Source: Acidobacteriota bacterium (GTDB lineage: Bacteria; Acidobacteriota; Terriglobia; Bryobacterales; Bryobacteraceae). From it: a stretch of 41,849 nucleotides of DNA. The translations under genes and the position numbers were made by a program. Positions 1 to 41,849 of this stretch are shown here, one piece after another. Position 1 is the first letter of the stretch. The number at the start of each line of letters is the position of its first letter. The stretch spans positions 1-41,849 of the forward strand of contig JACQZR010000250.1 of the NCBI GenBank assembly GCA_016213775.1, given 5' to 3'. The notes below the pieces were generated by a model that had not been told where the DNA came from, searched no databases, and was given only the letters and a program-made list of their open reading frames with translations.

Positions 1-80
1 CACCTCGCGGCTACGCCTTGCGTTTCGCTACGGTTGCCTGTCATCGGCTCCGGTTGGCTCCTTTCATCCAACAAGATTCT

Positions 81-164
81 GCCCATGCTGGGCACACTGG
101 GGCGGCCAATCCTGGCCGCGGCTGGCCTTTCAGGCCAGCCTGGACCGACCCCCTGGTCGGTCCA
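81..164. repeat. Cluster of four consecutive hairpins
   Basis: Four inverted repeats follow one another. Stem arms are 81-85/89-93 (5 bp), 102-108/113-119 (7 bp, loop ATCC), 120-128/132-140 (9 bp, loop TTC) and 141-150/155-164 (10 bp, loop CCCT). The last three abut with no spacer and have perfect stems of rising length. There is no U-tract, so a simple rho-independent terminator is unlikely. Candidates are a transposon end, a structured RNA or a REP-like cluster. The structure is directly visible; the function is unknown. Confidence 0.75.
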
Positions 165-309
165 ATTCTTCGTGCCTCGGGGTGGCCGAGCTATGCGCAA
201 AGACCTAAGACGCCGTGTTTAGTTACACGGCCCAGTTCAGCCTGCCGATGGCGGCGGATCACTCCGCGATGCTCTTCGTGGGTGCTTCCGAAGCTGATCG
301 CTGACGGCC

Positions 310-334
310 GCCAAAAATATGAAATATTTTTGGC
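310..334. repeat. A/T-rich 25-bp palindrome, copy 1
   Basis: The 11-nt arm GCCAAAAATAT (310-320) is followed by loop GAA and its exact reverse complement (324-334). Nearly the same palindrome recurs at 3317-3341, and both copies are preceded by GCTGATCGCTG within about 20 bases. On either strand the hairpin ends in a T-rich arm, so it could act as a bidirectional terminator. The recurrence with shared flank points to a dispersed intergenic element. Confidence 0.8.
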
Positions 335-364
335 TTCGGAATAGAATGAAATAGGGAATTTGTT

Positions 365-2394
365 ATGCAGCGGTTAAGTGCGGTTCTCTTTTCAATCGTC
401 CTTCTTACCGCGGCGCTCCATGGACAACAGTACTTGATCTCGACGATCGCCGGAGGGGCGCCTCCGTCCCTTCCTGCGCGAGCGGTCGATGTCATAATTG
501 GTACGCCATCTGGAGTAGCAGCAGATGCCGCGGGCAATGTCTACTTCACCGGCCTGGGTTACCTGTTCAAACTGGACCCGGCAGGCATCCTGCACCATAT
601 CGCGGGAAATGGCCGTTCCGATCCGCTGGGCGATGGAGGACCGGCCACCGAAGCGTCGATCGGCGTCGGTGGGCTCGCCTGTGATGCCGAGGGCAATCTG
701 TTCTTAGCCGACAACCTCAATCACCGGATTCGCAAGATCAATGGGAATGGAACTATCACCACTATTGCCGGAGGTGGCGGCAATGAACTGGGAACGATGT
801 CCGGCCTCGCTCTTGCGTCTGATGGCAGCCTGTTTGTGTCCGACTCTATCAACAACATCATACGGAAGATAACACCGGAAGGCGCCGTCCTTACGGTCGC
901 CGGCGGTGGCGCCGAGTCCTCCGAGGACACGATGCCTGCACTCGAGGCAAAGCTCGCGAGTCCTTCGGCGATTGCCGCGGACGCTGAAGGAAATATCTAT
1001 TTCGCCGACATCAACGCGCGGCAACGAATTCGTAGACTTAGTCCCGACGGAATTCTGACGACCATCGCCGGTAACGGAATGGATCGCCACGTCGAAGATG
1101 GGCCGGCGGCGAGTGCCGCGATATTCGATGTGGGCGGCATAGTGACTGACCGGGCAGGCAACATTATCTTCAGCGAGTACAACCTGTGGTACAGGATCTG
1201 TTCTCTAGGGACTTGCGGAGTAAACGTACATCGGCCCGGCGGATCTCGCGGGACGGCATCCTTACCAGCATCGCCGGCATGATCCTGCAGCCCAGAGGGT
1301 TCTCGGGCGGCGACGGTGGCCCCGCTCTTGCTGCCGGCCTCCAGATTCCGAGGGGTTTGGCATTGGACCCCGAAGGCAACCTCTCGATTGCAGACTCGAT
1401 GAACGCGCGCCTCCGAAGAATCTCAGTGGATGGAATCATCAACACGGTGGCTGGCAACGGACAGCAGTATTACCTTCTGGCCGGGGACGGCGGGCCAGCA
1501 GCGAACGCCGCACTATATAATCCACGAGGTCTGGCTCTCGATAAGAACGACAACCTGTATATCGCCGACTCCGGGAATCGCCGCGTCCGCAAGATGTCGC
1601 GGGGCGGCGTCATCTCCACCTTCGCCGGCGGCGCATCAAGCGGCGTATGTTCGGCTCAAGGGTGTTACGGGGATGGTGGGCCCGCCACGGCAGCATGGCT
1701 CGACACCCCAGTTGCAGTCGCAGTGGATCACGAGGACAACGTCTTCATCGCCGATTCCCGGGCCGGTCAAATCAGGAAAGTCTCGCCCGAGGGTGTGATC
1801 TCGACGGTTGTCAAGTCGGGAATGCTCGGAACGTCGCCGTATCCCGTTGGTCTGGCGGTGGACAACTCCGGAAACCTATTCATTTCGACTCTCTATGACG
1901 TTTACAAACTCACGCGAGACCGCAAGCTTCAACTTCTGGCCGGCCAGTTTTACGGTTCATACGGGCTCGCCGTGGACGGATCGGACAACTTATTCATTGC
2001 TGATAACAGGAATTCCCGCGTGCTCAAGGTGGCGGCGAATGGCCTCACCACGACTGTCGCGGGAAACGGGTTTCGTGAGTTCTCCGGCGACGGCGGACCC
2101 GCCATAGACGCCGGTGTCCCGTCTCCCGGTTGGCTGGCCGTCGATCATACCGGAAATCTGTTCCTCACCAGTGCGGGCCGCATCCGCAGAGTGAGTCCCG
2201 ACGGCATCATCACAACAGTGGCGGGGACCGGTAGGACTTGCATCTGCGTGGCCAGTGATGGCCAGTTAGGCGAGAACGTTCCGGTCAATCCCGCAGGGCT
2301 GGCTGTCGATGCAGAGGGGAATCTCTACGAGAGCGAAGGGGACGCAGCCTGGAATTCAAACCACGTGGTTCGGATGTTGCGGCCAGTTCGCTAA
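365..2394 (+). pseudogene. Secreted NHL-repeat protein, split by a frameshift
   Basis: The start ATG at 365 follows a Shine-Dalgarno-like AGGGAA and begins a signal peptide (MQRLSAVLFSIVLLTAALHG). The product is a string of NHL-type propeller blades spaced about 50-60 residues, with repeated elements like TIAGNG, DGGPA, GLAVD, GNLYIADS and RIRKIS.DG. Repeats run in frame 2 from 365 to about 1190, then continue in frame 1 from about 1235 to the stop at 2394. The junction (about 1190-1240) has no blade-like sequence in either frame and behaves like a net one-base loss. Without it the protein would be about 675 residues, a normal length for such secreted acidobacterial proteins. It may be a real pseudogene, a phase-variable gene or a sequencing error. 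No catalytic motif is visible. The family usually mediates binding, and the ligand cannot be told. Confidence 0.8.
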
Positions 2395-2635
2395 CCAGAC
2401 ATCTCCAAGCTAGCGGTGGCGAACAAAAACCGGTCACAAGCTACATCATCCACAGAATCAATACGTTAACCGTAAAATGCTTCTTGCCCCCTGCTAAAAT
2501 GATTACAGGGCGCACCTGGGAAGGCCAACGTCCCGCAGTTCTTTGACATCCTTGAATACGCTGCACCTCGCGAGTGCAGCAATTCGGAGCGTTGCGCTAA
2601 TGGTTGCAGCGCTCCCCTGGGCCGAGGCTGGAATC

Positions 2636-3232
2636 CGAAACGAAGCCAATTCCTCACCCCGTTCCGCATCAGACACTCCCGCCGAACTCGTCCGAAACGA
2701 AGCCAATTTCCCTATCCGTCCGGGAGTCGAACACAACGGAACACTTCTGAACACATTTTCGATCTTGGTCCGCACTCAACACCCCCGGCGCTCAACCCCG
2801 TACGGAACGAAGCCAATTTCCTATCCGCCCGGGAGGCGAACACAACGGAACACTTCTGAACACATTGTTCGATCTCGAGTCCGCATCGGACATTCCCCGT
2901 ACGGAACGAAGCCAATTTCCCTATCCGTCCGGGAGGCGAACACAACCCTACAATACGGAACACATTTTTTGATCTCGAGTGCGCACTAAACACCCCCGGC
3001 CAACCCCGTACGGAACGAAGCCAATTTCCCCGCCCGGGAGGCGAACACAACCGAACAATACGGAACACATTTTTCGATCTCGAGTCCGCATCGGAACATT
3101 CCCCGTACGGAACGAAGCCAATTTCCTATCCGCCCGGGAGGCGAACACAACCGAACACTTCTGAACACATTTTTCGATCTCGAGTCCGCATCGGACATCC
3201 CCCGGTCCTACACTGCACGGAACGAAGCCCAT
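2636..3232. repeat. Tandem ~100-110 bp repeat with alternating unit length
   Basis: Each unit begins CGGAACGAAGCCAATTT (CGAAACGAAGCC in the first) and continues through a GGGAGGCGAACACAAC block, AACACATTTTTCGATCTCGAG and a variable tail. Units start at 2693, 2803, 2902, 3011 and 3108, with a partial head at 3218, giving lengths 110, 99, 109, 97 and 110. A deleted unit of 57 bp precedes them (2636-2692) and keeps only head and tail. Tails alternate between a long CACCCCCGGC-type form and a short CATCGGACATTCC-type form. The whole unit is conserved with no unique spacers, so it is not CRISPR. Unit lengths are not all multiples of three, which argues against coding. Confidence 0.9.
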
Positions 3233-3284
3233 GCCCTAAGCCAAAATCTCACAGTACCGCCCGGCTGCCACTCGGCTGCCGTCT

Positions 3285-3312
3285 GGCTGACCGCTGATGG
3301 CTGACCGCTGAT
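3285..3312. repeat. 14-bp tandem duplication GGCTGACCGCTGAT
   Basis: Two exact adjacent copies of GGCTGACCGCTGAT (3285-3298 and 3299-3312) lead directly into CGCTG and the palindrome at 3317. The related GCTGATCGCTG also precedes palindrome copy 1, so this flank appears to be part of the same dispersed element. Confidence 0.8.
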
Positions 3313-3316
3313 CGCT

Positions 3317-3341
3317 GCCAAAAATATCAAATATTTTTGGC
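3317..3341. terminator. A/T-rich palindrome, copy 2, containing the sulfatase stop
   Basis: The arms GCCAAAAATAT (3317-3327) and ATATTTTTGGC (3331-3341) are perfect complements around loop CAA. The sulfatase gene runs into it from the right on the minus strand: its last codons read A-K-N-I and its TGA stop (3327-3329) sits in the loop region. On the minus strand the 3' arm is T-rich, as expected for a weak intrinsic terminator ending the long minus-strand gene run. The terminator role is inferred. Confidence 0.6.
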
Positions 3342-4955
3342 CCCGCGTGGCGCGTCCACCACTTTTTGCCAGGGTTCTATCTGTGCGCGGATGGCCCACT
3401 GGTCATAGAGCGCTGACATCTTTGCGACGCGGTCCGGTTGCTTGGCGGCGAGGTCCTGCATCTCGGTGCGGTCGGCTTCGACGTCGTATAGTTCCCATTT
3501 GCCGGGGTGACGCGAGACGAGCTTCCAGCGGCCTTGACGGATGGCGCGATTGCCTTCGTGCTCCCAGAAGATGGCTTCGTGCCCGGCGCGTTTGCCTTTT
3601 TCGAAAACCGGTTTGAGGCTCTTGCCTTCGAGTGGAACGATGCGTTCGCCGGCGAAGGACTCGGGGTAGCGCGCGCCGGCAACATCAACGCACGTGGCCA
3701 TTAGGTCGATAAGATGGCCGGGTTCGTTGGTGAGCGAATTCGTTTTGCGAATCACTTTGGGCCAGCGGGCGATCAACGGTGTGGAGATTCCGCCTTCGTG
3801 GACCCAGTGCTTGTACAGACGGAACGGCGTGTTGGAGGCGTTGGCCCAGGGGAGTCCATAGCTCTGGTAGGTTTCTTCAGAACCTGGCATGACGCCTGGG
3901 ACGTTGCCCACTTTGACGGGCTTGCCATCGAGCGTGGTGCCGGGGATATGAAGTGCCTTGGCGCGCGGGCCGAGTTCTTCGGCGCAGCCACCGTTATCGG
4001 CAAGGAACATGACGAGCGTGTTCTCTTCCTGCCCGGTTCGCTTGATGGCATCGAGAATGCGGCCGACGGCCTGATCGAGACGGTCCACCTGGGCGGCGTA
4101 GACTTCCATCCGGCGCTGCTGCCATTCCTTGTCCGCGACCTCGCTCCATGGCTTGACGGAAGAATCGCGAGGAGTGACGGGCCACTTCCTGCTCACGATG
4201 CCCATGGCGATCTGTCGTTTGTGTCGCTCTTCGCGCAGCACGTCCCAACCGTCTTTGTAGCGCCCGCGATAGCGCGCGATATCCTCCTCGCGGGCATGCA
4301 GCGGCCAGTGGGGCGCGGTGAATGCGGCGTAGAGGAAATAGGGTTCGGGCTTGGCGGCGGCATCGGCGATGAATTTGGAGGCGTTGTCGGCAATGGCGTC
4401 GGTGAAGTAGTAGTTCGGCCCGTCGAGCGCTGCCTTCTCGTTGTCGCGCACGAGGGTGACAGGGTTGAAGTAATCCGCCGCGCCGTGGATGATCCCGTAG
4501 TAGCGGTCGAAGCCGCGCTGGCGGGGCCAGTTGTGCTTGGATTCGGTGACAGGGGTGACGTGCCACTTGCCCGCCATCAGGGTCTGATAGCCGGCGGGTT
4601 TGAGCGCCTCGGCGATGGTGACGGCGCGGCGGCTGAGATCGCCTCGATAGCCGGGGAAGGGCTTGGGGTTGTCCACCATGTGGCCGATGGCGGCCTGATG
4701 CGGATAGAGACCAGTGAGCAGGCTGGCGCGCGTGGGGCAACAGCGGGCGGTGTTGTAGAACTGCGTGAAGCGGACGCCGGCGCGGGCGAGGCCGTCGATG
4801 TTGGGGGTGCGGATTTCGCCTCCATAACAGCCGAGGTCAGAGAAGCCCATGTCATCGGCAAGGATGAGCACGATGTTGGGCTTCTTCTCCGTTGCGGCTG
4901 CGGCATGACAGGCAAGCGCAGCGCCGGCGCTTTGTAAGAATGTTCTGCGGTTCAT
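3327..4955 (-). CDS. Sulfatase (arylsulfatase family, Cys-type), exported
   Basis: This 542-residue protein starts with a twin-arginine-like leader (MNRRTFLQSAGAALA). The sulfatase fold follows: NIVLILADDMG with metal-binding D34 and D35, then the modification motif C72-C-P-T-R76 followed by ASLLTG. That is the CxPxRxxxxTG signature whose cysteine is converted to formylglycine in this family. Later motifs include GKWH and the FLADNGG metal-binding segment. Length is normal for an arylsulfatase. It would hydrolyse sulfate esters, possibly on a sulfated glycan, in the periplasm or outside. It is the last gene of the run, 16 bases after the TonB-receptor gene, which suggests that released or imported sulfated sugar is its target (inference). 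The formylglycine-generating enzyme is not in the window. The last residues are encoded by an intergenic palindrome, so the C-terminus may have been reshaped by its insertion. Confidence 0.93.
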   Translation of the reverse strand: MNRRTFLQSAGAALACHAAAATEKKPNIVLILADDMGFSDLGCYGGEIRTPNIDGLARAGVRFTQFYNTARCCPTRASLLTGLYPHQAAIGHMVDNPKPFPGYRGDLSRRAVTIAEALKPAGYQTLMAGKWHVTPVTESKHNWPRQRGFDRYYGIIHGAADYFNPVTLVRDNEKAALDGPNYYFTDAIADNASKFIADAAAKPEPYFLYAAFTAPHWPLHAREEDIARYRGRYKDGWDVLREERHKRQIAMGIVSRKWPVTPRDSSVKPWSEVADKEWQQRRMEVYAAQVDRLDQAVGRILDAIKRTGQEENTLVMFLADNGGCAEELGPRAKALHIPGTTLDGKPVKVGNVPGVMPGSEETYQSYGLPWANASNTPFRLYKHWVHEGGISTPLIARWPKVIRKTNSLTNEPGHLIDLMATCVDVAGARYPESFAGERIVPLEGKSLKPVFEKGKRAGHEAIFWEHEGNRAIRQGRWKLVSRHPGKWELYDVEADRTEMQDLAAKQPDRVAKMSALYDQWAIRAQIEPWQKVVDAPRGAKNI

Positions 4956-4971
4956 GGTTCCAATGGATAGC

Positions 4972-7900
4972 TTAGAACAACAGCTTGAGCGCCAACTGGC
5001 CGACGCGGGGCAGGCCGGTAGTGGTGTTCAGTTGGCCGAATTGCTGGCTGTTGAAGGCGGTGTTGGGCTGCCAGAAATTGGGATGGTTGAGAACGTTGAA
5101 ATACTCGGCGCGGAATTGCAGAAGGACGTTCTCTTTCAGTTTGGTGTTTTTCAGCAGCGAGAGGTCGACGTTCCAATAGCCGGGACCGCGGACATCGGGC
5201 AGCGTGCGCGATACATTGCCGAACGTGAAGGCCGCAGGTTGCGTAAAAGCGGTGGTGTCGAACCAGCGAGTGACCTGATCGTTGCGCGATCGGCCGCCGC
5301 CGAGATTAGCGCTCGTGCCGGTGGAGTTGGGGCGGTTGCCGCCGTTGGCAATGGTGGCGGAAAGCACAAGCGGGTAGCCGCTGCGCACGGTGTAGACGCC
5401 ACTCACCTGCCATCCGCTCAACAGCCGGCCAGAGCCGAACGGCAGTTCCGCAACGAAGCTGGTGGTGAGGTTTTGCGCCGCGTCGATTTCGGCCACCGCG
5501 CGTTCGGATCGGAGATCGTACCAGTTCTGGACACTGGTGTTGAGGCCCGCGTTGAGGTTGTTGCCGTTGGCTCCGAGAGAATTGCGGACGTCGGAGATGA
5601 GCTTGGCGGCGGTGTAGGAAGCGAGGAAGGAGACACCCTTGCTGGTGCGCTTTTCGAACTTGAGCGCAAGCGAGTGATAGACGGAGTTGGCGGAGGAATT
5701 GTTGATCAACTGGACGGATGTGAACTGCGGGTAAGGCAGCAGCAACTGGCGGCGCTGGACTCGCTGCTGCGCCAACGCACCGGTGGGGATCTGGGGATAG
5801 AACGGATTGTCCACCAGGGTCTGCAAGCCGGTGCCGAGGGCGAGGTACTGAGGATCGAGGGCATTGAATTCGCGCACCCGGTTCAGATTGACGCCACGGC
5901 TTCCGGAGTAGGCCGCATCGATGAGGAGCGACTTGCCGAAGGAGCGTTGCACGTCAAGGTTCCACTGCAAGGCGTAGGGCGTGACGGCGTTCTGATCCCA
6001 CGCGCTGATGCCTTGTCCGAGGTAGGTGCGGGCGCCGAGTTCTGAGCGTGTTGGTTGGATTAGCCCATCCGGATATGGATTCTTCAGCGTGCGGTATGGA
6101 GTTACGCCATCGAGCGAGGCCGTCAGCGGAGTAGAGGAAGTGAAGCCCGCACTGGGCACGTATCCTTCGCCCGCATCGGAGATTCCGTAAGGCGCGAAGA
6201 ACAGCCCACCGCCGCCGCGGACGACGGTTTTAGAGTTGACGGTGTAGGCGAAGCCGGCGCGTGGCGCGATGTTGTTTCGATCCCACGCGTAGACCGTGCG
6301 ATTGTCCGCGCCGGCGAACGTGAGTGCGCCCTTGAGATTCGGGTAGGCGGCGTTCTTCACCGGGCTGTCGAGTGCGAAATCGTACCAGTTGATCTGATTG
6401 CGGCGCTCGCTGTAAGGACTCTCCGTTTCGTAACGGATTCCGATGTTGAGGGTGAGCCGCCTGGTCAGCCGGATGTCGTCCTGCAGGTAGCCGGCGTAGT
6501 AGAAGTTCTGAATGGAATTGCCGGCGGCGATGTTGATGCTGCCGCTGCTGGGCGTCCCCAGCAGCATGCTCGCGAAACCGATGCCGCCTGTTTCGGTGAC
6601 GGTGTTCGGATCGGGGCCGCGGGTCATGGCGCGGTTAAAAGCGTAGGTTCCGCCGCCGTTGCCGAGATTGAAGAGGTGAGACCGGTGCATGCGGATGTCG
6701 AAGCCGGCCTTCCAGTTGTGCTTGCCGGAGAGGCGCGCGAGAGAGCCGAGCAGGCTGTGGGTGTCGAGGCCGGTTCTCAGTACGCTGCCTCCTCCCTGCC
6801 CCGAGAAGCCTTCGACTGAAATGACGGGGTAGAGCGAGGTGGAGATCTGCGAGACGAGTGAAGTGGGGATGCCGAGCTCCCGTTGATCGAACCCGTAGCT
6901 GCGCGTGTTGCGCGCCCAGAAGAAGCGCGCGTAGCCGTAGCGAACGTTGAGCACAGTGGACGGGCTCAGGGTGACAGTGTTGTCGATGCCGGCGGTGTAG
7001 TTGTTGAGGTAGAGGCGGCCGTTCGCGCCGACTCCGGTGGTGGCGGCGTTGCCGAACGTGTCCGGCTGCGCGAGCGTGGAACGATTGAACGCGAAGCGGC
7101 CGAACATGCGCCAGGCCTGCGCGAAGCTGTGGTCAATGCGCGACCCGATGTTTGCCTGGTCGATGCCGCGCGGGGCGTTGCTGATGAAGTTGTTGGTGCC
7201 GGTAATCGGATCGCCCGCCGACGTAGGCGCCGGATAGAACGAGGCCATCTTCGCGCCTATGGGGTCGATTTGCGAGGCCGGAATGATGTTGCCAGGGATG
7301 GCGCTGCGGAGGAATCGGACGGTATTGGCGGGATCGGTGCGCGTGCTGAAGGGATCGTAGACAATCATCTGCTGGCCGCGCTGGGTGAGGGTTTGCGTGA
7401 AGTTGCCGGAACGCTGCAAGGCAGTGGGCAGGGTCGCGATGAAGACGTCGCCACGCCGCCACCGCGTGCCCTGATAGTCGGTGAAGAAGAACGTCCGGTT
7501 TTTCCCGTTGTAGAGTTTCGGGACCACCACCGGTCCGCCGGCGGAGTAGCCGAACTGGTTCATGCGGAACGCCGGCGTGGCGTTCCCGGCCCGGCGGTTG
7601 AAGAATTCGTTGGCGTCGAATGCACTATTGCGCAGATATTCATATACCGACCCATGCACCTGATTCGTCCCGCTCTTGGTGGAGACATTGATGACACCTC
7701 CGCCAAACCGGCCCCATTCGGCGGAGAGGTTGTTGCTCTGCACCTTGAATTCCTGCGTGCTGTCGACGTTGGGGATGGTGGTCATCTGGTTGACAAAGCC
7801 GGTGGTGCTGGGGATGCCATCGATGAGGACTTCGTTGGCTCGGGCGCGTCCACCGTTGATGGAGATCATGGAGTCGTCGGTGGTGTTGACCGGCACGTCA

Positions 7901-8412
7901 GCGAACTGGCCGTTGGCCGATGGTGCGGTGAGGACATTGGTGGTCAATTGCACGAGGCGGAACGGGCTGCGGCCATTCAACGGAATGTTGGAAACCTTGG
8001 CGCTGTCGATCAACTGCCCGAGCGCCGAGGTGTCCTGATCGACCGCGGCTGCGTTAGCGGAGACCTCCACCGTTTCTGCGACAGCGCCCACTTCCAGCAG
8101 GAAATCGATGCGGGCGGTCTGGTCGACAGCGAGTTCGAGACCGGTGCGCGTCATGGGGCGGAAACCGGCTTTGACGACCGAGACGCGGTAGGTTCCCGGG
8201 GGCAGCAAGGGGAAGAAGTATGCGCCGCGTTCGTTCGATTCGGCCTGGCGCTTGAGGCCGGTTTGATCGTTGGAGACCGAAATAGAGGCGCCGGGCACCG
8301 CGGCCGCGGTGGCGTCGACGACGGTACCAGTGATTTGGCCGGAGGTCGCCTGAGCGAAGGCCGGCAGAGCAACCGCGCACAGGCAGACACACATTGCCGC
8401 GAGAGTCTTCAT
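4972..8412 (-). CDS. Oar-like TonB-dependent receptor with carboxypeptidase-regulatory domain
   Basis: I place the start at the ATG complementary to 8410-8412, preceded by GGGGAGG seven bases upstream; the open frame extends further but overlaps the anti-sigma gene. The product is 1146 residues with signal peptide MKTLAAMCVCLCAVALPAFA. Residues about 24-110 form a carboxypeptidase-regulatory-like domain (GQITGTVVDATAAAVPGA, then PGTYRVSV). A plug-like region follows (LNGRSPF, then GGGVINVSTKSGTN), and then a long outer-membrane beta-barrel ending in aromatic F. This is the Oar/TonB-dependent architecture common in Acidobacteria, normally for uptake of large substrates; no SusD partner is present. 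It lies downstream of a sigma/anti-sigma pair and 16 bases before the sulfatase, consistent with regulated glycan uptake (inference). The 85-bp gap before it could hold a sigma-dependent promoter, but I see no convincing one. Confidence 0.92.
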   Translation of the reverse strand: MKTLAAMCVCLCAVALPAFAQATSGQITGTVVDATAAAVPGASISVSNDQTGLKRQAESNERGAYFFPLLPPGTYRVSVVKAGFRPMTRTGLELAVDQTARIDFLLEVGAVAETVEVSANAAAVDQDTSALGQLIDSAKVSNIPLNGRSPFRLVQLTTNVLTAPSANGQFADVPVNTTDDSMISINGGRARANEVLIDGIPSTTGFVNQMTTIPNVDSTQEFKVQSNNLSAEWGRFGGGVINVSTKSGTNQVHGSVYEYLRNSAFDANEFFNRRAGNATPAFRMNQFGYSAGGPVVVPKLYNGKNRTFFFTDYQGTRWRRGDVFIATLPTALQRSGNFTQTLTQRGQQMIVYDPFSTRTDPANTVRFLRSAIPGNIIPASQIDPIGAKMASFYPAPTSAGDPITGTNNFISNAPRGIDQANIGSRIDHSFAQAWRMFGRFAFNRSTLAQPDTFGNAATTGVGANGRLYLNNYTAGIDNTVTLSPSTVLNVRYGYARFFWARNTRSYGFDQRELGIPTSLVSQISTSLYPVISVEGFSGQGGGSVLRTGLDTHSLLGSLARLSGKHNWKAGFDIRMHRSHLFNLGNGGGTYAFNRAMTRGPDPNTVTETGGIGFASMLLGTPSSGSINIAAGNSIQNFYYAGYLQDDIRLTRRLTLNIGIRYETESPYSERRNQINWYDFALDSPVKNAAYPNLKGALTFAGADNRTVYAWDRNNIAPRAGFAYTVNSKTVVRGGGGLFFAPYGISDAGEGYVPSAGFTSSTPLTASLDGVTPYRTLKNPYPDGLIQPTRSELGARTYLGQGISAWDQNAVTPYALQWNLDVQRSFGKSLLIDAAYSGSRGVNLNRVREFNALDPQYLALGTGLQTLVDNPFYPQIPTGALAQQRVQRRQLLLPYPQFTSVQLINNSSANSVYHSLALKFEKRTSKGVSFLASYTAAKLISDVRNSLGANGNNLNAGLNTSVQNWYDLRSERAVAEIDAAQNLTTSFVAELPFGSGRLLSGWQVSGVYTVRSGYPLVLSATIANGGNRPNSTGTSANLGGGRSRNDQVTRWFDTTAFTQPAAFTFGNVSRTLPDVRGPGYWNVDLSLLKNTKLKENVLLQFRAEYFNVLNHPNFWQPNTAFNSQQFGQLNTTTGLPRVGQLALKLLF

Positions 8413-8497
8413 GGACAACCTCCCCACTGAACGGAGTCTTTCTATCAGGGGAGTGCGGCCGGGGCGGGTTATTCGCGACAGGCGATGGAAGATTATT

Positions 8498-10318
8498 TCA
8501 ACGCTGGGCGGAGTGGAGTCGCATGGCGGAATCGAGCAGACGGTGGAGATCCTCGCGGATGGCTGCAATCTCGTTGCCGGCCACAGCGGAGGTATCGTCG
8601 AATTCCGCGCTGGCGGCGAACATCCGAAGCAGGTCAGCGCTGGTTTTTTCCGTGGCGGCGTGCAATGAGACGGCGACGGCTTGCCATGAGGTGGTGGAGG
8701 CGGGCACCGTGGCTGGGACGGCAGTGTCGCCGAGCATCGCTGCGACGCTGGCGGTGTGCGAATGGATGGCCGCGGCGTGATCTTCAGCGATGGCGCGGAG
8801 CAGGCGGCGTTCGGGTTCAGCGAGTTCGCGGGCCGATTCCTCGGGGAAGCGTTCGGCGAGGTTGTGCAATGCCCAGCCATCACTGGAAAGAGTGAGGGCG
8901 GAGTCGACGAGGCGGTTCATTGCTTCGAGCATTTTCCGGTGGGAGGCTTCGTCGGTGACTTTCAAGTGATGGCGCAGCCATTTCTCGCCTGGGGCCGGAT
9001 GGGACTTTGCATTGCGCGCGGGCGTGTGTGGCCCCGGGGGTGCAGTGATGGTTGCAGGTGGGGTGCGCAAATCGAACTCGATCAGATTCCTGACGGAGAG
9101 AGGGTCGAACATTGCGTGCAACTGCAGGCGGCGATCTTCAGTTGCAACGATGCCGCTGATGACGATGGCGCGATCTGTCCGCACGACCTGCAACTCCCCG
9201 GTGACGCAAGCCTGAATGCGGTGGAGGACGCCCACGGCCTGCACTTCGGCGGCGCGCAGTTTCAGAGGATGGGGCAGCGTGTCCACCGGCACAACGGCAG
9301 TGACAACGGGCTCGACCGCCGATTCGAGTGGCGGGCGCGAGCGCGGTACATCTGGACGGAAATGCGCGGCCACGGATTGGAAATCGGAGTGATTGACGCG
9401 GCCGAGGCGGGTGATGCGAATGCTGCTTCTGGCGTTGGCCCCGCCCCAGGAGAGGAGCATCGAATGGGGCATGCGGTCGGGGCCGATTTCGAGTTGCATG
9501 GTGGCGGCGTGTCCGGCGGTTTGTTCCGCCCGCCAGACGGTGATGTTGCCGCGCTTCTCCACTGTCAGGCGAACACCTTCGCGTGATGCGAATTCCGCGG
9601 TCTCCCTGGCGAAGGAAACCGGCTCCCAGACCTGTTGACGGAGCCAGGTCCAGAAGGCCGATTCGAGGGCATCCAGGTGGCTGGGAGCGTCGCTTACCGC
9701 GCGGTACAGCGCGGGTCGCACGTGGGCGGGATTGCGAGTAGCGGGTGCGTAGACGGCTAGGCGCACTGTGCCCGAGGGGTCGTGGCCGCGAACCGCGTAG
9801 GCGCGTTGCGCAGGCGCGGACCAGACGCGGAATTCGCGCCTCACGGGTGTTGCGGCACTGGAGGAGATCTCCGCTTCAAAACGGTCTTCGCGAATGGCGG
9901 AAGCATAACCCGCGTTTTCCAATGATTCGATACCGGCAAGTGCGGCGGCGTTGTTCACGGGGAGGGGGTGTCGCGATTCGGGCAGTGCGAGGTAAACGAG
10001 AAGGAACGCGGCTGCCGTGGCGACGAGCACGAGGAATAAGCTGGTTCTCTGGGTTGAGTGGAAATGCTGTTCCTCGTTGCGAATGGCCTCCCGGAATTGC
10101 CATCTTGCCCTGGCGGCGTCGAGCTTGTGGCGCTCATCGGCCTTCATGATGGACTGGCGGACGTCGCCGACAGTGGATTCGAGACTGGCGACTTGAGCGC
10201 GGCAGACACGGCAATCGCGAAGATGGCGATCGACACGGCTGCGGCGGAGGAAGGGGAGCTCGCCGTCGAGCCAGGCCACCAATTGTTCCGGTTCAGGATG
10301 AGCGCCGCGCCGGATCAT
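8498..10318 (-). CDS. Anti-sigma factor with zinc-finger N-terminus and very long outer domain
   Basis: This 606-residue protein begins with a zinc anti-sigma module: H32-x3-C36-x2-C39 in RHLRDCRVCR. A single membrane helix follows at about 93-112 (LFLVLVATAAAFLLVYLAL). The remaining roughly 490 residues should be periplasmic. Family knowledge says the zinc module binds and holds the cognate ECF sigma at the membrane. The start overlaps the upstream sigma stop by 4 bases (ATGA type), with AGGAGAG as ribosome site, so the two are translationally coupled. Typical anti-sigma factors of this class are about 200-300 residues. The extra length contains a mixed beta region (about 130-400) and a helical C-terminal stretch (about 430-606) that I do not recognise. 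It could sense receptor occupancy or envelope state (inference). Confidence 0.88.
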   Translation of the reverse strand: MIRRGAHPEPEQLVAWLDGELPFLRRSRVDRHLRDCRVCRAQVASLESTVGDVRQSIMKADERHKLDAARARWQFREAIRNEEQHFHSTQRTSLFLVLVATAAAFLLVYLALPESRHPLPVNNAAALAGIESLENAGYASAIREDRFEAEISSSAATPVRREFRVWSAPAQRAYAVRGHDPSGTVRLAVYAPATRNPAHVRPALYRAVSDAPSHLDALESAFWTWLRQQVWEPVSFARETAEFASREGVRLTVEKRGNITVWRAEQTAGHAATMQLEIGPDRMPHSMLLSWGGANARSSIRITRLGRVNHSDFQSVAAHFRPDVPRSRPPLESAVEPVVTAVVPVDTLPHPLKLRAAEVQAVGVLHRIQACVTGELQVVRTDRAIVISGIVATEDRRLQLHAMFDPLSVRNLIEFDLRTPPATITAPPGPHTPARNAKSHPAPGEKWLRHHLKVTDEASHRKMLEAMNRLVDSALTLSSDGWALHNLAERFPEESARELAEPERRLLRAIAEDHAAAIHSHTASVAAMLGDTAVPATVPASTTSWQAVAVSLHAATEKTSADLLRMFAASAEFDDTSAVAGNEIAAIREDLHRLLDSAMRLHSAQR

Positions 10319-10833
10319 AAGGCTCTCCTATCGGCGGCGGGCGTCATGGCGGCCTGCAGCTTGGTGAGCGCGCGGGCGAGCAGCGTATTCACCGAATTGA
10401 TGGAAATGCCCAGCGCTTCCGCGATCTCGCGGTATTTCATGGACTCGAGGCGGAGGAGGAGGACTTCGTGCTCGCGTGCACTGAGCAAATCCATGTGCGC
10501 CAGGACGCGGTCGCAATCGATGTTGAGCTCGGCGCCGGTGACCCAATCGCCGGAGAGCTCGGGGGATTCGAGTGGTTCGTGCACGCGTTCGATGCCGAAG
10601 GGCTGATGGGTAAGTTCGAGGGCTTTGCGGCGGGCCACACACATGGTCCAGGCTTTGGGGAACTCGACTGACTTTCCGGCGCGGAGGCAGCGGTACAGGT
10701 CGAGGAAGGTTTCCTGAACGAGCTCTTCAGCGGAGGCGGGCTGACGGACTAAGCGGCGGGTGTAGCGGAGCAGGGAGAGGTACCATGCTTCGTACAACGC
10801 GTCGACGAATTCCGCGGCCTTGTCCCGGTTCAT
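10315..10833 (-). CDS. ECF-type RNA polymerase sigma factor
   Basis: This 172-residue protein has the two ECF domains. Region 2 covers about residues 10-80 (LLRYTRRLVRQPASAEELVQETFLDLYR). Region 4 covers about 115-165 (LSAREHEVLLLRLESMKYREIAEALGIS, then SVNTLLARALTKLQ, a helix-turn-helix for the -35 element). It directs polymerase to a small regulon, held inactive by the anti-sigma encoded next to it with a 4-base overlap. It lies 52 bases after the hydrolase gene, and the TonB receptor and sulfatase genes downstream are its most likely targets (inference). Length and order are typical for the family. No cysteine or other unusual sensor element is seen. Confidence 0.93.
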   Translation of the reverse strand: MNRDKAAEFVDALYEAWYLSLLRYTRRLVRQPASAEELVQETFLDLYRCLRAGKSVEFPKAWTMCVARRKALELTHQPFGIERVHEPLESPELSGDWVTGAELNIDCDRVLAHMDLLSAREHEVLLLRLESMKYREIAEALGISINSVNTLLARALTKLQAAMTPAADRRAL

Positions 10834-10885
10834 GAAGGGGCTCTACTCTCGTTGTGCCCTGGAAACTGGATTTTAGCGACATCGG

Positions 10886-12958
10886 CTATTCGATGTCGAT
10901 TCGATACCAGGGGGTGACGGCACCGCCGAGTGGGATCTCCCAACCCGTGGCGGCCCTGCGCGCGGGGACTGGTTTGAGGCCCGGGGCGGTGACGCGGACG
11001 GACTTGGCGTGAGGCAGGTTGGTGAGCGTGACGGTGCCGGTGACGGGTTCGATCACAGTGGGCTCGGTGCCCCAATTGGTGAGGGACGTGCGCTCCGGGT
11101 TCCACTGCATGGCCGTGTTGGCAGTCCGTGCGCCGGAGGTCAGCAGCATCGAGCGGGAGCGCGAGATTGGGAGGCCGTCGAGCGAGGTGAGTTGCAGGGC
11201 GGCGAATTTGTTTTCGAGTTTCGCGGACAGGTGTTTAGTGGCGAGTTGGTGCGCTCCGAGGAAGCCGATCAACATATGCGTGCGATCGCTGTCGACGGTA
11301 ACTGCGCCAGGTTTGTCGTGCCAGGTGAGCTGGCGAGTGTCGGAGCGGATAGAACCGTCTTCGGCTTCGGTGTCGGCTTCGCGCGGGCGGTCGAACGACG
11401 AGATGCGCGAGGCGTGTTCGAGCGGGAGGCGGAGGTCGAAGCCGGGCGTGAAGTAGGGCCTCTCCTTGAAGGTCATGCGGAGGGAGTCGAGGACCTGCTC
11501 GCGGGAGTAGCCGCGCAGGACGGTTTGACGAGCGGCATGCACATCGCCGCGCAGAAAGGTGAACGCGCCGGCGGCGACCTGCGCCATCTTGACGGGATCG
11601 GCTCGGAAATCAAAATGGCCGCTTTGCTTGGGTCGCCAGGTGTCGGGCGCGGCGTGCTCGAAGGTGTACCAGAAGATGCCGTCCCAATCCTGAAAGGCGG
11701 CGTAAGCGGTGAGGATGGGAATGCCTTCGGCGGCGTGTTCGGCAGGGAAGGGATGGTTCACTTCGGAGACGATGTAGGGCTTGCCGGCGACGGCGGAGCG
11801 GGAGAGTTCCACTACGCTCGAATGTAGAGGGTCGTCCACCATCGCGGTGTTGCGAATGCGGAACCCGGTGGTCTTTCCAGTGGCCGGGTCGACGATGTAA
11901 CTGGGGTGTTGCCAGTAAGTATGGCCATCGACAACGTCGAGCCTGGCGGAGGAGGAGAGCAGCGCATAGCCGCTCATGCCGTGGTTGTGATCGCTGGTGC
12001 CGAGAACGAGGGATTTGACGCCGAGGTCTTTCTTTAGAAAGGCGCTCATGGACTGGAAGTAGCGGTCTTCGATCTCCATGTAAAAGGTGGCTTCGACCCG
12101 GAAACGGTCTTCGCCGGCTGAGGCGAACTCCTCCTTGCGCAGGCGCGGGACGGGCGGCTGGCCGCGCTTGCGGAGCCATTCTGTGTAGAGGGCGGTTAGT
12201 TGCTTTTCGTAGGTTGCGGGGATGTCGGTCCAGGTACCGGGACGAGGGCGGGAGGCTTTTCCGAGGAGGCGGTTTTGCACCCACGATTCGATGAGCGAGT
12301 TTTCGTTGACCAGTTCGACAAGGGCGACGGCGGGCTCGTTGCGGTACTCGGCGCCGGTGTAGGGATTGCGGTGCGTGAGCAGCTTTCGTGCGTATTCGCG
12401 CTGGAGTTCCAACAGGCGGGGATCGAAATAGGTGAGGGCCTTGGCGAAGCCGATGTACTCGGGGTCGGCCACGCCGTCAGCCTCTTTATAGGTGCGGCCG
12501 ACGTTGAGGTTGAGATTTACGTAAATACCGCGCTGCTTGAGTGCAGCGATGAAGAAGTCAAGGCGGTCGAGTTGGGCGGCGTCGAACTCACGGGTGTCCG
12601 GGCGTTTGCTGTCGATGAGGCCACGAGGCGAGGGGTTGTCAAGAAAGTGCATGCGCACGCAATTGATGCCGTGGCGGGCGAGGAATGCGGCCACCAGTGG
12701 GGCGTCGGATTTGGAGGGTTCGTTGGCTGCGGAGGTGATGTTCATTCCCCAGAGGCGTAAGCGTCCGGCAGTTGTGGCGAGGTGCCCGTCCCTGATGATT
12801 ACGAAGCCGTGTTTGCCGGCGGGGGTGTGGAGGAGGGACGAGGCGTCAGCTATCGGGTTTGGATCTTTCCAATCGAGGACGTACGGCCGAAGGGGAACGT
12901 CTTCCGCCGCGAGTGCGCCTGCGCTGAACACGCAGGCAGCGAATGCGACTAGTTTCAC
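10886..12958 (-). CDS. Secreted glycoside hydrolase, clan GH-A-like
   Basis: The likely start is a GTG (complement of 12956-12958) opening a signal peptide (MKLVAFAACVFSAGALAA); the ribosome site is weak. The 690-residue protein shows a TIM-barrel hydrolase pattern: RLRLWGMNIT, then GINCVRMHF, then GIYVNLNLNVG. The segment VELVNENS carries a candidate acid/base E219, and YIVSEVNHP carries a candidate nucleophile E399. A motif with Asn-Glu at strand 4 and Glu at strand 7 is the hallmark of clan GH-A (GH5-like and relatives). The C-terminal about 200 residues look beta-rich and may be an accessory domain. It probably cleaves a polysaccharide outside the cytoplasm; the exact family and substrate are not decided by sequence reading. 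It sits between two sigma/anti-sigma pairs. Confidence 0.75.
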   Translation of the reverse strand: MKLVAFAACVFSAGALAAEDVPLRPYVLDWKDPNPIADASSLLHTPAGKHGFVIIRDGHLATTAGRLRLWGMNITSAANEPSKSDAPLVAAFLARHGINCVRMHFLDNPSPRGLIDSKRPDTREFDAAQLDRLDFFIAALKQRGIYVNLNLNVGRTYKEADGVADPEYIGFAKALTYFDPRLLELQREYARKLLTHRNPYTGAEYRNEPAVALVELVNENSLIESWVQNRLLGKASRPRPGTWTDIPATYEKQLTALYTEWLRKRGQPPVPRLRKEEFASAGEDRFRVEATFYMEIEDRYFQSMSAFLKKDLGVKSLVLGTSDHNHGMSGYALLSSSARLDVVDGHTYWQHPSYIVDPATGKTTGFRIRNTAMVDDPLHSSVVELSRSAVAGKPYIVSEVNHPFPAEHAAEGIPILTAYAAFQDWDGIFWYTFEHAAPDTWRPKQSGHFDFRADPVKMAQVAAGAFTFLRGDVHAARQTVLRGYSREQVLDSLRMTFKERPYFTPGFDLRLPLEHASRISSFDRPREADTEAEDGSIRSDTRQLTWHDKPGAVTVDSDRTHMLIGFLGAHQLATKHLSAKLENKFAALQLTSLDGLPISRSRSMLLTSGARTANTAMQWNPERTSLTNWGTEPTVIEPVTGTVTLTNLPHAKSVRVTAPGLKPVPARRAATGWEIPLGGAVTPWYRIDIE

Positions 12959-12991
12959 GCCCTCAGTCTAGCTCACCATGGCGGAGAGCAC

Positions 12992-13894
12992 CTATTGGCG
13001 ACGCACGGTGAAGGAGTAGAAGCCGAGGTCCTTGGCGGAATCGTTGGAGACACCCTTGAGCGCGAGTTCGTACTGTCCGGCTGGAAGAGCGCTGGCCGGA
13101 ACATCCAGCGAGACGGCAAAGCCGCCGGCGTTTCTCTGCCGCAGCAGATTGCCGCGTGCCATCACCTCATCGCCCCGCGCGGTGCGAAGCTCGACGCGGA
13201 ATCGGGGGTAGTCATCGGCTGCTTCCAGTTGAATTTCGATGTGCGCCACCTGTGCTCCGGCGGGCAGCAGTAACTGGATGGCGTTGGACTGTGCGCGGGT
13301 GGCTCCGGGCAGCAGGACCAACGAGGCCATGAGGGGCGGCGGAGACGGTAGTTTCGATTGCGCCGTGAGGCTGTTGGCTCGCGCTTGTTCTTCGGCCAGC
13401 CGGCCGGTCAGGTCGTGGGCCTGTCGTTCCAGATCGCTGCTTCGGGACTGGAGGTTCGCCATGCGGGAGTGCAGGGAACGGTTCTCTGACCACAGCCATG
13501 AGAGCCCGATGACGCATGCGAGCATGCCTAAGGCGGCGGCGAACTGGAGTGGGTGTCCCCATCCGCGCGCCCAGTCGAAGAGGGCCCCCCAGGACGAGGA
13601 CTGTGCGGGCTGGACGGCCTCGTCGGCGAGGCGCGCGAGTGTGCCGGCGAACTCCACTTTCTTCCGGCGTTGGGGCGATGCCAGAAACAGTCGTTCAAAC
13701 TTCCGCAGCTCCGGCCCTGTTAGCTCCTTGCGAACATAAGCGTCAATCAAATCCGCCTCGGCAGCCTGCAGCGCGGCGAGAAAGGCCCTATCGGCGAAGG
13801 CGCGATCTTCCACCTCGGCGAGTTTCTCGTCGGGGAGTTTGCCTAGCAGGTAGTCGACGAGCAATCGCTCTTCACTTTTGCCGGTTTGCCACAT
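12992..13894 (-). CDS. Membrane anti-sigma-like protein with coiled coil
   Basis: I chose the ATG complementary to 13892-13894 (MWQTGKSEERLLVDYLLGKL) because GGGAG lies about 10 bases upstream; an in-frame ATG at 13915 has no such site. The product is 300 residues. The N-terminal about 100 residues are helical and resemble the cytoplasmic part of membrane anti-sigma proteins (EERLLVDYLLGKLPDEKLAEVEDR), but there is no HxxxCxxC zinc motif. One membrane helix follows (FAAALGMLACVIGLSWLW), then a coiled coil (SLHSRMANLQSRSSDLERQA). A beta-type periplasmic domain ends the protein. It directly follows an ECF sigma gene, which supports a sigma-binding role (inference). It could equally be a scaffold for the TPR-CHAT protein encoded upstream. 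Confidence 0.8.
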   Translation of the reverse strand: MWQTGKSEERLLVDYLLGKLPDEKLAEVEDRAFADRAFLAALQAAEADLIDAYVRKELTGPELRKFERLFLASPQRRKKVEFAGTLARLADEAVQPAQSSSWGALFDWARGWGHPLQFAAALGMLACVIGLSWLWSENRSLHSRMANLQSRSSDLERQAHDLTGRLAEEQARANSLTAQSKLPSPPPLMASLVLLPGATRAQSNAIQLLLPAGAQVAHIEIQLEAADDYPRFRVELRTARGDEVMARGNLLRQRNAGGFAVSLDVPASALPAGQYELALKGVSNDSAKDLGFYSFTVRRQ

Positions 13895-13942
13895 AATCAG
13901 GCTGCTCCCATTCATACCAGACTGATGGAAAAATCGAATCCG

Positions 13943-14539
13943 TCACAGGGTAAGTACTCCTTTTTTTTGCAGGCAACGTTCGGTGCAGGATTGCAGCTTC
14001 TCGCGGAGCCGCAGGGCGCGCATGCGGAGAGTGCCGGCGGGAACGCCGAAGAGTCGTTCGAGGCCTTTGCGATTGTTGATTTTTTCGCCTTTCTCGCCCT
14101 GGTAGTAGCGCAGGATCAAGTCGCGGTTCTCGGGAGAAAAGTCGTTGAGACACCGGCGGAGACACGCTTCTCTTTCGTCGGACTCCATGACGGGATCGGC
14201 GGGAAGGGCGCGGGGCTCCGGGGCGTGATGGAGCGAGGTCACTTTGTTGTCGGGCGCGCGGGCCATCTCCTTGAGGAGCATACGGGCGATTCCGACACAG
14301 TAAGTAGGAATGTCGCGGATGGCGTCTCCTTCACTGATCTTTTTCGCGCAACGGTTAATCACCTCGTCGGCGTAGTCGTCAGGCAACGGGCAGCCGCGCC
14401 ATTCGAACAGTCGCACGAGGTTGGCGCGAACCTCCAGGTAGCGATTGCCGGCATCGCCGCGGTCGGGGTCGAGTGCATCCAGGAAGGCGTCGAACGCTTC
14501 CTGGGTGAGTGACCACTTCTGCCGCGACGCGCTCTCCAT
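13943..14539 (-). CDS. ECF-like sigma factor, divergent
   Basis: This 198-residue protein resembles a lineage-specific ECF sigma group. A divergent region 2 spans about residues 15-95 (NLVRLFEWRGCPLPDDYADEVINRCAKKI). Region 4 spans about 130-190 (LNDFSPENRDLILRYYQGE, then LERLFGVPAGTLRMRALRLREKLQ). The gene starts 3 bases after the TPR-CHAT stop, a sign of translational coupling. A run of eight A on the coding strand (complement of 13961-13968) lies ten codons or fewer from the stop. A one-base slip there would extend the C-terminus by about 25 residues. Sigma identity is good; the target promoters are unknown. Confidence 0.82.
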   Translation of the reverse strand: MESASRQKWSLTQEAFDAFLDALDPDRGDAGNRYLEVRANLVRLFEWRGCPLPDDYADEVINRCAKKISEGDAIRDIPTYCVGIARMLLKEMARAPDNKVTSLHHAPEPRALPADPVMESDEREACLRRCLNDFSPENRDLILRYYQGEKGEKINNRKGLERLFGVPAGTLRMRALRLREKLQSCTERCLQKKGVLTL

Positions 14540-14542
14540 GAT

Positions 14543-17500
14543 TCAACGCCATTCCCCTTGGAGCGTGAAGGCGGCCCAATGGTAAGGCACGTCCCAGCCC
14601 TTGGTTTTCCACATGGAGATTTGCGCCGAGCGCAAAGCCGCGGCGGGTCTTTCGCCGTTGGCGAGCATCGACTGGTAGAAGCGCTTCATCACTTCGGCGG
14701 TGGTGCGGTCGTCCACCTTCCACAGCGTGGCAACAACGCGAGGCGCCCCGGCATACAGGAAACCGCGCGTGAGTCCGATGAGACCTTCGCCCTTGATTTC
14801 GCCCCCCAAGGCGGTTTCGCAGGCACTGAGCACCACAAGTTCGGAACCCAGCCGGAGATTGTAGATATCGTAGAGCCGCAGGAATCCGTTCCGGGGCTGT
14901 CCGTTGCGATCGACGCGGGACAGGACCACACCGGACAACTCCGGGTGTTCGTTGTTCAGCACGCTGTGGGTGGCAAAGTGGATGATACGGTACTGGCCCA
15001 GGCCGGCAGTGAGAGCAGTCTCGCGGCTGGCGTCGAAATCGAGGGCTTTGAAGGTTGTACCGGCGGGAGCGAGACGCGAAATCTCCTCGGCTTCCGTGCG
15101 GCTGAAGCGAAGCCGGACGAACTGCATCGAGTCGGCGGTAGAGGAGCGTGTGCCGGCTGTCCACTCGACACGCGCGTCCGCCGCGTCGAATACGGGATCA
15201 GCCAGGATTGCCAGAGCCTTGGAGACCGGTTTGCGCCGGGCGAGTTCCTGCCGGATGACGGCTACCACCGAAGCGGAAGGGAGTGAGACCACCTCGTGGT
15301 TGACGATCAATGGAGGAGACTTGGCGCCTTCCGGAGCAGGTTCTGGCAGTGAGGCGAAAGGCAGATATTGCAGCACGCCGTCAGCGACGATGAGCAGCCG
15401 CTTGTTCGCAAGTTTGGAGGCGGCCTGGCCCAGCAGCATCCGGCTGAGACTGGCGGCCGCGGCAAAGTAGGATGCATCGGCCTGCCGGATACGCAGCGCC
15501 CGGGCTGCCGGCGGCTCGTTGCCGGAGTTTTGCGCACGCGCCGTTAACAGGGTGTAGAGGCGGCGCGCGCCTGCCTCAATTTCCGCCCTCGGCGGAAGCG
15601 CGTAGACGTCGAGCGAGGAAGCCGTGACGGCCCAAAGGAAGCTGCGCTCGGCTCCGAGTGAGAATTCGAGCAGGACCGTATCGTCATCGAGAACGCGCTC
15701 ACGGATTTGTTTCAGATTGAGCGGCTCGGGTTGGGTTAGGGCGGCGTAGTCGGGGCTCGTGTCGCGGATCCGGCTTTGGACATGCTCCATCTCGGTAGTG
15801 AGGTCACTCAGCTCCTTGGAAATGGCGGCGGGGGCCGATGTGAACTTCGTGTTGAGCAATCTGGTCTGCTGTTCGGCTTTGGCGAAAATGAGGCGCTCGA
15901 GTTCGCGCTCGCGTTCGAGCAGACGCTCATCCACCCCGCGCCGGATCTCGACGCTGTTCTCGCCGAGCAGTTCGAGTAGCGACCGTGCCTTGCTGCGCTC
16001 ACTACCGAGGAGGGCGGCGGCGGCAAACCCTTCCCCCGGTTGGTTGAAGTGGAGGCGCATGAGCAGTCCGATGTCCATCTCCAGCACGTCGCGTTTCAAC
16101 TCAAAGAACCATGCGCGCAACTGTGGACTGGCGACGCTCAGCCGCAAGGCTTCCAGGGCGGCGAGGGCCTCAGCGGCGCGGCGATGAGCCTTTTCCGCAT
16201 CGCCCCGATCGCGTTCCAGGCGGGCGAGTTCGGCTAGCGTATCTGCTTCACTTCTACGGTCGTGGATCTGCCGCGCGATGGTGAGCGCCTCCTCCAGGAC
16301 CTGCCCGGCTTTGTCACGATCGCCCACCTGACGCCATAACGCGCCGGAACCCTGGAGAGCGGCCACCAGACGTCGCCGGTTACCGGTGGGCCGGAGGATA
16401 GCCACCGCCATGTCGGCGTGTTCGCGAGCTTTGTCCAGCTTGTGCAACCGGGCGTAAGCCTTGCCGAGCTTGTCGAGTGAGGAAGCCTCTCCTACACGGT
16501 CTCCTACAGCCCGGCGGAGTTGCAGAGCCTCATTGTGATAAGCGAGAGCATTGCCGTGGTCGCCCAGTTCGGCTGCGATTTCTCCGAGATTGCCCAAGGT
16601 GTTCGACATGCCTCGCTGATCCTTGATTTTACGGAGAATGGCGAGAGCTTCCTGATAGAGTGTACGCGCGCGGAGGCGGTCACCGAGGGTTGCATACACC
16701 CAGGCGATGTTGTGGAGGCTGATGGCCTCGCTCCAATTTTGGCCGAGCGAGCGGTGGATCTCCAGGGCTGCACGGTAGGCGTCCAACGCCTTCTGATATT
16801 CGGCGAGGCTGGAGTAGGCGGTGCCCATGTTGTTCTGCGTAACCGCTTCGCCTGAGCGGTTTCCGAGTTCGCGATGGAGAGCCAGGGCGCGCTGATAGTG
16901 ATCGAGAGCGGTGCGGTATTCGCCGAGATCGCCGTGGGTGACGCCAATGTTGCTGGAGAGGGTGGCCAGGTTGCGGCGGTCCTGCATTTCGGTGAAGACG
17001 GTCTGCGCCTCACCGAACAGGCCGAGACCTTTGCGAATTTCGCCTATGTAGACGTGAGCCATGCTCAGGCCGTTGAGGACAGTTCCCTCGCCGAGGCGGT
17101 TCTTGGAGGCGCGCATCAGGGGGAGCGCATGGGTGAGGTACTCAATCGCCTTCCTCCTGTCACCAAATAGGTTGTGCACAGCGCCAATGGCATTGAGGGC
17201 CCAGGCTTCGGCGGCCGGATCCTTCGACTCGCGGGCGATGACAAGAGACTCATTGGCGTAACGAAGTGCGTTTTCCCGCTCGCCGATGTCGGCATAGGCG
17301 TCGGCAATCGCATAGAGAGCCGCGGCATGATAGACGGGATCTTGCGCGGCTTTCCAATGGCGGGCCGACTCTTCATGGAGAGCGATTGCCTCGAGAGTTG
17401 TTTCCCGCCTGCGCGGGACTCGAGCAGCCGTGGCGCGTGCGGAGGCAAGGGATCCGGCGGCGCGCGCCTTGTGCCTGTCCGTCGCGGGTTCCACCTTGCT

Positions 17501-17869
17501 CAGTTCGATCTCGAAGGATCCCACCGGGGCAGTCCGTTCGGCTGCTTCCAGCCGTACCCTCCACTCCCCGGACGTGCCGGCTACGAACTCCGCGCTAGCT
17601 GTGCCGCCGATCGGGGTATTGGTGAACTCGAACAGACGTTGGGCATCGGCGGTGAGAATCACAACGTGCGCGCGGACACTTTTCTGTGTCACCAGGAGCC
17701 GGGCGTACTCTCCTGCCTTCAGAGTGAATCGGTACTCCTGTGGGAGATCGGGCGAGAGCTGGCGCTCAAGCGGGGTGCCAACGTCGAGACGAATGGGGCC
17801 GTCCGCTCCAGGGGACAAGGCAGCGGTGAGGGCAAGAAGAAGGATGCGCCAGGCGGCTCGGTCCGACAT
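14543..17869 (-). CDS. TPR-CHAT protein, exported caspase-like protease candidate
   Basis: The start is the ATG complementary to 17867-17869, with GAGGGG five bases upstream; a farther in-frame ATG lacks a ribosome site and would bury the signal peptide. The 1108-residue protein has, in order, a signal peptide (MSDRAAWRILLLALTAALS), a PPC-like beta domain (about 25-130), about ten TPR units of roughly 40 residues (about 165-580), a helical linker and a C-terminal CHAT domain (about 800-1105). The caspase-type dyad is intact: H968 in HFATHS and C1017 in LSACETAL, 49 residues apart. CHAT proteins of the caspase clan cleave protein substrates, usually on a signal sensed by the repeats. It heads a run with an ECF sigma 3 bases downstream and a membrane anti-sigma-like protein. 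The export signal implies action in the periplasm. Substrate and trigger are unknown. Confidence 0.9.
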   Translation of the reverse strand: MSDRAAWRILLLALTAALSPGADGPIRLDVGTPLERQLSPDLPQEYRFTLKAGEYARLLVTQKSVRAHVVILTADAQRLFEFTNTPIGGTASAEFVAGTSGEWRVRLEAAERTAPVGSFEIELSKVEPATDRHKARAAGSLASARATAARVPRRRETTLEAIALHEESARHWKAAQDPVYHAAALYAIADAYADIGERENALRYANESLVIARESKDPAAEAWALNAIGAVHNLFGDRRKAIEYLTHALPLMRASKNRLGEGTVLNGLSMAHVYIGEIRKGLGLFGEAQTVFTEMQDRRNLATLSSNIGVTHGDLGEYRTALDHYQRALALHRELGNRSGEAVTQNNMGTAYSSLAEYQKALDAYRAALEIHRSLGQNWSEAISLHNIAWVYATLGDRLRARTLYQEALAILRKIKDQRGMSNTLGNLGEIAAELGDHGNALAYHNEALQLRRAVGDRVGEASSLDKLGKAYARLHKLDKAREHADMAVAILRPTGNRRRLVAALQGSGALWRQVGDRDKAGQVLEEALTIARQIHDRRSEADTLAELARLERDRGDAEKAHRRAAEALAALEALRLSVASPQLRAWFFELKRDVLEMDIGLLMRLHFNQPGEGFAAAALLGSERSKARSLLELLGENSVEIRRGVDERLLERERELERLIFAKAEQQTRLLNTKFTSAPAAISKELSDLTTEMEHVQSRIRDTSPDYAALTQPEPLNLKQIRERVLDDDTVLLEFSLGAERSFLWAVTASSLDVYALPPRAEIEAGARRLYTLLTARAQNSGNEPPAARALRIRQADASYFAAAASLSRMLLGQAASKLANKRLLIVADGVLQYLPFASLPEPAPEGAKSPPLIVNHEVVSLPSASVVAVIRQELARRKPVSKALAILADPVFDAADARVEWTAGTRSSTADSMQFVRLRFSRTEAEEISRLAPAGTTFKALDFDASRETALTAGLGQYRIIHFATHSVLNNEHPELSGVVLSRVDRNGQPRNGFLRLYDIYNLRLGSELVVLSACETALGGEIKGEGLIGLTRGFLYAGAPRVVATLWKVDDRTTAEVMKRFYQSMLANGERPAAALRSAQISMWKTKGWDVPYHWAAFTLQGEWR

Positions 17870-17912
17870 GAATCCCCTCAGTAGACGGGCGGACGACGCC
17901 ACGCCGTTTACG

Positions 17913-17940
17913 ATCTTAACACTCGAAATTGAATTTCCAA
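17913..17940 (-). promoter_or_regulatory. Candidate promoter with internal palindrome before the TPR-CHAT operon
   Basis: Read on the minus strand, TTGGAA (complement of 17935-17940) and TAAGAT (complement of 17913-17918) are separated by 16 bases, a fair sigma-70-like pair. Between and partly over the -35 lies the inverted repeat GAAATT-G-AATTTC (17925-17937), which could be an operator. The 115-bp gap is shared with the divergent S53 gene, so one regulator might serve both directions. This is based on pattern only. Confidence 0.4.
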
Positions 17941-17984
17941 AAAGTGGCATGTGACGTTTTGCGAATTGTGGTCAGTACCGGGTG

Positions 17985-20849
17985 ATGACACAAAGAACGC
18001 GAAAAATACTGTTCACAACGCTCATTTTGGCGGCCAGCGGAGGGTTCGCCATGGGGCAGGGCGCCGACCGGCTGTCCAAGGGCATAGAAAGCCAGGCGAA
18101 GATCCGGCTCCGCGGAAGCCGGGATGCGCGCGTGGAGAAGCTGGCGAGCCATGGGCCAGTGGAAGATTCCGTACGCGTCAAGGGCATTTCGTTCCGTTTC
18201 CGTCCCTCGGCGGCGCAAGCGGCGGCACTCGAACGGCTACTCAAAGAGCAGCAGAATCCCTGGTCTCCGCTGTATCACGCGTGGCTGACGCCGGAGGAGT
18301 TCGGCGAGCGGTTCGGGCTCAGCGCTGGGGATTTTGCGAGGGTTCGCGGCTGGCTCGAGTCGGAGGGATTTCGAGTAGATGCCACGGCGCGGAGCCGCAA
18401 CTGGATCACCTTCAGCGGAACAGCGGTACAGGTGCGAAACACGTTTCTGGCGGACATTCACCGCTTTGTGGTGGACGGCAAGGAGCGCTACGCCAACGTA
18501 GACGAGGCCGCGCTTCCGGCCGAGTTGGAGCCGATCGTGTTGCGCGTCGACGGATTGGACAATTTCCTGACCGAACGTGGGATGCAACAGACACGCGGCG
18601 TGGAACTCTTGGATGGAAGGCACGCGATCGGGCCCGATGATCTGGCTGTTATCTACAACTTGAAACCCTTGTTCGATATGGGCATCAACGGGGAAGGGCA
18701 GAACATCGTGGTAACGGGCCAATCGGCGTTCCGCACGGAAGACGTGCGCGAGTTCCGGTCTGATTTCGCGCTGCCGAAAATTGACCCGCGAGTAGTGCTG
18801 GCGCCGGGCTTCACTGATCCCGGCATTACCCACGATGAGACCGAGGCCCTGATGGACTTGCAATACGTTGGCGCCGGCGCTCCTCGCGCAAACATCATCT
18901 ACGTGTACTCGCTGCGGGTGCAGAACGCGCTGCAGTACGCCGTCGATCAGAATCTCGCGCCGGTGATCAGCCAGAGCTTCGGCGTGTGTGAAGCGAACGT
19001 GGCTCGGGTGCAGTCCGCGGCCGAGTTGTTTCGTGGCGTGGCGCAACAGGCCAACGCACAAGGCATCACGTTTGTGAGCAGCTCCGGCGATACCGGTCCG
19101 TTCGCATGTGACGTTCAGCAGGTGGATAGCGAAGGCGTCGAAGTATCGGTCAACGTGCCGGCGAGCGTGCCGGAGGTGACCGCCGTTGGGGGAACCAGGT
19201 TCGACGAGAGCACTGGAGGAAAGTATTGGAGTACGGGCACCGTGACGGCAGGAAAGGGATCGGCGCTCTCTTACATACCGGAGACAGCGTGGAACGATAC
19301 CGCCGTGGATGGGACTCTGGCGGTAGGTGGCGGCGGCGTAAGCCTACTATACCCCAGACCTGCATGGCAGACCGGAGCCGGAGTGCCGAGCGGCAACATG
19401 CGCCTTGTGCCGGATGTTTCCTTTACCGCGTCGTGGTACCACGATCCATACATTCTCATGAAGGGCGGGAAACTTATCGCTGCCGGCGGAACTTCGATAG
19501 CGGCTCCGTTTTTCGCGGGAGTAGTGGCGCTACTGAACCAGCATGTGATGAAAAACGGCGGCCAAGCCAAGCCAGGTCTGGGGAACATCAACCCACGGCT
19601 CTACCAACTCGCGCAGACGTCCCCCAGCGTGTTTCACGACATTACGACCGGCAACAATATCACTCCTTGCAAGACCAGCACGCCGCAGTGCACCAATGGC
19701 CGCTTCGGCCATCAGGCGGGTCCCGGCTACGATCTGGCGACCGGTCTCGGTTCGATCGACGTGAAGAATCTTGTGGACCAATGGATCGACTCGGCCCCCA
19801 AGCCGGGCGCCATTTCTACGACGCTGCAACTTACGGCTACCCCGCAGACGCTGGCCGCCGACAGCTCCGCGGTTCTGACCGCAACAGTGAAGGCGATGAG
19901 CGGGACGGTTTCTCCTATGGGAAACGTGACATTCCACGTCGGGCTGGATCGAATCGGAAGCGCGAGCCTGTCCGGATCGGGCGGCTCCGCGACGGCCACG
20001 TTTTCCGTGCGCGGTAGCCAACTCCCCGCGGGCGCCACCACAGTTACTGCTGTCTACGAGGGTTCGGGCGGATTTGGACCAGCAAGGGGATCAGCAACCA
20101 TCGTGGTTCCGAGTCAGCCGAAAGGTTCCGTGGTTGTCCCAAGCGTGGAGCCGAACCCCGTTGTTCAGCAGGAACGCGACACGGATGGCTACGAGTGGTA
20201 TTACACGGTGCATGTGAAGGAAACGGCCGGCGTGGCGACCAAGCTGACGGCGTTCTCCGTCGGCGAGCACGATCTGACCCAGTACATTAACGACTGGTTT
20301 GGAAGCGCGAATCTACCGGCCAACGGAACCCTGTCGGCCAAGCTGCGATCGCGCGATCTGCCGGTGCCCACGGAGATTGTATTTTCGTTCAGCGGTGTGG
20401 ATGCCGGTGGCCGTGTGTGGAGTAAGCAGATCCCCGTGCGGTTCGTTTCCGCCGCGGAGACCAAGACCGCGGTGATGTCGCTCACCAGCACACCCGATCT
20501 GGTGTTGAAAGTCGGGAAGGGAGACCCGAATTGCCCGGCGGACCGGCCGTACTTCCAGCAGTTGAACCTGCGCGAGTTGAACGGGCATGAAGTGGAGTTA
20601 TCGAAGTTCGTGGCGGGCGGCTTCGATTACACGAGCCAGATCGCATCCTGGTTCGGGTCGTTGCGGCTGCCCGCGTCCGGCACATTGACCGCGAGACTGT
20701 GCTGGAAGCTCGACACCGTGCCGGTGACGCTCCACTACCAGATGGACGGTACCGACAAGTCGGGCAACGCCATTCAGTCAAAGCTCTCAGTGGACTTCAG
20801 GAGTCTCGACACCAAGTCAGGTGACGAGTTGGAAATTCGAAACAAATAA
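17985..20849 (+). CDS. Pro-kumamolisin-type S53 serine-carboxyl protease, secreted
   Basis: The protein has 954 residues from ATG 17985; a GTG one codon upstream is an alternative. It carries a signal peptide (TRKILFTTLILAASGGFAMG), then the S53 activation prodomain (about 40-190; SPLYHAWLTPEEFGERFG is typical), then the catalytic domain. The sedolisin triad is present: E287 and D291 in ETEALMD, and S504 in GGTSIAAP, with oxyanion D369 in SSGDTG. The calcium-site segment GPGYDLATGLGSID follows. After the protease come an Ig-like domain (about 610-705) and two related beta domains that share the DWFGS/SWFGS and LPA.GTL motifs. Peptidases of this family self-activate at acidic pH and degrade protein outside the cell. 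It is first in an apparent three-gene operon. Confidence 0.93.
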   Translation: MTQRTRKILFTTLILAASGGFAMGQGADRLSKGIESQAKIRLRGSRDARVEKLASHGPVEDSVRVKGISFRFRPSAAQAAALERLLKEQQNPWSPLYHAWLTPEEFGERFGLSAGDFARVRGWLESEGFRVDATARSRNWITFSGTAVQVRNTFLADIHRFVVDGKERYANVDEAALPAELEPIVLRVDGLDNFLTERGMQQTRGVELLDGRHAIGPDDLAVIYNLKPLFDMGINGEGQNIVVTGQSAFRTEDVREFRSDFALPKIDPRVVLAPGFTDPGITHDETEALMDLQYVGAGAPRANIIYVYSLRVQNALQYAVDQNLAPVISQSFGVCEANVARVQSAAELFRGVAQQANAQGITFVSSSGDTGPFACDVQQVDSEGVEVSVNVPASVPEVTAVGGTRFDESTGGKYWSTGTVTAGKGSALSYIPETAWNDTAVDGTLAVGGGGVSLLYPRPAWQTGAGVPSGNMRLVPDVSFTASWYHDPYILMKGGKLIAAGGTSIAAPFFAGVVALLNQHVMKNGGQAKPGLGNINPRLYQLAQTSPSVFHDITTGNNITPCKTSTPQCTNGRFGHQAGPGYDLATGLGSIDVKNLVDQWIDSAPKPGAISTTLQLTATPQTLAADSSAVLTATVKAMSGTVSPMGNVTFHVGLDRIGSASLSGSGGSATATFSVRGSQLPAGATTVTAVYEGSGGFGPARGSATIVVPSQPKGSVVVPSVEPNPVVQQERDTDGYEWYYTVHVKETAGVATKLTAFSVGEHDLTQYINDWFGSANLPANGTLSAKLRSRDLPVPTEIVFSFSGVDAGGRVWSKQIPVRFVSAAETKTAVMSLTSTPDLVLKVGKGDPNCPADRPYFQQLNLRELNGHEVELSKFVAGGFDYTSQIASWFGSLRLPASGTLTARLCWKLDTVPVTLHYQMDGTDKSGNAIQSKLSVDFRSLDTKSGDELEIRNK

Positions 20850-20881
20850 CACCGCCCAAGGCGGACAAAAAGGAGAGGACT

Positions 20882-21646
20882 ATGTGGAACAGGATATGTG
20901 TGGCTGCTTTGTCTGTGTTGACTTGCTCGGCGCAGATTGTCATTCCGGAAGGCACAAAGATTCGTGTGCGGCTGGATCAAACGCTTTCGTCCGCGACGGC
21001 GGAAGAGGGCCAGATGGTGGAACTCTCGGTTACCGACGGCATCAAGGTGGGCGACACGCTGGTGATTGCCGAAGGAGCGCGGGTGACGGGCAACGTCAAG
21101 CAGGCGCAGGGAAAGCGGATGATGGGCCGGGCGGGGAAGTTGGATTTCTCGATTGACCGCGTGAAGTCCATCGATGGCCAGTGGATCCCGTTGCGGTACA
21201 CCGTGACGAAGAAGGCGGGCCAAAGCCATGCCGTGAGCACCGGGATCATCACCGCAGGGGTCGCGGCCGTCTTCTGGCCGGCGGCACCGGTGATTTTGCT
21301 GAGAAAAGGCAAGGACATCACGATGAATCGCGGGCTTTCCTTCGACGTGTTCACGGATTCCAATCACACGCTCGCGCAGGCGCCGCGGACGATGTCAGGT
21401 GCGCTGCCGGACCCGGCGTATGCCTCGCCCGGCGGCACTGATGTCAGCGCGTGGGTCTCGGTGGTTTCTCCGGTGAGCGGCGCGGACATCGAGGTGGACG
21501 GCAGATTTGTCGGCCACACCCCCACGACGATTATTCTGCCGGGCGGCCAACACCAGATTGTGGTGAAGCAGGGCGCGAAGTCCTGGCAACGCACTCTTCA
21601 GGTGCATGACAAAAGCGCTGTCACTTTGAAGGCAGCATTCCAGTAG
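20882..21646 (+). CDS. Secreted PEGA-domain protein
   Basis: The product has 254 residues, and the start ATG follows AAGGAGAGG eight bases upstream. After a short signal peptide (MWNRICVAALSVLTCSA), the N-terminal half is a beta domain (IPEGTKIRVRLDQTLSSATAEEGQ) of a type often seen in acidobacterial envelope proteins. A hydrophobic stretch (about 120-138) could be a membrane helix. The C-terminal about 65 residues are a PEGA-like domain (VVSPVSGADIEVDGRFVGHTPTTIILPGGQHQIVVKQ), a family linked to cell-surface or S-layer proteins. It is 32 bases after the S53 gene and 16 before the metalloprotease, so it is likely co-expressed. A role in surface binding or in holding a protease is possible, but inferred. 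Confidence 0.8.
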   Translation: MWNRICVAALSVLTCSAQIVIPEGTKIRVRLDQTLSSATAEEGQMVELSVTDGIKVGDTLVIAEGARVTGNVKQAQGKRMMGRAGKLDFSIDRVKSIDGQWIPLRYTVTKKAGQSHAVSTGIITAGVAAVFWPAAPVILLRKGKDITMNRGLSFDVFTDSNHTLAQAPRTMSGALPDPAYASPGGTDVSAWVSVVSPVSGADIEVDGRFVGHTPTTIILPGGQHQIVVKQGAKSWQRTLQVHDKSAVTLKAAFQ

Positions 21647-21662
21647 GCCAAGAGGAGTGCCC

Positions 21663-23609
21663 ATGAGAACGAATACAACATTACTGCCGGTTTTCCTAAT
21701 GACGGTGACCGTCTTCGCGCAGACCGGCAAGGAAATCCCATCGGCCTTTCTTGATGTGAGGCAGGAGGCGCGGCAGGCGCTGCCTGTCAGGGACGCGGCA
21801 GTCCGCAGACATCGCGAGGCCGCCATCAACATCCGTCTTTTCGACCGCGAGGCAGTGAAGGCGTTTCGCAAGCACGGAAAGTCTGTTCCGGCGGAACTGA
21901 GGAAGGTACGGATGAACCTGTTTCCGGACACGGACCTGGTGATCCAGTGGGACCGCGTGGACAGCGCCGACGGCGGCAGGAGCGTGGTCTGGGCCGGTAG
22001 TGTCGATGGTCAACCGCTGAGTCAGGCGATTCTGGTTGTCACCGGCGGTGCGGTGACTGGAAATATTGTTTCGGGCGGAGTGATCTATCAGATCCGGCCG
22101 GGGGACAATGGCATCCACTCTATCGGCGAAGCCGACCCGAGCACTCTTCCCCTGGAGGGCGAGCCGTTACGTCCACCGTCCGACCCGCCCCCTGGTCCCG
22201 GGCCGATGGCCGAACTCGCACCTGACGACAACGGGGCTGTCATCGACGTGATGGTGGCCTACACTGCGGCGGCGCGTCAGGCGGCGGGCGGCGTGGACAG
22301 GATGGTGCAACAGATCCAGTTGGGAATTGCGGAGACAAACCAGGGCTATGTCAACAGCCGCGTCAATCACCGTCTGCGGCTGGTTGGCTACGGAGAGGTG
22401 AATTACCAGGAGAGCGGAGACTTCGATACGGATCTGAACCGGCTTAGCTCGGCTGAGGACGGGATCATGGACGAGGTTCATGCCGCACGCGATCGTCTGG
22501 GCGCGGATCTTGTCAGCCTGTGGGTGGAGAAAGGCGATTACTGCGGACTGGCCTGGATTCTGGCTAACCCGGCGCGGCCGAACCCCGGACTCGGTTTCAG
22601 TGTCGTGCGCCGGGACTGCGCGACGGGGTCACTGACGTTCGGTCATGAGCTGGGACATAATCTGGGTGCCACTCACGCTCTGGAGGACCCGACCAGCCGG
22701 GGCGCCTACCCGTACTCGCACGGCTTCAAACAGACCACGCGGGCACCGTATTTTCGATCGGTGATGGCCTATGATTGCCCCGGAGGATGTCCACGGGTGA
22801 ATTACTGGTCTTCTCCCGATTTGGCTTATCAAGGTATGGCGATTGGGACTCGCGATACACATGACAATCGCACAACGCTGAATAACACAGCCGCGATCGT
22901 GGCGGCCTACCGGCGGAGTACGCAGACCAGCGGCACTGGGTTCCCGGAGTCCGCGCATCCCTATGCGGATAATTTTGACCAGACCTGGAGTTATACCTTG
23001 CAAGAGAATCCCGCTTCGATCGTGGTGACCTTCGACCCAAATACCTTTGTGGAGGAGGGTTGGGATTACATCGTCATCACTGACGGTAACGGGCGGGAAA
23101 TCGCGGGGAGTCCATTTACCGGGGATCAGTTGAGCAACAAGTACGTGGTGGTACCTGGCGCAACGGTGAAGATCCGGCTGGTGTCGGACGAGAGCGTCAA
23201 TGGCTACGGGTTCAAGGTGGCGGGCGTTCGCGCGGCCAGCAACGGCGGGGGTTCGGATCTGGCGACCGTTTCGTTCACGGCTTCCACCAGCGGCACGATC
23301 GGTGGAAAGATCAATGGCGCCGCGGCAAAGGTGGAGAACCAGGGACAAGCGGCGGCCGGAGCGTTTCGCATCGCTTTCTACTGGATCTCCGAGAGCGGGG
23401 AAAGCACGTTCTCCGGATGGTCGTGCGCTGTGGAAGGCCTTAGTCCGGGGGCGTCCTTCACGTGCAGCGGCGATCTCGGTGTTCTGGATTCGCTACGGCC
23501 GGGCCGCTACCGAATCGTGGCGATCGCTGACGATGAACGGAGGAGTGGCGATGGCAACTGGGACAATAACGCGCGGGCGTCGGAAGCCGGATTAGTGACG
23601 CTGCGTTAG
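21663..23609 (+). CDS. Secreted M12-like zinc metalloprotease with CUB-like domain
   Basis: I chose ATG 21663, which has GAGGAG five bases upstream, over the GTG two codons earlier. The product has 648 residues with a signal peptide (MRTNTTLLPVFLMTVTVFA). After a prodomain (about 20-190) comes a metzincin domain with H328-E-x-x-H332-x-x-G-x-x-H338 (HELGHNLGATH). A Met-turn (VMAYDC, M368) completes the reprolysin/M12B-like zinc site. A CUB-like domain (about 425-520, FVEEGWDYIVITDG) and a CARDB-like domain follow to the end. It should cleave proteins outside the cell. It is third in the operon with S53 and PEGA, so the two proteases probably work on common substrates or in activation order (inference). 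Confidence 0.88.
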   Translation: MRTNTTLLPVFLMTVTVFAQTGKEIPSAFLDVRQEARQALPVRDAAVRRHREAAINIRLFDREAVKAFRKHGKSVPAELRKVRMNLFPDTDLVIQWDRVDSADGGRSVVWAGSVDGQPLSQAILVVTGGAVTGNIVSGGVIYQIRPGDNGIHSIGEADPSTLPLEGEPLRPPSDPPPGPGPMAELAPDDNGAVIDVMVAYTAAARQAAGGVDRMVQQIQLGIAETNQGYVNSRVNHRLRLVGYGEVNYQESGDFDTDLNRLSSAEDGIMDEVHAARDRLGADLVSLWVEKGDYCGLAWILANPARPNPGLGFSVVRRDCATGSLTFGHELGHNLGATHALEDPTSRGAYPYSHGFKQTTRAPYFRSVMAYDCPGGCPRVNYWSSPDLAYQGMAIGTRDTHDNRTTLNNTAAIVAAYRRSTQTSGTGFPESAHPYADNFDQTWSYTLQENPASIVVTFDPNTFVEEGWDYIVITDGNGREIAGSPFTGDQLSNKYVVVPGATVKIRLVSDESVNGYGFKVAGVRAASNGGGSDLATVSFTASTSGTIGGKINGAAAKVENQGQAAAGAFRIAFYWISESGESTFSGWSCAVEGLSPGASFTCSGDLGVLDSLRPGRYRIVAIADDERRSGDGNWDNNARASEAGLVTLR

Positions 23610-23612
23610 CTG

Positions 23613-23625
23613 CCGGACTGTCCGG
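23613..23625. repeat. Perfect 13-bp inverted repeat after the metalloprotease
   Basis: CCGGAC and GTCCGG flank a single T just 4 bases after the metalloprotease stop. There is no good U-tract, so it could be a weak terminator or a protein-binding site. The short spacing makes a hairpin less likely than a dimeric operator. Confidence 0.35.
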
Positions 23626-23645
23626 AATAGGTGAAGCCACTCTTT

Positions 23646-23662
23646 CTTAACCAATTCTTGAC
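23646..23662 (+). promoter_or_regulatory. OmpR-type direct repeat 1, before histidine kinase 1
   Basis: CTTAAC (23646-23651) and CTTGAC (23657-23662) are direct repeats with an 11-bp period, the layout bound by OmpR/PhoB-family dimers. The second half overlaps a TTGACG that could serve as a -35 element for the kinase gene at 23713. Copies with the same design are at 26269, 28379 and 30750. Confidence 0.55.
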
Positions 23663-23712
23663 GCGGCGCCAACCGCGTCTTGAATCGGCTGTGGTGCAAT
23701 GTAGACATAGCC

Positions 23713-25587
23713 ATGAACCGATCGCCACTCACCGGCGCGAAGCCGAGCACACTGGCCGGTCTGTTTCTCGTTGTCGTGGGTCTTCCGGCGATCGTCCTGG
23801 TGTGGCTCGGAACGCAATTGCTCGTTCAGGATCGGTCTTTGGCGGAACAGCGCGAAACCGAACGGCGGCAAGCGGCTCTCCAATCCACGTCGCGCGAGTT
23901 GGAGAAGAAGCTCACCAATGCCTCCAACGGCCTGTCGCCGGGTATGGCGCGCTTCATCCTCTCGTCAACTGGGATTGCGGTGGAACCCAAGGAGAGTGTC
24001 TTGTGGGTTCCCAAGATGCCGGTGCTGCCCCCTGCCGCGGATGAGCCATTCGTGCAAGCGGAACGCGAGGAATTTAGCGGCGACCGTTCCGCCGCGCTTG
24101 TTTCCTACAATCAGTTTCTGCAAAAGCCCAATCCACCGGCGGTTCGCGCTGGAGCATTGTTGCGTGCGGCTCGAGTGTATCGGGGAGAAAAGCGTTGGGA
24201 TGAAGCGTTGCACGCCTACGACCGGCTCGCAACTACCGGCAGCGTCGCGATTGAGGGTCTCCCTGCTGATTTTGTTGCCCGGCGGGCGAAGTGCGATGTA
24301 CTGCTTGATGCCGGCCGCCAATTGGAACTACAGCGTGAGGCCGAGAGCTTACGATCGGACCTGCTCGCGAACCGCTGGGCGCTGGATCAGAGCTCCTGGC
24401 AACTGGCCGCCTCCCAAATCGAACAGTGGACCGGCCACTCTGTGCAGACGCCGGAAACGCGTCGCACGTTTTCGGAAGTTGGGAGCTGGCTCTGGAGCCA
24501 TCGTGACGAACGGCAGGAAAAAGTAATCGTGGCGGACAACCAACAGGTGACGCTTCTTCGGTCCCCCGGAACTGTGACCGCCGTTCCCGCAGTGGTAGTG
24601 GAGCAATGGCTTCGCCAGATCGCTAAAGAGAGTTCCGTCCAAATCAGCGCACAGACGGAATCCGGCAGCCATGTTGCGGGTGCAAAGGCCACACACGGCG
24701 CACGGTCGTTGAGAGCATCGCTCGCAGAGACAGGCTTGCCCTGGGTGCTGGTGGCGAGCCCCAATCCCCAAACCCCAGCCAGTCCTGAACTCGCCGCAAG
24801 GAGACGGCTATTGTCCTTGGGGCTTGGCACTATGATTCTGCTCATCGCAGGCGCAGGCTATCTGTTGTGGCGTGTCGTCCAGCGGGAATTGGCCATGGCG
24901 CGGCTCCAAACCGACTTTGTCGCCGCCGTTTCCCACGAGTTCCGTACGCCGCTTGCGTCCTTGCGGCATGTCACCGAGTTGCTGAGCGAAGACGACGAGC
25001 TACCCAGGGAGCGCCGTAGAAACTTCTACGAAGCTCTGGGCCGGAATACGGACAGGCTGCACCGCCTCGTCGAGTCCCTTCTGGATTTCGCCCGCATCGA
25101 GGCCGGCCGGAAGCCCTATGATCTGCGCCCAATGGATGCGGTTGAGTTTACCGGGCAGGTAGTCTCCGAGTTTCAAAAAGAGGCCGGAGCGCGTGGTTTC
25201 ACGGTGGATCTGGCAGTGGACACCACGGCCCCCCTGCCGGTGCGGGCCGATCCCGCCTCGTTGGGCAATGCGCTTTGGAACCTGTTGGACAACGCCGTCA
25301 AGTATTCACCAGGAAGGCATTCCGTGCGTGTTTCGGTGAGCCGCCGCGAAGGCTCCGTTGCCATTGCGGTAGCCGACCAAGGCATCGGTATCCCTGCCAC
25401 TGAGCAGAAGGAAGTGTTTCGCCGATTCGTGCGCGGCGCGGAATCCAAGCGGCTCGGGATCAAAGGCACGGGGTTGGGACTCGCCATGGTCTGGCATGTG
25501 ATCCAGGCGCACGGCGGGTCAATGGAGTTGGAATCCGCGGAAGGAGCCGGCAGCACTTTCCGCATTGTGCTTCCGGAGAAAGTGTGA
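23713..25587 (+). CDS. Sensor histidine kinase 1 with TPR-like periplasmic domain
   Basis: The product has 624 residues from ATG 23713; an upstream TTG is possible but would place extra residues before the membrane helix. There are membrane helices at about 15-35 and 365-385, with about 325 periplasmic residues between. Part of that loop (about 110-240) looks like TPR helices (ALVSYNQFLQ, AGALLRAARVYRGEKRWDEALHAYDRL). The kinase core follows: H408 in SHEFRTP (HisKA), N-box NALWNLLDNAVKY, G1 DQGIGIP and G2 GTGLGLAM. It would autophosphorylate H408 and pass phosphate to the response regulator encoded 4 bases downstream. The OmpR-type site before it suggests autoregulation. The TPR-like sensor region is unusual, and the signal is unknown. 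Confidence 0.9.
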   Translation: MNRSPLTGAKPSTLAGLFLVVVGLPAIVLVWLGTQLLVQDRSLAEQRETERRQAALQSTSRELEKKLTNASNGLSPGMARFILSSTGIAVEPKESVLWVPKMPVLPPAADEPFVQAEREEFSGDRSAALVSYNQFLQKPNPPAVRAGALLRAARVYRGEKRWDEALHAYDRLATTGSVAIEGLPADFVARRAKCDVLLDAGRQLELQREAESLRSDLLANRWALDQSSWQLAASQIEQWTGHSVQTPETRRTFSEVGSWLWSHRDERQEKVIVADNQQVTLLRSPGTVTAVPAVVVEQWLRQIAKESSVQISAQTESGSHVAGAKATHGARSLRASLAETGLPWVLVASPNPQTPASPELAARRRLLSLGLGTMILLIAGAGYLLWRVVQRELAMARLQTDFVAAVSHEFRTPLASLRHVTELLSEDDELPRERRRNFYEALGRNTDRLHRLVESLLDFARIEAGRKPYDLRPMDAVEFTGQVVSEFQKEAGARGFTVDLAVDTTAPLPVRADPASLGNALWNLLDNAVKYSPGRHSVRVSVSRREGSVAIAVADQGIGIPATEQKEVFRRFVRGAESKRLGIKGTGLGLAMVWHVIQAHGGSMELESAEGAGSTFRIVLPEKV

Positions 25588-25591
25588 ATCC

Positions 25592-26284
25592 ATGGCGAGG
25601 ATTCTGATCGTCGAAGATGAACCGGATTTGCGTATGAGCCTGGAGGAGGATATCCGCCGCCAGGGTCATGAAACCACGGTGGCTGAAGACGGCGCGCGTG
25701 CGCTCGAATTGGGCCGGAAAGGCCCATGGGACCTCATTCTTCTGGATGTCATGCTACCGAAAATGGATGGCTTTGACGTGTGCGCGGCGCTGCGCAAATC
25801 GGGAGTGACTGCGCCCGTAGTCATGCTGACCGCGCGGACCCAGGAAGCCGAGAAGGTGTTCGGACTCGATTCCGGGGCTGACGATTACATCACCAAGCCC
25901 TTCGGTCTGCATGAGCTCCGCGCACGCATCCGCGCCCAGCTTCGACGCGGCGCCGGCCCAGTCGATCGAGTGCGGCGATTCGGCGATTGCGTGGTGGATT
26001 TTGACCGCGCCACACTGCGCCGCGCCGGCCAACCGGTAGACATTACGCCGCAGGAGCTGCGTTTGTTGGAAGTATTGCTTGACGCCGGTGGGCGCGTGGT
26101 GAGCCGCGACCACTTGATTGAAGCAGCCTGGGGGCCTGGCACCGCGATCACGGACAGGGCGGTGGATACGCACATCTTCAACTTGCGCAAAAAGATCGAA
26201 CCGCTGCCTTCTGATCCCTGCTACCTCCTCAGCGTGCGCGGGCTGGGTTACCGGTTCGGTAGCGGAACCTTAACAGACTCTTGA
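25592..26284 (+). CDS. OmpR/PhoB-type response regulator 1
   Basis: The product has 230 residues. ATG 25592 follows the kinase stop by 4 bases. The receiver domain shows the acidic pair (VEDE), the phosphate acceptor D52 in LILLDVMLPKMDG, and the conserved K of TKPFG. The C-terminal winged helix (about 135-225) ends in AVDTHIFNLRKKIE and SVRGLGYRFG, typical of OmpR/PhoB. It is partner to histidine kinase 1 by order and spacing. Its likely binding site is the 11-bp spaced repeat found before both kinases and both propeller genes. One copy overlaps this gene's own stop codon. Confidence 0.95.
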   Translation: MARILIVEDEPDLRMSLEEDIRRQGHETTVAEDGARALELGRKGPWDLILLDVMLPKMDGFDVCAALRKSGVTAPVVMLTARTQEAEKVFGLDSGADDYITKPFGLHELRARIRAQLRRGAGPVDRVRRFGDCVVDFDRATLRRAGQPVDITPQELRLLEVLLDAGGRVVSRDHLIEAAWGPGTAITDRAVDTHIFNLRKKIEPLPSDPCYLLSVRGLGYRFGSGTLTDS

Positions 26285-26285
26285 C
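26269..26285 (+). promoter_or_regulatory. OmpR-type direct repeat 2, before propeller gene 1
   Basis: CTTAAC (26269-26274) and CTTGAC (26280-26285) have the 11-bp period. With copy 1 they share CTTAAC, three free bases, then a pyrimidine and TCTTGACGC. The site overlaps the response-regulator stop (TGA 26282-26284) and lies about 57 bases before the start at 26342, a position suited to activation. Confidence 0.55.
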
Positions 26286-26341
26286 GCAATGACACCGGCA
26301 GATTGAAGTGCGACGCCGACACTGAATCCAGGAGGGACAAA

Positions 26342-28363
26342 ATGAAGTCCAAAGCAAATCTGATGGGGACCCTGCTCTTGAGCGCCGCGATGGTATCTGC
26401 GCAGAGCGGATCACCGGCCGACGTGGCGCTCCGCGCTGCTATCGAACTGGAGACAGTGAAAGGCGACCTGCGCGGAGCAATCAAACGCTACGCCAGCCTG
26501 GCCGAAGGCAAGGATCGAGCGGTCGCCGCGCGAGCGCTGTTAAGGATGGCGCAGTGTCACGAGAAACTGGGCAACTCTGAAGCGCGGAAGATCTATCAAC
26601 GCATTGTGAAAGACTTTGGCGATCAGGCGGAATTGGTGGCGCAAGCGCGCGCGAAATTGGGTGGCGACATCGCCTCCGATGGCCCTCGAATCCGCCACTT
26701 TGCTCCCGCGGGCGACCATTGCATGCCGCAGGTACTGGGCGCGCGATTCACGGATTGCCATCGTCCACAGGGGTACTTTGTCCGCGACCTCAACACAGGG
26801 CAGGAACGCCTCGTCGTGCCGCAATCCAGCACGCAGGGACGGTTGCTCCCCGGTGCGTTTTCGCCCGATGAGAAGACGCTCACTTACTTCGATCTCTCCA
26901 CAGGTTTGCGGGCTGTCGGAGTCGATGGCACGGGCGACCGGCTTCTCGCTAAGGTCGGCTTCACCGGCGGCGGCGTATCGCTCCTCTATGGTCTCTGGAC
27001 GAGGGACAGCAAGCACCTGCTGCTACCTCTGCCGGTGAGTGAAACCGACAAGCAGACCATCGAGCTGGCGCTTGTTGCCGTGTCAGATGGCAGGAAGCAG
27101 GTCCTTCGCAGACTGAACACCGGGCCGATTGTTGATGCGGTCCTCTCTCCGGACGAGAAACTCGTTGCCTTTCTGCCCAAACCCGCGGTGCTGGACGGCG
27201 GGTTGCTGATCGCATCCCTCACTGGCGGTGAGCCGGTACCGCTCACAGGGACCGGCCCTGTGCGGCGGTTGGTAGGCTGGCACCCGAGCGGCCACGTGGT
27301 CTACACCAGTGACCGGACCGGGGGCGCGATGGGAATCTGGGCGATCCCGGTTGCACAAGGAAAGGCCTCAGGAGAGCCAAGGCTTGTGCACGCAAACATA
27401 CACCCTTCGATACGCCCATGGGTGGGACGTGACGGGGCAGTGCACTTTGAGCAGTGGGGGAACGAACCTGTTGTCAAGGCAGCGATACTATCAGCAGGTA
27501 TGCTGACCGAGCCCAAACCTGTCACCAAGCTCTTCACTAACGGCATCTGGAGCCCGGACTATTCTCGCGATGGCAAGAAACTCGTGTATGCCACGGCGTA
27601 TGCTCCCGGCACAGTGCGCTACATCGTTCAGGATTTGGCCAGCGGCCGGGAAGCTGCCTACCATGCGCCATTCCGAACGGCTCGCAATGCGGTTTGGTAT
27701 CCCGACGGATCGGCTTTACTGGTGCATGGGTTCCTGCAGCAAGGAGAGCAATTCACTTTGTACCGGTTTGTACCGGAAACGGGAGAATCGAAACGAATCG
27801 TGGACGGGCGCGTGGAAGTCTTCACGGTGGCCGGCCAAGATGTCTACTACCGCCACCCCAGCGACAAGCCGGGCACCATCCGCCTGTTGAATCTTGGTTC
27901 CGGAATCACCCGCGAAATCACCCTTCCGGGATCGCCGGCGCACATCTGGGCTCTCGAGGTTTCTTCGGACGGGAAGCGGGTTGCGGTCCAGGCGAGATCG
28001 GCGGCGCAAGGGGGGACCGATCCAGATGCAGGCACCTTGCGTCTGACCATGGCGTCCCTTTCCGGAGAAGGTCAAAAGCTGCTGCTCGAATTGCCAGTCC
28101 CGAAGGTGCGAGGAACGCCCCCCATGGCATGGACTCCGGATGGAAGCGCTCTCTTGTTTGCGGCCCCAAGAGAAGACGGCGGCTTCGAGCTTCGTCTGGC
28201 CTCCGTGAATGGCGGCGAACCTGTGCGCGTCTACACAGGCAAGGAAGATATCGGACGCATCGCCTTCCACCCCAACGGCCGCGACGTCGCCATCTCTAGT
28301 CGTGACCGTTCCGGCGGAACCTATTGGGTGATCGAGAACGCCTTCGCCTCATCGAAGAATTGA
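26342..28363 (+). CDS. TolB-like beta-propeller protein 1 with TPR-like N-terminus
   Basis: The product has 673 residues. ATG 26342 has AGGAGG eight or nine bases upstream; an earlier in-frame start has no such site. Signal peptide: MKSKANLMGTLLLSAAMVSA. Residues about 25-110 are TPR-like (DLRGAIKRYASLAEGKDRAVAARALLRMAQCHEKLGNSEARKIYQ; the run is quoted only to show the repeat class). The rest is a WD40/PD40-like propeller with blades such as FSPDEKTLTYFDL, TRDSKHLLL and FHPNGRDVAISS. This is a secreted or periplasmic protein of a family common in Acidobacteria, with no catalytic motif. It is probably the output, or a co-sensor, of the two-component pair just upstream. It is paralogous to the protein at 30839. 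Confidence 0.85.
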   Translation: MKSKANLMGTLLLSAAMVSAQSGSPADVALRAAIELETVKGDLRGAIKRYASLAEGKDRAVAARALLRMAQCHEKLGNSEARKIYQRIVKDFGDQAELVAQARAKLGGDIASDGPRIRHFAPAGDHCMPQVLGARFTDCHRPQGYFVRDLNTGQERLVVPQSSTQGRLLPGAFSPDEKTLTYFDLSTGLRAVGVDGTGDRLLAKVGFTGGGVSLLYGLWTRDSKHLLLPLPVSETDKQTIELALVAVSDGRKQVLRRLNTGPIVDAVLSPDEKLVAFLPKPAVLDGGLLIASLTGGEPVPLTGTGPVRRLVGWHPSGHVVYTSDRTGGAMGIWAIPVAQGKASGEPRLVHANIHPSIRPWVGRDGAVHFEQWGNEPVVKAAILSAGMLTEPKPVTKLFTNGIWSPDYSRDGKKLVYATAYAPGTVRYIVQDLASGREAAYHAPFRTARNAVWYPDGSALLVHGFLQQGEQFTLYRFVPETGESKRIVDGRVEVFTVAGQDVYYRHPSDKPGTIRLLNLGSGITREITLPGSPAHIWALEVSSDGKRVAVQARSAAQGGTDPDAGTLRLTMASLSGEGQKLLLELPVPKVRGTPPMAWTPDGSALLFAAPREDGGFELRLASVNGGEPVRVYTGKEDIGRIAFHPNGRDVAISSRDRSGGTYWVIENAFASSKN

Positions 28364-28378
28364 GGCTGCCCGGCGTTT

Positions 28379-28395
28379 CTTCACCTTTTCCTGAC
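28379..28395 (+). promoter_or_regulatory. OmpR-type direct repeat 3, before histidine kinase 2
   Basis: CTTCAC (28379-28384) and CCTGAC (28390-28395) repeat with an 11-bp period. It is the weakest of the four copies, with one change in each half. It lies 45 bases before the kinase 2 start at 28440 and after the propeller 1 stop, so it may start a second transcript. Confidence 0.45.
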
Positions 28396-28439
28396 AATCG
28401 GAAGGCGGCAGCGGCAGTACAATCGGTTCTGGTCCGAGC

Positions 28440-30071
28440 ATGCGATTGTTCCACCGTCAAAATCTGCTGTTCCTGAGTGCGGTACTGCTGCCTTCCGTTT
28501 TGGTGATTGCGCTGGGTGTGCGCACTATCCGCCAGGAGGAGGAACTGGCGGACAAGCGGCTTCGGGAGCAGAGACAGCAAGCCTTGGACCTGGTGCTTCA
28601 GGAAGTATTCACCCGGTTGGAAGCCATCCTGCTGCGCGCTGCTCAAGGGAAAGTCCCGGTTGGTGATCCGGATATCGCTCTGGTGGCACGCCTGGAGGCA
28701 GGGCGGATTGTGCTTCCTTGGGAAGGGCTTACATCCAAAGCCGAACCTTACCTGTCACAACTCGTGGATTCGGCAAAGGCAATGGCGCTGCTGCGGCTCG
28801 ATCCATCGGCGGCGGACGAATACGGCGTGCCCGTGGCTGTGTATGCGGCGCGCCGTCTCGTACGTGAGCCGTCCATACGGAGAGGCGAGATTGACGAACG
28901 CATGACTGCGGTGCTGCGTGCGGCACAACTCTCTCCAGCGGCCGCGCACATGATTGCTGAGGTTTGCGGAGATGGCCCGATACGACGGTTGGCTGATGTC
29001 CGAGCCGCGGATGCCGAGTTGGCCGAGCGGCTCTCAAGGGAGCCGCACGCTTTCGATGCCGGCGGCGGATGGCGTTTTTTCCAACCGGCCCGCTGGCTGG
29101 TTGGGGTTACCGGCGAGACGGTGGTTGCTGCCCGGGCGCAACGTGTGATGGACTCCGTGCATATGCCCGCCCAACTGCGCTGGAACACAACCGGCGATCT
29201 CCAGGGTAATGCACTCAGCGACCGGTTGCCCGGATTGCGCGTTCTGACACTTCCCAGTGAAGGCACCTACAGCGGGAGCAGCCGCATCTTCTTTCTCTCC
29301 GGCCTGCTGCTGGCGATTCTGGTGACACTCTTCACCGCCTACCTTCTGCATCGCGACGTGTTGCGCGAAACACGCCTTGCCGCATTGCGAGCACAGTTTG
29401 TCTCCAGCGTCTCCCATGAACTGCGCACGCCCATCGCCTCAATTCGCGCCTTTGCCGAGCTGCTCGATATGGGCCGGGTGAGGGACGAGAAGGACAGGGC
29501 CGAATTCGTGAAGAATATTCTGGGCGAGAGCGAGCGGCTGAGCCGCCTGGTGGATGGTGTTCTGGAATTCTCGCGCATGGAACAAGGCAAGCGTGTCTAC
29601 CGGCTGAAGCCCATCTCGCTGGAAGAAGTGCTGCAGTCAGCGGCGCAGGCGCTCGCTTACCCGTTGGCGCAAGGTAAGTTCGAACTGAAGATCGCGGCGG
29701 AGCCTAACCTGCCACCCGTATCGGCGGACCGCGAAGCGCTGGAACAGGCCGTCGTCAACCTGCTGGGCAATGCGATCAAGTATTCGGGAGATGGACGGCT
29801 CATCGAGCTCACGCTGCATCGCGACGGTAAGCAGGCGGTCATTCTCGTGCGCGACCACGGCATCGGCATTCCTTTTGATGAACAGCCGAGAATTTTTGAA
29901 CGCTTCTACCGCGCACCTGACCCCAGTGGGCGTCAGATTCCAGGGACCGGCCTCGGCCTCGCCCTGGTGGATCACATCGTCAAAGCCCACGGCGGAAGCG
30001 TCGCCGTGGAAAGCCAACCCGGGCAGGGAAGTACATTCTCCATCCTTCTGCCTCTCTCCACAATCACATGA
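28440..30071 (+). CDS. Sensor histidine kinase 2
   Basis: The product has 543 residues. Membrane helices lie at about 7-27 (LLFLSAVLLPSVLVIALG) and 280-303 (FFLSGLLLAILVTLFTAYLL), enclosing a helix-rich periplasmic loop of about 250 residues. The kinase core has H326 in SHELRTP, N-box NLLGNAIKY, G1 DHGIGIP and G2 GTGLGLAL. The stop overlaps the start of response regulator 2 by 4 bases, so they are coupled. Architecture matches kinase 1 with a shorter sensor loop and no clear TPR units. The two kinases look like diverged paralogues. Confidence 0.92.
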   Translation: MRLFHRQNLLFLSAVLLPSVLVIALGVRTIRQEEELADKRLREQRQQALDLVLQEVFTRLEAILLRAAQGKVPVGDPDIALVARLEAGRIVLPWEGLTSKAEPYLSQLVDSAKAMALLRLDPSAADEYGVPVAVYAARRLVREPSIRRGEIDERMTAVLRAAQLSPAAAHMIAEVCGDGPIRRLADVRAADAELAERLSREPHAFDAGGGWRFFQPARWLVGVTGETVVAARAQRVMDSVHMPAQLRWNTTGDLQGNALSDRLPGLRVLTLPSEGTYSGSSRIFFLSGLLLAILVTLFTAYLLHRDVLRETRLAALRAQFVSSVSHELRTPIASIRAFAELLDMGRVRDEKDRAEFVKNILGESERLSRLVDGVLEFSRMEQGKRVYRLKPISLEEVLQSAAQALAYPLAQGKFELKIAAEPNLPPVSADREALEQAVVNLLGNAIKYSGDGRLIELTLHRDGKQAVILVRDHGIGIPFDEQPRIFERFYRAPDPSGRQIPGTGLGLALVDHIVKAHGGSVAVESQPGQGSTFSILLPLSTIT

Positions 30072-30757
30072 GCCGAATTCTCATCATCGAAGACGAACCC
30101 GCGCTGCAGCGTGCCCTCGCCGCCAACTTCACCTTTGACTCGCACGAAGTGCTCACCGCTTCCGATGGACGCACGGGCTATCAAATGGCCGTCGACAACC
30201 AGCCTGATGTCGTCATCCTTGACCTGATGCTTCCCGGTATGAGCGGCTTCGAGGTCTGCCGCAAGCTGCGGGCCGAAGGCGTCACCACTCCGGTGCTGAT
30301 GCTGACTGCTCGTGGCGAAGAAGCCGATCGAATTACCGGTCTGGATCTCGGCGCCGACGACTACGTCACCAAACCGTTCTCCGTGCGCGAGCTGAGCGCC
30401 CGCGTGCGGGCTCTGCTGCGCCGCGCCAATCCGCCGCATGCCTTGCCGGACCGGCTTCGCATCGACGACATCGAGATCGACTTTCGTTCCTATGAGGCTC
30501 GCAAGAGCGGCCAGCCTCTCGATCTCACCCGCAAAGAGTTTCACCTGGTGCAGCTATTGGTTGCCCGCACCGGAGAAGCGGTGTCGCGCGAAGAGATTCT
30601 GAACAAGGTCTGGGGGATGGAGGTCTACGTGACCACTCGCACGGTGGATACACACGTGGCGAATTTACGGTCGAAGATGGAGCGCGACCCAAGGCATCCC
30701 GAACATCTCATCACGGTCCACGGCATCGGCTACCGCTGGGCCGGCGGAACTTCATGA
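30068..30757 (+). CDS. OmpR/PhoB-type response regulator 2
   Basis: The product has 229 residues. The receiver domain has the IEDE acidic pair, D52 in VVILDLMLPGMSG and the K of TKPFS. The winged-helix domain ends in TVDTHVANLRSKME and TVHGIGYRWAG. It overlaps kinase 2 by 4 bases, a strong sign of a cognate pair. It is similar to response regulator 1 throughout (for example, TPVLMLTARGEEADRI against APVVMLTARTQEAEKV). Cross-binding of each regulator at the shared repeats is possible. Confidence 0.95.
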   Translation: MSRILIIEDEPALQRALAANFTFDSHEVLTASDGRTGYQMAVDNQPDVVILDLMLPGMSGFEVCRKLRAEGVTTPVLMLTARGEEADRITGLDLGADDYVTKPFSVRELSARVRALLRRANPPHALPDRLRIDDIEIDFRSYEARKSGQPLDLTRKEFHLVQLLVARTGEAVSREEILNKVWGMEVYVTTRTVDTHVANLRSKMERDPRHPEHLITVHGIGYRWAGGTS

Positions 30758-30766
30758 GAACTTGAC
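30750..30766 (+). promoter_or_regulatory. OmpR-type direct repeat 4, before propeller gene 2
   Basis: CTTCAT (30750-30755) and CTTGAC (30761-30766) have the 11-bp period. The second half runs into TTGACA (30762-30767), followed after 17 bases by TAACAA (30785-30790), a fair sigma-70 promoter. The site overlaps the response regulator 2 stop codon, just as copy 2 does for regulator 1. Confidence 0.55.
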
Positions 30767-30838
30767 ATATGCAAAAGGTTTCCATAACAACCCAAGAAAT
30801 CCTTCCCGTTACTATCGCTCATGAAAGGAAATTCACTC

Positions 30839-32896
30839 ATGAGATTCAGTAAGTGGACCATCGGATTGTTTGCCGCATCCGCGCTGCTGTTAGCCGCGGA
30901 GAACGGGTACAAACTGTTCCAGCAAGCGCTGGCCAAGGAGCGGGCGGATGCGGATCCGCGCGCGGCTATCCGCATTTATGAGCGGGTGGTGAAGGAAAGT
31001 GCCAACGATCGCAAACTCGCGGCGCAGGCGCTCATCCGCATGGCGGAATGCTACAACAAACTCGGCGACACCGAAGCACGCAAGCTCTATGAGCGGGTGC
31101 TGCGCGATTACGCCGATCAGAAGGAATCCGCGACTACCGCGCGCGTGCGGCTGGGTAGTGCCGGTTCTCCAGCACGTGCCAAGGGCGATCGTGTGGTCTG
31201 GACGGGTAGAGACGTGATTCATGCCGGCGGCAGCGTCTCCCCCGATGGCCGCTACATCTCTTATACAGACTGGTTTGCGGCCGGCAATCTGATGGTGCAC
31301 GATCTCGTGTCCGGGACGGATCGCGTGCTTACGGATAACAAGAACTGGAATGGCCAGGGCAGCTCAGGGTTAGGCTCCGCCATTTCCCGGGATGGAAAAC
31401 AGGTGGCGTATGCATGGCTGAACTACCAGACACGACGGATCGAAATCCGCATTGTGAGCCTCGAAGGCGCTGCGCAATCCCGCCGGGTCATGGAAAGCGC
31501 AGAAATCGCACATGCTTCCGTGGGGGACTGGTCTCCCGACCAGAAGCTTCTAGCCGTAACGTTGGAACGTAGAGATCGCAGCAAACAGATTGGCATTGTC
31601 GGAGTCCAGGACGGGGCGTTGCGAGTCCTCAAGTCCGTGAGCTGGCGCGGTCCGAACAAGCTGTTCTTCTCTCCCGACGGAAAGTACCTGGCCTATGACC
31701 TTCCAGCGGATGATACCGCCCTGCAACGCGACGTTTTTGTGATCGCGGTGGATGGCAGCCAGGACACCGCGCTGGTGACGAACGCGGCCAATGATGCCGT
31801 CGCGGGCTGGTCGCCCGATGGCCGGGAGTTACTATTCACGAGCGATCGAACCGGAGCCAACGGTTTGTGGTCTCTTGCCGTGTTCAGCGGCAAGGCTGCG
31901 GCCGCGCCGAAACTGCTCAAACCCGATATCGGCACTGTGTGGCCCTTGGGACTTACATCCTCCGGCGCCCTGCATCTAGCCAAGGACACCAGCACCGAAG
32001 CTATGCAAGTCGCTCCCATCGATCTGGCAGCGGGAAAACTACAGGGCACGCCCTCTGCGCAGGCGTACCGGGCGAGTGGTCCCGCCTGGTCGCCGGACGG
32101 AAAATACTTAGCCTACAAGATTCAATCCGACGGTCTGAATATCCTCGCGATCCGCTCTGTGGAATCTGGTGAGGTCAAGAAAGTCCCGTTATCTTTGCAC
32201 TACTTCACCGTAGTCCGCTGGTCACCGGACTCTCGCTGGCTGATCACCGGAGCAAGGGACAGGAAAGGCTCTTCTGCAATATACCGCCTCGATCCCGCCA
32301 CCGGTGACGCCTCGGTCATTGCGAAAGGCAGCCACACGAGCCACGCCGAATTCTCTCCCGACGGAAAGAAGATCTATTCGGACTATCACCCCGAACAGCG
32401 AAGGGCGCTCGTCGAGCACGACCTGAACACTGGCAGGACTCGCAGTGTCTACCAGGCTACGGAACCGGCAAGACCGGGCCGGTTCGGACTTTCTCCCGAT
32501 GGGCGCTACGCCGCAACCGTCCTTATGCTTGATCGCGACCGCACCGCCGCGGACTCTTCCGGAAACACGACGGTGCTGCTACTGATCCCGATCGACGGTG
32601 GTGCGCCTCGCGAACTCCTGCGCGTGAGCCGGCCGGAAGTTCTCGAAGCGTTTGACAACCTGGCGTGGACACCCGACAGCAAAGCCCTCATCGTCATGAA
32701 ACGGACCGGTGAGAAGAAAGAACTATGGAAGGTTTCGCTGGAAGGCGGCCAGGCTCGCAAGCTCGACATCGATGTGAGCGGGTGGCTGGGCTTCCGGCTC
32801 CACCCCAACGGCCGCCAAGTAGTCTTCTTTGCTGGCGAGCGTTCAGAGGAAATCTGGTCCTTGGAAAACTTCCGTCAGTTCCTCGTCGCAAAGTGA
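30839..32896 (+). CDS. TolB-like beta-propeller protein 2 with TPR-like N-terminus
   Basis: The product has 685 residues from ATG 30839, preceded by AAAGGA; the in-frame ATG at 30821 has no ribosome site. Signal peptide: MRFSKWTIGLFAASALLLAA. Residues about 20-105 are TPR-like (PRAAIRIYERVVKE, then AALIRMAE-type helices). PD40-like blades follow (VSPDGRYISYTDW, FFSPDGKYLAYDL, WSPDGRELLFTSDR, FRLHPNGRQVVFF). It is paralogous to the propeller at 26342, and each follows its own kinase-regulator pair. It is probably periplasmic. Family function is poorly known; partner binding is the safest guess. Confidence 0.86.
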   Translation: MRFSKWTIGLFAASALLLAAENGYKLFQQALAKERADADPRAAIRIYERVVKESANDRKLAAQALIRMAECYNKLGDTEARKLYERVLRDYADQKESATTARVRLGSAGSPARAKGDRVVWTGRDVIHAGGSVSPDGRYISYTDWFAAGNLMVHDLVSGTDRVLTDNKNWNGQGSSGLGSAISRDGKQVAYAWLNYQTRRIEIRIVSLEGAAQSRRVMESAEIAHASVGDWSPDQKLLAVTLERRDRSKQIGIVGVQDGALRVLKSVSWRGPNKLFFSPDGKYLAYDLPADDTALQRDVFVIAVDGSQDTALVTNAANDAVAGWSPDGRELLFTSDRTGANGLWSLAVFSGKAAAAPKLLKPDIGTVWPLGLTSSGALHLAKDTSTEAMQVAPIDLAAGKLQGTPSAQAYRASGPAWSPDGKYLAYKIQSDGLNILAIRSVESGEVKKVPLSLHYFTVVRWSPDSRWLITGARDRKGSSAIYRLDPATGDASVIAKGSHTSHAEFSPDGKKIYSDYHPEQRRALVEHDLNTGRTRSVYQATEPARPGRFGLSPDGRYAATVLMLDRDRTAADSSGNTTVLLLIPIDGGAPRELLRVSRPEVLEAFDNLAWTPDSKALIVMKRTGEKKELWKVSLEGGQARKLDIDVSGWLGFRLHPNGRQVVFFAGERSEEIWSLENFRQFLVAK

Positions 32897-32897
32897 C

Positions 32898-33056
32898 GCT
32901 GTTCCTCCTGCAACCGTCGTCACTGTTCCTCTGGGGCTGGATCTCTATCTTCCAGTCCCGGAGGACAACCCGCTCACCACGGCAAAGGTCGAACTGGGAC
33001 GGCGGCTATTCTTCGACCGCCTTCACCGGAACCGTCCCTGCGCTCGCAAGCCTGTG
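32898..33056 (+). pseudogene. Remnant of a di-heme cytochrome c peroxidase (MauG/CcpA-like)
   Basis: Directly after the propeller stop, one frame reads VTVPLGLDLYLPVPEDNP and then KVELGRRLFFDR. This is the conserved N-terminal segment that precedes the first heme motif in di-heme cytochrome c peroxidases. The match fades just where CxxCH should occur (RPCARKP), and no heme motif, start codon or downstream domain is left. It is a truncated fragment of about 50 codons, presumably cut when neighbouring DNA was rearranged. Confidence 0.7.
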
Positions 33057-33076
33057 AGTTACTATGGATTCCACAT

Positions 33077-33097
33077 CATATGAACTGTATGACATAC
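33077..33097. promoter_or_regulatory. Candidate operator before the toxin-antitoxin genes
   Basis: CATATG (33077-33082) and GTATG-A-CATAC (33087-33097) are two inverted-repeat elements within 21 bases, just before the toxin start at 33109. Toxin-antitoxin operons with XRE antitoxins usually bind such palindromes to repress themselves. The assignment rests on position and symmetry. Confidence 0.4.
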
Positions 33098-33108
33098 TGA
33101 AAACGTCG

Positions 33109-33472
33109 ATGACGATCTGGACAGTAGAGTTCGGCGACGAGTTCGTGCCCGAGTTCCGCGCACAACAGGTTGCCGTACGTGTGGAAATACTCGCCCTGGC
33201 GTCTGCTCCAGCGCTTCGGCCCGAATCTCAAGAGGCCTTACGCCGACACCTTGCACGGCTCGCGCCACAACAATATGAAGGAACTCAGGTTCAGCGCCGC
33301 GAACGGGGAGTGGAGAGTGGCGTTCGCGTTTGATCCTCACCGCAAAGCGATTTTGCTCGTTGCGGGTGACAAGGCCGGAGGCAGTGAAAAACGGTTCTAT
33401 CGCGAGCTGATCCGCAAGGCGGATATCCGCTTTGACGCGCACCTTGCTCGCCTCAACGGAAGAAGGAAGTGA
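33109..33472 (+). pseudogene. RelE/HigB-type (gp49-like) toxin with frameshift
   Basis: Frame 1 from ATG 33109 reads MTIWTVEFGDEFVPEFR and then VRVEILALA. Near 33199 the similarity moves to frame 2, which reads RLLQRFGPNLKRPYADTL, then MKELRFSAANGEWRVAFAFDP and RKAILLVAGDK to the stop. Joined, the two parts give a normal toxin of about 120 residues of the RelE/ParE superfamily (phage gp49 type), which usually cleaves mRNA on ribosomes. The break is equivalent to one added or two lost bases. It is probably inactive unless the error lies in the sequence data. It precedes an intact antitoxin. Confidence 0.8.
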
Positions 33473-33474
33473 CC

Positions 33475-33828
33475 ATGCCGGTAAGCGTGAATGACGAAAT
33501 CAAAAAGTTGAGCCCCGCGCTACGCAAACGAGTCGAACAACGCGCCGCGCAGTTGATTGCCGAAGAAATGACCATACGGCAATTGCGCCATGCCCGCAAA
33601 CTCACTCAGGTGAAGATGGCCAAGGCCTTGGGAATCACTCAGGACAGTGTGTCCCGCCTCGAAAAGCGTAGTGACCTTCTGTTATCCACCCTTCGCAAAA
33701 CGGTCCAGGCGATGGGCGGTAACCTCTCTCTCGTCGCCGAGTTCCCGGACCGTGCTCCCGTTATTCTGGCCGGACTGAATGATGTCGCCCCGTTGCCCCG
33801 TCAAACACGAACCCGGCGCAGCGCCTGA
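33475..33828 (+). CDS. XRE-family antitoxin (HigA-like)
   Basis: The product has 117 residues from ATG 33475, with AAGGAAG six bases upstream; the start is 2 bases after the toxin stop. Residues about 35-90 hold a helix-turn-helix (TIRQLRHARKLTQVKMAKAL, then GITQDSVSRLEKRSD). A short tail follows that would wrap the toxin (NLSLVAEFPDRAPVIL). Toxin-first order is typical for HigBA-like modules. It would neutralise the toxin and repress the operon. With the toxin frameshifted, it may persist as an orphan regulator or guard against related toxins elsewhere in the genome (inference). Confidence 0.88.
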   Translation: MPVSVNDEIKKLSPALRKRVEQRAAQLIAEEMTIRQLRHARKLTQVKMAKALGITQDSVSRLEKRSDLLLSTLRKTVQAMGGNLSLVAEFPDRAPVILAGLNDVAPLPRQTRTRRSA

Positions 33829-33913
33829 CTGCAACATACAATGATCAAGATGCCTGCCTGTTTCCTACTGACCGGGTTGCGATCGAACAGAAGCCCGCGC
33901 CACACGGGGCGGA

Positions 33914-34360
33914 TCACGCGCGGAATTGAAGCTCCATTGACTGGCCGAACGGAGTGCTGTTCCATTGCCCGCGGAGTTGCCGGACGCGGTTTTGAACCCT
34001 GATGAGTAGGTCGTGGGTACACCAGGCGGGCACTGGATCTCCGTAGGCTGCAAACAATCCCTGGATCGCAGTGAGGATGACGGAGGGATCGGAATCCGCA
34101 ATGTTTTGCAGAGGTCCTACGATTCGCTCCGTCAGAAGCAGCTCGTGGCTGGAAGGGAGTTCGCCGTTGCTTGCGGCCCGGGCAAGACTGCCATAGAAGG
34201 AGTTCAGCAGGCCGGCTTCGCTTTCCACGGCGAAATGTACCAGGTCGTGGAGAAGGCAACTCCTGGTTTCGAGCAGGATGTCTTCACCGGAACCGTCGTT
34301 GCGTTTGTAGGAGAGCCGATGGTGGGTCGGCGAGACTCTCGTCAGGCGAATCGTCAACAT
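33914..34360 (-). CDS. Conserved hypothetical protein
   Basis: The product has 148 residues from the ATG complementary to 34358-34360, preceded by GGGAG. I do not recognise a named family. The N-terminal part reads as beta strands (MLTIRLTRVSPTHHRLSYKR), followed by a conserved-looking helix LLHDLVHFAVESEAGL that has paired His and Asp residues, and helical segments to the end. No signal peptide or membrane helix is present. It starts 11 bases after the NHL gene stop, so it is likely the last gene of that transcript. Confidence 0.7.
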   Translation of the reverse strand: MLTIRLTRVSPTHHRLSYKRNDGSGEDILLETRSCLLHDLVHFAVESEAGLLNSFYGSLARAASNGELPSSHELLLTERIVGPLQNIADSDPSVILTAIQGLFAAYGDPVPAWCTHDLLIRVQNRVRQLRGQWNSTPFGQSMELQFRA

Positions 34361-34371
34361 CGAGCTGCTCC

Positions 34372-36510
34372 CTATCGCACGCGTTGAAAGACCTGGACAC
34401 CGTGGACGCCTCTGCTTTCGTAGGCGGTGTAAACGAGACCGTTCTTGTCCACTGCGGCGGTCTTGACCCCAGGCATTCTCCACATGGCTACGTAGGCTCC
34501 GCGGCTATCGTACTTGACGACGGCATTGCCGATCTGGCGGTCGCGGGCGGCGAGGTACGTGTTGCCTTCGCGATCGGTGGTCATGCTGTGGAAGTGAATC
34601 CAATCGCGAAATCCGGCGGGTGCGAATTCGAAGAGGAACTTGCCCTCGGCGGTGAAGCGCTGGACGGGGCCCCAGTAGTTGGAGACGATCAGGTCGCCGT
34701 TGGGCATGATGCCAAGTCCATGGGCCTCGTGGAATTCGCCGGTGCGTTCGCCCTTGCGGCCGAAGTCGTAGAGAAGCTCGCCGGTGAGCGGTTGGAAGAC
34801 ACTGACGCGGTTGTTGTCGACGTCGACGACGAAGAGCTTGCTGTAGTCGAGTGAGAATTCGAGGCCGTGGGCTCGCACGAGCTGGCCTTTGCCGGAGCCG
34901 CGTCCCCCCCACATACGTTCGAACTTGCCGTCGGGGCTGAAGACCTCGATGCGGGCGTTGTTGGCGTCGGAGACGTAGATACGGCCGTCTTTGTGGACCC
35001 GGGCGTCGCGCGGGCCGGCGAATTGTCCGGGACCGCTGCCGGGTCCGAGGCCGATCTCGGCGAGCCATTTTCCATCGGGCGTGAAGCGGTGGACGCGTGA
35101 GGCGACGCTGTCCACTACGATGATGTTGCCGTCGTTGTCGATGCAGAGGCCATGCGCTTCCTGCAAGGGATGCGCCATGCCGCTGGGGTTGAGCCACGAA
35201 CGGATCAACTTGTATTCTTCTTCGCGTGGCGCAGGCGTTTGCAGCGGATCAGGGAAGCTGACAAGGTCCGTCTTCAGCTTGCCGTTCTCCATGAGTTTGG
35301 ACACGGTGTAGATCCGCTTGTCGGGGCCCACTGCGATTGCTTGCGCCCACGTGGGGCGGCGGCCATCATCGAGCACGATCGCGCCGTGGTCGGTGTAGCG
35401 TCCGGTGGGGATGTGGTAAGTGACGAATCGAATTTCTTCGCCCGCGGGCGTGCCCGTGAGGAAGTAGAGCGTGTGGCCGTCGGGACCGAGGGTCAAGCCG
35501 AGATATCCGTAGCGGAACGAATCGTACATACCCATTTCGCGGGATTTCTGCGAAGCAATGCGGTCTTCGAGGTACACCTCTTTGCCGCTGGGATTGTAGC
35601 GGAAGAGGCGTCCGCTGCCACCATGGACACCGAAGAAAACGTTGCCGGGCCGGTAGTAGACGACCTGACGCCAGCCGTAAGCCATGCTGCCGGGCCGATC
35701 GGGGTCCCACTGTCCGAAGGCGTCGCGGCGGAGCGTTGTGCCCTCGATCTTTTGAAGCTTGTTGGTTGCGGGATCGTAGAAGAGCAGGTCGCCGGCGGCG
35801 GTGGAGATCGTCGCTTGGCCGCGGTAATCCACCGCAATCGAGCGGCTGACGACACGGAACTCGGAGCCGGTGCCGCGCTCGCCTTTGCCGGCGGTGAAGC
35901 CGTGGTTCTGGAGTTTGCGCGTGGCGAGGTCGTAGCTCAGGAACAAGCCGCTGGGCCAGGTGATTCCGTAGAGTTTGCCGAGGCGCTTGTCCATCTCCAT
36001 GGTGATGATGCCTTCGCGATCGGGGGCAAGCGCGAGGTCTTCAAACTTGCCGGTGGCCAGATCGTAGGAGACGAAGTGACCGCCGGGGTAGGGCTGATAG
36101 CCGGGCGGTGGGTCGCCGACGATTTCCTTGCTGCCTTCGTGGCGGTAGTAGCCGAGGTGGGTGGCGAAGTAGAGCTTGCCCTTGTGCTCGAAGAAACTGA
36201 CGTGGCTCTTGCCTTGGGGGACGGCCTTGCGGCCCTTCTCGCCGACGGCCTCGGTGAGATCGCCGAGTTGTTTGATGGATCCAGTGGCGGGGTCGAGAGA
36301 GAACATGCGGGCGCCGGTGTCGATGCCATGAGAGCAAAGGACGTAGTAGATTTTGCCGTCGCTGGCGGTGGTGACGGCGTTGTAGTTGTCGTCAGCCTCG
36401 AGGAATCCGGAGTTGTGCCAGCGCGCGGGCAGGACTCCGCGGAGGTCTTGGCCTAAGCACAGTGTCGCGAGGGTGAGAAGCAGAATGGCCTGGAGGATGA
36501 GTCGCGTCAT
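34372..36510 (-). CDS. Secreted two-part propeller protein with NHL repeats
   Basis: The product has 712 residues with signal peptide MTRLILQAILLLTLATLCLG. The N-terminal half (about 25-400) looks like a propeller made of blades with SYDLATGK and YDPATNKL motifs. The C-terminal half (about 410-710) is an NHL propeller with blades such as GLCIDNDGNIIVVDSVASRV, RIYVSDANNARIEVF and KLFVVDVDNNRVSVF. The role is likely binding or an unassigned lyase-type activity; no catalytic residues are identifiable. It stands 40 bases after the ABC ATPase gene on the same strand and may be co-transcribed with the exporter. Confidence 0.85.
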   Translation of the reverse strand: MTRLILQAILLLTLATLCLGQDLRGVLPARWHNSGFLEADDNYNAVTTASDGKIYYVLCSHGIDTGARMFSLDPATGSIKQLGDLTEAVGEKGRKAVPQGKSHVSFFEHKGKLYFATHLGYYRHEGSKEIVGDPPPGYQPYPGGHFVSYDLATGKFEDLALAPDREGIITMEMDKRLGKLYGITWPSGLFLSYDLATRKLQNHGFTAGKGERGTGSEFRVVSRSIAVDYRGQATISTAAGDLLFYDPATNKLQKIEGTTLRRDAFGQWDPDRPGSMAYGWRQVVYYRPGNVFFGVHGGSGRLFRYNPSGKEVYLEDRIASQKSREMGMYDSFRYGYLGLTLGPDGHTLYFLTGTPAGEEIRFVTYHIPTGRYTDHGAIVLDDGRRPTWAQAIAVGPDKRIYTVSKLMENGKLKTDLVSFPDPLQTPAPREEEYKLIRSWLNPSGMAHPLQEAHGLCIDNDGNIIVVDSVASRVHRFTPDGKWLAEIGLGPGSGPGQFAGPRDARVHKDGRIYVSDANNARIEVFSPDGKFERMWGGRGSGKGQLVRAHGLEFSLDYSKLFVVDVDNNRVSVFQPLTGELLYDFGRKGERTGEFHEAHGLGIMPNGDLIVSNYWGPVQRFTAEGKFLFEFAPAGFRDWIHFHSMTTDREGNTYLAARDRQIGNAVVKYDSRGAYVAMWRMPGVKTAAVDKNGLVYTAYESRGVHGVQVFQRVR

Positions 36511-36550
36511 AGACCCACTATCATACCGGCCCCTCTTGCCTCCGCGCGTG

Positions 36551-37264
36551 TCAGACTGAGGCCATCCAGTCCTCGGGCTTTTGGCCTTCGGGGAGCAATT
36601 CGCCTTTTTCCAGGTAGCGGATTTTGGTGGCGAAACGGGCAGCGTGCGGGTCGTGCGTCACCATGACGATGGTCTTGCCGTACTCCTTGTTCAGGCGTTC
36701 GAGCATGGAGAGTACTTCGTTGGCGGAGTTGGCGTCGAGGTTACCTGTGGGCTCGTCGGCGAGTATCAGGTCGGGGTCTGTGACGAGGGCGCGCGCGATG
36801 GCGACGCGCTGTTCCTGCCCGCCGGAGAGCTGGCGCGGGAAGTGGCCCATGCGATCGCCGAGCCCCACGAGTTTTAGTGCTGTCTGTGCGTGCTCGATAC
36901 GTTCGGATTTGCGGAGGTTGGTTAGCTTGAGCGGTAGCTCGACGTTTTCGAGCGCGGTGAGCACGGGGATGAGATTGAAGGACTGAAAGACGAAGCCGAT
37001 GTGGGCATTGCGCCAGCCGGCGATTTCGCTGTCGCTGAGGTCGTTCAGGTCTTGATTGAGGACGAGGAGTTCGCCGGAGGAGGGGCGCTCCATTGCTGCA
37101 ATCAAATACAGCAGCGTCGATTTGCCCGAGCCCGAGGGGCCCATCAAGGCGACAAACTCGCCTTTGTGGATCTCGATGTTGGCGTCCTTGAGAGCGATGA
37201 CGCGAAACTCATCGCGGACATATTCTCGCGACAGGTTGTGAGTGACGATTACCGGGTCGGCCAT
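36551..37264 (-). CDS. ABC transporter ATPase (LolD/MacB-like)
   Basis: The product has 237 residues with all nucleotide-binding motifs. Walker A is GPSGSGKST (42-50), the Q-loop is FVFQSFN, and the signature is LSGGQ (146-150) with E in place of the usual following Q. Walker B is [12 protein letters not shown] (D170, E171) and the H-loop is H204 in VTHD. The type belongs to the LolD/MacB/FtsE group that energises FtsX-like permeases for lipoprotein, lipid or small-molecule export across the periplasm. It is the last gene of a four-gene exporter operon, 3 bases after the fusion protein gene. Substrate unknown. Confidence 0.95.
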
Positions 37265-37267
37265 GGG

Positions 37268-38608
37268 TCAACCTTTCTTTGTGATGCGATCGCCGGATTT
37301 CAGATCCGGGGTGGGACGCACGACGAGGTCCTCACCGCCGAACAGCCCTTCTTCAATGCGGACACTGTTGCCGGTGGTGGAACCGGTTTTTACTTTGCGC
37401 TCGACTGCTTTGCCGTTGAGGAGGACGAATACCGCGCCATTGCGAATGGCGCTGGAAGGAATGAGGATGGACGGTTTAGGCGCAGCGCCGTCACTGATAC
37501 GGGGTTTCGCTTCGGCGAGGAAGGCGACGCTGGCGTTCATGTCGGGGCGGAGGAATCCGTCGGGGTTCGCCACTTTCACCTTCACTTGTACTGTGGCCTT
37601 CTGACGGTTGGCTTCGGGGGCGATTTCGTAGATGTAGCCGTCGTACTTGCGATCGGGGAAAGCGTCGGTGGTGATGACACCCTTCTGTTTGGGGCCGAGC
37701 TTGGCGAAGTCATTCTGGTTGATGTCGAGCTCCACCTGAAGGTCGTTGAGATCGGCGAGGGAAACGACGTAGCCCTTGGCACCGCGCTCGCCGACGAAGC
37801 TGGTGGTGACGAATTCGCCTTTCTCGACGGCGCGTTCGAGGATGGTGCCGGTCACCGGTGCGCGGATGAGCGTGTTGGCGAGGGCGGTCTCGTAGAAAGC
37901 GACGCGTCCGCGGGCCTCTTCTATTTGGCCGGCGACGTTGTCGATCTGTTCGCGGCGTGGGCCGATTTTCACGAGCTGGTACGTTTTGTCGAGGGAGGAG
38001 ACGCGGGCTGCCTGGGCATCGTAACGCGCGATTGCATCGTCGAGATTCTGTCTGGCGAAGACGCCTTCGGCCGCGAGCTGCTTCACGCGTTCGAGGTTGA
38101 CGCGGGCGTTCCCCAGATCGGCCTTGGCCTGATCGAGATTGGCTTTGGCGACGGCGATCTCTTCCGGCCGGGAGCCGTTCTTCAACTCCTCCATGCGGGC
38201 TTGCAGGGCCTGTAGTTGGCCGCGCCCCTGTTGGAGTTGGGCACGGTATTCGTCGTCTTCCAGGCGAGCGAGGATCTGGCCCTCCTTTACTCGGTCGCCC
38301 TTTTCGACGTTGATCGCCAGAACGCGGCCGACGACTTTGGAGGCCACCTGGATCTTGTGGGCTGCGATGATGTAGCCAGTGGCGTTGAGGATCACCTCGC
38401 CTTGCGCGGCACTGGTGGCCGATTGCTCGATGGAGGCTGTGATACGTTGGATCTCCACTTCAGCAGGTGCATTCGCCTTGCCGTAGAAGAAGCGCGCGGC
38501 TCCGAGGCAAAGGAAGAGGACGATGCCGATGACGATCCACTTGGAGGCCCAGGAGCTTCTGCGCCTGCGCGACCGGTCGATTCTCAGTTTGCTCAATTCA
38601 TCGGGCAT
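37268..38608 (-). CDS. Membrane-fusion (periplasmic adaptor) protein of an ABC exporter
   Basis: The product has 446 residues with a basic N-terminus and one membrane helix (about 22-40). A lipoyl-type half motif (VASKVVGRVLAINVEKGDRVKEGQILARLED) is followed by a long coiled-coil hairpin (about 110-240), the second lipoyl half (LIRAPVTGTILERAVEKGEFV) and beta-barrel domains. The gene order permease, permease, adaptor, ATPase matches MacAB-like exporters split into two permeases. No outer-membrane channel gene is present here; a TolC-like protein elsewhere would be needed if the system spans the envelope. Confidence 0.92.
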   Translation of the reverse strand: MPDELSKLRIDRSRRRRSSWASKWIVIGIVLFLCLGAARFFYGKANAPAEVEIQRITASIEQSATSAAQGEVILNATGYIIAAHKIQVASKVVGRVLAINVEKGDRVKEGQILARLEDDEYRAQLQQGRGQLQALQARMEELKNGSRPEEIAVAKANLDQAKADLGNARVNLERVKQLAAEGVFARQNLDDAIARYDAQAARVSSLDKTYQLVKIGPRREQIDNVAGQIEEARGRVAFYETALANTLIRAPVTGTILERAVEKGEFVTTSFVGERGAKGYVVSLADLNDLQVELDINQNDFAKLGPKQKGVITTDAFPDRKYDGYIYEIAPEANRQKATVQVKVKVANPDGFLRPDMNASVAFLAEAKPRISDGAAPKPSILIPSSAIRNGAVFVLLNGKAVERKVKTGSTTGNSVRIEEGLFGGEDLVVRPTPDLKSGDRITKKG

Positions 38609-38612
38609 GGAA

Positions 38613-39776
38613 CTAGATTTCCCTCAGGGCGGTCAATATCTGTTTGCGAGCCGCGTTGGCGGCGGGCAGGAGTCCTCCCATCGCACCCATGACCAACGCG
38701 AACGACATGCCCGAGAGCATGATGGACGGGGTGATGCGGAGGCTGAAAGTGACTTCGGAAAACGTGGTGGATTGGATGCCGGTGGAGAAGCCGTTCAACT
38801 GGAGGGCGAGTGCGATGCCGAAGAGTCCACCGAGCGTTGCGAGCAGGAGCGATTCGATCAGAAAGCTGAAGAGAATGCTGATGCGGGAAAAACCGAGCAC
38901 CCGGAGTGTGCCGATTTCCTTGGAACGCCGGGCGACCGCTGCATACATCGTGTTCATGGCGGCGAAAGCGCTCCCGATGGCCATGATTGCCGCGACAAAT
39001 AGTCCTATGAAGCGGAAGAGGTTTCCGGAGCTTGTTTGCGACGTATAGTAGTCCTTTTCGGTCTGCCCGTAGACGTTGAGGCGGCGGTCGTTTTCGAGAT
39101 CGTTGACGAGTGCCTGGACGGCAACCTCATCGACGGCGCGGACGAGAGCGGAACTGGCGGCTTCGGTGCGGTTGTAGTCGCCGGCCATCTGATTGAGGTC
39201 AGCGAAGATTTCGCTGTTGGAGGCGGAGGTGCCTGCGTCCATCACGCCGACGATCTCCCAGGTGCTGCGGGCGAGGCGCAGTTTGCCGCCGAGTTTGGCA
39301 TCGGGAAAACGCCTGGCGACGCTTTTGCCGACGACGAGTTCGGTGCGTCCGGGCTGAAACCAGCGTCCGTTTTCGAGCTTGATGTCGTCACGCATTTCGA
39401 CACCAGTGGGGGACATCCCACGGAGTGTGACGTTGGAGCCGTCGGGATTCTCGATGCTAGGCAGATTCACTACGGTGATGAGCTCGAGCGAGACCATCGG
39501 ATCGCCCTTGCTGTTGCGCGCGATGCCGTTCTTGAATTTCAAATCCTGAAACATCTGGCGCGAGAACGAGCTATTTAACTCGGCGGTGGAGCCTTTGCGC
39601 ATCACCAACACGTGGAGTGGATTGCCGCTGGAGGCGAACATCAAGTTCAGCCCTTCCACCAGCGCCATGGTGGTGATGAGCACGGCGACGGTGAGGGAGA
39701 TGCCGAGCGCGGTCATGATGGTGGTTCCGCGGCGCACAATGAGGTTGCGCAGATTGTAGGTGATGGGGATGTTCAT
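38613..39776 (-). CDS. FtsX/MacB-type ABC permease 2
   Basis: The product has 387 residues. An N-terminal membrane helix (about 20-42), an extracytoplasmic domain of about 210 residues (MacB-like PCD type) and three C-terminal helices ([20 protein letters not shown]-like, then [20 protein letters not shown], then [18 protein letters not shown]) give the FtsX layout. It ends IKALREI-like (LTALREI). It starts 3 bases after permease 1. It probably forms a heterodimer with permease 1 and uses the LolD-like ATPase. Confidence 0.9.
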
Positions 39777-39779
39777 CGT

Positions 39780-40943
39780 CTAATCCGTACGGCGCAGAGC
39801 CTCCAGAATGTTGATGCGCGACGCGCTGTAGGCGGGGAGCAACGAACTGGCCAGCGCGATGAAGATGGAGGTGGTGAACATCACACCGATGACAGGCCAG
39901 GGAACGGTAAGGGTGCGGATCTGATTGCTGAACGCGGGGCCGTAGTTGCGAATGAGACCGCAGAGGCCGGATGCGAAGAGGTGGCCCACGCTGCCCCCCA
40001 GGCAGGCCAGTAGGACTGCTTCGCCAAGGATGATGAACAGGATCAACCCGGGCTTAAATCCGAGAGTTTTGAGGATACCGATTTCGCGGGTGCGCTCGCG
40101 GATGCTCATCGCCATGGTGTTGGCAGCGACAAGCATGATGGTGAACGTCACCGCGCCGCACACGCTGAGGAGAATCAGCTTGACGTTGCCGAGCGAGTTG
40201 ACAAAGCCGAGAGCGAAGGCGCGCTCGGTTTCGGTCCGCGTCTGAACGGTGGAGTTGCGGAACATGTCGTCAACCGTATTGATGATTCGTGGGACGGCTT
40301 CGGGCGAATCGGCGAGGATGCTGATGGAGGAGATCATGTCCTTGCGGGTCATCGAGAGCCCTTCGCGGACGTATTCCCAATTGAAATAGAGCGTTTCTGA
40401 GCCGAGTTCACTCTCGTAAATGCCGCGGATGACGAGTTCGAGGGTGCCGGGGAAGATGTCGCCGGTGAAGGTGAGCCGCTCTCCGAGTTGCCAGCCAAAA
40501 CGTTCGGCAAGGACGCGGCCCACGATGGCGCCGCGGCGGTCGGATTGAAAAGCCTTCTTCTGATCTTCGGGGAGTTGGATCTCTGTAAAGATGTCAAACA
40601 TCTTCACCGGGTCAATGCCGAAGCGGGCGAAGAAGTTGTTCGGGTCGCGAGCGTCCTTGTATGTACCGCCGTACCATTGCCAGTACATGAGTTTGCGCAC
40701 TCCGGGGACCTTGGCGATGCGGTCCATGTAGAAGACCGGCACGGGTGAGGTGATAGCGACGCGGTTGCGCGTGGTGATGCGCAGGGCCTGCGAAGGCGGC
40801 GTGTCGCTGAGGTAGAGGGCGTAGTAGATGGACAGCATCAGCCCGAGCAGGCACAGAGAGAGAGCCATGCTGAAGACAGTGAGTATGCTGCGTCTCCGAT
40901 TGCGCAGTGCGTTCTTCCAGACAAGAGAGAGAAACCGCGTCAT
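39780..40943 (-). CDS. FtsX/MacB-type ABC permease 1
   Basis: The product has 387 residues, the same length as permease 2. It opens with a helix (SILTVFSMALSLCLLGLMLSI), has a large periplasmic domain and closes with three helices (LILLSVCGAVTFTIMLVAAN, FIILGEAVLLACLGG and VPWPVIGVMFTTSIFIALASS). It ends in NILEALRRTD, which is typical of the FtsX C-terminus. The start has AGAGGTA just upstream. It is the first gene of the exporter proper, 30 bases after the SDR gene. Two non-identical permeases suggest a heterodimeric exporter. Confidence 0.9.
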   Translation of the reverse strand: MTRFLSLVWKNALRNRRRSILTVFSMALSLCLLGLMLSIYYALYLSDTPPSQALRITTRNRVAITSPVPVFYMDRIAKVPGVRKLMYWQWYGGTYKDARDPNNFFARFGIDPVKMFDIFTEIQLPEDQKKAFQSDRRGAIVGRVLAERFGWQLGERLTFTGDIFPGTLELVIRGIYESELGSETLYFNWEYVREGLSMTRKDMISSISILADSPEAVPRIINTVDDMFRNSTVQTRTETERAFALGFVNSLGNVKLILLSVCGAVTFTIMLVAANTMAMSIRERTREIGILKTLGFKPGLILFIILGEAVLLACLGGSVGHLFASGLCGLIRNYGPAFSNQIRTLTVPWPVIGVMFTTSIFIALASSLLPAYSASRINILEALRRTD

Positions 40944-40973
40944 TACCTCTATTGTAAATGTGAGAGCCGCGGG

Positions 40974-41666
40974 CTAGGATTCGCCGTAAATAGGAATCAG
41001 CGCGCCGTTGACGGAAGCGGCCGCCTCGGAGGCAAGGTACATGATGAGTTGGGCGATGGCGCCCGGCTTCACCCACTTGTTGAAGTCCGCCTCGGGCATG
41101 GATTCGCGATTCCAGGGCGTGTCGATCGTGCTGGGGAGGATGGCGTTGGCGGTGATTCCGGAACCTTTGCATTCCAGAGCAAGCACGCGGATGAGCGCAT
41201 GCATTGCCGCCTTGGAGACGTGGTAAGCGCCGAAGCGGGGCGCGGGCTCGCTGCCTGCCTTTGATCCGATGGCGATGATGCGGCCGCGTCCCGAAGCCAT
41301 CATGTGCGGCATCACCTCACGGCACAGATTGAAGGTGGCATGGAGATTGATGTCCATCATGTGATCCCAGGTTTCATCTGTGGTGGCAGCGATGGTGGTA
41401 CCTCCGGCGAAGCCGCCCACCAGGTGAATCAGGGCATCGATCCTCTGGAATTCCTGCAGCGTCTGCGTGACCGCTTTGCGGCATTGCTCCGGTTCAACAA
41501 GGTCAAGAGTGAGTGGAACGACTCGGTGGCTTTCCGGCGGATGTGGCCAATCCACCGCGACGGCGACGACGTGCGCGCCTCCATCCACAAAGTTGCGCGT
41601 AACGATTTCGCCTAGTCCGCCAGTAGCGCCGGTGATGAGAATCACCTGGTCTCGAAATTCCGACAT
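40974..41666 (-). CDS. Short-chain dehydrogenase/reductase (SDR)
   Basis: The product has 230 residues from the ATG complementary to 41664-41666, with AGGAA upstream. Classical SDR motifs are present: TGATGGLG (cofactor loop, 12-19), N107 in INLHATFN, S135 in IGSKAG, and Y148-x3-K152 in YHVSK. Family knowledge says these residues reduce or oxidise carbonyl/alcohol groups with NAD(P). The substrate cannot be read from sequence. It is upstream of and on the same strand as the exporter operon, 30 bases away, so it may be co-transcribed; a metabolic link to the exported compound is speculative. Confidence 0.92.
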   Translation of the reverse strand: MSEFRDQVILITGATGGLGEIVTRNFVDGGAHVVAVAVDWPHPPESHRVVPLTLDLVEPEQCRKAVTQTLQEFQRIDALIHLVGGFAGGTTIAATTDETWDHMMDINLHATFNLCREVMPHMMASGRGRIIAIGSKAGSEPAPRFGAYHVSKAAMHALIRVLALECKGSGITANAILPSTIDTPWNRESMPEADFNKWVKPGAIAQLIMYLASEAAASVNGALIPIYGES

Positions 41667-41790
41667 GTCATTCCTAGTTTGGAGCAAAGCCTATTGTGGA
41701 TGAAAGTCCTAGCCAAAGATATTTGAAATTTGATTCCACCGGCATTCTGCCGATGGTCTGGTTGTCAAGACTGGACCGAAGGAGAAGCCG

Positions 41791-41849
41791 ATGGAATCGT
41801 TCACAAAGCTGTTTGGCAGCCTGCTGGTTTTTGTATACCACTGTTTCGA
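41791..41849 (+). CDS. Start of an unidentified gene, truncated by the window
   Basis: ATG 41791 follows AAGGAG (six bases spacing) and reads MESFTKLFGSLLVFVYHCF before the sequence ends. Too little is visible to identify it. The upstream 120 bp is A/T-rich and contains a degenerate version of the A/T palindrome near 41712. It could be part of a multi-copy family of this lineage, but that is memory-level suspicion and not shown here. Confidence 0.5.
   Translation, partial: MESFTKLFGSLLVFVYHCF

Follow-up and report, generated by a model that had tools for sequence, protein, structure and literature searches.

The genome of an Acidobacteriota bacterium assigned to the Bryobacteraceae encodes 26 cassettes that each comprise a sensor histidine kinase, an OmpR-type response regulator, and a propeller protein, and most of these carry a tandem direct repeat ahead of the kinase gene and another ahead of the propeller gene. 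Judged from their sequences, the repeats are most likely OmpR/PhoB-type autoregulatory operators of the regulator encoded in the same cassette. The full proposal, which is regarded as very probable, is that each cassette's own regulator activates the kinase-regulator promoter and the propeller promoter by way of a pair of operators that have drifted together. The cassette count includes the two in the window (here, the whole stretch of DNA analysed, 41,849 nucleotides, which makes up contig C179 in full, one of the 314 contigs of a 10.96-Mb genome) and covers the regions that were fetched (65 of the genome's 77 Trans_reg_C matches; 2 in the window).

The six cassette genes of the window all lie on the forward strand, and Pfam matches bear out the gene content described in the first-pass annotation, namely a histidine kinase, an OmpR-type regulator, and a propeller protein, each present twice. 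The first set comprises a sensor histidine kinase with HisKA and HATPase_c domains (HK1, 23713..25587), a response regulator whose tail reads ...GTLTDS before the stop (RR1, 25592..26284), and a PD40/WD40-like beta-propeller (PR1, 26342..28363) with a TPR_6 stretch that scores below the Pfam cut-off and a start that, by eye, resembles a signal peptide. The second comprises a sensor histidine kinase (HK2, 28440..30071), a response regulator (RR2, 30068..30757), and a TPR and PD40 beta-propeller (PR2, 30839..32896). Both regulators combine a receiver (Response_reg) with a winged-helix Trans_reg_C domain, each above Pfam cut-offs, and the DNA-binding domain of RR2 matches the PhoB chain 1gxp at 1.7e-14 as well as OmpR, WalR, and RegX3 chains. 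PR1 matches propeller profile A1 over its full length, and PR2 matches this profile as well. The propeller profile was built from 11 propellers, and among the 150 of 329 candidates scored with it, 25 gave full-length matches whose start lies no later than profile position 14. Comparison with the positions of Trans_reg_C matches places all 25 downstream of an OmpR-type regulator; 24 begin within about 105 nt of the regulator's DNA-binding domain, the exception being on contig C203 at about 790 nt. It should be noted that, for loci on the reverse strand of this genome, the propeller picked can be the farther one (L069), and that two cassettes (L070 and L089) have a kinase truncated by the end of a contig.

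Within the window, CTTMAYNNNNNCYTGAC occurs exactly four times, always on the forward strand and at the starts first reported (23646, 26269, 28379, and 30750), with one copy ahead of each kinase gene and each propeller gene. The predicted operators are CTTAAC-N5-CTTGAC before HK1 (operator 1, 23646..23662), the same half-sites before PR1 (operator 2, 26269..26285, which also encodes the end of RR1), CTTCAC-N5-CCTGAC before HK2 (operator 3, 28379..28395), and CTTCAT-N5-CTTGAC before PR2 (operator 4, 30750..30766, over the RR2 stop). All four are found both by the pattern scan and with the general motif described below; operator 4 has a modest score (region p of 0.045), and a relative in genome G049 (L171) has a similarly spelled site at the equivalent place. 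Shuffled versions of the window hold the pattern 0.01 times on average, a flattering figure for a pattern that had been fitted to the same four sites. For a pattern derived in this way the chance expectation says little, and independent support for the repeats comes from the other cassettes.

A de novo search by expectation maximization (EM) on 24 kinase-upstream regions yielded a 22-nt motif of two CYTGACA half-sites 11 bp apart, with a log-likelihood of 163 versus 68-80 in 10 letter-shuffled sets that were given fewer starts and iterations. The same kind of search on regulator-end regions picked up no more than the conserved end of the regulator coding sequence, and these regions, which took no part in motif training, were therefore scored with the kinase-upstream motif. 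A site was called when its region reached p < 0.05 against a 400 kb background from the same genome. By this measure, 24 of the 26 regulator-end (propeller-upstream) regions of the genome carry a site on the forward strand, 19 of them at p < 0.01, versus 4 of 26 on the opposite strand. Among relatives, a regulator-end site is present in 43 of 49 cassettes (14/16, 2/2, and 27/31 in the three sets) and a kinase-upstream site in 34 of 44 (14/16, 1/2, and 19/26); the ten kinase-upstream misses perhaps arise partly from wrongly called starts. For two loci (L090, at 12183, and L302) the top-scoring site probably lies in the wrong register, as a clearer repeat occurs nearby; these sites were left uncorrected in the counts, and the regulator ORF of L184, still counted in the 16-cassette set of relatives, was probably called in the wrong frame. 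The best match to HK2 outside the genome, 62% identical, is encoded in G049, a member of another family of the same order, and it has TTCTTGACGTTTCCCTGACAAT ahead of the kinase and ATCTTCATGAAAACTTGACACA over the regulator stop, the place at which the window has its own site. Together, the 11-bp period of the EM motif and its placement in this genome and in relatives uphold the earlier reading, in which every kinase and propeller gene of the cassettes is preceded by a predicted tandem operator of the OmpR/PhoB type.

Two-component pairs for which no adjoining propeller was seen served as a control. A regulator-end site was called in 2 of 37 such pairs (1/18 in this genome, 1/17 and 0/2 in relatives), and an upstream site in 5/18, 2/17, and 1/1, respectively. 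At L200 and at the fourth regulator of L314 an upstream site is present and the stretches end before any propeller could be seen. Thus, the propeller-side site is close to specific for propeller cassettes, and the kinase-side site is less so. When 400 kb of the genome were scanned for stand-alone targets, 17 matches at 12 bits or more were obtained; 11 of them fall within ORFs of at least 150 aa on the same strand, and one of these 11 (L127) has an in-phase -10-like hexamer.

The literal pattern from the window does not serve as a genome-wide signature. It has 14 exact matches versus 5 for the reversed pattern, and with one mismatch allowed 184 versus 314. Six of the exact matches are in cassettes (the four in the window, one before a kinase on C194, and one after a regulator on C203). 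Of the remaining eight, seven lie away from any cassette found and are covered by one or more ORFs of at least 100 aa, a crude test in that 5 of the 6 cassette matches also lie under some ORF of this length, and one, on C220, has no such ORF over it. A stricter version of the pattern, YTGACANNNNNYTGAC, gave 12 matches versus 5 for its reverse and was too strict for use. Once the motif is stated generally, the clustering at other kinase and propeller genes that the first-pass annotation had raised is present, both in this genome and in relatives.

The two sites of one cassette resemble each other more than they resemble sites of other cassettes. In the genome under study, the 14 core columns share 10.13 letters within a cassette versus 7.96 in mixed pairs (z of 7.4; n = 23, the cassettes of the 26 with both sites). 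In relatives the corresponding values are 10.52 and 8.64 (n = 31, z of 8.9), and the combined z is 11.7, with the permutation floor of 5e-5 reached in both sets alike. A site's own partner is its best or joint best match in 12 of 23 cassettes here and in 12 of 31 in relatives, versus 2.2 and 1.9 given by permutation. Taken together (n = 54), 10.35 core letters are shared within cassettes, 8.96 with other cassettes of the same helix class (see below), and 8.15 with other classes. Such likeness could be a relic of recent cassette duplication without function, and the genome offers some ground for this view, with two or three cassettes on each of several contigs (C122, C118, C179, C194, and C181), as does contig C101 of genome G103, where five propellers stand in a row. 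However, duplication of whole cassettes does not explain the likeness of two sites that lie at non-homologous places, and the excess is larger in the core than in the other columns (z of 3.2 for non-core columns in this genome and 0.5 in the first set of relatives), such that a duplication relic is given hardly any credence.

Half-site spelling was also compared with the recognition helix of the regulator. RR1 and RR2 share the helix letters VDTH, and because both carry them, a single pattern that fits both window regulators would be explained. The D-T-H codons lie at 26165..26173 in RR1 and 30647..30655 in RR2 (forward strand) and are the putative equivalents of PhoB residues 196-198; in RR2 the PhoB chain 1gxp matches over this domain. 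The portion of PMC3973317 consulted names PhoB W184, G185, V190, and D192, and because RR2 has W, G, and V at PhoB spacing, the T of VDTH would correspond to position 197, although the 1gxp match has one residue less over the helix stretch. According to the same source, PhoB Val197 and Thr194 contact thymines and Arg201 a guanine (PMC3973317). The comparison covered 73 cassettes with a readable helix, 70 of which have at least one site; L184, L200, and L320, which lack a helix match, were dropped from the counts, and 3 of the 73 had no significant site. A letter was counted when present in at least half of a cassette's half-sites.

Several pairings emerged from this comparison. With regulators classed by the residues at PhoB-equivalent 197 and 198, VDNQ regulators go with CGTGAC/CATGAC, VDA and VDY with CCTCAC, VDNH with CCTGAC, VDTH with CTTGAC, and those with Y replacing D196 with CTTGAA. 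Expressed per base, a purine is found at base 2 in 10/10 VDNQ cassettes versus 13/60 others, C at base 4 in 9/9 VDA/VDY cassettes versus 11/61, T at base 2 in 17/22 cassettes with T at 197 versus 3/48, and A at base 6 in 3/3 with Y at 196 versus 1/67. The four highest z values for helix-base mutual information are 17.6, 17.5, 11.8, and 11.7, from shuffles that ignore kinship. The links of VDNQ to GTGAC and of VDAH to TCAC were written down before the cassettes of later relatives were fetched, and the 197-T and 196-Y links were found afterwards. In the later-fetched cassettes, the VDAH link held in 4/4, and the VDNQ link in 5/5 as a purine at base 2 and in 4/5 when G itself is required in at least half of a cassette's half-sites.

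These helix statistics are inflated by phylogeny, and some relatives are near copies of cassettes of the genome itself (e.g., L296 of L063). In a tree built with the helix masked, well-supported branches separate the two window cassettes (WIN1 and WIN2), and the link between T at 197 and T at base 2 holds on both sides, with 7/8 versus 1/5 on one (p of 0.03) and 10/14 versus 2/43 on the other (p of 1.3e-6). Strictly independent pairs number two on well-supported branches and nine on the best tree, which is insufficient for testing. There are exceptions, in that the VDTH regulators of L069 and L312 use other half-sites and L092 uses CCTGAC/CCTCAC. Overall, at the level of sequence association, half-site spelling follows the helix residues that would be equivalent to PhoB 196–198. 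This bears on the idea that one global OmpR-type regulator, rather than each cassette's own, recognizes all of the sites. A single family-level motif does fit most cassettes, as such a regulator would have it, but the spelling varies from one cassette to the next, is alike at the two sites of a cassette, and tracks the recognition helix of that cassette's regulator, making a global regulator quite improbable.

The promoters share a geometry. In 37 of 58 kinase promoters and 47 of 67 propeller promoters, the best -10-like hexamer follows the 22-nt motif at a gap of 18/19, 29/30, or 40/41 nt, versus 10-11% in letter shuffles, for gaps that were chosen after a first look at the data. The steps between the preferred gaps equal one 11-bp turn, and weaker in-phase half-sites occur at +22 and +33. 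In the window, the candidate -10 elements on the forward strand are TGCAAT (23695..23700), 29 nt after the motif at operator 1, TACAAT (28418..28423), 19 nt after that at operator 3, and TACTAT (30810..30815), 40 nt after that at operator 4; operator 2 is without a good -10, GACACT (26318..26323), at a gap of 29 nt, being a poor candidate. Could the repeats then be sigma-70 -35 elements or common promoter sequence that involves no regulator? The second half-site often reads TTGAC, which resembles a -35 hexamer, and a -35 role for it had been suggested at the outset. That suggestion is not supported, in that the -10 lies mostly 20-21, 31-32, or 42-43 nt beyond the second CYTGACA and not about 17, and the half-site letters change with the regulator's helix. 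The half-sites are, moreover, tandem and in phase, and the scarcity of regulator-end sites in pairs lacking a propeller also speaks against promoter sequence as such, an explanation that appears very improbable.

The same geometry bears on the sign of regulation. Placement near a promoter is compatible with either sign, and a cognate regulator that binds and mainly represses, as in negative autoregulation, could make use of the weaker in-phase half-sites in the -35 region and of the weak peaks at +47 and +52, which coincide with the -10 of propeller promoters. Against repression stand the position of the strong pair, at fixed distances of whole turns ahead of the -10, and the promoters of the cassettes compared, among which no TTGACA-like consensus was found 17 nt before the -10. 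An upstream pair without a -35 consensus is what is expected of activator-dependent promoters, and the layout seen here resembles that of activator-dependent OmpR/PhoB promoters. Mainly repressive binding is accordingly considered unlikely, if less so than the other alternatives, and activation by the cognate regulator is preferred.

At the regulator end, the predicted operator may have a second function. The observation that two window sites overlap regulator stop codons holds, but the relative positions of the two overlaps differ: the stop of RR1 (26282-26284) occupies bases 14-16 of its site, in the second half-site, and the RR2 stop (30755-30757) bases 6-8. Among 67 regulator-end sites, the stop TGA is the TGA of half-site 2 in 18, WIN1 included, and the TGA of half-site 1 in 5; WIN2 overlaps at another place than the WIN1-type sites. 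A T-x-x-stop tail is present in 18/18 regulators with the stop in half-site 2 versus 0/47 others, a group that excludes the 5 regulators with the stop in half-site 1, none of which has T there. In such sites half-site 2 would supply the stop codon and half-site 1 would spell the T of the tail. Hence, the WIN1-type operator seems to be coding and to dictate the regulator tail.

The mechanism proposed for these cassettes can be outlined as follows. Each would encode, next to its kinase and OmpR/PhoB-type regulator, a TPR-propeller protein that is probably secreted, and would be served by two promoters, one ahead of the kinase-regulator pair and one ahead of the propeller gene. Each promoter would present a strong pair of half-sites spaced by 11 bp, with weaker in-phase half-sites between the pair and the -10. 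After phosphorylation, the regulator of the same cassette would bind head-to-tail to both operators and activate transcription of both its own operon and the propeller gene, amounting to positive autoregulation plus one dedicated target. Paralogous cassettes would have drifted in half-site spelling together with the PhoB-equivalent residues 196-198, which may limit cross-talk. Phosphorylation, the sign of regulation, and insulation are presumed here by analogy with the regulator family.

Tandem half-sites about one helical turn apart would be the target DNA of such regulators, and known systems offer points of comparison. The Escherichia coli pho box, as given in the part of PMC3333781 consulted, consists of two 7-bp CTGTCAT repeats with a 4-bp spacer, and thus shares with the present sites an OmpR/PhoB-type regulator, to whose chain 1gxp the domain is matched, and tandem half-sites of 11-bp period. 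In contrast to the pho box, the half-site here is CYTGACA rather than of the CTGTCAT type, is class-dependent and paralog-specific, serves 26 cassettes in one genome, and often overlaps the coding end of the regulator. Where the phosphate targets of the Pho regulon are concerned, it should be noted that sites were studied at kinase and propeller genes and that other targets were sought in 400 kb. PmrA of Klebsiella pneumoniae binds head-to-tail on tandem half-sites with helix alpha3 in the major groove (PMC3973317, in the part consulted), the mode of recognition proposed here from sequence; its half-sites, genes, and organism differ, and the portion of that account consulted mentions no propeller partner. 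In Desulfovibrio vulgaris, DAP-chip linked regulators systematically to motifs, autoregulation included; by the part of that report consulted, its motifs are mostly palindromes and the paralogs DVU0539 and DVU0946 have identical sites (PMC3333781), unlike the direct repeats described here, which have diverged among paralogs. A further genomic parallel, Candidatus Solibacter usitatus, similarly has a large genome (9.9 Mb) with a paralog group of winged-helix two-component regulators (PMC3174227, consulted in part), and the terms propeller, WD40, histidine kinase, and response regulator do not occur in the main text of that paper as available. In the literature searched, coverage of which was partial, no prior account of these cassettes or of the helix code was recognized. 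To the authors' knowledge, documentation of how duplicated two-component systems become insulated is far scarcer for the level of DNA than for the step between kinase and regulator.

Considered as a whole, the genome may thus hold about 26 self-addressing paralogous cassettes, whose regulators and operators would form near-orthogonal pairs under a residue-to-base code at the PhoB-equivalent positions 196-198, and in which the operator of roughly one propeller promoter in four would also be coding, the T-x-x-stop tail being dictated by DNA recognition and not by protein function; the balance of opinion tips slightly in favor of this broader reading. Its interest lies in the dozens of regulator-operator pairs on offer, with two operators per regulator as internal replicates, by virtue of which a specificity code of the PhoB-type helix is directly testable. 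The targets of uncharacterised regulators might then be predictable from the helix, and the tails of the WIN1-type regulators serve as a warning that conservation of a protein's tail can reflect a signal in the DNA.

Two possible variants of the cassette architecture were observed in the genome that contains the window. At one locus (L110; contig C275, 51102-57620), three neighbouring long ORFs of 743-748 aa each match both Trans_reg_C, the DNA-binding domain of the regulators, and the propeller profile, and this trio is possibly a one-component cousin of the cassettes. At another (L068; C127, 39481-43311), a propeller gene seems to have been fused or doubled, since the profile finds two successive propeller matches within a single 1294-aa ORF.

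The triple repeat CTTCAT-N5-CTTCAC-N5-CTTCAC is present twice at L090 (C118), at 8483-8510 and 10330-10357. A truncated duplicate of the start of a kinase gene follows the upstream copy. Between the two copies lie small ORFs, of which one looks PIN-like by eye. In the window, the gene immediately upstream of the first sensor kinase gene, HK1, encodes a reprolysin-like metallopeptidase that carries a CARDB domain (21657-23609).

In a relative's genome (G103), five consecutive propeller genes together with cassettes, all on the same strand, occupy positions 43293-64300 of contig C101 (L314 and L315), and the putative operators are spelled differently among these cassettes. This five-propeller array is a compact locus for studying cassette divergence.
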